From: Oryzias latipes
Lineage: Eukaryota; Chordata; Actinopteri; Beloniformes; Adrianichthyidae
NCBI RefSeq assembly: GCF_002234675.1
Contig: NC_019872.2
Span: 13,885,950 to 13,949,949 of the forward strand
Direction: 5' to 3'
Length of the DNA: 64,000 bases
Of this stretch, positions 1 through 64,000 are shown piece after piece. The position numbers and the translations under genes were made by a program. Under the pieces are notes generated by a model. That model saw nothing but the letters and a program-made list of their open reading frames with translations. It was not told the DNA's origin and did no database searches. Within the stretch, counting starts at the first letter, position 1. Every line of letters starts with the position of its first letter.

Positions 1-984
1 CTTATTTACTACAGCTTTTGATCTACCTAAATGAAATGAGTATAGATCTGAATAAAGGAGGTTTTTTTTTTTATCTCATAGAATCTCTAAATTGTAAATG
101 ATGGTGTCCCCACCTTCACCTATGGCTGTGTTGACTCTAGCAATCCTGTTTCCCTGAAAGGTCTTCAGCAGGTTCTGAAGATGGATTCGAAATCTGAATG
201 ACGGTCTAAGACTTTAGTGTTTTTAAATCTTATGAGTAAAATTTGTTGCATCTTCTACTATCCTGAAGCTGCTATTTTGAGGCCTGTTATACATAATGAA
301 GTCAGAATCTTTACACAAGTTTACCTATCAGTGTCTCTAACAGATCTTTTTTGCTGAGCCCTATTGTTTAGAGTGTGTTTTGGTGCAACACAGATTTCTG
401 TGATACAAGACAAAACCGTAAAAAGAGGTTAAATGAGATAAGTGCATTTTGTAATTATTAATAAAGTTATTGTACACTTGGCAGCTAATTTTCCATTGAT
501 ATTTTTTCAGACTTATAGTGTTTACGCACAACATTTTCATATTTTAGATTAAGCTTATTCTCACATCCTTTCATGTCTCTGTTCATTGGTTGTATGCCAA
601 TATCACACAGGGTTGCTTTTTCAATTTTAAACTGTTTTATTGAGTTAGGATTTCTATTTTATTGCCCCTTATTAGTTTTGTTCAAGTTTACAACGATAAA
701 ATCTGTAGTGAATGTGTGTTGTCTGTTGCAGGTCCATCTCTAATAGGGTCAAGTGTGAATACTGTTAGACAATTGTAATGATTGCTTTTAAAGTGTGTTA
801 TTTGGAAGAACACACAAGCACATTTTAAGTAATTACTTTGTTTGCCATTAAATTTGCTTTCACACGAATGCAAATTGATGCAGGTTTTTTCTAGATACAG
901 TAAATTGCTTCACCAAGATCTGTGTTTTCATGAGAGCTGAAATGTGCATAGATCCAGTGTTTTTGAGGTGTGTTTGGTTTTTAG
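1..984 (+). other. Intron sequence of the ryanodine receptor gene (left edge)
   Basis: No ryanodine receptor exon could be recognised here. The stretch is AT-rich with scattered stops in all frames, and it ends in a pyrimidine-rich tract with an AG at 983-984 that serves as acceptor for the first visible exon. The rest of this very large gene must lie to the left of the window. Confidence 0.6.
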
Positions 985-4654
<3,670 letters not shown>

Positions 4655-5215
4655 CCCTGCAGGTCTTTCCCCAATGAGGACTCAAATAGCGACTGTTGAA
4701 TCCCAGCTCTCTAAAACCCTGATTTTGTCTAAAAAGTGCTCTCTGATTTTCATAAATGATCAATTAAAATGTGTTTGCTGAGAACTATCATCCTTAGACT
4801 GAGATCCCTTTCAGGTCATTTAAATATATGGCTTTATAAAAACTATAATAAAAAGGGGTTGTTTTTAGGTAAATGATCAGATGAATTCAATCTGATGTTA
4901 AAAAAGGTAACTCAGCACTTCACAAAAGATAAAAGGAATGTTTGTCTGAGTATATAAAAGTTAATTTAAGGTTTATCTTTTATAAATTAAGAAAAAAACT
5001 AAAACAGTATAATAATGCACGTTTTACATTATATTCTGGAAGACGGTTAATGGCTGGTATTACGTAGTTGTCTATTTTTTTCTTTTTTCTATTTTGTTTC
5101 AATTTACAATAATTTTGTTTTGTTCTGACTGTTATACCAGTCGTGTGGTTTATTTGATGTAATCCTTGTTTGATTTTAAATGATGTTCTTCTTCAATAAA
5201 TAAAGTCTTGAACCA
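4655..5215 (+). other. ryr1 3' UTR with polyadenylation signals
   Basis: AT-rich sequence follows the ryr1 stop. Overlapping AATAAA hexamers at 5195-5204 are the most likely cleavage signal; an earlier AATAAA-type site lies near 4848. Between about 5220 and 5606 nothing further was recognised apart from the presumed promoter of the next gene. Confidence 0.6.
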
Positions 5216-5606
5216 TTTTGTCCATCTTGTGATGTATAAAAGTGATGTGTCTCTTTATTTATTTTTTCAAAAGCTTCTGACCATTCACCATGTGCTCAGT
5301 GTACCTTTTCTGTATAATAGAAGTCACAGCTTGCTTGGGGAAAACATTTTCAAACTGGCTTCAATTTTGAGCATGTAAAACTGGATTAACTTTACACAGC
5401 AACACAAATTGTTGTTGCCAAGTCATTTCCAAGCTGCAGTTTGGAACATCACAGCCTATTTCCAAAGCAAGCTGCTGATGCACAGCTCTGGAACATCCCA
5501 GCTGACCAGGGATTAGGGATGGGCATTAGAACTCACATTCAGCCTCATGTGCTCTGTGAGCATCCAGCACTCTAACGTCGGGGTCCAAACCTGCATCAGC
5601 ACAAAC

Positions 5607-7899
5607 ATGAATATCTCTGGGATTCACCGTGGCATGCTCAGGATGTATGGTGAGTGTGGACATATGATACAGTGGATTATTTTGGCAAATATGTTTACTT
5701 AAAAAAGTTTTGAAATCTGTGCATGTGTTCACAAAAAACTGCATGTTAAGGTTCAATAAATTCTGATCTTTTTGTTTGTAAGCAGTTTAATATTCAGCAT
5801 TTTAAAAAAGTGACAATCAGGCAGAAAATCTAGATAGAATTATGTTAAGAAATCTAATAAAAATGTGAGATTATTATTAATATTTATTAGTTTGCATTTT
5901 GATCATGAAAAGGAACATTTCAATTGTGTGAAAGAAAACAAAGCAATAAAAATATTATTATAATTTATCATTTAAAATTTTAATAATATATAACTTTTTA
6001 TGTGAGCTGAAAGTGAAAATAGGAAAATAAATGCTTAGAAAGTTTGCTGGATAAATTCCTCTCTATATAGGCGCTGATTGATCGCAGCCTCTTGATCTTC
6101 CCACCATCTGACCGCCTCTAATCTAATCTTCCGGGATGATTAAATGACACTGTTCGTTCTTTAATCTGCATGTACATAGCTCATACTGCTCCCACAACCA
6201 ACAAAACCATGCCTAATGCCATCAGTATGCTCTGAGCATCAGTCCTCAAACCAGCTCTTCTTTTCCAGGTGGATTCATTTTCAAACAATGGAAAAAACAG
6301 TTTCTGCACTTGACAGCTGAGGGCAAACTACTTTTGTGCCATGATGCATTATCTCTCCCTCACCAAATGATTCAGTTGCAAAGCAATTGTGAGGCAATTG
6401 TGCAGGGCAAGGAGATCCTGGATTTGCCTAAATTACCCTCAGGGGCATCCAGGGACTGCTGCTTTGCCCTGATCCTTCCACAGAATAAGTACCTGTTGCT
6501 GCTGGCTGAAACCCCTTCAGACTGCTGGTCAGATTATATTTCTCTTTTGTTACGTTTAATCCAACCACATTTTCTACCCATATTGTAGCATTATTTTAGA
6601 CGTGTTTGCCATTTCTCTTTTGCCTCATAGGAAATCTCATGTCTGTCACAGTTTATCCTAAATCAATGCTGCAAAAACACATCATGATTTATGTTCATTC
6701 CAGTCTAGTAAATCTCTCATATGTTTGATTTTCATACAATTCATGCATATGTTTATTAGTGTTTGATAGTTCTGAACCAATTCCTTTGTTTTGTTTTTTC
6801 TTTTAGTCAGTGGCTGAATGTTCTGAAAAAAGTTAAACAGGTATGTAACTTACATGTTAATTACAGTCTGTGAAACTGTAAGGTTTATCATTACATTCTT
6901 GTGGATAATTGTCATTAAAAATATTACAAATAACTGCAGTTAAAGAAAAGTAATTGAAAAATATATTAATATATTGAAGCTGAAGGATGTTATTAGAAAT
7001 AAATGATAAAAATCTTAGTTTGAATTCCATTACCATTGCTAAAATGTTGCATCAATTTAATTTTGGCATACAACTTGATTTGCAATTCAATTTGATGAAA
7101 TGCAGTTTTTTTTCAAAATTTCTTTCAAAATCTCCTTTATTTGGTGATGAAACTTCTTTTTATTTTTTTACTTAACAGTTGTTAAGTTTTTTACATAAAC
7201 TGACCAAAAGTGTAAATTATATTAAATAAAAGCAGTGTTCTCCCTTCAGAATAGAATATTTCATTTATTTCTCAGTATTTATTAATTTTTATCTCAACAG
7301 ACATCATCACCTCTCAGTATGTGTAAGAGGCATCAGCTCCGGCCGCCGACCATTGCACTTCACGATCTGGTGTCAGAGCAAATCCTGGAAAAAGATCCAC
7401 CAACCCCGCCTGTCAGTGACACAGAGTTCTCCTCTCCATGTCTTACATCTAATGCTTCTCCTCGGGACAAAGGTGGCTTTTAGAGCTTTTAAACATTGTT
7501 ATCTATATTAAAAATGGATCTGATTTATTGTTTGTCTCCAAACTGCTCAACCCACCAGGCAGGAATTTTCCCAGTGCAAAGAATTGCCAAGGACGCACAC
7601 AGTCCGTGGGGTGTCTGCGTCACGGCACCAGCAGTAATGCCCAGGCGATGAGGGCAATTTACCTACTAATGGGAGGAGCAGCTGCCTCCTCTGCCATGGG
7701 TTACCTCGGTGCGTGTTCATCCACTCATTTGGAGGTCAAAGCTGACATGCCTCTCAGTGCAGATTTCTCTGGTTCGGGGGCAGCAGGAGCATACCACTTC
7801 GGAGGCCCCGCGCTGGAGTCTCCTCACTTCAACAGCTTTGACTTTGAAGTGGCAGACTCTGATTTTGATGCTTTTGATTGTGGTGGATTTACTTTTTAA
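5607..7899 (+). CDS. PH-domain protein of unknown family (282 aa)
   Basis: Five exons join in phase: 5607-5649, 6269-6527, 6807-6840, 7301-7472 and 7559-7899 (849 nt). Residues about 14-112 look like a pleckstrin homology domain: GGFIFKQWKKQFLHLT opens as a strand-turn-strand with the usual basic pair, and the C-terminal helix has the expected Trp in CCQWLNVLKKVKQ. A proline-rich linker follows (RPPT, PPTPP), then a small-residue hydrophobic stretch AIYLLMGGAAASSAMGYLG near residues 205-223, and an acidic, Phe-rich end. PH domains usually bind phosphoinositides or proteins at membranes. The PH domain plus Gly/Ala-rich hydrophobic tail recalls the evectins (PLEKHB1/2), but similarity is too weak to assign. 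The start is uncertain: in-frame ATGs also occur at 5634 and 5643. The donor after exon 2 (GTCAGA) is weak. Confidence 0.75.
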
Positions 7900-9160
7900 T
7901 TACTCTTCTTGCTAAAACGGTCTGCACGTGGGTTCCCTTGAACAGCACACATCTAAAGCTTCATACAACTTGAATGTTTTCCTGAGATTTCACTGAATCA
8001 AAGCATATTGCAGCTTTCATATCAACATGCTCTCTGCTTAATAGCAAACTGTAAACCCAAAGTTGCAGTTGGGCTTAAGAAGTACAGTGGCAGAAAATAC
8101 TAACAGGAATCTGAAAATATCATGTGGGATCTGCTTTTCACTCTGGATTTCATAATGTTAGATAGTGCAGATTTCGGATTGCTTGGACATGCACTGCATA
8201 TCATTACTGCATCATTTTATTGATTATTATTTCAATTTAAATTTCAATCTTTTTGATAATAGTGCAGATTGATTAATTAAACTTTTGCAATACCTTAGCA
8301 GAGAAAAAAAACATTTAAGTTTGTAACTTAATTTGGAATGAGCTTACATGAGGCTGGCTTCTTTTGAACTTAAACAGTGAAAATGCATGTCATGCGGAGT
8401 ACTGTAATTATTGGCACATTGCATACTTTTAAGAAGTGTTATACATATTGTGCAAATCTGATTGAATTTAAAGAGATCTGCAGGAAATGTCCACGGTGAT
8501 CTCCCTGTGTAATAAACCCCAAAGCTTATTTAAATTTTTTAGTTCTGTTTCTGTCATGTAAATCCAAGTTTTATACGAACCAAAATTTTGTTTTAAGCCT
8601 CTTTAGTGTAGATACAAACCAGGAGGAGGACATTTTCTAGCTGTGTTTGATCTGGAAGCAGACGCTTACATTGATAAACACAAACATATTAAAAGAATTG
8701 GGATGTAAATACTGGAAAACATGCAGAGATGCTGTAGAAAGTGGATTGGGGTAAATTCTGCAGCACTTTCTTCTGACAAAAGCATGTCACTGCAAGAAAA
8801 CAAGGTTTATTGTTCAAATCTATGAACTTATGAACATCGTCTTTTGTAATTATTTGTGTAAATGTAATGAATCATTTTCTAGTTAAATTCAACCTTTTGT
8901 CATTTTGTAAAAGAGATGTTTTGATGTAGGTGTGTTGTTTGTGTAATTGATGTGATGCATTTATGTTTTTTGTGAACTCGTCCTGTATGATCATAATTTT
9001 ATAGAAGAAAAAAAACAAAACAAAAACAAGGAATGACATATTATAGCTTCTTTAAAGCTGTTTATGTTTAATGGTTACTTGTTTGCTTACTATGCTGAAG
9101 AATGAACTGAGTCATTGCAATGTATTAACATTAAATAAATTATTTGCTTTTGATGTAAAA
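7900..9160 (+). other. 3' UTR of the PH-domain gene
   Basis: There is no coding potential for about 1.25 kb after the stop. AATAAA sites occur near 8510 and at 9134-9139; the latter is followed by a T/GT-rich stretch and is the likelier distal cleavage signal. Confidence 0.45.
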
Positions 9161-9504
9161 ATTCAGTCATTCAATTTTAAATAAAAAAAAACATAAAAAG
9201 CAAGAAATTCTAATGAAGGTAAAAATGTATTTAAGTTGCACACAACTGAAATGTAATGTATTTAATGTGTTTGTTGTGAACATTTATCACTTGGACACCA
9301 GAAGGATGCTCTGTCCAGATGTTTGTGTATTTGTTGGTGTAAGGGTCATTGAAAGGGGAATGTTGATATACAAAGAATTACCAGTTAAAAACTGGTGGAT
9401 GAATGATGAAATATTCAGTTTTTATCATCGTAAATCTGACTTCAGAGGAGTCAGTGCCTCACCAGCATCAACCTCACCGCCCGTCACTGAGTAGTAGTGT
9501 GTGT

Positions 9505-9600
9505 CAGAGAGATGCAGAGAAAAGAATGAGATAGAGAAAGAGAAAGAGAGAGAGAGAGTTTGTTTGTGTGTGGGTGTGTGTGTATGAGATGAGAGAGAGG
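9505..9600. repeat. (GA)n / (GT)n microsatellite
   Basis: Runs of GAGAGA and GTGTGTGTG alternate across this stretch and are interrupted by short irregular words. Confidence 0.8.
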
Positions 9601-10185
9601 TGCCAGTGTCTGTGGAGGGGGTATCTGACCTCCAGGGTAGTTGCTGTGTTAACTCTGGCTAAGCTGCATTTGATGTGTGTATTAAGGGTGGACACTTTCC
9701 TTGAAATAAACACAAGTACAATACTTGCTGTTCTGTTGTGGGGAGAGGAGTGTGTTATGGAAAATAATACGGCTTTAATTGCGTGTTTGTGTGTGTACGT
9801 CTTGGCAGGTCAGTGTGTGGTGTGGCTCTTTGACTTTCACAGTGAAAAAATGTGGCTCTTGGTGTCAAATTTGTTCGCCACCCCTGTTGTAGACTATGGT
9901 TTCCCCTTAAACCCCTAATTACAACTAACTTCCCGCTTTCTTTGGTATGTTTAAAGCCCTTGGTGAGTGAAAAAAAGCACTAAAAGTGCTCCGCAGTCCA
10001 GGCTTGGTTGAGGTGATTTCCTTACAATGGCGTTTTAAATGCATTCAGGCAGAAACACAAATATTGAACAGCATAAAAGTAAAGCAAAGAACAGAAAAGA
10101 ACATATTAGCTAAACTGCTGGGAAACTGAAACAAGTAAGATTGCAGAAACACTCAGCAGAAAGTAGTCTATTTAAGTGTTGTTAG

Positions 10186-10480
10186 TGTGTTCACCTTTCG
10201 GCATATCCCTTCAGGGGTCGCCACAGCAAATCTGCTTTTTCATTGATTCGCACAGGTGGTTTTGGCAGAGATTTTTACGCCGGATTTTTACAGCTTTCCT
10301 GAGACAAGGCTGTATTTATCCAAGCTGGGGACTGGTACAGAGGTATTCAGACCCGGGACTCCTTGTGGCCAAACAGTTAGGCAGTTGCGCGAAGGGTCTT
10401 GCCTAAGGAGCCACACTGGATGAAGTTTTTGGCACCCCCTGGGTATCAAACTGTGGTTTCCCATGTACCAGTCCATAAAG
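10186..10480 (-). repeat. Fish dispersed repeat ending in an RTE-type LINE tail
   Basis: On the minus strand the segment ends GTGGCGACCCCTGAAGGG, the same 3' signature (GTGGCGACTCCTGATG) that follows the RTE-like reverse transcriptase fragment at 63.8 kb. The rest (10260-10480) resembles a dispersed repeat, but I cannot name it. Confidence 0.45.
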
Positions 10481-10983
10481 ACTATGTCACACAGTCATTA
10501 CATACACATATTTTGCGCATATTGCACGGATGAAAATTGGTCAGACGTGAATATATGTGGAAAAACAGAGAAAAGTTGTGGTCTTTACAAGAAAATTTCA
10601 CAGATGCATCACAAATGAACCACGTTAAAACCACGGAATACAAATAAACCACGCAAAGAACACATAAATCAACATAGAACCCGAGGCATGCATGATTATT
10701 GCGCTGTTTATATGCAATTCATTGGTGAATCGTGCATCACTTAGGTAATTTTAACACGGCGTGCGCCGTATACACAATATACCAGTTATACATCGGTGGT
10801 ACATCCGGGAAAAGTCCATTAGACATATATGGAACAGTTGTGGAAAGCCACCTAAAAATCATGCACAACTGTGCAATATTTATGTAGTACTTGCGTATAG
10901 GTAAATGTAAAATACATGTAAAATAGTATTGTCAGGAACTGGTGGTGGAGGACCCAAAATGCAGGAGACCAGGCATAGTGACA

Positions 10984-11290
10984 GAACATTCATTCATTCA
11001 TTTTCTATACCGTTTTATCCCTTTCGGGGTCACGGGGCTGCCGGAGCCTATCCCGGCCACTTGTGGGCGAAGGCAGGGGGGACACCCTGAACAAGTCGCC
11101 AGTTTGTTGCAGGGTATGTCCTCACTCACACACCCATTCACTCCCACACTCACACCTATGGTCAATTTAGAGTTGCCAATTAACCTATGAAGCATGTTTT
11201 TGGATGGTGGGAGGAAGCCGGAGACCCCGGAGAGAACCCACGCATGCACGGGGAGAACATGCAAACTCCACACAGAAAGTTTGCATGTGA
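10984..11290 (-). repeat. Abundant teleost interspersed repeat, copy A
   Basis: It contains the words GGGGTCACGGGGCTGCCGGA, GTCAATTTAGAGTTGCCAAT and GAACATGCAAACTCCACACA, familiar from a very abundant fish repeat. Related copies are at 27029-27312 (same orientation) and 56690-56940 (opposite orientation). The family name is not certain. Confidence 0.65.
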
Positions 11291-11399
11291 CAGAACATAA
11301 AATATTTAATAAACTGGAAAAGGATACGCTGGACACTTCTTACTGATGATTGGAGGGATTCAGAGCATAGAGGTTACAGTACTGTAATCTCTATGCTCA

Positions 11400-11860
11400 G
11401 GCAAATATGCTGATGAGAAAATTCAGTATGTGTTCTCTTCAAGTGAAGTGTTCCCTGTTCAGAGTTTACTGCACTCCTCTGTATATGGCTGCTCTTTGGT
11501 GGAACTATGGGCGTGGGAAATTCCGTAAATTCTTAGTGGCCTATAACGATGCTTTTAGGCTTCTGCTACAGGTGCCCAGGTGGTACAGAGCCAGTCAGCT
11601 GTTTGTGGATGCTCACATCCCCACCTGTGAATCACTACTATGTAAGCTTACATACAGCCTCATGGAACGCCTGGACAAATCTAAGAATTGAATTATCATG
11701 TCTCTGACTGATCCCAAAAGATGCTGCTGCCGCTACACTTTCGCCTTGAGGAAACACTGGAAACAGCGATTATACTCTTTTTAATTTTTATGTATGTTGT
11801 ATTTGTATCTTCTTCTATGGACCGCACCCGAGTCTGAAATAAAGTGAATTATTATACGTG
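11400..11860 (+). mobile_element. Non-LTR retrotransposon fragment (reverse transcriptase C-terminus plus 3' tail)
   Basis: The frame 11407-11691 includes YNDAFRLLLQVPRW, then LFVDAHIPTCESLLCKL and SLMERLDKSKN. This resembles the extreme C-terminal domain of fish LINE reverse transcriptases (pattern YNDA.R.L....R, then F.......T..ALL.K, then RL..S.N). The 3' tail ends GAGTCTGAAATAAAGTG, typical of such elements. The copy is heavily 5'-truncated and not functional. Clade not determined. Confidence 0.65.
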
Positions 11861-12239
11861 GAAAATGCACAAAATGAACATACTGGCTGTGTGACACGGC
11901 CTCAGCCAAATGAGCTAGCTAGCCCCTATTTAAGTACTACTTTTAGTATACTAAATTTATTTTTCCAAAATAAACTATATTGCCCATTTTTTTAATTTAC
12001 ACAAATTCACATTCAGTTGCACAATAAATAAAACAATTGCTAATATCAAACACACAAATAAGACCAAACAACAATAACAGTAATAGGCCCTTTGTGATTC
12101 GTTTTTAACTTGATTTGGAGTGTTTTCGAGAAATGGGTCAACTGTGAAACACGTGCAACTGGAAAAACACAGAACGGAGTGGCAACATATTTTAGTGTTT
12201 ATTTGGCTTCGCTCTGACTTTCTAACTGCTGTTCTCACC

Positions 12240-12458
12240 GAATTTCCCACAGACCATGCGCGGCGATTGGAGTCGAGCTTGTCCCCGCCTTCCAGCGAGC
12301 CGCAGCCAGTGAAAGTCCCGTTCGCGGCGGTCCAGCCCTCCTCTTCGGTCCGCGGAGTGAGTTACTGAAGCTGCGGCAGTAGCAGGGCCCTCCCTCTGTC
12401 TCTGCCGTTAAATATTCGCAGCCGGTTTTCCAGGCATGGATGTCGGTTGCAGTACGAT
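12240..12458 (+). promoter_or_regulatory. CpG-rich promoter / 5' UTR region of sms
   Basis: This is a local GC- and CpG-rich island (GCGCGG, CCGC, CGGCGG, GTCCGCGGAG) in otherwise AT-rich DNA, directly before the sms start codon at 12459. There is no clear TATA box, which fits a housekeeping promoter. The transcription start cannot be fixed from sequence alone. Confidence 0.55.
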
Positions 12459-15400
12459 ATGGCAGTGCGACATTACACTCTCGATTTTAACCTCTCCACG
12501 GCAGGTAGGACAGCCACAGAAAGTGCGTCACTACCGGATCTTTTTATTGTTATTATTTGAGCCCCCCCTTCTTCATCAGTTCTGCATGCTTGCTGCTAAC
12601 GGTCTAGCCTGCTAGCATTTACCTGCTAGTCTAATGCCCTTCACAAAACAGTACAGTGTGGCGCGTGCTTTCAGAATGTACTCTAAACACTTTTCAAACT
12701 ACGATTTAAATATTCGAAGTGACATTAAATGCATTTTACAATATCATTTAAATGCTTTTATTGTAGATATTAACGTTGTTTGGAGTGCGGCTCAGAATGC
12801 TCAGTACCTGTCTAGCTAATGGTGTGAATAAAGCATGTTCAATTCAAGTCTGTCGCATAGGAAGTACTAGTAGTGCACTCGCGGCCATTTTTGTAGTTTA
12901 TTTTAGTTTAAAGTGGAATTGCAGGTTAGTTCTCAACGGCTGAGCCATAAACTGGAAAAACAAACTTTGAAATTGCTGTTTTTAACCATGTTCCTAACAA
13001 ACAATAAGAAGAATATAAAAGTGTTTAGGTTTAACATGTCAAAACGTTACTAAAGGTGAAAAATATCTGAGTTTTGGGCATTATGACTACATCATCTGCA
13101 TTAAAGCCTTTTTAACAGTTTTATACGTTTGCTTCCTCCCACTGCCTTTCAGGCAATCTATTGAACCTCACTCATGTGACAATCCTAATACTTAATAGTC
13201 TCATTGTGTCATGTTCTATCTGCAAAAGAGCGATTACGTTAACTTATGTTTAAGAGTAATAATTGAGGTATTTTGATTTAAAACAAATTGAAGGTTAAGT
13301 TTAAAATAACTAGAGAGAAGAAAAAATCTGAATCAAAGGTGCACCTTTGAACAAAAACATTCAGGGTTTAGGAGGGAATTGGCTGCTAATGAGGACTGAC
13401 TTTCCCTGTAACATCCTTTATTGAAAACACTGTGACTCTAATATAGTACTTTGAGGTAATAGTAGGAGTATAATGATTAATCGGCTTAATTGGTAAATTG
13501 ATTATTATTTCTACGATCCAACCAGATTTATCAGAGACAAGTTGTTAATTGAATCAAATCAGGTAAAAAAAAATTCAAAATTAAATATCGACTATCGATA
13601 TTGGAAAATACTAATTGGAGCCATCACTACAGTCCAATGTGTGGAAATACTTTGAAGTTTGCAATGACGTGGCCATACAGGACCATTTAGGTCAGTCAAT
13701 TAGATCAATCAAAATGAACCAAATCCGCCTATGAATTGTATCTGCAACCATAAATTATGATGTATATTCAGTTTTTCCTCTAAACTAAAATGTCACTTTG
13801 AAAAGTTTTTGTTCTTTTTTTTTTAATGCCTCTTTTAAATTAAAATCAAAAACAAATCTGTGAATGAGCCTTTTGCTGCATTAATGTCCTTTTTCTTTTT
13901 TCTCCAGTTGAGTGTGCCTCGGTAGTTCCTGGTCTGCTGTCCATCTTCCATGAGCAGGAGTTGGCGGAGACCATTCATGACACAAATGGGCACGGGTACC
14001 TTGCAACATTTGTTGGGAAGAATGGCCGGTGAGAAAGAAACACTCTTTTGTATGTCACAGTGATTTCTAATGCATAAACTATGATATATTTATCAGTGCT
14101 ATGAATGTATTGCAGCATTTAAGCATCTAAAGTAGGTTACAAGTCCTAAAAAGTAATGTATAGTCCGGGGGGGCTTATTGGAGCCATTAGTTCTGCAGCC
14201 CTGTCAGGTGTATCAAATGCAGAAGTGCAGTTTTAAATGAGCAGAGCATGTCCTGGAGACTCCTCTACCAGAAAACAGCAGCCTCAGCTTCCTATGTCGC
14301 ACAGTATGATGACGTAACATGTTAGAAAAGACCGAGATGATCTTTAAGTCAGTATCTATTGTAAAAGCCTTCCCAATGCTCTTTAGTTATGAATATGCAG
14401 TTTGTAGCACCAAATTAAAAAGACCTTTGCTGTTCTTTTGAGGACATAGTTTCTGCTTAGCTGCAGTTCTTTGATGGGAAATCACCTCTGAGTAGGGAGG
14501 GGGAACGTTGGCGTGGACACCCCCCCCCCCCCCTCCTTGTTGCGGGGAGCTTGTGGCCCACCGAGCATTTTTTTGTTTTTATGTCAAAAACAAACATTTT
14601 TTAAAATGTCTTTCTTTTGTCTGATCCACAACAATTTGATCAAAGGAATACTTAGAAATGCCTGATTTTTTTAATACATGTCCTTCATCATCAAAACAAT
14701 GTCATAAGGACGTGATAAAAACACCAAAAAAACGATTTTCATCAGTGGATCTTCAGAAAAGATTAGAAACTTTTTATGTCATTTTATTGTTAAAACTTGT
14801 AAAAAACTTGTAAAAATGACAAGGGACAAGTGTCCATCACCTCTGCTGCAGTGACAGAGACATTCCAGGCTTTTTATTGATGAAAAATCCAAAAACTGCT
14901 CATTTGTCATTCTCTGGGTTTCTTATGTGGTATTTAGAATAAAAAAAAGAACACTTGCAAATTCTTGCGTTATCTTCAAAATAGTTTCCTTTTTAAACTT
15001 TGTGTTCTTTCTTCTTTTTAGTTTGCCTTTGCACATGTTTTTGCTCTGAAAACCCTTTTATTATTTGTTTAAGATTAATCAAACAAGGACATTGCCTCTA
15101 GTATTCCAACATACTTGCTAAAGTGATGCACCAAAGTAGCAGGGAAATAGGATTGACGTGTTTAGAAGTTAGCCTGCTCTGGACCAGTCTAACTTTGTAG
15201 AAGGAATCTACGTAGCAACTTTATTAACATAATCTGTGTAATTGCAGCTGTCTGTGGGTTGAATCACAGCTCAGGAAACGCAGATGAAGTCTCCATGGTG
15301 ACTAAAGTCTGTCCAATTGTTTTTGTTCCAACCTTTCAAGAATGAGTTCAGTCAGTAACTTGTCTTGGTTTTGTGTCACAGCCCCTCTGGCTGTGCTGTA

Positions 15401-18400
15401 GCTGGAGGACAGACAGACAGACAGAATGAAACTGAAGCTGCTTCTCCTTTAAACTAAACAGTTTTTTAAATGTTATTATTATTATCACTCAAGGAGCAAA
15501 GTCAACTATACAGTTGATCTACAGTGAAGTCATTGACTGACTTTTAATAACACTATCTCTGCATGCTGCACATGCATGGAAGGCTTCATTCCATGCTGCT
15601 ATTCTCTGCAGTTTGTCCTTGAAGTGATCCCTCTTTTCAAAGTAGGGCGATCGTAGGAGTGTGTGTGTGTTGCTTACACAACAAACAGTTGTCTGATAAA
15701 CTGCTACCTTGCTGTTTTTTTTCTTTTTTGTCATCATTTCTTTGCAAAGCTTAAAAATAATGTTGTTTTACTTGTTTACGGTGTCGTGTGCAGACACGTG
15801 GCCTCGATACACTCTTTCAATATATTTGAGCCCACACTTCCGATTGACCCACAGTGATTTACTGTTGTGTTGTTAGAGTGCTGTTATTTTACATGGCCTC
15901 ATTATTCCTGTGTCCTGAGCTGAAGGTTTTTTGTTTTTTTTAACTTTGGTTCACTCCCAAAATGCTTTGCTGTCTATTTAAATAGCTTAGGCCAGGCTGG
16001 TACTTTGCATCACTTTGTTCCTGCTTCTCCTCCAGACTTGTCATTCTGCGTGTGCACTCCCATGGCTTGGTGACCATTGATCTGCAGTGCTATGAAGAGG
16101 ATAATGCTGCACAGTTAGACAATGTAAGTCGGTGAATAGTTCAAATTTCTAACATGCAGCTCCACAGGGTATATTTTACATATGAAAGACTTGTGATGCA
16201 ACATTACAGTTATTAATAATAGACAATTGTGTTTATTAACTATTTTTTTCTAATAAAAACATACAAAAGAACCAGCATAATAGCTTTTTATGCGTGTTAT
16301 TTTACTGTATGAGATCAATTGAAACCAAGCTAAAGTTTTTGTGTCAGTAAGAGTCGTGGTTTACACTGGCTGTCACTAAGTGGATAATTCCTGACGAGGT
16401 GCACTTTATCATAACGGACAACGTGAAAGCCTGAACCGTCAGACACATGTCCTGCATGTTTTCTAACCAACCTGCCATTGAAGCTCCTTATTGGCTAAAC
16501 ACACCTGATCCAGGTAATCAACAGCAGATGAGGCAGGATTTCTGAAAAACCAGCAGGAGGTCGGCCCTCGAGGCCTGGAGTTTGACACCCCTGGTTTACG
16601 CCATCAACATGAATTCTGAATTCCATGATTCTGATATGGAGAAAACCAGGTTTATGCAACACATTACTAGAGTATTGTTTTTCATATAGACGCAAGGCTG
16701 CTTTTCTTTGCTTCAATCGTGTTACGGTATGTCAACACTGCATCTACCCCACCTGCTGTCATGATGGAATTAAAAGGAAGTGACCCACCTGAACATTTCT
16801 TTGGTTGCCCAAATACCCCCAATGTCACATAGACCAAACAAATGGTCTTTACAGCAAACTGTGTCTGAGTGTTGCTAGAAGAGACTGCTAAAATGTCTTG
16901 TTCTACATGTGCATCATTTAGAAAATCAGTTTTTTAGATGAATGAAAACAATGCATCAGTATTTGCTTGGAAAGCACAGGTAAAATAAATTCTGCAGACA
17001 TCTCTCATATGTGTTGACCTTAGTTGTTTTCTGTTTGCTTCCATCTCCCAGCTTTTGAATTCTCTGGAAAAGAAGTTAAAAGTGATTTTGAATGGAAACA
17101 TAGCAAGGACTAAAAAGTAAGTTCAATTATTGCCTCTTTGTGCTCAGACTTTTGGATGTTGTGCTGCACAAACATCTATAACGTTGTTTGCCGTTTCTTT
17201 GCAGGCTGCCACCTCTGGTGCGAGGAGCAGAAGTCGACAGATACTGGCCGACAGCTGATGGCAGACTGGTGGAGTACGATATCGACAAGGTGGTGTACGA
17301 AGAAGATTCTCCATACCAAAACATAAAGATATTGCACTCGAAGCAGTATGGAAACATCCTAGTGCTGGATGGCGACGTCAGTAAGTGTTTACAACATGTC
17401 AGTAAACAAAGGACGAAAAATGTAGGGGAAAAAATGATATAAAATTAATAGTAATTGAAATCAATTAGTAATTGAATGCAAAATGTTTTTTTTTCTTACA
17501 GATCTGGCAGAGAGTGATTATGCCTACACCCAGGCTATTACAGGGAACGGGAAAGAGAATTATGCTGGGAAAGAGGTTCTGATATTAGGAGGAGGAGACG
17601 GAGGGATCCTTGCTGAGTTGGTCAAACATAAGCCAAAGATGATCACTATGGTGGAGATATCCTTCATGGCGTCGGGTCAAGTGATACTAATGTTTGTGAT
17701 CCTCTAATTCAGTGTAACTTTATATCGGTGGCCAGTTTTATAAATCAAATAATTGGTGTTTTCTTCTTAGCGTTTCATAGTCGTGCTGAAGTCTGTTGCT
17801 TCACACAGTGTACTGGGTAATGACAGTTTCTAAAATGTTTCCAATTATCTAAACCTAAAAACCTTTTCCCTAACTAAGCGTTTACATTGACCAGAAGGTG
17901 ATAGATGGGTGCAAGACGCACATGAGAAAAACCTGTGGAAACATCCTGGACACCTTGAGGGGAGACTGCTATCAGGTAACGCTTAGTTATTATTTGTTTG
18001 CACTTGTGATGTATTTTGTAATTATAGCACAGTTTGAAAATAAATAAAAAAATTTAGCCCCTTGAGACACCTGTGTTTTAACATTGGGCTACATAAATAA
18101 AACTGAATTGAATTTAAATGCAAACAAAAAGGGAATCGCGTTAAACTCTGTTTTAATCAAGCTTTAAGTCTTTTGTTGTTTTTTTTTGTTCGTGTGGGAT
18201 TTTTCAACATCTCTATAAAGAATAAGGAAGCTGCAACTTGTCATGTTCTTGAATTACAGATATTTATTGAAGACTGTGTTCCCCTGCTAAAGAAATATGT
18301 CCGGGAAGGCAGGACATTTGATTACGTAATAAATGACCTCACTGCAATCCCAATATCCACATCGCCAGAGGAAGGTTGTTTTATTTATTTATTTATTTAT

Positions 18401-19549
18401 TTATTTATTTTTTTAAATCAGTTGTCATTGTATCACATTTGTATATTAGAAAGACATGTTTGTTGACTTTTTTTTTGTGTGTGTATATCTAGATTCTACA
18501 TGGGAGTTCCTTCGTCTCATTTTAGACCTGTCAATTCGTGTCCTACATCCAAAGGGAAAATATTTCACACAGGTGAGAAAAATAATTCATTTTTTGCTTC
18601 TCATCTTTTGTCCTTATTATGTTCCTCATTTTATTTTAAAACATTATATACGTGCTGAATAAAGAATTCTAATGACACATTTTTAGTTGAACCTCAATCG
18701 GTGAATAAACTACCTACTTAAAAATGAATTAACACCTTTATTACATCAAAATATTACAAAATTAGTAGCTGCTTCGTTTTTCCTAAAAACATTAACAATT
18801 TATTATTAAAAAAAAAAGGATTTGTTCTGACCAGACTTTTACTGCCTATACTCTGCTGCCTTCTGGTGGTTACTTGGGGCAGTGTGGTAGAGGTGGGCGG
18901 GGCTTCACAGAGCAGACTCTAATTTGAGCTGTACCCACTGACTGTACATGAGAACTGGACTCAGTGACTCCTCCCCCTTCGTGTTCCAAACAGGAAGTAC
19001 CTGCTGGTTCGAAAAAAAAATAAACCATGGACTTCTTTTGAGAAATAAACAGCTAGTATTCAGTCATTATATTTGTCAGAATAACCATTCTTTTTAATCC
19101 TTATTTTTGTCAAGATATTTTTCTGTACTTGCATGTTATTCATGTTATAAACTGGTCAGTCTCTGCCTCAATGAAAGTATGTGGTCTCAAGTCGAACTCC
19201 TGAGCCCGCTCTCAAGTTTTTTTTTATTTTTATCTTCAGTTTTGACTAAAGCAAGAAGCCTAATAGCGTGTTCGTTCTGACTTTAACTCTGGTGTCCTCA
19301 ATCACCGGTACTCAGGGTAATAGTGCAAATCTGACTGAAGCACTGAGTCTGTACGAGGAGCAGCTGGGAAAACTCTCATGTCCCGTGGACTTCCATAAAC
19401 AGGTGGTGTGTGTGCCCTCCTACCTGGAGCAGTATCCTTTAAATAAGCCCCACATGTTTATTGGTACAAATGATACTTGTTTTTTGGATGCGTGTGTTCC
19501 TTCATCTTATTGAATCAGATGGGTTTTCTACACAGCATGGAAGAAGTAA
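12459..19549 (+). CDS. sms: Spermine synthase
   Basis: It transfers an aminopropyl group from decarboxylated S-adenosylmethionine to spermidine, making spermine in the cytosol. Eleven exons give 360 aa (human about 366): 12459-12504, 13908-14028, 16036-16123, 17052-17116, 17205-17380, 17502-17656, 17886-17975, 18260-18374, 18493-18572, 19316-19431 and 19519-19549. The protein starts [13 protein letters not shown]. An N-terminal AdoMetDC-like domain (about residues 1-110) is followed by the spermidine-synthase fold: [16 protein letters not shown], the glycine-rich cofactor loop [17 protein letters not shown] with the acidic residue expected to hold the cofactor, and [14 protein letters not shown] with the conserved Asp. 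The C-terminus is [13 protein letters not shown], a few residues shorter than human. Introns 17657-17885 and 19432-19518 look U12-type. It converges with adgrg2. Confidence 0.96.
14519..14533. repeat. Poly-C tract in sms intron 2
   Basis: A homopolymer C run of about 13-15 bases. It is a likely assembly or slippage hotspot with no recognised function. Confidence 0.8.
16490..16592. repeat. Dispersed repeat fragment with a hAT-like end
   Basis: The right end is GAGTTTGACACCCCTG, the same kind of terminus as the hAT-like element at 21064-21419. No matching left end or target duplication was found, so this is probably a partial copy in sms intron 3. Confidence 0.4.
17657..17885 (+). other. U12-type AT-AC intron of sms
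   Basis: The donor is ATATCCTT directly after GTG GAG, a perfect minor-spliceosome AT-AC donor. Near the 3' end TTCCCTAAC (17866-17874) matches the U12 branch consensus TTCCTTAAC at 8 of 9 positions, about 12 nt before the AC at 17884-17885. Only this boundary keeps the frame and gives the conserved VEI-DQ junction; no AG acceptor fits. Confidence 0.9.
18375..18418. repeat. (TTTA)n microsatellite directly after an sms donor
   Basis: About eight TTTA units begin right behind the donor GGTTGT of exon 18260-18374. The donor itself is weak. Confidence 0.75.
18945..19217 (+). repeat. Uncharacterised dispersed repeat, copy 1 (sms intron 9)
   Basis: The words CGTGTTCCAA, GGAAGTACCTGCTGGTTC, TCAGTCATT, TATTTGTCAGAATAACCA, CAATGAAAGTATGT and TCCTGAGCC recur in the same order at 25032-25331. 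I see no coding capacity, so it may be SINE- or MITE-like. Confidence 0.65.
19432..19518 (+). other. Probable U12-type GT-AG intron of sms (last intron, 87 bp)
   Basis: The donor GTATCCTTT matches the U12 GT-subtype consensus. TTCCTTCAT (19497-19505) fits the branch consensus at 7 of 9 positions, with its A 14 nt before the terminal AG. The junction yields YLEQ-WVFYT as in the family. Confidence 0.8.
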
Positions 19550-20415
19550 AGACTTTCGTTCTGAGGATTTTTCCAGCAGCTGAAATGTAAACGCGTGGAA
19601 GGATTTTTTTTTTTTTTTAAATGTCTCCTGTAGTTCCAAAGATGTTGATGGTCATGTCAACACAAAAAATGTAAGCTAAAAAGATTTAGTTCTGACTTGT
19701 CCATTCTCTTCCTTTTAACCTGGTTCTCGTTTTAGCGGGCTCCATGCCCTCTCTACTCCAAAATCCATACTCAGACTGCCTCTTCCTCTTCTTCCCGATG
19801 TTTTAGTTGTGTTTTAAATTTGTTGCTTTAAAAGTGTATTTCAATTTTGTCTATATTTTATATGTTCATTTGCTTGTGCTTTGAAGAAACTGTTAATGTT
19901 GATACACTGATTTGAAACACTGATGATATGTTGTAGCTTAATTTACTCTAGATCTGTGACTGCTTTTTCTTTTCTCTTCATGTTGAGCTTTTAGGTTTAC
20001 CTGACGTGATGCTTTTAAGCTTGATTTTTGTTACTGCTACCAAAATGTGAGCTTCCTGTTCCAGGATTGTCCTGAGGTGGTGTGATCCTGCCGTCTGAGG
20101 CTTAAAGTGTTCAAGTCCATAAAAAAAAAAAAATTAAAATTAAAAAAAGGGAAACATCAGACACAGTAAGGCCACACATGTCCTTGTGTGGTTTTTATGT
20201 TCTTTTTTTCTTGGCACCTTTGATTCCTCCTGATGTTGTGATTGAATTAGGTGCATGTAAAGGACGGTGAATGAAGCTTGCTTATGTATACAGATACCAG
20301 CACAATTGAAAGACCCTGCAGGACATTTATTTATTCATTAAAGTTTCACTAAATGCTGTTCTGTTCTACTTCAAGTTTTGTGAACATCTGAAATAAAACT
20401 GTCCTAAGTAGAAAA
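19550..20415 (+). other. sms 3' UTR
   Basis: Non-coding sequence after TAA, with AATAAA at 20392-20397 as the likely polyadenylation signal. Confidence 0.5.
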
Positions 20416-20949
20416 GGTTGAAGTGTTGGACTTTACTGCGTAAAACAAATTTCATATGGAAAATGTTCATGTGCCAATTTACTGTGTGAAGTTTAAAATA
20501 TTTTTATTTGTATTACAATCAAACGATAACAAACGATTGCTACACTAAAGGCTAAACTCACACTTGCAAGACAAAAAAAAGAAATAAAAGATCATTAAAA
20601 GTAACTCGTGAGTACATCAGGCAAATAAATACTTTGATTACTAAGAATTAGTTTTTAGGTATACATTTTTAATGTATATTTTGTTTTTTATTAGAAAAGA
20701 CCATATTTTAACTTTTTTTTTTTTGCTAATCTGAGTTTCAGTCATTTATATTTATCCATTAAGACCCCAGCTAGTATTTGAGCTAATCCTCTAAATATGT
20801 GGGCTTCAGTTAAGGAAATCCTTAGCTGTAACAATGCAGAACACGTTTTTTTTAATGGACATTTGTTATATCTGGAGATCTTGCCTCTTTCCAGTTTTCC
20901 AGGTATTATCTTGGATCATTTTATTGTACAGGAGCAGGATGTCCAAGAT

Positions 20950-21480
20950 TAGAATGATGTGTTCTCCCTACCATGACAAAGGTGGGAAGATTTCATGTAA
21001 TCCATGGACACCAGTGAAGATCACAAATCATTGAAGAAAACAGGTTCAGAGCACTGTCTAGTGCACATGTGTCAAACTCAAGGCCCAGGGGCCAAAATTG
21101 GCCCTCCATGTCATTTTCTGTGGCCCACGAGAGCATAAAAGCTTTCAAATTCTTAAAATAAAAATGTGTGTGTATTTATTCATATCTAGGGGGAATTGGA
21201 CTTGAAATATCAGATTGACCAACTATACATTAGGACTTAAACACTGTCCATATAACCTAACCTGACAGAATCAAATGTAAAAGAATTTATGCTAGAGTAA
21301 CAAGCAAAGATGTTTTTTTTTTCCATTACATTTATTGACATGTATAAGTTAGATCTGGCCCTTTGAGGACAGCCGCTATGCTGATTTGGCCCTCAGTGAA
21401 AATTAGTTTGACACCCCTGGTCTAGTGGGTCTAGATGACCCAACTCCCAACGTTAAAGTGCCTAGGATAGCAAAAGGGTT
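20950..21480 (+). mobile_element. piggyBac-like MITE, interrupted copy
   Basis: Two blocks, 20950-21063 and 21428-21480, are collinear with the inverted copy at 38826-39040 (GTTCTCCCTACCATGACAAA, GTAATCCATGGACACCAGTG, GTGGGTCTAGATGACCCAAC, CCTAGGATAGCA). The left terminal repeat has decayed. The interruption is the hAT-like element at 21064-21419. Confidence 0.75.
21064..21419. mobile_element. hAT-like non-autonomous element with 8-bp target duplication
   Basis: The 356-bp element starts CACATGTGTCAAACT and ends AGTTTGACACCCCTG; these ends are inverted repeats matching at 12 of 15 positions. It is flanked by the direct repeat GTCTAGTG (21056-21063 and 21420-21427). The related MITE copy near 38880 carries GTCTAGTG once and no insert, that is, the empty site. 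An 8-bp duplication is the hallmark of hAT transposition. There is no coding capacity. Confidence 0.85.
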
Positions 21481-21999
21481 GCAAAAAAAGCTCAAACTGA
21501 CATGCAATACTACTTCCAGCCAGAAGATGACGCACCATCACCTTGCAAAAACATTCAGACATTGAACGACTGAAGCTGTTATGAAGCAAAGATCAGTTTA
21601 ACCAAATAAATATTCAGAGATTAATCTGCAACCAGTCTTTAAACTTTTAAAGGAATGGACAGCATTTATTTATTTAGAGCAGCTGATGTCTGGCTTTTAC
21701 TCTGTGTCAGGCATGGAATAGGTGAGTTAGTTTCCTAAATGCCCCATCTAAACACATTTTCAGAAGAACAATTTTCAGCTACACACAACCAACTTCTTTA
21801 ATAACAAACTGGATTGTCACCATAAGTCATTTCCAGATTTTTCACTTTTTGGAACAACTATGCAGAACAAGGATACAGTGAGTTCCTCATTAGTTCCCCT
21901 TTGGTTTTCATTAAAAATAATGTCCCCAAATGAGAAGCTTTTGTATATATGAGACCTGTCAAGGTGGTAAATGGTGCATACCCATGCTTTTCTACATTC

Positions 22000-22145
22000 G
22001 TTAAGGTCAAAAGTGCTTTACAGTTACCAGTTCCATTCACCAATGCACACACATTCACACGCTAATGGTGGCAGAGCTGCCATGCTATGACATCCAGACC
22101 ACAAGGAGCCATGTGGGGGTTCAGTGTCTTGCCCAAGGGCACTTT
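22000..22145. repeat. Teleost dispersed repeat fragment
   Basis: The words AAGTGCTTTACAG, CATTCACCAATGCACACACA, GGTTCAGTGTCTTGCCCAAG and GGCACTTTGA are familiar from an abundant fish repeat. Family not assigned. Confidence 0.55.
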
Positions 22146-22623
22146 GAAACAAATAATTTGTTTCCTTGAGCAGGTGTTAAAGGTCACAAACCAAACAAGC
22201 AGGTCCTGGTCTGTTAAAAACGAGGGCCTCAGTTAACTTGATAATGAACCACGTTTAGAGAGGATAAGACAACACAAATGGTAGATCAAACTGTCTTTAC
22301 TAAACTATCTTAATCTAAAAGTGTCCAACATGTAGAAAATATCTTACAAACTCCATAAATACTTTATTTTTTGTGTATAAAAAAAAACATTGGTAACAAA
22401 ACTGTACAAAGTCATCAATGTAGATAAATTTGCATTTTGAGAAAAACAACTTTGATTTTGTACAAAATAAGCTTTCTGCCCTCCTTCTCCTTACATTGTG
22501 TTGGGGTAGTACATGACGGACATAGAAACTCAATCAATTATCATTTAGCAAACATACAAGTAATTTAATTTACATTTATTTTGAAGGACAGCCCTTTGGT
22601 CAGATGGTTTTCCTGATTGTCCA

Positions 22624-25600
22624 TCATGAGTCTTGGTTTCTGTATTGCCTGTTGATTTCATTGAGGACAACATCCATGCTTGGATCTTCATCAGCTGTGA
22701 TAATGTGGTCATCGAATGGACTGCCTGCAATGCAACACTGTTGTGAATACCTCATCAAATCATAAAGTGAGTCAATTATGCTTGGATCTTTTGAAGGGAT
22801 GTCACTGGGGGTGCCTCCCCTTCCACTTACTGATGCCATTTGTCTGGTCTGAAGCTTTGCTGACCAAGCGAGAAGACATGGGCGAGCCTTGGACACGTGA
22901 CAATTTTGAGGAGTGAAAAGACGCTATTTTGGATGTGGAGAGGTTCCTGACATTCTTCTTTGTGGCACTGTGGCTCCACTCTGTAAGGAGAAATGGAAAA
23001 TTTTTTAAAACTTAAAAAGGTACAAATCATATTTACTATCATGGAAGAGAAATGCTTTGAAAGGGCAGGAGTACACATAACAGAAGCATTTATAAAGTTA
23101 CATGATAACTTGTTTGTAAGACTGGAATCATTTAATGTGAAGCGAAAATGTTTCACCTGAGTTTTCTGAATGCCTCAGTTTCCCACAGCAGAGGTGGGCG
23201 CTCCACTGCCTCCTCACACTTTCCTTCATTGCACAGTGGAACACAAAAATAAAGAAACCTGAAAAATAAGAGTTTTTTTTTTATTTAAATTTAAAATAGA
23301 CACAAACCTAAGCAACAAGCAATAAAGGATGTGAAATAGATGGAACAGCTGATGCATCAAAGGGAAATTCTTGCACAAATAAGTTCAAATGGTCATTTTT
23401 ACTAAAATAATTAACCAAAACAATTTTCTTGTGGTGTAACAAACCAGAGTATATAACTTTTAACCTTCTTTTTTTCCTGTAATTACTGATTTATATCCCC
23501 CTCACCTTGCAGGGAGTTAAAAATGGCAAAGAGATACATGAAGGCCAGGTTGACAGGACCCCAGGCGAAAAAGGCAAAGCCCCAAGTGAGGCCTAGCAGG
23601 AAAGTAATTCCTGTGACGCTCCGCAAATCCTGCAGTGTGGAGCGGTGCTGGTTGTTTTGAGGGTTCTGCCTTTTTATCCGCTGCAGTTGGACCAGGACGA
23701 TGATCATCATGGAAAAGTTAAAGATGAAAATAACACAGAAGTAGGCCACCACGGCTACGTAGAAAGCAATGTCGTTCTTCAACCAGCAGCTGGGAAAACA
23801 GTATGGAAGATATTAATGCATTAGTGAGATTGTATTTATGATTAAATTATGTTTTTTCAGTGAGAAAGTCTGAGGACTCACAATTCATCACTAGTGCCGT
23901 CTGTATATTTGCCATAAGACACTTGACCGTAGTTCTCGACATCAATTGCGATGACAATAATAACAACAACCATGGGAACACCCCATCCAACTGCTGAAAA
24001 CTTTAGCAAGTAGTGTCGTATGTGGCTGTTGAAGACTTTCACAAGAGCCATGTACATGTGGACGCCTTCCAGTCCCATCCAAGTGAAGGACGCCAGCAGG
24101 AAGTAGTGAAGAAACCAGGCAGTGGAAGTGCATAGGCCCACTGCGTCTGTGTAGAGCGCCAGCCACGCGTCCACCAGGAACACCAGGTTGAGCAGCAGCA
24201 GAGCAAAGCACAAGTGGATCAGGATTTTGGATGGTATGTCTTTGCGTAATTTCCTGTAAAATCAAATAGTTCAGAAGGATCAAAACCGTGATGCTTTTAT
24301 GTAGATGATATGCAACTTTACATCAGATCTGAACATTGTGACTTCAAACAAAACCACAACACACCAACTCACTCAAAGAGCAGGTAGGTGAGGAGAGTGA
24401 AGGCCAAGAAGACGGCAGAAATTCCACATCCAATGTATGTGATGAAGGTGAGGATGGTGTTCTGAACAGCACTGATTGAATTTTGTCTAGAGAGGTCCTG
24501 TTGGAGAAAATATGGAAAACAGTGTTTGTTTCCTTTCAAAAACACCAAAAGTAAAAATGAATTACAAGAATGTGATGGATGATCATTACCAGCAGGATAG
24601 CAAAACTGGTCAAATGGTTGCAGCTGCAAGTTGTGTTATCCTTTGTCGTGTTTTGAACAAAGCAACCATTTGAATTCCAACCGCCTGATTGACCTGCAGG
24701 TAGATGACAAAGTTCAATCATAAGTGTTTACACATTGACTTGTTCATATTTACTGAATACCAGTTGAAAGAAAACTTACTGTTTAGTGTAAAATCCCAGA
24801 AAACACATGTTGCCACAAAATTAGCCTGCAATGAGGAAAAAGACTCAAGTTTATCTTAGTTTGAAGTGTGCAAACAAATTCTGCAATATTATTGTTCAAC
24901 TTTTTGATTTAAAAAGAAAATATGTCAAAGTACTGTAGAGTCATTTTTGGTTTTGGAAGATAAATTGGGAAATAAGCCTAAAACATTTTTGACATCATGC
25001 ATGACATCTATTTTCAATTTTGTCATGGACTATTAACTGTAAGAGAACTGAGTGCCCCCCCGTGTTCCAAAAAAGGAAGTATCTGCTGGTTCCAAGAAGC
25101 CAAAATTAGCAAAGAAGCCAGTTATTACTCAGTCATTCTATTTGTCAGAATAACCAGCCCTGCTACATTTTTCTCTTACTAATCTTGGTTTTTTTTTCTC
25201 GTTTTCTTTTTGTGTGTAATGCAGGTTATTTAAGTTATAACAAGCCAATCAGATGCCTCAATAAAAGTATGTCTTCTTACGTCAAAACGTTTGATTAACA
25301 GATTCTCCTGAGCCTGCATGCTTTCAAGTGGTAGGGCTGTGGCCTTCAAACAATTGTCCCTCTGCTTCATTGCCACAGAAATGTTGACTCAAACTGACTC
25401 AGACCAATCACTGGTAACCGGTGATGTCTGGCTCCAACATGGCAGCGTCCATATATCACAAAAATGTGGCGACTGAATTGATTTAATTTCATTGAATCTG
25501 GAAGTAAACTATTTTCTACTTGTGACTTTACACTAAGTCAGTCTTGTTTTCATATACAGTCAAAAATAAAGGCATCCTTGAAATGATGAATTTGAGTCCT

Positions 25601-28600
25601 GTACTAGAATACATGCTTCAGTGACTTTTTAAAAGAAAAGAAAATAGGACAAAATTTGTCTACAAAGCAGACTTACTGGAACAGGTTCAGTGTGTCTCAG
25701 GAAAATTGTGACATTTTGTCTTAATCCACTGACTGAAATATTGCCCACACTTGCTCCGAGGATACCACTGTTGAGTTTACGATCTCCCAATGACTGGTCC
25801 TGTGTGTTCATAGACAGCACAAAAAGCAAAATGTTAGTTCATAACATCAAATCATGCAAAATTAAAGCTATTTCTGTAGTGACTTTCTGAAAGTGACTCC
25901 ATGCTTTGGCAGAAACTGATGATAAATTAACATAAACACCTGAAACAGTGTGTTCTTCTGATAGAAATTGTAATGGACTCTGGACACGAGCCTCTGTTCT
26001 TCAGTTGTCAGGTTCTGAGTGAGAAAGGGGGGCAGACTGACAGAGCCCTGTGGTCCGGAGGAGTCAGCCCCCAACCTCAACACCCTCGACAGCTGACGGA
26101 CCTGCAGCACACATGAACAAACAGACACGCTTAACAAACAGATTTTTATTTGGGGCAGCTGACATCTGTCGTTAGTGTTACACAAACAATAAGTGCAATC
26201 CAGACATGGACTCAAATCATGTGCAGAAGTCTGTCATTGTGAACAAGTTAAGTAGGTTGGCAGCCAGAATTTATGACCTCATTCACCTCACTGCACTTTT
26301 TTACAAACAGAAATGGGTCATATGGCTTAATCCTTTAGTGTGTTTATTTTTTTTTACTTAAAAATTATAACACCCCCCCCCCCCCCCCCCCCAAAATAAA
26401 ATAAAATAAATGTTGCATCAGCTTTAAAGAATAAGAAGGATTTTTCTGAAAATTAAAGCACTCGTTCCTAAAAACCTGAATAAAATTAGAAACTCTCACC
26501 TGAACGTTATTGGGATCTGTTATGGAGAAAGAGGTCTCTTGGAAGTTTGTGCCATCGGCTGGTGTAACAGACAGAGCAATTGATGGAGCAAGCAGACTTT
26601 TAGAGTTTGCTCCAAGAACCAGCTTAAAACCCACAGTGTCAACAATCCGGATGATCCTAATCAGGTCAAAGAGAAAAAAGCAATACTGTGAAAGATTTGC
26701 ACAAAGCTTTGGACATCCTTGTAAAGCTTTTGTGTGTGAAAGGTGCAGCGTAAATAAAGCAGCCTTGGTACTTCCATGAATTAAGTACCGGTATATCAAT
26801 ATACGTCATTAACAAATCTGAGTCCCTAATTGGTCACAATTTGACCTGGTTTAACTCTCAACGCATGTTCAGTGACCGCATTGTTTGTACGCAGAGCTCG
26901 AAAACAGTCGTACAAATGTTCGTTTTGACACACAAATGAGTTTTGAACGCAGAAGAACGTACTTGTTTACATAGAATTCAAGTGTTGATTATTTTCCAGT
27001 TTTCCAGATGGTAGAAAGGTATTTATCCATCCATCTATCCATTTTCCAAACCTGCCAAATCCCTGTTGGGGTCACAGGGTTGCTGGAGCCTATCCTATCT
27101 TAGTCAAAGGCAGGGGTACAACCTTTTTAGGTCACTAGTCTATTGCGTGGTTGCACAACCACACACTCACATTCACAACTGGGAACAATTTCACCAATCA
27201 AACTATGAAGCATGTTTTTGGACTGTGGGAGAAAGTCTGAGTGCCTGCAGAAAAGCCACACATACTGTACACTAGGAGAACATGCAAACTCCACACAGAA
27301 CTTCATAGAAGGATGCTGCCAGTATTTGAACCAGGTTCTTCTATTGTGTAAAGGTAAAGAAGCAAGTGAGCTACCTTCTGGAAGAGTTTGACAGCTTCTC
27401 AGGTGAAGCGCCCAGGAGGTTGTTGACAATGAATACAGAGATGTTTCCCAGAGTCAGGCTGATGTTTGGACCTGACAGCAGGTTTTCCAGATCCGACACC
27501 AGCTGATCTATGTCGCTGGATGTCAGATTAGATATGTTCTCTGTCCGTTTAAGCAGTGCTGCAGCTAGATTTTCAGCTGCAATCAAACAAACCAAAATTC
27601 AAATCATTCCATAGTGAAAGAGTAAAATTGTATCCGTCTTTGTTTTTTCCTAACTCTTTAATTAATTTAATAGTAATCTGTTCTGGATATTTACAGCAAA
27701 CCTCAGTTACCTGAGTTTGTGGTGGCCGTAGTCACTGTGGAAGTGCTGGTGTTGCTTGTGGTTACTGTTGTCGTAGTTGTCTGGGTGACATTAGCAGCAG
27801 TCGTGGGTTTTTGGGTTACGGTGGAAGTAGGTTGTGTTGTTGTAGTATTTGATGATGAAGAACCTCCACTTCCTGTGTTGGAGCACCACTCATCCAGCTC
27901 CTCAATGACATTTGTTTTGTTTTCACTGCAATAAAAAGGGAACACAAAGGGATGTTGGTTAAACTACTTTTGATTTTGCAACCGGGTTCAAAGTTTTTGT
28001 AAAACAAGGGAAAGCAACACTAACCATGTACTGATATTATATTCATTTATTGTTTCACAAAAGTTGACAGGTTTTGAGGACGTGTTAGCCCAGGTAAATT
28101 GGGGGTTTGGCAGATCATCCTCTATCGTGAAGTTTCCACAAATTGCTGTATAACAAAAGACAAAACACCATTGAGAACCTTGTCTCTTAAAGAATTATTT
28201 CTTTGTTTTTCGTGACATACACACCTGCTCGTCTGATCATCCCATCAAATTTGATTTGTTGTAGGGACTGAGATACTGTTTTTACAGCGGTCTGCAAGGA
28301 ACATAGTGGGACTTCACTGGTAAATCCTAAAATCACTCTGCAGAGTTGGCTTTTGGGTGAAAAAAGCAAAAAAATGAGTTGAATATTTTTAAAATATTTA
28401 ATCTCAATGAAAGTACAGTGGGAAAAAACAAGAGACTCACCTGTTTGCTGGGACCTCACAAGCCACATTGGCACCCTGCAGAGAAAAAAAACGGTTTAGC
28501 TGCAAGAGTAACTTTAAAAACAGTCAAATTAACAAGTACTTTTTAATATTAGATGTAACATACAGTGAAGCATTCAAATTAGTTATTCTCCAATATATTT

Positions 28601-31600
28601 TAATCTCACAAAGTATTGAATAAAAACACAATTTTAGATACGATACAGTAAAATTATTGTTTCAGGCAATAAAGTCCAATTTTACAACATTTTCTTACAG
28701 AAACTATTATCTAAACTATATAACTATTATCCCTTTCATGCCTGAATTTATTTCCAATTATGTAAAATACGTTGTCAGTGTATCTTCATGGATTTCATGG
28801 TACACTTGAAAAATGTTCTTCTCAAAAAAGTTATTTATGTTCCATGTTATAAGTAAAAACATCTGCCAATGGAACTTGGAATTTAATAGAACTAATCATT
28901 TTATAAGATTTTGTAACAGAAGTTGTGTTGTTCTCCCCTTTTTAAAACAAAATACAATCTGAAAATTTGCCATAAAGACTCATAACAGGTATTTTGCTCT
29001 GGTAATTGGAAATATTAATTTCTTAAATTAGTGTGTATTTCTCAAAAACGTTTTATATGTTTAAAGTATGTAAAACCTACATATTTATACTTTTTTCGCC
29101 CAAAAATATTCCCTTTTAAGCACTACATCACAGACTATATTAATCCTAAAAAAAAGGACAAAAATTGCACATTTAAAAGTACAAAATCTAGTGAATCAAA
29201 TAAAACTTCCAGGTTTCCCTAAATCTCTAGAGCACTTATCACGTACAAATATATTAGAAATATCGTGTAAAGTAACGATAAAAACAAACTTAAAAAAAAA
29301 GATATTCCTTAAAATAAGATGTTTTAAAAACAAAACGATGTTCATTAAGATCTTCTTTTTGAAAATTTACAAGTAAATTAATTTTGTTTTAAATCAAGTC
29401 CAATAAGATATTTAAACTAAAAATCAGGCAAAAATACTTGAGATTTTGTGTTTTTGCAGTGATTTGTTGCAAATTAGCAACATACAGCATGAAGGGTTAC
29501 AAAAGAAGCTGTGTGATTCTTGTCTTGATACCTTGTATTGGGATCCATTTACAAATGGTCGACATGTTTCACTGAAAATAAAAAAGGAGTTTATTTCCAA
29601 TTTGACACAATAATCTTTCCACTGACTGTTATTTTTCCATGATTGTCATAAATCCAAACTCACTTTGTGAAACAAGTTTCATTTAACTCAGAAATCTGTA
29701 AAAAAAAAAAAAAAAGTACAAAATGTATTACTGTAAAAACAAACAGGTGTAACATAACTGACAACTGGTCTGAGAGTGACTGAGATGTTACCAGTGTGTT
29801 GTAGCCTTGTGAACAGTTTATGTTTGGATTTTCAACTGAGACAAAAAACATGTAGAATGCATCTAAAAGCAGAAACAAAATTATCTGATTAGAGGTTTTC
29901 AAAGTAAAACTACACATTCTCAGATAGTTAATTGGTTGATAAAACACTGACCTGATCCATTGCAGTAAGCAGAACAGTCACAGCTGAAGTTTCCTGCATA
30001 AAGTCAAAGAACAAACATATTTTATTTTTGTGTTTCGAATTCTTGAACATAATATCTTTGTTTAACTTCCGGAATTAACATAATTCGTTCATATATTTAA
30101 CATGTTGTAAACATTCTGTTCCCTCTGAATTGATCTGGCAAAAAGCATACAGAATGATGCCAAAAAAAGGTAGAGAACTAAAAAATATATAGACGGAAAG
30201 GAAGTTTGCTAAATTGAGAGGTGCAATGACTAGTGTTAATTAAATGTATTGGTTTGAGACTACCTGTGTGGTTCTGGGGCTTCGCAGTTCCACAGATGGT
30301 TGAGTTGTTTTGTGGAACCTCATTTGCAGGGACAAATTCCTCGCTATTGAAAGATTGACATGCCAAAATGTTTATGTGGATCAACGTCTTGTATTTCCAG
30401 CTTTGCAAGTTATGTATTTCCACTGAAAAGGCTTAATAATAAAATAAAATAAAAAATTAAAATTCTGATATAAATTAAAGAAACAATTAAACAAATTTTG
30501 CCTCCACTAAGCTTCTAAGCAACTATGAAAAAAACAACAATAAAACATAAAAGCTGTTGTGGAAAGAACTAAGCAAAGATTAAAAAGTGCAATTTTTCTT
30601 GGACTATTTAGACACAAATCTGTGGCTTTTGTCTATAGCAGTTTATTTAAAACCAATGCATGGATTTGCATATAAGACAGCTAATGACAGAAAGTGTTAG
30701 GTTTTTTTTTCCTGCCTCCGCCTGCTCCCTTTTTGCATACAAAAATAAAACCATGACAGAGCACCTTACCAATTGGTTTGGTTTGAGCCAGAATAACTGC
30801 AGCTGGTTTGATCCATTTGAGGAGTGCTGCACACAGTCTGAAGAGGGCCTGTTTAGGAGCACAGACAGTTGTTTTGAAGCAGCAACCTACCAAGTGTGTA
30901 ACTTGTGAGAGAAACTGTATACTTACTAAGTCTCTCTGCCTTGTTTCCCACCAGAGAGATGTCTGTTGAGTTTTTAGTGGCGGTACAAAGTGTTCGGAGG
31001 ATGCAACATGGCGGCACCGTCTGATTTAGCCGTAGTGTCGCAGTGCATGTGCTATTTCTAAAGCACAAGAATTGTTTTAGTGACGTACTCGTCTACAACA
31101 ATGGCAAACACTAAAAAAGGTATTTCACTCACGTAAATGACGTTTTAGGAAGACATGACACTTCCACTCCCTGTTGAAAATCGAAGTAGGTTAAACAATG
31201 CTTCTGTTCAAACTATCAAATGGAAAAATATGATAATTAACTTACTTGAAATAAAGAAGTATTATTTCCTTCCCACCTAAAACAGAAATTACTGTTAACG
31301 TTTAGATTTCACTTTTGCAAATGATTTACTAAAGTACATAATTGAAGGGAAAACTTTCAATTGCAAATTTTTTATTGCTAACATGCAGTTTTTCTGCATT
31401 GAAATTTGCTCACAAAAATCTGCAAAGCATCAAGTAGCACTGACTTTTGTGTTGGGTTTGAAGAGGATGAAGTTGTAATAACAGCGGCGGCTGTGCTTGG
31501 AGGTTCTGGGAGGATGCACTTCTGAAGGTTGCTCTGGAAAATATCCCTCAGCTAAGAAAGACACCAAATCAATCAGACGCTCAATTTATGTACATGATAC

Positions 31601-34600
31601 AGCTCATATTCTGATTGTTAAATAGCAGCAACACACACCAAGCCAGTAATTTCCGTTTCATTCTTGGGTCCAACTGCCTTCACAGTGATGCTGATGAAGT
31701 AAGAAACACCTAGCAGAGAATGAACATCAGTTTATGAGTACAATCAGTAATGAAGCTTATACAATGGGCTGAAGAACAAATAAAATAAATTGACCAAATG
31801 ATTTCCTGAACCATTTACCTGGTGGGAGACCTACTGTTGTGGGATGGGGAGGAGAAGTGCCAAAAGTTGGAGAAATGGAGCTTTCCCCTGAAAAAGAGGA
31901 AAAACACACTGTTGTTAAAAAGTTTTCACCCTTTCATTAAAAAATAATCTTCATTTGTAACTTGGAGGTTAAAATTATTTAACTGGTGAGAGTTAAAAAC
32001 AGATATATATGTATTTTTTTTTACCAAGTCTCTTTTTGTCTTTTAACAAGAAATCTTTTGAGCTTTTTAGAAAATGTGTAAAAAAACACAGAAAGCTGGT
32101 CTGTCTGGTAAAACATATTGAAATGTTTTTTTAAAAGGAAGGATTTTTGACTTGTGATGTGATTTTTGGCAATGTGAGTGGGTAAACTCATTTTATTATT
32201 ATACGTTTTTTTATTTTATTTCATCTTCACAAAAAACGTTTACGTTAAAATCAATGCAAGACATGTTATGCGGTGGAAATGAAAGGGAACAGAATGAAGA
32301 AAAAAGGTATTTTTCTGCCCCTGTTACATGCATCCATTCAACAAAAGAGCAAAAAGTACGTCTACAACACACATTGTCACTTAAAATAATTTGGAGTATG
32401 TAAACATCAAAACATAGTTGAGAATACCATCAAAGCTTAGGAATTTATAAGTATTATCTTTTTTTACTTTTCTACACGACAGTAGTTAAATAAAGTCATT
32501 AGTTGAATTTTTGTAGAAGCTCTTCTTTGAATATAATTGATGATTTAGTTCAATATGCGAACCCCTTGAATTCAAATGCTTTTTCCTTTAACTTTGTTCT
32601 GAATTTTTATAATGAGAAAAATCTCATGACCTTTAGGAGGACATGGAAACATGTGGAACATGCAACATCAGTAAAATACTGCAATAAATTACCAACAAAT
32701 GAGAGGATTCTGTGAGGCACTTACTGGTACCTAAAGACGCTCTTATTGTTGAACGAGGTGGTGGTGAAGTAGAAAATGGTGAGGTGGGGCTGTGACCTGA
32801 TAAAAAAGACAAACAGGAAAACACTGTTGTTGAAAGTTTTCACCGTTCTATCATTTTTATTTAACATGTGGTCTGAAAATAATTTAGCTGGTGAGGATTA
32901 AAAAGCAATCAGTCTGAAATGGTGAAGGGCTGGTCTACTTCTGGTGAAACAAATTTGATCCGTTTTCCTTTAAAGCAAAGATTTTTAGGGGCGTGACAAC
33001 TAGTACTTTGACTTTTAAATAGAGGTACTTTAGCCTGATATTTGTTTTTGGCCTTCATTTTCCTCAAAATCCTTAGAGAAGATGAAGCTTTTACTGGTAA
33101 CAGGTAATCTGTCTGGCTGATCTAAATCTTTTTTTATTTTTTATTTTTGCTTTGTTTATGTCTGTAAGATCTGCATAACTCAAAGCTGCGCAGATAGCAG
33201 AATTATTTATGCTTTTTGGAAAAAAAGAAAGATAAAATTAGCATTTTGATTGAAGGCAGTGACCTGCATGTTATAAGGATTCTAAATATGATCAAGACAA
33301 AAAATGAGGCTGAGGTTGGTGGACAGGGGAGAAGGGGGGCAGAAATGTTCACCTGTATGCTGATGGGATTGACTGAAAATCTGATTTCATTACACACTGT
33401 GTGTGTAACTGTTACTATTTTTTTGTAAGTGAAAAGGTGAATTTTTGCCAGCCACTCTATACGAGGGAAAAAAGAAGTCAACATTATTAGAAAGTGACAT
33501 GATTTTGTGAATCATTTACCTGCATTTCCTGTTGGTGTTTTGGGGGTCGAAGGGCTCTGAGCCGTGGAAACTGGAAATATTTAAAAGATAGAACAACTCT
33601 AAACTGGAATGTTTTGCTCTTTAAGGATATGACCTGAGCAGTTATTGAAAATAACAGATATGCAATCAGACTTTATAAGGTTTCTCTGCAGCACATGTGG
33701 CTTTGGCACAGCAAATAGAAATTGAACATTACTGAAGAAAGCAAAATTTTATGTTGTTGAAATTCCCTTTAGCAAATGTGAAATGTATTATTAAATGTCA
33801 GATCAACTACTGTCCATAATTCTGTTTTCCTTTGTAAAGTAAGTCACACGGCTTCAGCCTTCTGAAACTGCAAGACCAGACTAACAGGTTCTGGGAGAAA
33901 TTAAAAATAAAGAAACTCAACTCATTTGTGTGTGTGTGTGGGTGACTGTCTCCACGAGAGTGTCAAGAGATGCATTTAGTTTTGTTTGGCTGGATTACAT
34001 CAACATCCTTCCTAGCCTTTCAACAAAGAAGTGTAAAGTTTTCCAGTTGATGTCAAAGCTTACCTGTCCAAAGGATGGCAAGCAGGCAGAGAACCCATCT
34101 GTTAAAGAAACCCAGCTGCTTTGTTCTGTAATACAATTAATTAAGTTATTCTCCCTTTTTGAAACTGACTGCATTGAAGGATACACTGTAATGCCGTGCG
34201 TGTAAATCAATGAGCTGAAGATTTCCCTGGAAAATGCAAAAACAGTTGCTTGCTTTGCCAATTCATCCTTTTGTTTTTTGATTGTATAATGTAATGACAG
34301 CCTTAAATACAAAATTTCTTTCAATTACAAAAGCGGGACATTTGGCCTGATTTGCACATTCTAATTTTCATATTAGCAAATACATTTTTGAAGTTTAATT
34401 TAGTCTTGTCCTAAACAAATTCTACTTATTCACCAAAGGATGTTATATAATTGGTTCTTTTCCAGTTGGGTTAAACAAAAACAAAAACATGAATTCAGTT
34501 CTTTACTCATTCATTTGTCATTTACACAAGCTTCTTCTTCAGGGGTGTTTAAAAAAATTGCATCCATACCATCTAAATATAAGATCATGTGGTAAAAAGA

Positions 34601-35416
34601 AAGTTAGTATATGAGTCATGACACCAAGGGGAAAATAAGAGAGAGGCACTGTTAGGTCAAAGATGCTATCACATATAGAAATAGGCAAAACTACAGTGAT
34701 TTACCCATCTCAGAATAAAAAAAGACTATCTCTTGCGGAAAAAAATAGGATAAAATAAAAGCTTTACTAGTAGCCTAACTACATATCTAACATGAGAGAC
34801 CTTTGGCATAACAGCTTTAACAAGAGAAATCTTATACAGTTCCTTCCAGCCTGAATGTGTGTTCTGTTTCATTTTAATCTAGTTTGATCAATATTATATA
34901 ACTGATGTTTGATTTGAAATGCCGGTAAATAACAAAACCATTTTAACTGTTGTTCTGCATTTATTGGATGTTTCTTTATGCTTCAGTCTTGGGAAAAACC
35001 GAGTTTTGTAGCAATTGTTACTATGAATTCATTTGTTCATTCATTTCTATCATCCTTGTTAAAGTTATGAAGGAACAAGAGCCAAATAACAGACACTTTA
35101 TCACAAAATGACGTTCAGCCCAAGTCATCATGGTGGCAGAAAAATCACTGAAATGCAAAGTTGATGTGTCCTTTTTAAAAGCATCCATACACTTTAATTA
35201 AATGAGTAATTAAGTCAAAGTTGTTTCAATAATTTTTATCATCAAATTAGATAGTCTTTGAAAGTGAAGAACTGCAAAAACAGAGCAAATTTATGCACGT
35301 ATCTAAACTTGGTTCACAACAGTGGCTTCTGTTTTCCATTAGCTTCTTCAGAGGTAAAATCCGGCAACCAAAGAGGTACAAATCCAACTCCTTTACCTGA
35401 TCACAGGCGCCAGCAT
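22624..35416 (-). CDS. adgrg2: Adhesion G-protein-coupled receptor G2 (GPR64-like), complete
   Basis: Thirty-two coding exons run down the minus strand: 35416-35397, 34125-34064, 33570-33520, 32796-32725, 31887-31819, 31709-31639, 31551-31445, 31276-31246, 31170-31133, 31057-30927, 30848-30770, 30343-30264, 29993-29952, 29835-29792, 29695-29664, 29571-29532, 28475-28441, 28349-28225, 28145-28025, 27925-27711, 27576-27375, 26656-26500, 26101-25940, 25799-25677, 24825-24780, 24693-24590, 24497-24373, 24253-23882, 23789-23506, 23258-23157, 22980-22831 and 22724-22624. They total 3393 nt, 1130 aa. Order: signal peptide ([11 protein letters not shown]), Ser/Thr/Pro exons, Cys-containing ectodomain, Thr-rich mucin stretch (exon 27925-27711), GAIN domain, GPS with [13 protein letters not shown] (cleavage near residue 747), seven helices ([33 protein letters not shown]), Ser-rich tail ending NRQYRNQDS. 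The 7TM region matches ADGRG2 best. Small ectodomain exons are supported by phase and splice sites but need transcripts. Confidence 0.93.
24590..24825 (-). other. GPS autoproteolysis motif of adgrg2
   Basis: Exons 24825-24780 and 24693-24590 encode CVFWDF, then GGWNSNGC, then [15 protein letters not shown]. The four-Cys/two-Trp GPS pattern and the HL|T cleavage triad are intact, so self-cleavage and a tethered agonist starting TSFAILL are expected. Confidence 0.9.
25032..25331 (+). repeat. Uncharacterised dispersed repeat, copy 2 (adgrg2 intron)
   Basis: Collinear with 18945-19217: CGTGTTCCAA, GGAAGTATCTGCTGGTTCC, TATTTGTCAGAATAACCA, CAATAAAAGTATGT, CCTGAGCC. Copy 2 differs by several insertions and many substitutions. 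Confidence 0.65.
26373..26392. repeat. Poly-C tract
   Basis: A run of about 20 C in an adgrg2 intron. Its length is likely unreliable in any assembly. Confidence 0.85.
27029..27312 (-). repeat. Abundant teleost interspersed repeat, copy B
   Basis: The same family as 10984-11290, in an adgrg2 intron: GGGGTCACAGGGTTGCTGGA, GCATGTTTTTGGACTGTGGG, GAACATGCAAACTCCACACA. More diverged than copy A. Confidence 0.65.
31819..32165 (-). repeat. Tandem-duplicated adgrg2 segment, unit 1 (Ser/Pro exon plus upstream intron)
   Basis: Exon 31887-31819 and the intron behind its acceptor (AACACACTGTTGTTAAAAAG, TTTTCACCCTTTCATT, TTAAAATTATTTAACTGGTG) match the unit at 32725-32995 in the same order. The coding part is Ser/Thr/Pro-rich and phase 1-1. 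Confidence 0.75.
32725..32995 (-). repeat. Tandem-duplicated adgrg2 segment, unit 2
   Basis: Exon 32796-32725 with flanking intron (AACACTGTTGTTGAAAG, TTTTCACCGTTCTATCATT, AATAATTTAGCTGGTGAGGA). The exon is 72 nt against 69 nt in unit 1, and both are phase 1-1. Confidence 0.75.
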
Positions 35417-36659
35417 GTGTTGACATGAACCATTGAAGAAAGTCATTCCTGGAGCTCTCATAACTTCTCATGTGGTCCAAACAAAACTACATGTACATGC
35501 TTCTGTCTGTTTAAGGCTGTTGCTGCAGCTGTGTGTTGAAGTTCACTTTGGGTTTTTCTTTTTAGGCAATCAAGAGCTGCCGCATGTGGCACGCCCCTCA
35601 AACGTCACTCCAAACACAAGGACGTCACTCACATTCATCTCAGATTTGACAAATGTCCTGAAGAATTTGGTGTCCAACAATCCACCACAACCTGAAAAGA
35701 AAGGTTTTTAACACCTGATCGGAGGAAGTGGGTCTCTGTTACACCCTGAAAATGTACTTTTTTCTTATTCCCTAAAGTTTTATGTTGGTGTTGCAAAATT
35801 CAGAAATGTGTTTCTATTTTTGCTTAGCAGTTAAGGTGTGCCTCAGGGTGTGTCCTAACCTTGCCAGTTCCTTTTGATGATTGACATGACACACGTTTCC
35901 AGGACAACAAGCTCAAACAGGCATTGAGTCCTGGCTATTGTCTGGGAAAACTCCGGCTGCTTCATATCTTTCAAATCATAACCCTATTGTTCATGAATGT
36001 TTAAGTTCCACACTGCAGATCTTTTCTTTTTTTTTTACTGACTGACTTACTTTTTTTTTTAAATCTATATTTTAAAACCTTACTCAACATGTTTTCTATG
36101 TACATAAGCAAGAGAATAATGTTTGGTTTCACAATTCATACATTTATAAAGATTTTGAATTACAACATCAGTTTTTTAAGCCAAAATTGTACCTTTTAAA
36201 ACCATGTGTCAAAAACCCCCAGCAGGGATTGAAGGGTTTTAATTCAAAATGAAAAGAAAAAAAAACACAAGGAAAGCAAATGCCTGTTAAATTTAGGCTA
36301 TGTTATGCATTCAAATTTGTGTAGATCAAAAGTTTAAAGATACATCCAGTTTGTCAAAATCCTATAATCTTTTTATTTGAATTCAGTTTGCATTGCATGC
36401 GCCTTCACAACCCATGTTACATAATATAAACTGCAGACAGTCAGGAAGTAATGCTTGAACATTTCCTAACTTTGAAGACAATAATGTCTGTGATGATAGA
36501 TCTTGTAGTCGTCTTTGTTTAGACTGAACTGATGTAGATTGGTTAGCAAAGATAGACAATAGGTGTCGTAACAAAACAGTTCTCTGTTTTTTAAAACAAT
36601 TTTTTAAAACAGTTTTTTAAATAGTTAGTAGTTTTTTAAATATTATTTATTATTTTTAA

Positions 36660-36813
<154 letters not shown>

Positions 36814-38825
36814 TGTTGCACTGACCAGGAGGCACTTTTAATTTCATTCTACATGTGACAATGACAAATAAAGTGATCCTTCCTTTTGTAGTCTAGAAAT
36901 GTAACAGTTTGTCATTTTTGTCTGTCTGCTGCTTTTCTTTGCAGGCCAGTCTCTCAATCATGCATAAAAAATACTCACCTTTTTTAGCATCATTGTAAAA
37001 ATACAGATAGACTTGTTGTTCTGTGTCTACACTGATGTCCTCACAGCTGTGTTTGAAGGCAGCTCTGTTAGTCTCAACAAGCAAACTTTGTATATTTTGT
37101 TCTCAAGCAGGTCAGGATTCAACCTGAGAAACAAAACCATTCTAGATTTATAATTCCTACTTTCCCTCATTTTTTAAATAAATGTATTCAACTAAATATT
37201 TTTAGGCCCTTTTAGATGTCAACTCTTAAATTTTACATTTATAAAATACACCTTTTATTTTGAAATTTTTCTTTTTTCTATATTTGTTTTAGCGTAGAGC
37301 AGCTTTTGAACAATGCTAACTTTCACAGAGAGAAACTAAAAAGGTGACCTAAAATACTTCACTAAAGAATCCCTCCACTCTTAAGAATGAAACAAAATGT
37401 CCAGTCACTATAACTGTCTTTTGTCTGAAACACCCGAAACAAATTCCAGTGAGAGGAGAGGCCAGACACTGGTCTATGATCCACATCTGGGTCGAAAAAA
37501 AAAGTTAATCAGTTCTAAATATGTTCATATTTTTATAAAAAATATTTTATTTCCTTTTGTGTTTGGATGGACACTTAAAAAAGAAATGTTAGCTTCCCCA
37601 AAATTGCACATTATTGGGGATGAGATGTATCCAAAACTGTATTTCATTTAAAGTAATCTGGATTCACCCCAAAAGAGATTCCTAATTTGTTTCTGCTCCA
37701 TCTCTCCTCTCTGTTCATTAAAAGTAGCAGTATTCTTTTAGTTTCCTAAAAAACTTCGGTCAGAGAACATGCCTCTCATTCCTACAGTGAAGCAAAGAAG
37801 CAAACCTTCATCCTTTTCAATCCCTGAGAACGTCACACTTTGTAACCTATCATTATCAAGCTGTGTTTAACTCACTACATGACACCTTTTCTTTCAAATT
37901 CACACCACCATTTTTTTAAATGTCAACTCGGTTCATAAAAAAGGCAGCTGGGTTCATCATTTTAGCAAGAAAGCGACTTGCGCCTTACACACCCACCCAC
38001 ATGCTTTCTTTTGTGGATGTTTTGTAAGTGTGTTCGGGCTTCACATGCTTGTTTTGCACTCATGCTCATTATGCTCAGTTTGTTCGTTTTCTTGTCATTT
38101 AAATTACAGACAACTGTTCACTTCCAGTCATGGCATAAGAAACGTAGCCCCTTCAGGGCATGAAACAAACCCCAAATCACACACATTGTTGTAAATTCTT
38201 TTAAGTTGGATTATGACAAAATGATCTGTTATGCTATTTGCCTAAAAACAATTATACATAAGAAGCAGAGGTGGTACATGAACAAGAACTCCAGTTCTCC
38301 AACTGTGTACAACTTACTTATCAGGCTGCCATGCTACCAAACCGCATTCTCTCATATCTACACCACTTGGTATGTCTGGATAAATATGAGGTGTGTCCAC
38401 GTTTTTCAACAAGTTGCTAAATTGAAAGCAAAAAAAGGGCATGTAGAGTGAAAAAAAAACAAAGGTTAGTTAAGCGAATGCTGTGCATGCTGCCATGCAG
38501 ATTCCAGAGTAATTCCAAAATGATAACATAGCATATAAATGAGAAAAAAAATCCATGTCACTAAGCCTAGTGTTCTGTTGGATGCATAGTGAAACAATAT
38601 ACAAAAATAATTGTCAACTCATTGTTTTGATCACAAAAATGATTTATTTAAGAATATGAACATCTGCCAATAGCATCTGCAACAGTACATTTTACCTCAA
38701 TCCAAGACAGGAGCCTTGTGCTCATATGTGACATATAATCTATCAAACATGCCGGTGGAAGGTTCATGGTTTGGGCTTTTTTCTACTGCTGCAGAACCTG
38801 AATCAGCAGTATTCAGTCGCAAACT

Positions 38826-39040
38826 ATGTAACCCTTGTGCTATCCTAGGCATTTTAACGTCGGGAGTTGGGTCATCTAGACCCACTAGACAGTGCGCTGA
38901 ACCTTTTTTCTTCAATGATTTGTGATCTTCACTGGTGTCCATGGATTACATAAAATCTTAATCCACCTTTATCCACCTTTGTCATGGTAGGGAGAACACG
39001 TCAATGTAAGGGTGGGGTCATAGGATAGCACAAAGGTTAA
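38826..39040 (-). mobile_element. piggyBac-like MITE, uninterrupted copy
   Basis: The ends CCCTTGTGCTATCCTAGG and (on the other strand) CCTTTGTGCTATCCTATG are inverted repeats. The right end abuts TTAA and the left end GTAA, a decayed TTAA. TTAA targets with short inverted repeats suggest piggyBac. There is no ORF; length is about 210 bp. It is the empty-site partner of the interrupted copy at 20950-21480. Confidence 0.7.
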
Positions 39041-40595
39041 TCATATGTGAAGCCTGGCAGCCAAAGCTTAAAGCTTTAATTTTAAATCCTGTTTTTAAGA
39101 AAACTTGGCCAAAATTTCATCGAAAGGGAAGTGATGGATAGCATCAAACAAAGAACTGGGATTTCCCTTTATACAAAATAAACATGGGTCTAGTCTGGAC
39201 TTCTGCTTCTGTCTTTGGCTGTTATCACCAAGCCCTCAAATTACGTTCCTGAATTTTAAAGCTTGACTATACGTGTTAAATGTCCTAAAATTTGCCACTG
39301 GAGGCTGGTTTCAGGAGCAATTTCAACTTAAAACTTAATTTCACTTTATTGATTTATTTTGTGCTCATGAGAACTACATGTGTGGGGGAGGTGATGACAA
39401 GGTCAAGAAGGATGACCCAATAATTTACTCAGTTGTTCCAATGAATGTTGATTATTTTACCATACAACATAAACTTCAAGCAATTTGAAACAGCATAAAA
39501 CAGTATGTTTATAAAAGCTTAACTTTTTTATTGAGTTATGATTTTTTGAATGTTTGATATAAAGATGTCAGGATAAAAAAATGTATTCCTGTTTCCGTAC
39601 TAAAAGAAGGTCCTGTTTTATTTAAAATCCGTAAATTTAGTATTCTTTGTTTTTAATGAAATAAATATATTTAAGATTAACATTTATTGTCTTACAGTGG
39701 GGACATTTCCATTAAAGTGTGTAATTGTCAGATTTTAAAATTGAACTGTTGTAAAATGTGCAATTAAATCTCAAATATGAATTGTATTCATGTTTTTTCT
39801 GTTTGTTTTCTCTTTTTGTTTTGTGTTTTTACAATTTTCTGATTGTACAACCAAACAGCATATTCAATTTTCTATTTCTTTTGAGTGTTGCTGTTTGAAC
39901 TGTGGGTTAGTGACGGGACATCCATCAATTTAGTTTTTGTCAGACAAAGGACAACACCAATATTTAGACTTTAGTTTCGTTATTGTTCCTACAAAGCTGG
40001 CTAAAACCGGATGAAAATGTACCATTTGGTTTAATATAACCCAGTAGCCACAATGCCACAGGCATTCTTATAAATAAAATGGAGTATACTGTATACTGTA
40101 TCCAGAAACTCATTAAGAAATTGTGTATTTTTTCAACCAGGCATTCGAGCAATTGATTGAAACGGGAATAGGTTAATAAAGATTGTTATAAATAGTTGAA
40201 GCATAAAAAAAATAATAACACAAAAACTTTAGAGAGTATTTATTGTTCTAAACGTTTAGCTGTATATTTAAATAAATAATTTAATATGTCATTTCAGCAA
40301 AAAGAAAAAAAAACACAAGATTGTCTAAAAAGGTCTCTGTAAAAAAAACTGCCAATCAAAAACAGACAGAGACATCCATTCAAACATGTTTTCCTACTCT
40401 GCCCCACTTTAGTCCACATACTTTTTCAGACCTGTAAAACCTTCAAAAGTGGAAGTTCTTAGCACAGACATATTTGAGACATACGGTAATAAACAGGACA
40501 TGCTGTGTTTGTGTGTGTTGTTTTTTTTTTTTATTACAGTGCACTGTATTGGGAACTTCTTCAAAAACACTTTATTGTGCCTCTCATTCGTTCCC

Positions 40596-43500
40596 CTATG
40601 CATACAAGCTCCAGTAAAGGATGTTGAAGAGCAGATAAGCCATAGGAAATATAACTCTGGAGTAAGAGTCAATCATGTAGCTGTTGCTCATAATGAAGTT
40701 GAGGTTGTGTTTTATTGTTTTCCGGCGGCGAAGCCTGGTCCCTTCTGAAGGCGCAGAGACGGTGGAGTTTCGCGATTGCGTGTTTCTCTCTGTGTTCGGG
40801 GTGCTGGTCCCCTCGGGAAAAGAGGGCAGGTCAATGTCGTTGTCATGGAAACACCCATCGAAGGCCATAGCCTGGTTAGCATTAAAGGAGCTGGGAATCT
40901 GTGGAAAAAGAGAGCATGTTGGTCCATTCGTGCTGGTGATTTAGGATTGATTTAAAAAGATTTTGTGACGCTAAAGACCTTTGCGTTCTTGAGCTTCTTC
41001 ATCTCCTCCACCGTGGTGAAATAGTTGACGGCAGCGTATTCAATGACAGACAGAAAGACAAACAGGAAGCTGGCCCATAAGTAGATGTCCACAGCTTTGA
41101 CGTATGAAACCTGCGGCATGGAGGCTGAGACGCCAGTGATGATGGTGGACATGGTCAAAACTGTGGTGATACCTGGGTACACAAAGCGACAGCACAAAGC
41201 ACGAGTATTAAAAATGTTGATTTACAAAGTCTGGAAGGATTATAATACATGCAGTGCATTTAAATGTAGGTCAGTGGATCACAATCCCTGCAGTGTAATA
41301 GTGTCTCTGTAAGCCACAGGTCCCATCACTTAGAAAAAAAAAATAAAAAGACATATAAGCAAAAAAAAATAGACATTAAGAATAGAAAACCATCACCACC
41401 AACCAACACATATTCACAATGGGCTGTTAGAGTTGCAAAGTTGTAAAACATATATTGTTAACAACCTGCATATTTTATTTTTACATTCCCCCATTAAAAA
41501 TTTCCATCCTTTCCATCAATCTAAATGTTAGGTGTCTGAACATATTTTTTTCACAACTGCCTGTAGAACAAGGCGGGGCGGGGTACTTTTTGACTGATGA
41601 GCCAAAAAAGGTTCTAAAATTTTACAGAAGGACCGGACCAGGACCAGATGCTCGTGTGTGAGGCGTGTTTTGGAAATAAGAGAAGCTAATAACATGGAAT
41701 CATGAACACATGATTTAATTTTGATTGAAAATTAATATTTAAAAAAAGTAATTTTTATTTTTTTACTTTGGCTTTTGTTTTAACCTTAGTGCCAGTTGTA
41801 CTGATGGGTTGAAGTCCCTCCGAGAAAAACGCAGTTTAGAGAAATGCTGCCTTCATGTTGTGTTGGAATGATCTGAAAAATTACTGTCCGACTTGGGGGG
41901 GAAAAACATGAAACCTTCCAACACCACACGAATACAGAATAACTTTATGTACCTAAACAAAGGTCAATGTATTTGTAGTGCAGCATTTATGGGGAGACAC
42001 CAGAATTAGAGAGAAAATAAAACATTAATGGTGATTATTAATGTATTTTATTCCAGTTTGGCAGACCAGATGAAATTGTTTAATGGGGGACACATATGGC
42101 CCCCGGACCGTAGTGTGTCCACCCCTGCTGGATTGCAATTTTACAACATATACAGAGCATTTTCCAATTTTTTGTTTATATATGTATAAAAACATATATT
42201 TTCTAAATACCCAAAGAGACCCGTGCAGGCACAGCCCTCCTGTCTATCCAGAAGGAAACCCAGGATAGCATGACCATCAACATGGTTGGAAAGTAGGTCT
42301 GCAGCATGAAGAAGAAGATGTGCCGCCTTAGAATGAAGTTTATGTAGAGTCGATTGTACCAACCTGGAACAAAGACAAAGTTGAAACACATAACAGACCA
42401 CACACAGTATCATACTTATTGTAAATGTTAAAGAAAATGTGACAGTAGCCACACACAGATATGCAAAAACAGTGACTCCAAATTGCTGCCATAGATAGGA
42501 TTGAAATCCTCTTGTACAGAAACGTGCTGAATTATGGGCCAGGCTCAGATCATCATTCCCTGTTTTTCATGGTTTTTCTTTCATTAAATATTACCATGGT
42601 TTAGTAAAATGTTGCATGCCACATATAATAAGTTTAATATGTCAGAATCATGTAAAAATATACAAGTACTGGGATATCTGTATGTAAGACAAAGTTATAA
42701 AAGTTTAAGCCAAACAGGGCAGACAGAACAAGACGCAGAATTCCCAAAGTGTATCCATTAATGCTTTGAATTTTAATTTGAATGAATGGTTATAGAAATA
42801 GTGGTCACACTATTAAAGACGAGTTTACCTGTACTGTACAGTTTACCTGTAGTGTACCTGTACTGCTGCCGCAACAAGGAAATTTCCCCATCGTGGGACT
42901 AATAAAGGAATGTCTTATCTTATCTTTTCTGATTTATTCGTGCTTCATCTCCCTTTTTTGTTTCATGACATCTAAATGTAATTTTAATTTAGCAAAACCT
43001 TCTGCACTTTACTTTACAACAGCGACACGATGTAAAAGAATGCAAAGCAAATTTTAAGGTGCATCAGGCAAGACGCAAAAATTTTGGACTTCTATGTGAG
43101 TTTCAGTTTAAATGTTTACAGACCCAAACCATTAAAAATTGTTTTTGGTGTTTTGATAATAAAGATACAAGAAAACTAGACTTAAAATTGCATTCATGAT
43201 TATTTCTTTGTTGTAATTGTTGGGAATTATGACCAGACAAAAATAATGGTTGTAATTGTTCCGTAGAAAGTACGACAGGCAGGCCACAGGTTTCCTGCTC
43301 TGCTCCATTCTGATGGATTCACCTGTAGACAAATACATCCATGTACATCTTCGTTTTCCTCACCTGAGCTGGCATCTGGCTCAAAACTGTACGGCTGGAT
43401 GGCCACAATATTGCTTGGCATTTTTGTTGCATAGATTGTGGTTGTGAGGGCTGTAAGCGCCATGAACTTGCTCCAAAATATCTATCTGACCTGATTCAAG

Positions 43501-46500
43501 TGTACACTCCCCCCCGCTCCCTTAGGTCAACAAATCAGACACAGCTGGTCGTCTCGAAGACCAGGAGAAAACTGAGAGGTGACCGAGCCTTCTCAATCTT
43601 CGGACCAAAAATCTGGAACGAATTGCCCTTGTACCTCAGACAGATAGACTCACTTGGTATTTTTAAATCTGCTCTTAAAACATATTTTTTCACTTTGGCT
43701 TAGTTGGAATCCGGACCTATTTTATGTGTTTTACGCTTTATATTGTCATGTGCTTTTATTAATTTTTGTGTTGTTCAGCACTTTGGTGAACCTTGTTCTG
43801 TTTAAAGTGCTTTATAAATAAAGTTGAGTTGAGTTGAGTAAGCTAGCAGGAGAGCGTATAAATGGAGATCTCTCAATTAAGGATGATGCAAAAGGGGCGG
43901 GGTTGCTCTGCCTCATTGGTACCATCCACGACTCAGAGCCAAATTTCTAATGAACTACTGCCACTCTGCAGAAATGACACAGGTATTTTTATTTTGGCAA
44001 CAAACAGCTTAATCATAATTAAGAAACCCCTGGGAACGCTTTGAAAAGAGATTAAAAGATGATCGGAGTAGGACTCTAACCATCTCTTCATTGAAGAAGA
44101 ATGGAAGAAGATTCCAAACAGGAAGCAAAGAAAGAAAATAAGAAAAAAAACTAAGAAAACATTTAATTAGACCTCAGAATGTTTTTAACCGAGTAAAGTT
44201 CAGGAAGAAAGTTCAGCTCTGTTCTTCCATGGAAATAAGGCTAAAACCACTGACACAGATCCAAAGTCAGTTTTAAGTTAGAAAAAAACTAAGTAAGATT
44301 TGATCATTTGTACCATTTTGAGGTTATAGTGACGTGTGCAGAGACTGAGAGCTTCACATACCAGTGCTGCTGTAAAAGGCAAGCCCAAAGGAAGGCTGGA
44401 AGTCTTCAACAAAAAACTGAGAGAGCACAATCTCATCAGTCCTCAACGAATCATTCCCATTCTTCCAGTAGAGCATTAGGTCATTCTCATTGTATGCATC
44501 TTAAAGAAAGGAGAGATCGTGTCTTAGCATTCAGTAAACACAGAGGCAGACACTGAGGAAAGAAAGGACAGGTCACACAGAAATTAACCTGTTCTTTTTT
44601 GTTGTTCTGTGTATTTTTGTTCTTTCTTCCATTAGAATTCTCATTTGCAATAAACAATTCATATTCACATTCAGACTGTTTATTTTCTTTTACTTGTTTT
44701 TAATCCTACACTTAAAAAACAAGTATGCATGCATTTTTGAGACCCCTAACTCATGATCAAAGCTTTATTAAGACCCATTGTATAAAACTTGGTCCATGTT
44801 TTCTTTCCTGTAGTGCATCATCATTCCACTAGGGGCAGCAGAAGGGCTTTTCTCTGCTCATTTAAAAATGGCTGCCTCCCTGAAATCATATAAAACACTT
44901 TTGCTGGGAAACGTTTAACTAATTTTTAAAGCTTTATAGTTAGAAAAACTCATCTTTTGTTATTCATTTATTTAAATGACTGATTGCTGTAGTGAAAAAA
45001 AAACAACACTTGTTGATAATTTGTTCTATATAATGCAGTTACACCATGTTACAAATGTGTGGATGAAATTTGAGACAGTAAATAAATAACTTAAAAAGCT
45101 TTACATTTGGAAACAGCCAATACCGACTTTTTATTACCTCCGGCTGGACGTTACAATATTATTTATATCTCATAAAAGGATAATATTGCAGATTTTATGG
45201 ATTTGATCAAAGGATTAAAAAAAACATGTCAATGCTAAAAAAATGGAATTTTCTGTCAATTTTTTGATGTAGTGGACTTTTCTGGGTTAATTGTAAAGCA
45301 CAATATTACTTCTTTGAAAAAGTTTTTCTAAAATAATAACAGATTTTTTTCATTCCCTTTGGGATTAATAAAGCTTCTTCTTCTTAGAAAAATAAAGGTC
45401 TGCATTAGAAACACAGCTCAACACATGATTCATTTACATTAAGTACCAAATGCATATATGCAAAGGTGAATACATGAATGTATATTTGAAGTGATTTTAA
45501 AAGCACCACTCCAAGGAGCAGTTGCTCAAATTTCAAATTTTTTTTCCAGAGCAATGTCAATAAAAGCGATTCTGATTCTTATATAATCATTGAGAAGTTA
45601 AATATGATCAGTCACTGCAGTCACACGTCATGCAGAATATCCGTTGGCCCACCTCAGCAAATATGAAATAAATAAAAGAGCGCTTTGTGTCCACTTCTGA
45701 CATTTTAAGCTGAGTAAAGCGTGATACTTACAGCTCTCCAGCTCTAGGGAGCAGTTCTGTGTGTCCAAAGGGAAACTGCTAAAGTCCATTGAACAGAGCG
45801 CTGTCACAGTGATCCTGCAAAACACAATAACGTTTGGTGAATGTCAACATGATAAAGTAACTTAGCATTAACCACATTCACAAAGATAATGCTTGGTCTT
45901 AGATATGCAAACAGGAAAATGTAAACTGATTTTTTTTCAGTTATACCAAAAACCAAAGACAAAAACAGGACAGTAGTCTTAAAGTGAAAATCGGATCAAA
46001 ATGCTGTGACTCATATTCCAGTCAGTCTTCACATGGAAGGGCCCTCTTTACCGGACACTGTAGAGAATGTTGCCATCAGGAAAAACTCTAAGCATGATGT
46101 TTTCCATGGTCGTATCGTGAATAAATGAGCGTTTGGAATGGACAAAGAACACATCTGGAACCCAAATTTTCTTGATAAGGCGTGAATCAAATGTGCGACT
46201 CTTGTTGCTGCTAGAGGGGAAGGCCAGTCGGTCATCCTGCCAGTAGTGCCTCAGGTAAAGTGTCATTGTAAAGTCCTGGCAAAAACGTGAAAGGAGGAAA
46301 CAAGCTCTGGTCAAACATCATAAAGGAAGTTAAAGGAGTTAATACATCCAAGAAGAAAATCATGTAATCTCACCATGTTTACTTCCGATATGCTGTCAAT
46401 GCTCTCCACCTGGACGTCTATGCCAACAGGAAGGGCTGAGCCTATTAAAAGTAGATCTATTAGTTAAGGTTAAAGCAGTTTTGGAATAATATACAGATTA

Positions 46501-49216
46501 CCTGCTACATAAATGACACCCGTGCATTTAAACTTAAGAGACAGAATGTGTGAGTGGAAGAAGTTATAGTGGTTCTCAAGAGAAACACCTCTTAACATCC
46601 TTCAAGCCTATAAAATGCTATTTGAATGTATTTTTTTATTTCCTGTGGCCTCAAAGGCAGAAGTGTGTCATAGCAACAGCCAAGTGATCTAAAACCCCAA
46701 AGAAATACTAACAAAGTGTCAGCATTTGAACTGATGCTTAAAAGATATTAAAGCACAAAGCTTTAAAATTACTGGAGGTTTGTTGTTATCTAAAGGCACA
46801 AACGGAAGTCATTAATATACTGTTCTAAAATTATTGAAGATATTTAAAACATTTTCAACATACTTTTTAAAGTTTTACCTATAATTTTAACTGTAAAATA
46901 AAACCTACTGAAACAAAACAATCGTCAGTAACGACAAAAGAGAATTACTTGAAAATTTAATGAAAGGAATGAATGAGTTGCAGAACAGCGGCTGAGTTCA
47001 TGCACAGATGTTAGAGGCAAAAAGCGGGGAGGGGGCATATTTACACAAGGATTTTCCAGGTCTGGTGATATGTGTGTCTATGTAAAAAGATTACTTTTAC
47101 AATGAAATGGTAATTCTAAATATGAACCTAAAGCTGCAGATTTAAAAGAAGTTTGGAGAAAACAAACACAATAGAAAGCTATAGGTTAAAATGTAGTTCT
47201 GGTCATCCAACCACTGCAGGCAGTTATGTATGCACCAAATAACGAAACAATGTTTCTATTGCATGATTTAATTATGAGATAAACAGCTGAATGTGTATCT
47301 AATCTAAACGTTACTTTCTGTTCTGACCAATATACTGTCCATAAGGAATTCTCTGCATCAAATAGTTACAGTGCTCTCATTATTTCAAATATAATTAGGC
47401 TTCACCCAGCCTCTTTAACCTCTACAATGGTCAAGCTATCAAGTAGGATTAAACATATGAACAAACTGATGTTGTTGGGTAAAAATGGTTTATCATAGCA
47501 ACATTTGTGGGAAACAGATTGGAATTCCAAAACTCTAAAAATCCAAGTATTAATATTATAGATGATCAGTTCTGTTTTAGCCTACATGATGATTATATTC
47601 TGCTAAAGTTCTTGTCATGCAAATACTTCAGAATAAAGGTCTCTGACTTTAGAACAAAAATATGTTATAACTACTGTGTTCATTTTTTTGTAAATTAATC
47701 AATTCAGATTTTTTTTAAAGACTACTTAATCAAGAAGGTACAGCTTGAACAGATATCTATCTTTCTCTCATCCAAACAACCTGCCAGCTGTGATGCAAGC
47801 AGGTGTTACCATGGTGATACATCTGGGTAAAGAAATGAAGCCGCTGTATGACTCTCCAGTGAACCCAAAGAAGCCTCTAATCCTGTTTCTTTACACACAA
47901 GCAAGCTGGGGTGTGGACGTCTCACATAAAAGAAAAATGTGTGGACATTTAAGTGGGTCACATTACAGGAACAACAATGCCTGTGAGTTCATGTTATGTA
48001 ATTGGTGCAGCACATATATAGTGGGTTCAAAATATAGTTTAGAGGTGGGCTTCAGTGGAAAGCAAATATAACACAAGACTAGCTTATCCTCTGATGAGAA
48101 ATTAATCATCTTAAAGGGAGGAGGAAAAAGTATTTGAATATAAAGAAAAAGAAATGTTTTTTTTTTTCATTAGTTATGTCTGAGTTTAAAAAACAACCTA
48201 GCCATGGCCTGTGTTGCAGTATTAAGAGCACAGTTCAGATTATTGTTTCTGCTCTGCTGGCGGCAGCCATTGTCTCATGCATCCAACAATCTAGGTCATT
48301 TTTTTTTCCGAAAAGCCAAAGACAAGCACAGTAATCTACATTAACCTCGCCGTGCTGCCAGGAGAGGACAAGGTTAAAAAAGTAACAATGTAAGAAATGG
48401 AATAAAGTATTTTCTTTGGTAAAAAAAAATTTGAATTACCTCCAAAACCTGGGCGCATTGCAAAGTCGTGATCTTCAATCCGAAGCAGCTGCTCAGACTT
48501 AATTAACAGAGACTTTGTGCTGTCCAGCTTTTTCATCTTAAGATCAACTCTTCTGGAAAACAGAATGAAATAAAATAATGAATCAACACAGCTTTCCTAA
48601 AAGCTCTTTTTGTCCTGTCAAGTTTTCTCTCTAGCCCTGACACACACTTTCGGAAAAAGACATTCACATCTGTGCTTGTGGTGTTAGCAGTTTCTAATTG
48701 GGTTTTAGCACTGATTAAAAGCAAAAAACCCAGGCCCAAATGAAAATAGGGATGCTGCTTCCAGCACACTGGCACTTTGAAAATAGGTCAAAGAAAGGAT
48801 GGGATCCCGTTTCAGAATCTCTCCTGAGCAGTCATCCAACAAACAAACCGTTAAAACCTTTTAAGGCATTAAGAAAAATGACGTGACACCATGTGTGGCC
48901 GGCCTTCTCTGACCTTGATCCAACACCACAGTAATGGAATCACTGTGATTAATCATGAGTTATGCAAGAACCTTTTTAATGTCCCTTACAGGATAGCGTC
49001 CCATCAATAAAGTCAATAAAAAAAATCATCCAAGAAATACTCTCTGGCTCACCCTCCGTGCTTTAGCTTAGTGTCTCCATGCTTTAGTTTAGTGTTCTCT
49101 CCGACGTGCAGCTCCTTGTGCCTCCTCTTTTTGGGGAAAGTGCTGCTGTTGAGCTGAGTGACAGGCCACAGCCAGGCCAAGCACATCAGTCTTAAGGCCA
49201 GGAGGGCCAATCTCAT
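40596..49216 (-). CDS. gabrr3: GABA-A receptor rho-3 subunit, complete
   Basis: It encodes a subunit of a pentameric GABA-gated chloride channel of the rho (GABA-C) class in the neuronal plasma membrane. Nine coding exons give 479 aa: 49216-49053, 48552-48440, 46441-46374, 46275-46052, 45814-45732, 44499-44362, 42363-42211, 41172-40979 and 40898-40596. Order: signal peptide ([19 protein letters not shown]), basic linker, ligand-binding domain with [11 protein letters not shown], the Cys loop [15 protein letters not shown] (13 residues between the cysteines), M1 to M3 with the pore helix in [20 protein letters not shown], an M3-M4 loop containing [10 protein letters not shown], and M4 ending YWSLYA. 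AMAFDGC and TMENIMLRV point to rho-3 rather than rho-1 or rho-2. The donor of exon 41172-40979 (GTCTTT) is weak. Introns hold several LINE 3' ends. Confidence 0.95.
42850..42935 (+). mobile_element. LINE 3' end with (TCTTA)n tail
   Basis: CCCCATCGTGGGACTAATAA followed by AGG and a short (TCTTA) repeat is the familiar 3' signature of a fish non-LTR retrotransposon. Only the tail is present. Confidence 0.55.
43490..43845 (+). mobile_element. LINE reverse-transcriptase C-terminal fragment with (TTGAG)n tail
   Basis: The frame 43500-43703 contains [15 protein letters not shown], then [18 protein letters not shown] and [13 protein letters not shown]. This is the end of a non-LTR retrotransposon ORF2. 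It is followed by GTGCTTTATAAATAAAGTTG and a TTGAG repeat. It is 5'-truncated and lies in gabrr3 intron 6. Clade uncertain. Confidence 0.65.
45350..45388 (+). mobile_element. LINE 3' end with (CTT)n tail
   Basis: CATTCCCTTTGGGATTAATA, AAG and then TTCTTCTTCTT: a very short LINE tail in a gabrr3 intron. Confidence 0.45.
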
Positions 49217-51254
49217 GGTTGAGACGGGACTTGAGACACAAGAGGAACCCAAATGTCCCTCCCACTTGGTCAGCGTCTCGCTCAGAGAGTGCCACAGAGG
49301 TCCCCGTCCTTCATAGATGCATCCATGTTCCGGAGGCCCTCATCCTGCCCTGCCACAAAAAAGCCGCCATGTCCCACGCTCTCATCTCCTGTAACACGTC
49401 GAGCATCAGATCAGATATCCAGTGCTTAGCTCCAGAGCTCAGGCGTCATCATGGCCAAGTTTGCTCATCACTGTGCCATCCCTCTGCTTGTGTGTCCTGA
49501 CGCAACATGTGGCTCTGGCTCCCTGCTGTCCCCTCCCTCCCATTTAAAACCAAATATCAATTTGTTTCTATAATGACAAAGGAATACCATTAATTCCTCT
49601 CTAATCTTCTTTTCTGCGGGTGGTGAAATCTTTCAGTAACCTACAAACTGGAGGCAGCACAGTGGAGTTAATACAGCCAGCAGTTTCATCATCGCTGGGA
49701 CCAGATAAAAATAAAAACTCTATATCCTACTTTTATACATTGAAGGATTTTCCTCCTGAAGTCATTCCCTGTGGCATTGAGAAGATGCAAATGATCTCAT
49801 CTAATGGAGACAGATGCAACCGTATGTCCTGGGTGACATCTGCACTCGCTGACCTTAGGGACTCTATGTGCTCAGTTCTGAAACCAGATGAAGTACTTCT
49901 GAAGCTGGTCCCTCTTTCTCTGGATTTAACAATTAAAAAAATTGTTTCATTAAATACTTTTCTAAATGCTGGACTTCCGTGCATCACATTTATTTTCCAT
50001 TGCATTTTAAAAATTGGTAATCAATTTTGCTTCCATCATATTTCTGTAAACAGAATATGGGTTGTGGAGTTCTGGTGCTTGCACATTCATGTTGTAAAAT
50101 GTGCTTCCAAAATACCCAGAGATTAATGCATTATTGGTGTTGGCCTGACTTCACTGTAAAGCTCCAAGTGACCTTTTGGAAACCTTTTACTCTGATGTTG
50201 TTTTTTGTACAGTAAAAACGATGATGATAAGATTTTTTGTTGATGTTGTTTTGTTGATTTTTGTATGAATTCCAGCATTTCCCTTTAAGTAAAAAAGATA
50301 TGTTTCCAACATAAAAGAGTTTGGAAAATGAATGGTTTCCATGGAGAATAGCTAATTGAATTATGTAAATAAATAAAATAAAGAGATGATATTTCTAAAA
50401 GATGAGACACGTATGTTAATTCTTACCTCAAACAGGTAAATAAAAACTGTTGCAGATGTCAAGATATAACTCAGCATGGACAGCATTATATTGGTGGGAT
50501 GCCCCCCTTAATCTGGGATTAAATTTGATTGAGGCCAGGCATGAGCAATGCTATCTTGAAGAAAGATGCACGTGGACCTCACTCTGTTCATGTGAGCCAG
50601 CTGCTGCTTGGCAAGCAGGGGGTGGCGGCTCGTCTCTGCCCTCCAGAGGTCAAAAAATGATAAAACTTGAGTAAGAAATTATTACTTTGTTTTCAAGATT
50701 TGTTTTTTTTAATTCACATTTTGTGGATTTGCAAAGCATATTTTTTTCATTTTGTCATCCACAAAAAATATCTAGATGACTTGTCATTGGAATATTAAAA
50801 AAGAATATTAAACAAAAAGTATTGACATGGCTGTCCTCAAAAAGTGGCTGCTACACTTTTATGAGTCACTGTTTTTGAAAGGTCTTATTGATGTGGTGTA
50901 TACATTTTGCAATAAAACATTTTTCTTTTCTTTTTTTCTGGTGGGATTAATGTCTTGTTCTAAAATGTGAACAATTTGAGAAGATTTTCTTAAGATTTGA
51001 TGCTAAATTCTAAATTTAATGACAATTATTTAATAAAAAATGAAAAAGTGTGCACTAGAGTTATTGGTGGAAGGTGGAAGGAACAGCAAAGTAGTTAAAG
51101 TTTTACCTGCCTGGTTAGTTATTCAGTGTTTCATTAGTGGAAGAAAGGATGTAAAGGGGTTTCACACTGAAACAGGCCGCTGCACACGGTTGATTTTCTC
51201 ATGTGTGCGTGATTTCTGTCTCAGGTTTGACACCTCACCAAACACCCAGCAGAC
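49217..51254. other. Bidirectional spacer between gabrr3 and hhla2
   Basis: About 2 kb separates the two start codons. It must contain both promoters, but no obvious CpG island or TATA element was seen. It includes an unexplained open frame at 49620-50126. Confidence 0.5.
49620..50126 (+). other. Unexplained open reading frame (about 168 codons)
   Basis: This frame is open for 507 bases between gabrr3 and hhla2; the first codon is GTG, and an ATG occurs inside. The opposite strand is also open over 49733-50005. I recognise no domain, and composition is mixed, without strong codon bias. It could be chance or a decayed mobile-element piece. Confidence 0.2.
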
Positions 51255-54200
51255 ATGGCGGTGACACATGCAGTGGAGTTTCTGCTGCTCGTTTTTCTGG
51301 AGAAACTCTCTTGGAGCGACACAAAAGGTATTGTACAAACTAAAATTTGTAACTTTTTGCATTTGGGATGAGCTGAATGATGACAGTGTTTACGTTAATG
51401 TGAATATTGGGAATTTGTGTCAAATTGTTGGACGTTTGTGGTCAAAGGAAAAACATGTGCCGGTAACGATTTTTAAAGGTCTGCTTTCTCAAAAGTCTTA
51501 GAATAACCAAAAAATAACTAAAGCATTAGGTAAATGGATGAAAAGTCCTACTATATACACCTACTATTTTAAGACACAAAGAGCAAAATGTAAGCGATTT
51601 TTGGCTAAAAATTGAGTATGGATATGTTAACTCAAGAACATTTTATTTAAAGTATTTCGATTACAATAGGATAGAGCAGTCAACTGAAAGACCTGTATGA
51701 TATAAATCAGTAATCAAATGAAGTTAATGCTAAAATAAAAAAATAAAAAAACATTTTCAATCCTGACATGACCGGTTTCCTCAGTCGTTCTTCCAGATGC
51801 TAATGTCACCTGCATCATCCCTGAAGACTGCATCCTACCCTGCAGCTTTAAACCCGCCAGCACAGTGGTAATCCACTGGTACAAGCAGCAAATCCCTGTT
51901 CACAGCTACTACTACAACAAGGATCAATTTGGGCTGCAGAATAAGCATTTCAGTGGACGGACATGCTTGTTCAACTCTCATATCCCTCATGGCAATGCCT
52001 CCCTGCTCCTCAGAAGGGTGAAAGTTCAAGACAGGGGCAGGTACAAGTGCTACACCAGTACACGGAAAAGCAACCAGGAGATGTTTGTTAACCTGGAGGT
52101 GAAAGGTCAGTGTACTGCTAAGGCTTTGGTCACTTGTGTAACAATACTTTTACAGCATCCTGCTTTTGACAGTATGCTCCAGTAAAGCTTTGGGGTGGTG
52201 AAATGATGTGGGCGTGACACCACAGTGGAACATTTGCACGTTTTTTCCATCTGCAGGCTGAACTTGACTTGTTTTTTAATAGGAAGGCATTTGGAAAGCA
52301 AAAAACCGACTGACTCGTTAAGGGTTAATTACCAGCTCATTTAAAAAACAAGAGCAATGTCTCGCGCCAAAAACATGCAACACTTGTGTTTCCTGCATGT
52401 GGCCTCAACTTAACAAGTTGAAATTCTGTCTGTCTTTTTATTGGCTCAACACTAGATACCTGTGCTCAATTTAAGTAGTTCTTGAAGATCTGTTGATTTT
52501 GTGCTGCATCTTCAGTCATTTTCTTCAATAATAAAGGATAAACTAAGTTCAGTTGACAGTTTTTTTACCTACTATTTTTGATGGAACCAACTTAGATGAA
52601 TGAGAATCCACACAAACCTTCATCATAAGGTAGAAAGGTTTGGCTCAAGTGTCACAATTTCACGTTTGTTCAAAATTGTAGTTCACGCTTCAGAAAAAAA
52701 TATTCTTAAAAGTGTTTTTCATGATTTGTCACAGACTCATTCCTTATTTATTTTTTCTTTCTCCCTTTTCCAACCCCGGGGTTTTTGGAAGATATTTTGA
52801 GTCATGAAGCGTTTAGGATTTTAAAACAAATGTACACATTTTTAGTTTACTAAAGGCTGTCGCTTGTGTGTGGTACCTGGATGTTGTAAACGTTTTTTTT
52901 CTTTAGCAAATAATAATAAATTATTCTTGAACCTGCTGAATGTCTAGAACTTTGCTCACAGAAGTTTCTCCTGTAATACATGTACGAAGAGCTCCTTTAA
53001 CCATGTTTGGTACATTATCTTTATCATACACAAACATTTCCAAATACCAGAGGCCACAAAACTAATCTATTGATTATGGAGTCCTATACTGTTCATAATT
53101 AAATAAATAAATATTTAATTCAATAAATAAATATGACGTCATGCAAATACACAATCAACCAATAAATCTCTCATAAATATATAAAAAGATCATGAAATTG
53201 TGAAAAACCTGCACACTGATTTTAAATTAGCCATTGTATTATTCAATATATTTCATTTTGCTTTAAAAACATGTTCATTATTTTAAAACAGCATTTTAAA
53301 ATATTCATTTTTAATCATGTTGAATTTTACTATAATTCTGTCTTTTTTCAGAAGCTCATATTTCAAAATCGAATATTTTCCAAAGTAGCTTTGTTTTATT
53401 TCATGTTGCTGTTTTTCACAATGGCGTATTTATTTCATGAAGAGCTTTTTCAGCAGAATGGGTCTTTCTGTCAATCAGTGAAAGTGGGCGGGATCTAAAC
53501 GCTCATTGGCTCATCCATGGAAATCGACTCATATTCCTCGATACCCGCTCAGCGGTGTGCCAGTCAGAGATTACATGTTTCAGCGATATCTGCGCGGCTT
53601 TGCTGACATTAGAGATCAAATAGAGACAATCTATCTGTCTGCTGCAGAAGATGCAAACATCCACAACTCTGTTTTTGTAGTTTGAGGGTTTGTGTGGACC
53701 AAACCACAAAGGAGCTCCGGTCGTCAACATCTTTCACACTCCTCATTCTTACGCCATTCACTCACAGCTCACATCGTGACATATGTCGGCTCGCAGGAGG
53801 ATCGACAGAGTGAGACCAGGCAGCTGTGCAAAGCGGGACAAGCCTGCTCGGGCCTCCTGAACCTTATGATATTTTTCTATTTTCAATGAGACAATGATTA
53901 TAATCAGGTCCTCTGGTTTTATTTTTCCCTCTCAAGAAAAATGTTGAACCTTTCCTGCGATGACGTTTCTGACATCTTAATACTCTCCATGTACATTGTG
54001 CATCCATGCATTGTTACTGAGATAAGCACAAGCAACCGCTCCATGTGGCTATAAGGCTAAAAACATTAGCTTGTTGCCCCTCCCACACGCGGCATGGTGC
54101 GTTCATGGAAACTCCAGTTCATAGAAGCTTAGTGGAACTCCAACAACCACTCAGCCTAACTTAGACCACTACTATACGTTCATGAGAAGATGAAAATTGC

Positions 54201-57200
54201 CAAACCGACCACAAAATCACCTGAATTATGCACACTCGCCCAAAGCCACTTTTATCCGCAAATTTAGAACCAAAACTGCCCAATTTCTTGTTACACTGTG
54301 GATGTGTTGAGGTGCATACTCCCCCTAGTGTTGAGGGGTGTGCATTGCGCCGTCACGTTTGCTGAAGCATCTTCGATCGATATAGTCAGGGGAGTTAGGG
54401 TGCTGCTGCTCATGTCTGGGTAAAGGAATAGCCAATCACAAAAGTGTCTCCGCCTTGTCTGTTTGATTGACAGACAGACCCATTCTCCTGAAAAAGCTCT
54501 TCATGAAATAAATCAGCCATTGTGAAAAACAGCAACATTAAATAAAAACAAAGCTACTTTGGAAAATATTGATTTTGAAATCCGAGGTTCTGAAAAAAGA
54601 CGTAAAATTATAATATATTCCACATGATTAAAATGAATATTTTTAAAATGCTGTTTTAAAATAATGAACATGTTTTTAAAGCAAAATTAAATATATTGAA
54701 TAATACAATGGCTAATTTAAAATCAGTGTGCTGGTTTTTCACAATTTCATGATCTTTTTATATATTTATGAGATATTTATTGGTTGATTGTGTATTTGCA
54801 TGAGGTCATATTTATTTATTGAATTAAATATTTATTTATTTAATTATGAACAGTATAGGACTCCATAATTGATGGCCCATGGACAGGAAAATTAAACCCT
54901 TGAGGAACTGCAGCTGAAAAATCTGCACTTTTTGAAGCCAATGCAGCTTCACATTTCTGTGCACGGATGCAAGACTGACTGACACACCTGCACCTGTTTT
55001 CCATACCATTGATGCAACTATGAACTGCATGACCTCTAACCATTCACTTTCCTCCAGCTCCTATTCAGATGGTGACGATTAAGATGACAGAGGAGTGGGT
55101 CACTTGCTCTTCGCAGAACGTTTACCCCATACCTCAGGTATCATGGGCCACAAATCCCCCCTCAGCCCAGGAGGCTCTTGAAAATTCCACAATCAGAACC
55201 ACAGACCATAAGGGTCTGTTTACTGTGGAGAGTATGCTGAGGATTGTGGGTAACTTCAACAATTATACCTACCTCTGCTCTTTTAAATCATCGGACAAAA
55301 CTCAGGTTTGGATCGCCTCATGGAAGAACCAAGGTGTGTTTTCACAAGACTAAATGATGACATTTTCATTAGAGTGTAAGATGAGTAAAGGTCAATGAAA
55401 GCCATGTTCTGCATTTCGTTTCAGAAGATGTAACACACGAGGAAGGACATCCAGTACTCATCCCCTGCAATGCTCCACAAATGCTCCACAACTTTTCCCT
55501 CACTTGGACCTTCTCCTCTTCCAGTGAGCCCACACTCATCTTGAGATATGACAACAGAACCAGACAAACTACAAACCAGTGGGAGGGTCAAGCAGAACTG
55601 GACCAGGACTTGGTTCTGCTGGGGGACGGATCTCTTCTACTTAACAAGCCTGATAGTCAAGAGCATTCTGGGACGTATACCTGCATGTTCACAGCCTTAC
55701 ACAGCAAACACATCTTTCAAACCAAAGTCAACATCACTGTTGCAGCAATAAGTAAGTGTTGGAATTGTTCTTTCTCTGACTTAGAGAAAATTCTGTGTTG
55801 ATTCTGCACAAAAAAACCCACTAAAACCTCCTGATTCCGCAGGTGTGGATGAACAAAACACGCAGAGATCATGGTGGAGTACCGCAGCTTCTGCAGCTTT
55901 TGTCCTATTTACCGTTATTGTGGCTCTGCTTCAGTGTGTTAAGCAAAATGGTATGTGCTGCACTCAGTCATGTTGATAAAAGCATTGGAATGTACTTTTA
56001 GGAGAAACTGCAGATAAAACTTGTTTAGAACTTTGCAGAAATACTTCATATTTCTCTGTATTTTTAAGAAAAGGATAATTTTCTAGAATAAACTATTTGA
56101 ATAAAACGTAACCATAAAGCTTAATATAGATAAACAACAAATGTAGAATATCTTTGATTTCCATCTCCTGTCTTCTGCATACATTCCAAAAAGAAATGAG
56201 CCATGAAAGATATTTGTTAGGATTTGAGTTGTTTGAGCTTTATAGACTTCATACTGACAAATTAAAAACATTTCAAATCATATTTTTTTGTCCCAAAGTC
56301 AAAAGTTTGGGAGGAAATTTTGAAAATGAGTTGAATCATCACATTTTCTACCTCTTGTACAACTCTTCCAACTTTAAACCAATTGTCAGTATAAAACAGC
56401 CAATGAAAAAAGGCAAAAAAAAGTCAAAGATTCTTTTAATAAGGCAGATTAGAAACATAATGATACAATACCACAGCACACTAGTGTGTGACCTGAGTTT
56501 AAAAACGTCTGAAAATGTAAAACACAGATCTGGCTATGAAAATAACACTTGACAAGGACCACAAACCACTTTCTTAAGAATATGTCCAAGAAATTGGATT
56601 GTGGAAATGTTGATTTCAGACAAAAACAGGTTTATGCTGCCAGGCTCAAGTAGTTTAACAATATTTTTGTGCCCATATATCATCTACTGAGGTGCACAGT
56701 GGACCAATGGTTGGTGCTTTTGCCCCACAGCGAGAAAGTCCCGGTTTCTCCAAGTTCTCCCTTTGTATTCGTGGATTTTCTCCAACTCCCTCCCACAGTT
56801 CATTCACATGCTTTATAGGTTGATTGATTAGTCTAAATTGTCTCTGGATAGGCTGACAATCTGTCCATTGTGTACCTCACCTTCTCCCAATTATAGCCAG
56901 GTTAGGCTCCGACAGGGATTAAAATGGGTGGATGACTGAAAAGTAAAGAAAACCATGCATCAATTGTGTTTGTTTATGTCTGTCACAGCAAAAGAAAACT
57001 CCACAGCCTCACACAGACACAACGGAACAGGAGTTATTGAAGGGGGACTTCTTCTTTACATGGACCTCAACCCATCTGCCATAAGAGTAGGACCACATGG
57101 TGCTGACATTGATAAGGAACAAGCACAGTCGGAAGTACATAATCAAGCAAGCAGCCTGCTGACCAAGCCAGAAGACTGTGACAGGACTTTGGGAGAAGGT

Positions 57201-57272
57201 TCTGAAACTGAGCAAGAGGAGAAACCTGTAGAACCTGCCAAAGAGGCAAATGAAGAGCAACAGGAAGGATAG
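51255..57272 (+). CDS. hhla2: B7-family immunoglobulin receptor ligand HHLA2 (B7-H7), complete
   Basis: It encodes a type I membrane protein of the B7 family; mammalian HHLA2 engages TMIGD2 and KIR3DL3 on T and NK cells. Six exons give 462 aa: 51255-51327, 51785-52105, 55058-55333, 55425-55751, 55843-55950 and 56989-57272, all phase 1, as usual for Ig exons. Order: signal peptide (VEFLLLVFLEKLSW), an IgV domain at about residues 28-130 with ILPCSF, VVIHWYKQQ and GRYKCY, an IgC domain (WVTCSS to TYLCSF), a third Ig domain (LIPCNAP to GTYTCMF), a transmembrane helix in AAFVLFTVIVALLQCV (about 345-362), and a tail of about 95 residues. VVIHW, VHSYYY and HGNASLLLRRV are HHLA2 hallmarks. The acidic tail holds one tyrosine in LLYMDL, an ITIM-like motif. 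Intron 2 (2.95 kb) carries a long-inverted-repeat element. Confidence 0.9.
53074..54868. mobile_element. Long-terminal-inverted-repeat DNA element, about 1.8 kb, in hhla2 intron 2
   Basis: The left arm from TTATGGAGTCCTATACTG (53074) to about 53490 is repeated inverted from about 54465 to 54868, where the right end reads CAGTATAGGACTCCATAA. Matches continue across about 400 bp, e.g. GCTTTAAAAACATGTTCATT and its complement. TTGA flanks both ends (53070-53073 and 54869-54872) and may be a 4-bp target duplication. The roughly 0.95 kb core has no long ORF. Superfamily unknown. Confidence 0.75.
56690..56940 (+). repeat. Abundant teleost interspersed repeat, copy C
   Basis: Contains GGTGCACAGTGGACCAATGG, TTTGCCCCACAGCGAGAAAG, CTCCAACTCCCTCCCACAG and CAGGTTAGGCTCCGACAGGG in the order of the common fish repeat. 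The orientation is opposite to copies A and B. Located in hhla2 intron 5. Confidence 0.65.
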
Positions 57273-59219
57273 AATCAATCAGTGTGATGCTGAAGCATTT
57301 GCTTCCTGTAAAGAATGAACTGTAGTAAAGGCATCTTATTTTTGGAAGTTTGTTTTGATCAGTGTGAACTGAAATATATTTTGTTGCCTTTCAATATGTT
57401 GAATTTAACTTAGAGAATAATTCATCTATGTCTGCAACTACATCAGTTAAGACTAAATTTGTCATGGTTTCTTTGGGGTTTTTTTTTTTTTGTCCATATT
57501 GATAATGTTTATATTAAACTCCAGTTATAGACATTGCAGAAAAAGATTCAATCATCAGAACAAAAGGAGTTCACAGCAGCAATTACAAACTAATGTTCAT
57601 CTTGAAACGAACTGACTTATAGATGAGAAAACTCTTATTTAAACTACAAAAAAATGCCCTTTGGGCTTCTTCATTTTGCTGGCATTGATCACAGGAAAGG
57701 AAAACCTTTCATTTTAACAGCTCACGAATGAACTATGACAGAGAAACTTAAGGAGTTGAAGGCTTCACATTATTAGTTAACTTGTTTTAGGCCAGTATCC
57801 CAAACCAAGAGATTAAATGTGAAACTTTCACCCAAGTTTTTTCAACATATCTAGATAAGAAGAAGCAGAAATGAAGCTTTTAATTCAAAGAAAACCAAAA
57901 GGATTCACATTTAGACAAAAAAGTTTCAGAAAATGTTGATTTATTGTTATTAAATGGGTCATTTAACCGTTTTCAGACTCCAACTGAAACCTCTCAACAA
58001 TTACCCACAATGCCCACACGCCCCCTCCCCACAGTCTGACTTTAATTTCAGCTCCCATCTTATTGCCTCACTCAAAAATCCGCTGTTTCAAGCTACGGTT
58101 TTTCCATTGCCTGCACATGCAGCAGCTAACTCGAAATGTCTGTCTCCTGACTTTTACAATAAAACATTTTCTGCTGTTGTATTTGTTTTGGACAGGAAAC
58201 AGTACGACATTCCAGCTTTCTGTAACCATCAAGCTTTTGTTTGGAATACAAGTTTGAATCAGCTCACATCATAGATGAGAGCTGCTGAGATTTATGATGC
58301 CTTCACTTTTCTGAAGCTGCGAGGGAGCAGGGTGGGCTGACTTTACGGCAAAGACTCCGGCTCGGATCTGGAACTAATCATCTCGTTGGGGCTCCTCGGC
58401 CCCCACCCTGTGATGTCATTGGAGTTTTCTTGCATGATGTCCAGGATGGTACTCAAACCAAAGATTTTCTTTCTCTTTGAGTACCTCTTTATTTATTCCA
58501 TTTGATTCTTCAGGTGTTACTTCTTCCCACAGTGTAAAACCCAACGGCCACAAATGATTGGATCAGCAGGAATTTTTCCACGATGCTCTCCAGTTGAATT
58601 CCCAGACAGTTGGGGGTTCTTTGCTCGCAGTTGGTTACTGAGACAAAGTGAGGTTGGCCTTGTTTCAAACACAGCAGTGGGCCTCCTCCTCAATTACTGC
58701 TGAAACCGAAATCTACAAGCTCACATCTTTTCTAAGTTTGAGCCCCAAACCCCCCAAACTTTTTGCCAAAACACTCAGTCAGGATTTTCTCCAAAAAATG
58801 GAACCAAAACGCTTGGACTGATGGTAAAAAAAAATCTGGTTCAGTCAGGGAGGGGTATGTCACATGACAAGTAGAGATAAGTCACTGTGTGTGTCCAAGA
58901 TGGAACCTGACCCCCGATATTGATCAGGTTATAGGTCAGAGCCAGCGACTGAAAAACAAATCCCTCAGCAGAGGAGATTATCTATCTATCCTTTACATGT
59001 GCTCCCTGGAATCCATTCTGCTTTTTCTGCTCCTTCGTTTGAGCAATTCTCTAACCTGCCAGAGGGGGGCAGCAGTAGCAGCAGCTGCTCAACCGCAGAA
59101 GTAAACAGAGCCCCCCACTCCTTCAGGGGAGGAAAATCTTGAGAGGGGGGAGGTGGGAGGGTCTCCTGTCTGACTCTTTATCATGACAAGACTTTGCTCT
59201 GCTGTTTGATGCAGGAGCC
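57273..59219. other. hhla2 3' UTR and spacer to phldb2
   Basis: No coding exon was recognised. ATTAAA occurs near 57515. From about 58860 the DNA becomes GC-richer (CCAGAGGGGGGCAGCAG, GAGGGGGGAGGTGGGAGGG), suggesting the phldb2 promoter. Confidence 0.45.
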
Positions 59220-62200
59220 ATGGAGGAGAACTTCAACTGTAGCGGAGAACTCCTCAGCATGTGAGCGCGGACTCCACGCGGAGGTGAGAGGCTTTTATTC
59301 TGGAAACAAGAGGAGGCGATCCGTCCCTCTGTCAGACTCAGAGATGCTCAATGCAACTGTCAGCTTCATCATATGCTGTGTTATTTGAATGATTTGGTGC
59401 ACATGTTTTTTAGAAAAAAGCGCATTTAATCCTGACGATGCTGGGAGTGTGCGCGTACTTGAGTGCGCGCGTGTGTTCATGAGTCTGCCAAAACTTACCA
59501 TTTTTTTTTGAAAACCTAAAATATTCTTAGTGCTTTATAAAGATTATAATAAAACAAAGATGGTTAAACCATTGTACCAAGTTTGTGAAATGTTATAAAC
59601 TTGACTTAAATGCCCATGTTTGTATAAGTAGAGGTCACGTGATCAAAAAGAAGGAACTTGTTTTATATCATTTAATTACTTTGAAATGTTTCCAATAAAA
59701 AAAGAACAAGTTGTCACTTTCATATTGACATCAAACATGGTACTAATTTATTTAAATCTTAACAAATGACCTATGAATTTAGTTTATAAATACAGACAGA
59801 TTAAAATCAGTTTTTCTTTCTCTTCATTTTGAAAAAAAAATAGTTCTGATATATTGGTGTGAAATGTTTGGTTTTTGAAGTTTAGTGCAGAGATATTTCA
59901 AACTGATGCATGTGTGTGTTGCTGCTAAAAATCTGCACCACTAAAACTGAAGTCAGTTTGAGCTGTTCAGGCAACAATGGGAAGGATGTTTTTCTATTTT
60001 TAAGTACAAAATTTAAATATGCATGAATGAAAGTTTCTTTTTTTGTGTTTTTCTTGTGTTTTTGTCTGAACTGTGGGTTAGATTTGTGAGGCAACACAAG
60101 TCTATCGCAATGTGGAACTATTTTTTCTGAAGCACCACCAAAACCATTTTGTTAGTGGCCTCTTTTCCATCTGTTTCTATCTGCTTGGGCAATATGTTTT
60201 CTCCCTTTCTTTTAATCACATAAATTGATTGAGTTACACCTCCTGCCTTTGAGCCAAGGCGGGGGGTTTTGGCCCTCCTCATTCAGTATGGAAGTCTGAA
60301 GAATGAACTCATGCTGACTGGATGTGTAAGAGGATACCCTGCTTCCTGTCGGCTCTCTCCAGACAGCAGAACCAGAATATCTTAGATCAGCCAATGATGT
60401 CTTTTTGTGTCTCGGGAACGTGACTTTATATTTTAATTACATTTAATTCTTATAATGAAAAGGATTTTCTTTTTTCTTATCTTTTATTTACTTTATCTCC
60501 AAAAAAGTACACATTTTCTAAACTTCCTTTAAATCTCCAAAACTTCAAAAAGTGAAATATATAAGTGACAGCCTAATGAGTTCAGCATGAGCTGCAGGAC
60601 TTGTTAGGTGAGTGTGAATGTTGAGCCCTGAGGGGCCGAATGGTGATATCAGTGCCAAGTTCTGCTTGCTTAGCTCTACTGGGTACAGTGGGTCAGACAT
60701 AAGGCTCTCGTTTGGGTCTGTTTTAACACTTATAGTCATTTGGAAAGTTTTTTTTCCCACTGCGTCTGCTTGTAATACGCACATCTGGAATGTGAGTTGG
60801 AATCAAGAATTGGGGGGGCTTTGAGCTGAATTTTTCTATTAGTCTCTTTAGTGAAAGTCTTGATTTGTTTATTTCTGCAAGAATGACCAAGTGATTGTGG
60901 ATGTTATTTGTCATCCATCACATTAATAAACTTCTTTTAGGTTAGTGATTTGCTGGCATGCAGGTTATGAAGTCAAATTCAAACTTTTTCATAAAATGTA
61001 AACGATTTCTTTAAAATCGGCTTTTATTTAGACTTGAATATTCTGCTAAAATGTTCACATTTTTAATCAGTGCATGATTGTGATGTGCATCTGACAAAAA
61101 TAAACTTTGCTGAACCAAAAATATCTTGGCCTACAACAGAGCAAAAGCACAGAGGCGATTCTGGTTTAAACAAGAGTTTCCTATTGATTTCCTGTCTTGT
61201 TATGCAGCAGTCCCAGCTGAACCCTGCCTCCTGAGCTCAGATCCAACAGACAAGGGGGCTTACTGTGATGAACAGTATGTTTCCTCAGAGGGGTGTCACC
61301 ACAATGGGCTACACATCAGGTAACACTCATTTTTGAAACTATCACGCAAACCGGGTCTCACAGATTTATTGATTTTCCTTTTTGTCTAATCTGTCATCAT
61401 CATCATTCCAAAAGCTGTTTGGAATTCGCTCCATCTTATCAGGGAATGTTTGAGTGTTAGTACATGGGTTTTGTTCATCAAAGCTCAAATTGCTTCTCAG
61501 AAAACAAACTTCTGGCTGACCTCTGGCTCATTTTTAGGTGAAGAGTCATACTGAAGGTATCTGTTAGACTTGCACAAGCTTTGACTTTCTGTTCAGAGAA
61601 CTCGATCAGTCCTTGCATCATTCTGAAAACCTATTATTAATTCATTAAGCACAGTTTTGTGAAGGGGTTGTGGAAATGCTGGAATAAGAAATAAACCATA
61701 CTTTGCGTTCTTCCAGCTCCTGGCTCAGTTTGGGTTGCCCTCAGGACTTTTGTTGAGGCTGTGGGACCTCGTCTTGGTCGACCAGCCTCTCTCCATATTT
61801 AGAAGAGTCTCAACCACTGATTGAGCCAGTGTTTGTGTTGGGCTCAGAACATTATGACAGCACATATTTCACTGATTTCCCCCCTCTTACTCAGCATGGT
61901 GGTACCACATCTTTTTGCTGAGCTTTTGCTTGGTCTTATTTTGCTAAAGTGGACTTTTTTATAATTTTTTCTTTTTGTTGAACCATCTTTTTCTTCTTAG
62001 ATTGTGTAAAGATCGAGCACAGCGGCAGTGGCTCAGCAGGTGGGACTTTGCTGAGGGGTTCCCGCTCCAAAGCAGAGCTTCAGGAGCTCATGGAGACTCT
62101 GCAGCGCAGAAAGAGTGCCCTGGAGGCCAGCCTCAGGGCTGCAGAGTGCAGCCGCAAGTACCTCAGTGTGCCTCCTCCTGGTGGAGCCCAGCCCAACAGG

Positions 62201-63332
62201 CCGTTGTCCGTCCTCAGCACTGCAGAGCGCCCCCCACCCGCCTTGAGAAACTTCTCTTACATCACCAGCAGCAGCGTGCCTCCATCGCCGCGTCAAAGCG
62301 AGCGTTTGCTTAACTCAAACGGCTCGCTTCGTCATCCCCAAACCCGACATCAGTCTCAGGACAGCCTTCTGCTCCCCAACTCAGAAGAAGGGGGCTCTAC
62401 GCTGTCTGCATATGGGGAAGCTGTGCTTCGCTCACCCAGGGCCAGAAGTGGAGCAGCCAGTATGCCCTCTAGTCCTCGAATAGGACGCAGGGTCTACTCC
62501 CAAGGCAAAGCTGGAGTTGATACCAGGCAGAGGAAATACTCCACTGGGTCTCTCAACAGTTTGGGGAAGCACAGTCGTTCTTTACCACGCCTTCACAATG
62601 GAGCAGACCCCCCTCTTCTATCGCTGCCTTCTCGTCACATAGCAGGATCTCACAGGGGGGCAGCCTCAGCGGGACAAAGACGCAGTCTTTCATCCTTAGA
62701 GCAGCCTCCAGATGTGACAGTACCAGCCAGTATGCCCAACACACCCAGGAGGTCCAGTCTTACTTCTCTGAGCTCACTTGGTGTGGAGCTTGATGGAACA
62801 GGCTTAGATATCCCAATTGGAGAGAGACGATTGTCCTTTGGAAAGAGCTTCTTAAGTCCAGGACATAGAGTGGGCAGTATCAGCTCACTGAATGGCAAAG
62901 AGGAATTGAAAGATTACCACCAGCACCAGAGAGATGAGCGGCTCCGGGAGCAGAAAGTGCAGAGATTGGTGAGGCTTTTAATCTGCAGTTGGTACCTCAT
63001 TGTCACTTAAAAGTTTCCTTAGCATCTTTGAGAAGCAACCATCAATCTTCTGCGTGCAGGAATGCCAGCGACTAGAAACCATCCTAAACCTGTGCACTGA
63101 GTTGGGTCAAGTGCCCAGAGAGCCAACCGGCTCTTCAGTTTCCGACCTGCAGAAGATCAACAAGGAGCTGGAGAAGCTGCAGGTGTCCGACGATGAGTCT
63201 GTGTTTTCCGATTCTCCCAGCAGCTCTGCTCCAGAACGCCAGCAGAGCAGCCACAGAGACGCCAGGTCCCGCTCACCCGCCACCAGCCTGGGTAGCAGCG
63301 CCCCTTCTCCATCCGCACACCACAGAACCAAA
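59220..63332 (+). CDS. phldb2: Pleckstrin homology-like domain family B member 2 (LL5-beta), 5' part
   Basis: LL5-beta is a PIP3-responsive cortical scaffold that anchors CLASP-bound microtubule ends and acetylcholine-receptor clusters. Seen here is its N-terminal low-complexity half; coiled coils and the PH domain lie beyond the right edge. Preferred exons: 59220-59260 (MEENFNCSGELLS), 62023-62968 and 63060-63332, which join in phase. Family matches are SGAASMPSSPR, RKYSTGSLNSLG, SRSLPRL, KDYHQHQRDERLREQ, QRLETILNLC and LQKINKELEKLQVSDDESVF. The large exon is rich in Ser/Pro/Arg with many potential phosphosites (RRSSL, RRLSF, RRSLSS). The start is the weak point: an additional exon at 61208-61319 matches in phase only downstream. 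The last exon ends with donor GTAAAT at 63333. Confidence 0.88.
61208..61319 (+). CDS. phldb2: Candidate alternative 5' exon of phldb2
   Basis: The acceptor is TTATGCAGCAG (two possible AGs, NAGNAG) and the donor CAG|GTAACA. The open frame reads VPAEPCLLSSDPTDKGAYC and on to HHNGLHI. Its 3' phase fits exon 62023, giving HIS-GSGS, but its 5' phase does not fit the MEEN exon at 59220-59260. It may follow another first exon. Not certain to be coding. Confidence 0.4.
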
Positions 63333-64000
63333 GTAAATCATCATCAAATTTATGTTTGTCATGCATAAAGATTACCTTAAAATCGTTACTGTTCCTGTTT
63401 TCAAAAAGGTTTGAAATTGAAAGAATCTGAGTAAAAAGGCAGACAACTCAGTTTCTATTGAATATTTCAATGTTCAGCTTTCATTTAGCACAGTCACACA
63501 ATTTTGACAATCTGCAACATCAAAAACAATTTGTTAAACAAGTGAAACCTGTGAAGATAAAGACGTTTCATCACATCAAAGTCAGAGAGGCCAGACTGAG
63601 GTGTTTTGGACATGTCCAAAGGGGAGAGACCGTGAATATATTGGTTGAAGGACACTGAGTCCAGAGCTGCCAGGCGAGAGGTGTAGAGGAAGACCAAAGA
63701 GAAGGTTTATGGATGCAGTGAACGAAGACATGAAGGTAGCTGGTGTTAGAGGAGAGGATGCAGAAGACAGGGTTAGGTGGAGGAAGCTGATTCACTGTGG
63801 CGACTCCTGATGAGAAAATCTGAAAGGAAAAGGACTAGAAGACAATCTGTTTTTTAAAATCACTTTAAGGTAATTCTGATTTGACTGGTGACTTAAGTTG
63901 ACAAATAATAATCCTTTATCTGTTTATTCTCACCTCAACTTCTAATCCTTTAATCAACCAAATCTGGATGTTTTAAATCATTACAGATTGAATTAGTGGC
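63333..64000 (+). other. phldb2 intron to the right edge
   Basis: Apart from the RTE-like LINE fragment, no feature was found here. Confidence 0.6.
63567..63830 (+). mobile_element. RTE-type LINE reverse-transcriptase 3' fragment
   Basis: Across two frames the translation follows the end of RTE/BovB-like ORF2: LRCFGHVQRGE, then RRCRGRPKRRFMD-like words, then DEDMKVAGVRGEDAEDR-like words, then WRKLIHCGDS and the tail GTGGCGACTCCTGATG. At least one frameshift and stops are present, so it is dead. It lies in a phldb2 intron. Confidence 0.65.

Follow-up and report, generated by a model that had tools for sequence, protein, structure and literature searches.

Results

Exon series in the receptor gene

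Does a fish adhesion receptor carry one extracellular module twice, and, if so, which module? The question was raised by a 64,000-nt stretch of Oryzias latipes DNA (GCF_002234675.1, NC_019872.2, 13,885,950-13,949,949; hereafter the window), in which a gene read on the minus strand was modeled with 31 exons and 30 intron phases (cf. Table 1). Its best matches among solved structures in the PDB were the ADGRG2 chains 7xke_R and 7wui_R, which we take to be mouse ADGRG2/GPR64 and which match over the GAIN-7TM part (E 1.5e-184 and 4.3e-184), while ADGRG6 ranked behind them (E 1.3e-154). Pfam recognized GPS and 7tm_2 as well. By the resemblance of its GAIN/GPS and 7TM parts, we assign the gene to the adhesion GPCRs of ADGRG2 type.

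Table 1 Exons and regions of the ADGRG2-type gene, listed in the direction of transcription (positions within the window)
Feature	Position	Strand	Observation
Signal-peptide-like exon end	34064..34099	-	Frame and donor; 5' limit provisional
M1, mucin exon, phase 1-1	33520..33570	-	
M2, mucin exon, phase 1-1	32725..32796	-	
A1, mucin exon, phase 1-1, outside module	31819..31887	-	Local copy of M2: 66% over 175 bp, E 1e-15
A2, module 1 exon 2, phase 1-0, probable SEA strand 1	31639..31709	-	Phase common to B2, C2, D2, adgrg6-like S2
A3, module 1 exon 3, phase 0-2	31445..31551	-	Phase common to B3, D3, S3
A4, module 1 exon 4, phase 2-0	31246..31276	-	Phase common to B4, D4
A5, module 1 exon 5, phase 0-2, GVEVSC	31133..31170	-	Similar to B5, P 0.021
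A6, module 1 exon 6, phase 2-1, C-x12-C core	30927..31057	-	Similar to B6, P 0.011
A7, module 1 exon 7, phase 1-2, degenerate HormR-like, no Trp	30770..30848	-	Phase as adgrg6-like HormR exon S7; without sequence support
A8, module 1 exon 8, phase 2-1	30264..30343	-	Phase as S8; without sequence support
B1, Cys-loop exon, phase 1-1	29952..29993	-	Orthologous exon D1 (CDCAAFC) in C20 gene
B2, module 2 exon 2, phase 1-0	29792..29862	-	
B3, module 2 exon 3, phase 0-2	29664..29695	-	
B4, module 2 exon 4, phase 2-0	29532..29571	-	
B5, module 2 exon 5, phase 0-2, 35 bp, GANVAC	28441..28475	-	Length and phase equal D5
B6, module 2 exon 6, phase 2-1, 125 bp, C-x12-C core	28225..28349	-	Length and phase equal D6
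B7, module 2 exon 7, phase 1-2, HormR-like C..FTW..T..C	28025..28145	-	Aligns with D7; phase as S7; no Pfam match
B8, module 2 exon 8, phase 2-1, C-x13-C, then Ser/Thr-rich stretch	27711..27925	-	D8 of C20 gene likewise starts C-x13-C and enters Ser/Thr-rich stretch
Six GAIN-region exons with GPS	24590..27576	-	Pfam GPS E 1.1e-15
Six exons, 7TM region and C-tail, up to stop	22624..24497	-	Pfam 7tm_2 E 3e-55

The original prediction had described a tandem duplication of eight exons in the adgrg2 ectodomain, both copies running through the same phases. The series indeed recurs in all eight pairs (1-1, 1-0, 0-2, 2-0, 0-2, 2-1, 1-2, 2-1); all 16 exons are bordered by AG/GT, their joint reading frame is open, and A1/B1 is the only place in the 31-exon model at which a repeated eight-exon phase run starts. 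When the 30 intron phases were permuted 20,000 times, a run of at least eight was found in 0.36% of the permutations and a run of at least seven in 1.2%. However, homology of A1 and B1 was rejected: together with its flank, A1 matches M2, whereas the best match to B1 spans 20 bp (E 0.7). Since A1 is a local copy of this mucin exon, the repeated block consists of seven exons. No match between the DNA of blocks A and B was obtained at E ≤1, and a repeat search returned two short families, neither of which links the blocks, so that a recent duplication was rejected. The blocks no longer resemble each other as DNA and do so only weakly as protein, and the term tandem duplication therefore fits as a description of the layout only.

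The similarity at the protein level (best P 0.0045; P 0.07 summed over seven exons) was individually visible only in exons 5 and 6, while pairs 2, 3, 4 and 7 gave no such support (P 0.10, 0.73, 0.66 and 0.99), and BLASTP of one block against the other was not significant (E 0.093). Three cysteine patterns had been described as aligned; GVEVSC/GANVAC and the following C-x12-C (TC..VPPC/LC..VPLC) lie in register in exons 5-6, but the match in exon 8 is without individual support (P 0.88). HHalign gave low probabilities for A against B, 7.8% and 1.9%. The optimal alignment of A and B kept the exon register with BLOSUM45 and lost it with BLOSUM62, a test in which the order of the B exons was permuted against A was not significant and did not favor the actual pairs (25.6%), and exons were misplaced when MAFFT aligned A, B and the solved ADGRG2 chain jointly. 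The proposed extension of the second copy by a mucin stretch was borne out, the Ser/Thr-rich segment lying inside exon B8 (59% S+T over 61 residues).

Related genes and identity of the module

The double layout recurs in a second receptor gene of this genome, on C20, where a distal unit C is placed before a B-like unit D. D1 reads CDCAAFC, matching the Cys-loop exon B1, and B7 and D7 carry C..[FY]TW..C, a pattern that is without Trp in A7 and C7; exon C8 was looked for in this gene and not found. On account of its B-like module and of the mucin stretch that directly precedes its GAIN, we labeled the C20 gene adgrg2-like, although in the 7TM exon alone it is the C24 gene (67%) and not the C20 gene (59-61%) that lies nearer to the window gene. 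A teleost genome duplication as the origin of the C14/C20 pair is unsupported, since the neighboring GABA-receptor segment gave 35 matches, none of them near C20:25.6 Mb.

Neither SEA nor HRM was found by Pfam in modules A, B, C or D, the sub-threshold hits of A (PH_PRMT_N, E 0.17) and C (SRCR, E 0.28) being at chance level, and PDB searches with single modules returned one chance-level match for A (E 2.5) and none up to E 10 for B. The identity of the module was instead tied to SEA-HormR through the adgrg6-like gene on C24, because its exons have the phases of the window modules (1-0, 0-2, 2-1, 1-2, 2-1) and match SEA (E 1.8e-5) and, weakly, HRM in Pfam, both below the curated cut-off. This gene differs in having one intron fewer, its exon S2 has a poor acceptor, its loop exon was sought and not found, and its sequence no longer resembles B or D (P 0.93 and 0.36; profile P 0.41). 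From the shared phases, the repeated module, to which the original prediction gave no name, is most likely SEA plus HormR. In a C10 gene, adgrg4-like by inference only, the exon next to GAIN on its upstream side has phase 2-1 and ends in a HormR-like way; its SEA and first HormR exons were not found within C10:11064222-11078518.

ADGRG6 and ADGRG4, the closest systems with such a unit, have it once. ADGRG6/GPR126 is described as loop-SEA-HormR-GAIN, with the disulfide loop directly before SEA (PMC6954182). The likeness to the window gene lies in this loop and in the exon phases of the adgrg6-like C24 gene; ADGRG6 differs in its single unit, in the CUB and PTX domains in front (PMC6954182), and in a unit-GAIN junction without mucin. 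ADGRG4/GPR112, described as PTX-mucin-SEA-HormR-GAIN (PMC13197933, PMC10687090), likewise combines the unit with a mucin stretch, but the unit is single and the mucin stands before rather than behind it. SEA is listed for F1, F5, G6 and, as a prediction, G4 (PMC10687090), and the literature passages covered name neither SEA nor HormR in the ADGRG2 ectodomain ahead of GAIN.

The doubt voiced earlier that mammalian ADGRG2 has the double arrangement agrees with the solved ADGRG2 chain, in which the mucin stretch and GAIN are preceded by a Cys loop and by one stretch of the form C-x10-C-x12-C. In contrast to the two units of the window gene, 7xke_R has one Cys-rich unit before its mucin stretch; residues 253-501 are free of Cys, and a second unit would not fit into the first 68 residues. 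A, C and this chain have an LNxT core in common, which was picked by hand (A-C P 0.011, A-chain P 5e-5, C-chain P 0.003); in the alignment of the three, exon 5 of C was misplaced.

Alternative explanations

The phases might be common to A and B by chance or through intron reshuffling, the blocks differing in origin and only B corresponding to the stalk of ADGRG2, ADGRG4 and ADGRG6. The BLASTP result, the dissimilarity of exon pairs 2, 3, 4, 7 and 8, and the frequency of seven-exon runs among the permutations would agree with this explanation, which we nevertheless consider quite unlikely, given that the phase series is found again in two further genes, that exons 5 and 6 are aligned in register, and that a distal unit likewise stands ahead of the B-like unit in the C20 gene. 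It is very unlikely, in our view, that two SEA-HormR units are real but that A was shuffled in from another family gene, or that the window and C20 genes were doubled independently; a block running symmetrically from phase 1 to phase 1 and the weak A-C similarity (P 0.15) are what such a history would leave, but the order and the distal/proximal layout are equal in the two genes and the hand-picked LNxT core is common to A, C and the solved chain. Two copies of one extracellular module, each of seven exons and of weak mutual protein similarity, remain the best reading, backed by the double layout on C20 and by the adgrg6-like phases, and the ADGRG2-type ectodomain probably contains an SEA-HormR unit that was copied as a block in ancient times.

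Mature transcripts could mostly contain one of the two genomic modules, as A2-A8 (537 bp) and B1-B8 (681 bp) are both multiples of three with phase 1 at either end and could be skipped as blocks, and Gpr64 is listed in a mouse survey as one of the receptors whose N-terminal domains vary (PMC6667449). We regard predominant skipping as unlikely, and it would be compatible with the double-module reading. It is also conceivable, and put forward here tentatively, that the ADGRG2 ancestor of bony vertebrates had two SEA-HormR units, both of which were kept in fish, in the window gene as well as in the C20 gene, whereas mammals lost the GAIN-proximal B/D type, which has the HormR Trp, and retained the degenerate distal A/C type with the LNxT core and a shortened HormR. 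If so, what mammals have as the ADGRG2 stalk would be left over from a larger one, and a SEA-HormR would lie hidden in its N-terminal region, which carries no name so far.

Proposed architecture and significance

Under the double-module reading, the ectodomain would be ordered mucin - [SEA + HormR] - Cys loop - [SEA + HormR] - mucin - GAIN - 7TM, so that the SEA-HormR unit reported immediately before GAIN in ADGRG6 and ADGRG4 would occur twice. The unit would have been copied long ago as a block with phase 1 at both ends, an event that probably predates the divergence of the genome's two adgrg2-like genes. The folds and function of both units are ones that we infer. The SEA autoproteolysis motif G[ST][VI]V[VI] was absent from the six modules examined, as it is in ADGRG4 (PMC10687090), and the units contain no furin-type motif; each unit is for this reason most likely a disulfide-stabilized, heavily glycosylated spacer and adhesion surface. 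The second unit may provide a longer stalk and an extra binding face that passes force to GAIN and the tethered agonist TSFAILLDLSRQ.

In both humans and mice, males are infertile when ADGRG2 is inactivated (PMC8584163). The intron phases would give the pre-GAIN region of this receptor an identity that links ADGRG2 to ADGRG4 and ADGRG6, and a natural two-unit receptor would offer a way to ask whether activation by the tethered agonist changes with the length of the stalk or with a second binding face.

Identity of the window gene

The window spans C14:13885950-13949949. The gene was modelled on the minus strand with 31 exons, the first of them signal-peptide-like and the position of the start codon provisional. 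Its C-terminal half is that of an adhesion GPCR and matched Pfam 7tm_2 (E 3e-55) and GPS (E 1.1e-15), and the GPS carries H-L-T, by rule the cleavable type. Among solved chains, query residues 392-1036 matched ADGRG2 best (E 1.5e-184 and 4.3e-184), with ADGRG6 behind (1.3e-154).

A probable repeated exon block in the ectodomain

The original prediction was a tandem duplication of eight ectodomain exons, A1-A8 and B1-B8. The phase series 1-1, 1-0, 0-2, 2-0, 0-2, 2-1, 1-2, 2-1 is indeed identical in both, all of these exons have AG/GT borders, and no pair of exon windows in the model other than A1/B1 begins an eight-exon repeated phase run. When the 30 intron phases were permuted (20,000 trials), runs of at least eight arose in 0.36% and of at least seven in 1.2%. 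A/B exon lengths are close for some pairs (71/71, 31/40, 38/35, 131/125) and unlike for others (107/32, 79/121 and 80/215, the last including the mucin stretch). Homology did not extend to the A1/B1 pair, whose best DNA match was 20 bp (E 0.7). A1 is instead of mucin type and, with its flank, resembles M2, the mucin exon upstream of it (66% over 175 bp, E 1e-15). B1 encodes a short Cys loop, and the putatively homologous block comprises A2-A8/B2-B8. M2 and A1 are local copies together with their intron flanks, a shorter match joins A1 to mucin exon M1 (68 bp, 69%, E 4e-5), and this multiplication of mucin exons is more recent than the proposed module doubling. A2-A8 (537 bp), B1-B8 (681 bp) and B2-B8 (639 bp) are each a multiple of three with phase 1 at both ends, and copying or skipping therefore keeps the frame.

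The proposed protein likeness of A and B held in part: exons 5 and 6 alone stood out (P 0.021 and 0.011), but whole-block BLASTP was weak (E 0.093), and overall the similarity is weak. Alignment scores against shuffles gave P 0.016 to 0.15 over six settings, and the local test, repeated, 0.018 and 0.058; the optimum lay out of exon register with BLOSUM62 and in register with local BLOSUM45. Exon by exon, P was 0.10 for exon 2 and 0.66-0.99 for exons 3, 4, 7 and 8 (sum, P 0.07), and permuting the pairings did not single out the true one (25.6%). The tight Cys pattern of A and B arises in 0.6% and 0.8% of shuffles. A looser pattern, present in A, B, the distal (C) and proximal (D) modules of the adgrg2-like C20 gene and the solved ADGRG2 chain, arises in 5-15% of the shuffled versions of these five sequences; it was not found in the module of the adgrg6-like C24 gene.

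Locations of features (window positions unless a contig is named)
Feature	Location	Strand	Remark
Signal-peptide-like exon	near 34.1 kb	minus	start of gene model
Mucin exon M2	32725-32796	minus	
A1	31819-31887	minus	
A1-A8	31887-30264	minus	
B1-B8	29993-27711	minus	
Stop	22624	minus	end of gene model
AT dinucleotide array	36663-36810		148 bp
3' part of ligand-gated gene	~40600-42370	minus	Neur_chan_memb, E 2.7e-42
Ig V-set exon	51772-52185	plus	Pfam E 4.5e-10
Ig V-set exon	55385-55801	plus	Pfam E 7.1e-11
adgrg6-like exons	C24:1847204-1850750		
Ser/Thr-rich exon of C20 gene (L040)	C20:25624231 down to ~25620192		single, ~4 kb
Minisatellite (L041)	~C20:25632750-25631850		intron between C2 and C34
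7TM cluster	G000:C3:34.34-34.69 Mb		

Related receptor genes

The 7TM part gave 54 matches in the same genome, and parts of three receptor genes beyond the window gene were read. In the one-module adgrg6-like gene the phases are 1-0, 0-2, 2-2, 2-1, 1-2, 2-1, which agrees with the window series except that no intron separates exons 4 and 5. The first exon of this C24 series has a poor acceptor. With the window gene's phase frequencies the series has a chance of ~6e-4, a figure that overstates the independence of the match because the exons were picked with the sought phases known. The product of these exons matched SEA_Gpr126 (residues 1-92, E 1.8e-5, 25.2 bits) and HRM (residues 97-153, E 0.053, 14.3 bits) below the Pfam cut-offs of 29 and 26.2. 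In the C10 gene, which we infer to be adgrg4-like, one exon ahead of GAIN is phase 2-1. Where the window gene has ~60 residues of mucin, the C20 gene has an exon of some 1,300 Ser/Thr-rich codons; a long minisatellite in one of the introns of this gene is open in three frames. Fifteen of the 54 matches form a single cluster on C3, by their 7TM parts a local expansion of related receptors.

Comparison with mammalian ADGRG2

A query based on human ADGRG2 matched two distinct solved ADGRG2 chains (E 4e-90 and 5.8e-90), which we take to be mouse. These differ in having a single loop (CNLSSLC) and a single C-x10-C-x12-C stretch, and no Cys was found in residues 253-501 of 7xke_R. Over a hand-chosen 17-residue core with Cys fixed, the solved chain was closest to A (7/17 identical, P 5e-5), followed by C (6, P 0.003), D (5, P 0.007) and B (2, P 0.19). 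This suggests, without proving it, an A/C-type unit in mammals and a doubling that predates the fish-mammal split.

The literature lists SEA for F1, F5, G6 and, as a prediction, G4 (PMC10687090), places a disulfide loop directly ahead of SEA, then HormR and GAIN, in G6 (PMC6954182), and gives zebrafish two gpr64/ADGRG2 genes (PMC4335454, PMC8584163). Among the matches listed, neither a double module nor SEA in ADGRG2 was seen in the passages covered of PMC13062082, PMC13197933, PMC10687090, PMC6667449, PMC6954182, PMC4335454, PMC8584163 and PMC12922695. SEA in human ADGRG2 may be known already from public models, as this search did not extend to subscription papers or to collections of predicted cellular structures.

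Possible role of the second module

Modules A and B carry 10 N-glycosylation sequons each and 10 and 13 Cys, respectively; the SEA autoproteolysis and R-x-x-R motifs were absent from the six modules scanned. Two putative disulfide-stabilised SEA-HormR units would lengthen the stalk and add a further binding face through which force would reach GAIN, and stalk length could be determined by skipping a block in frame.

Neighbouring features

The window also contains an AT array and the 3' portion of a gene for a ligand-gated ion channel, presumably GABA-receptor-like. Its two Ig V-set exons possibly belong to two adjacent Ig-type receptor genes.
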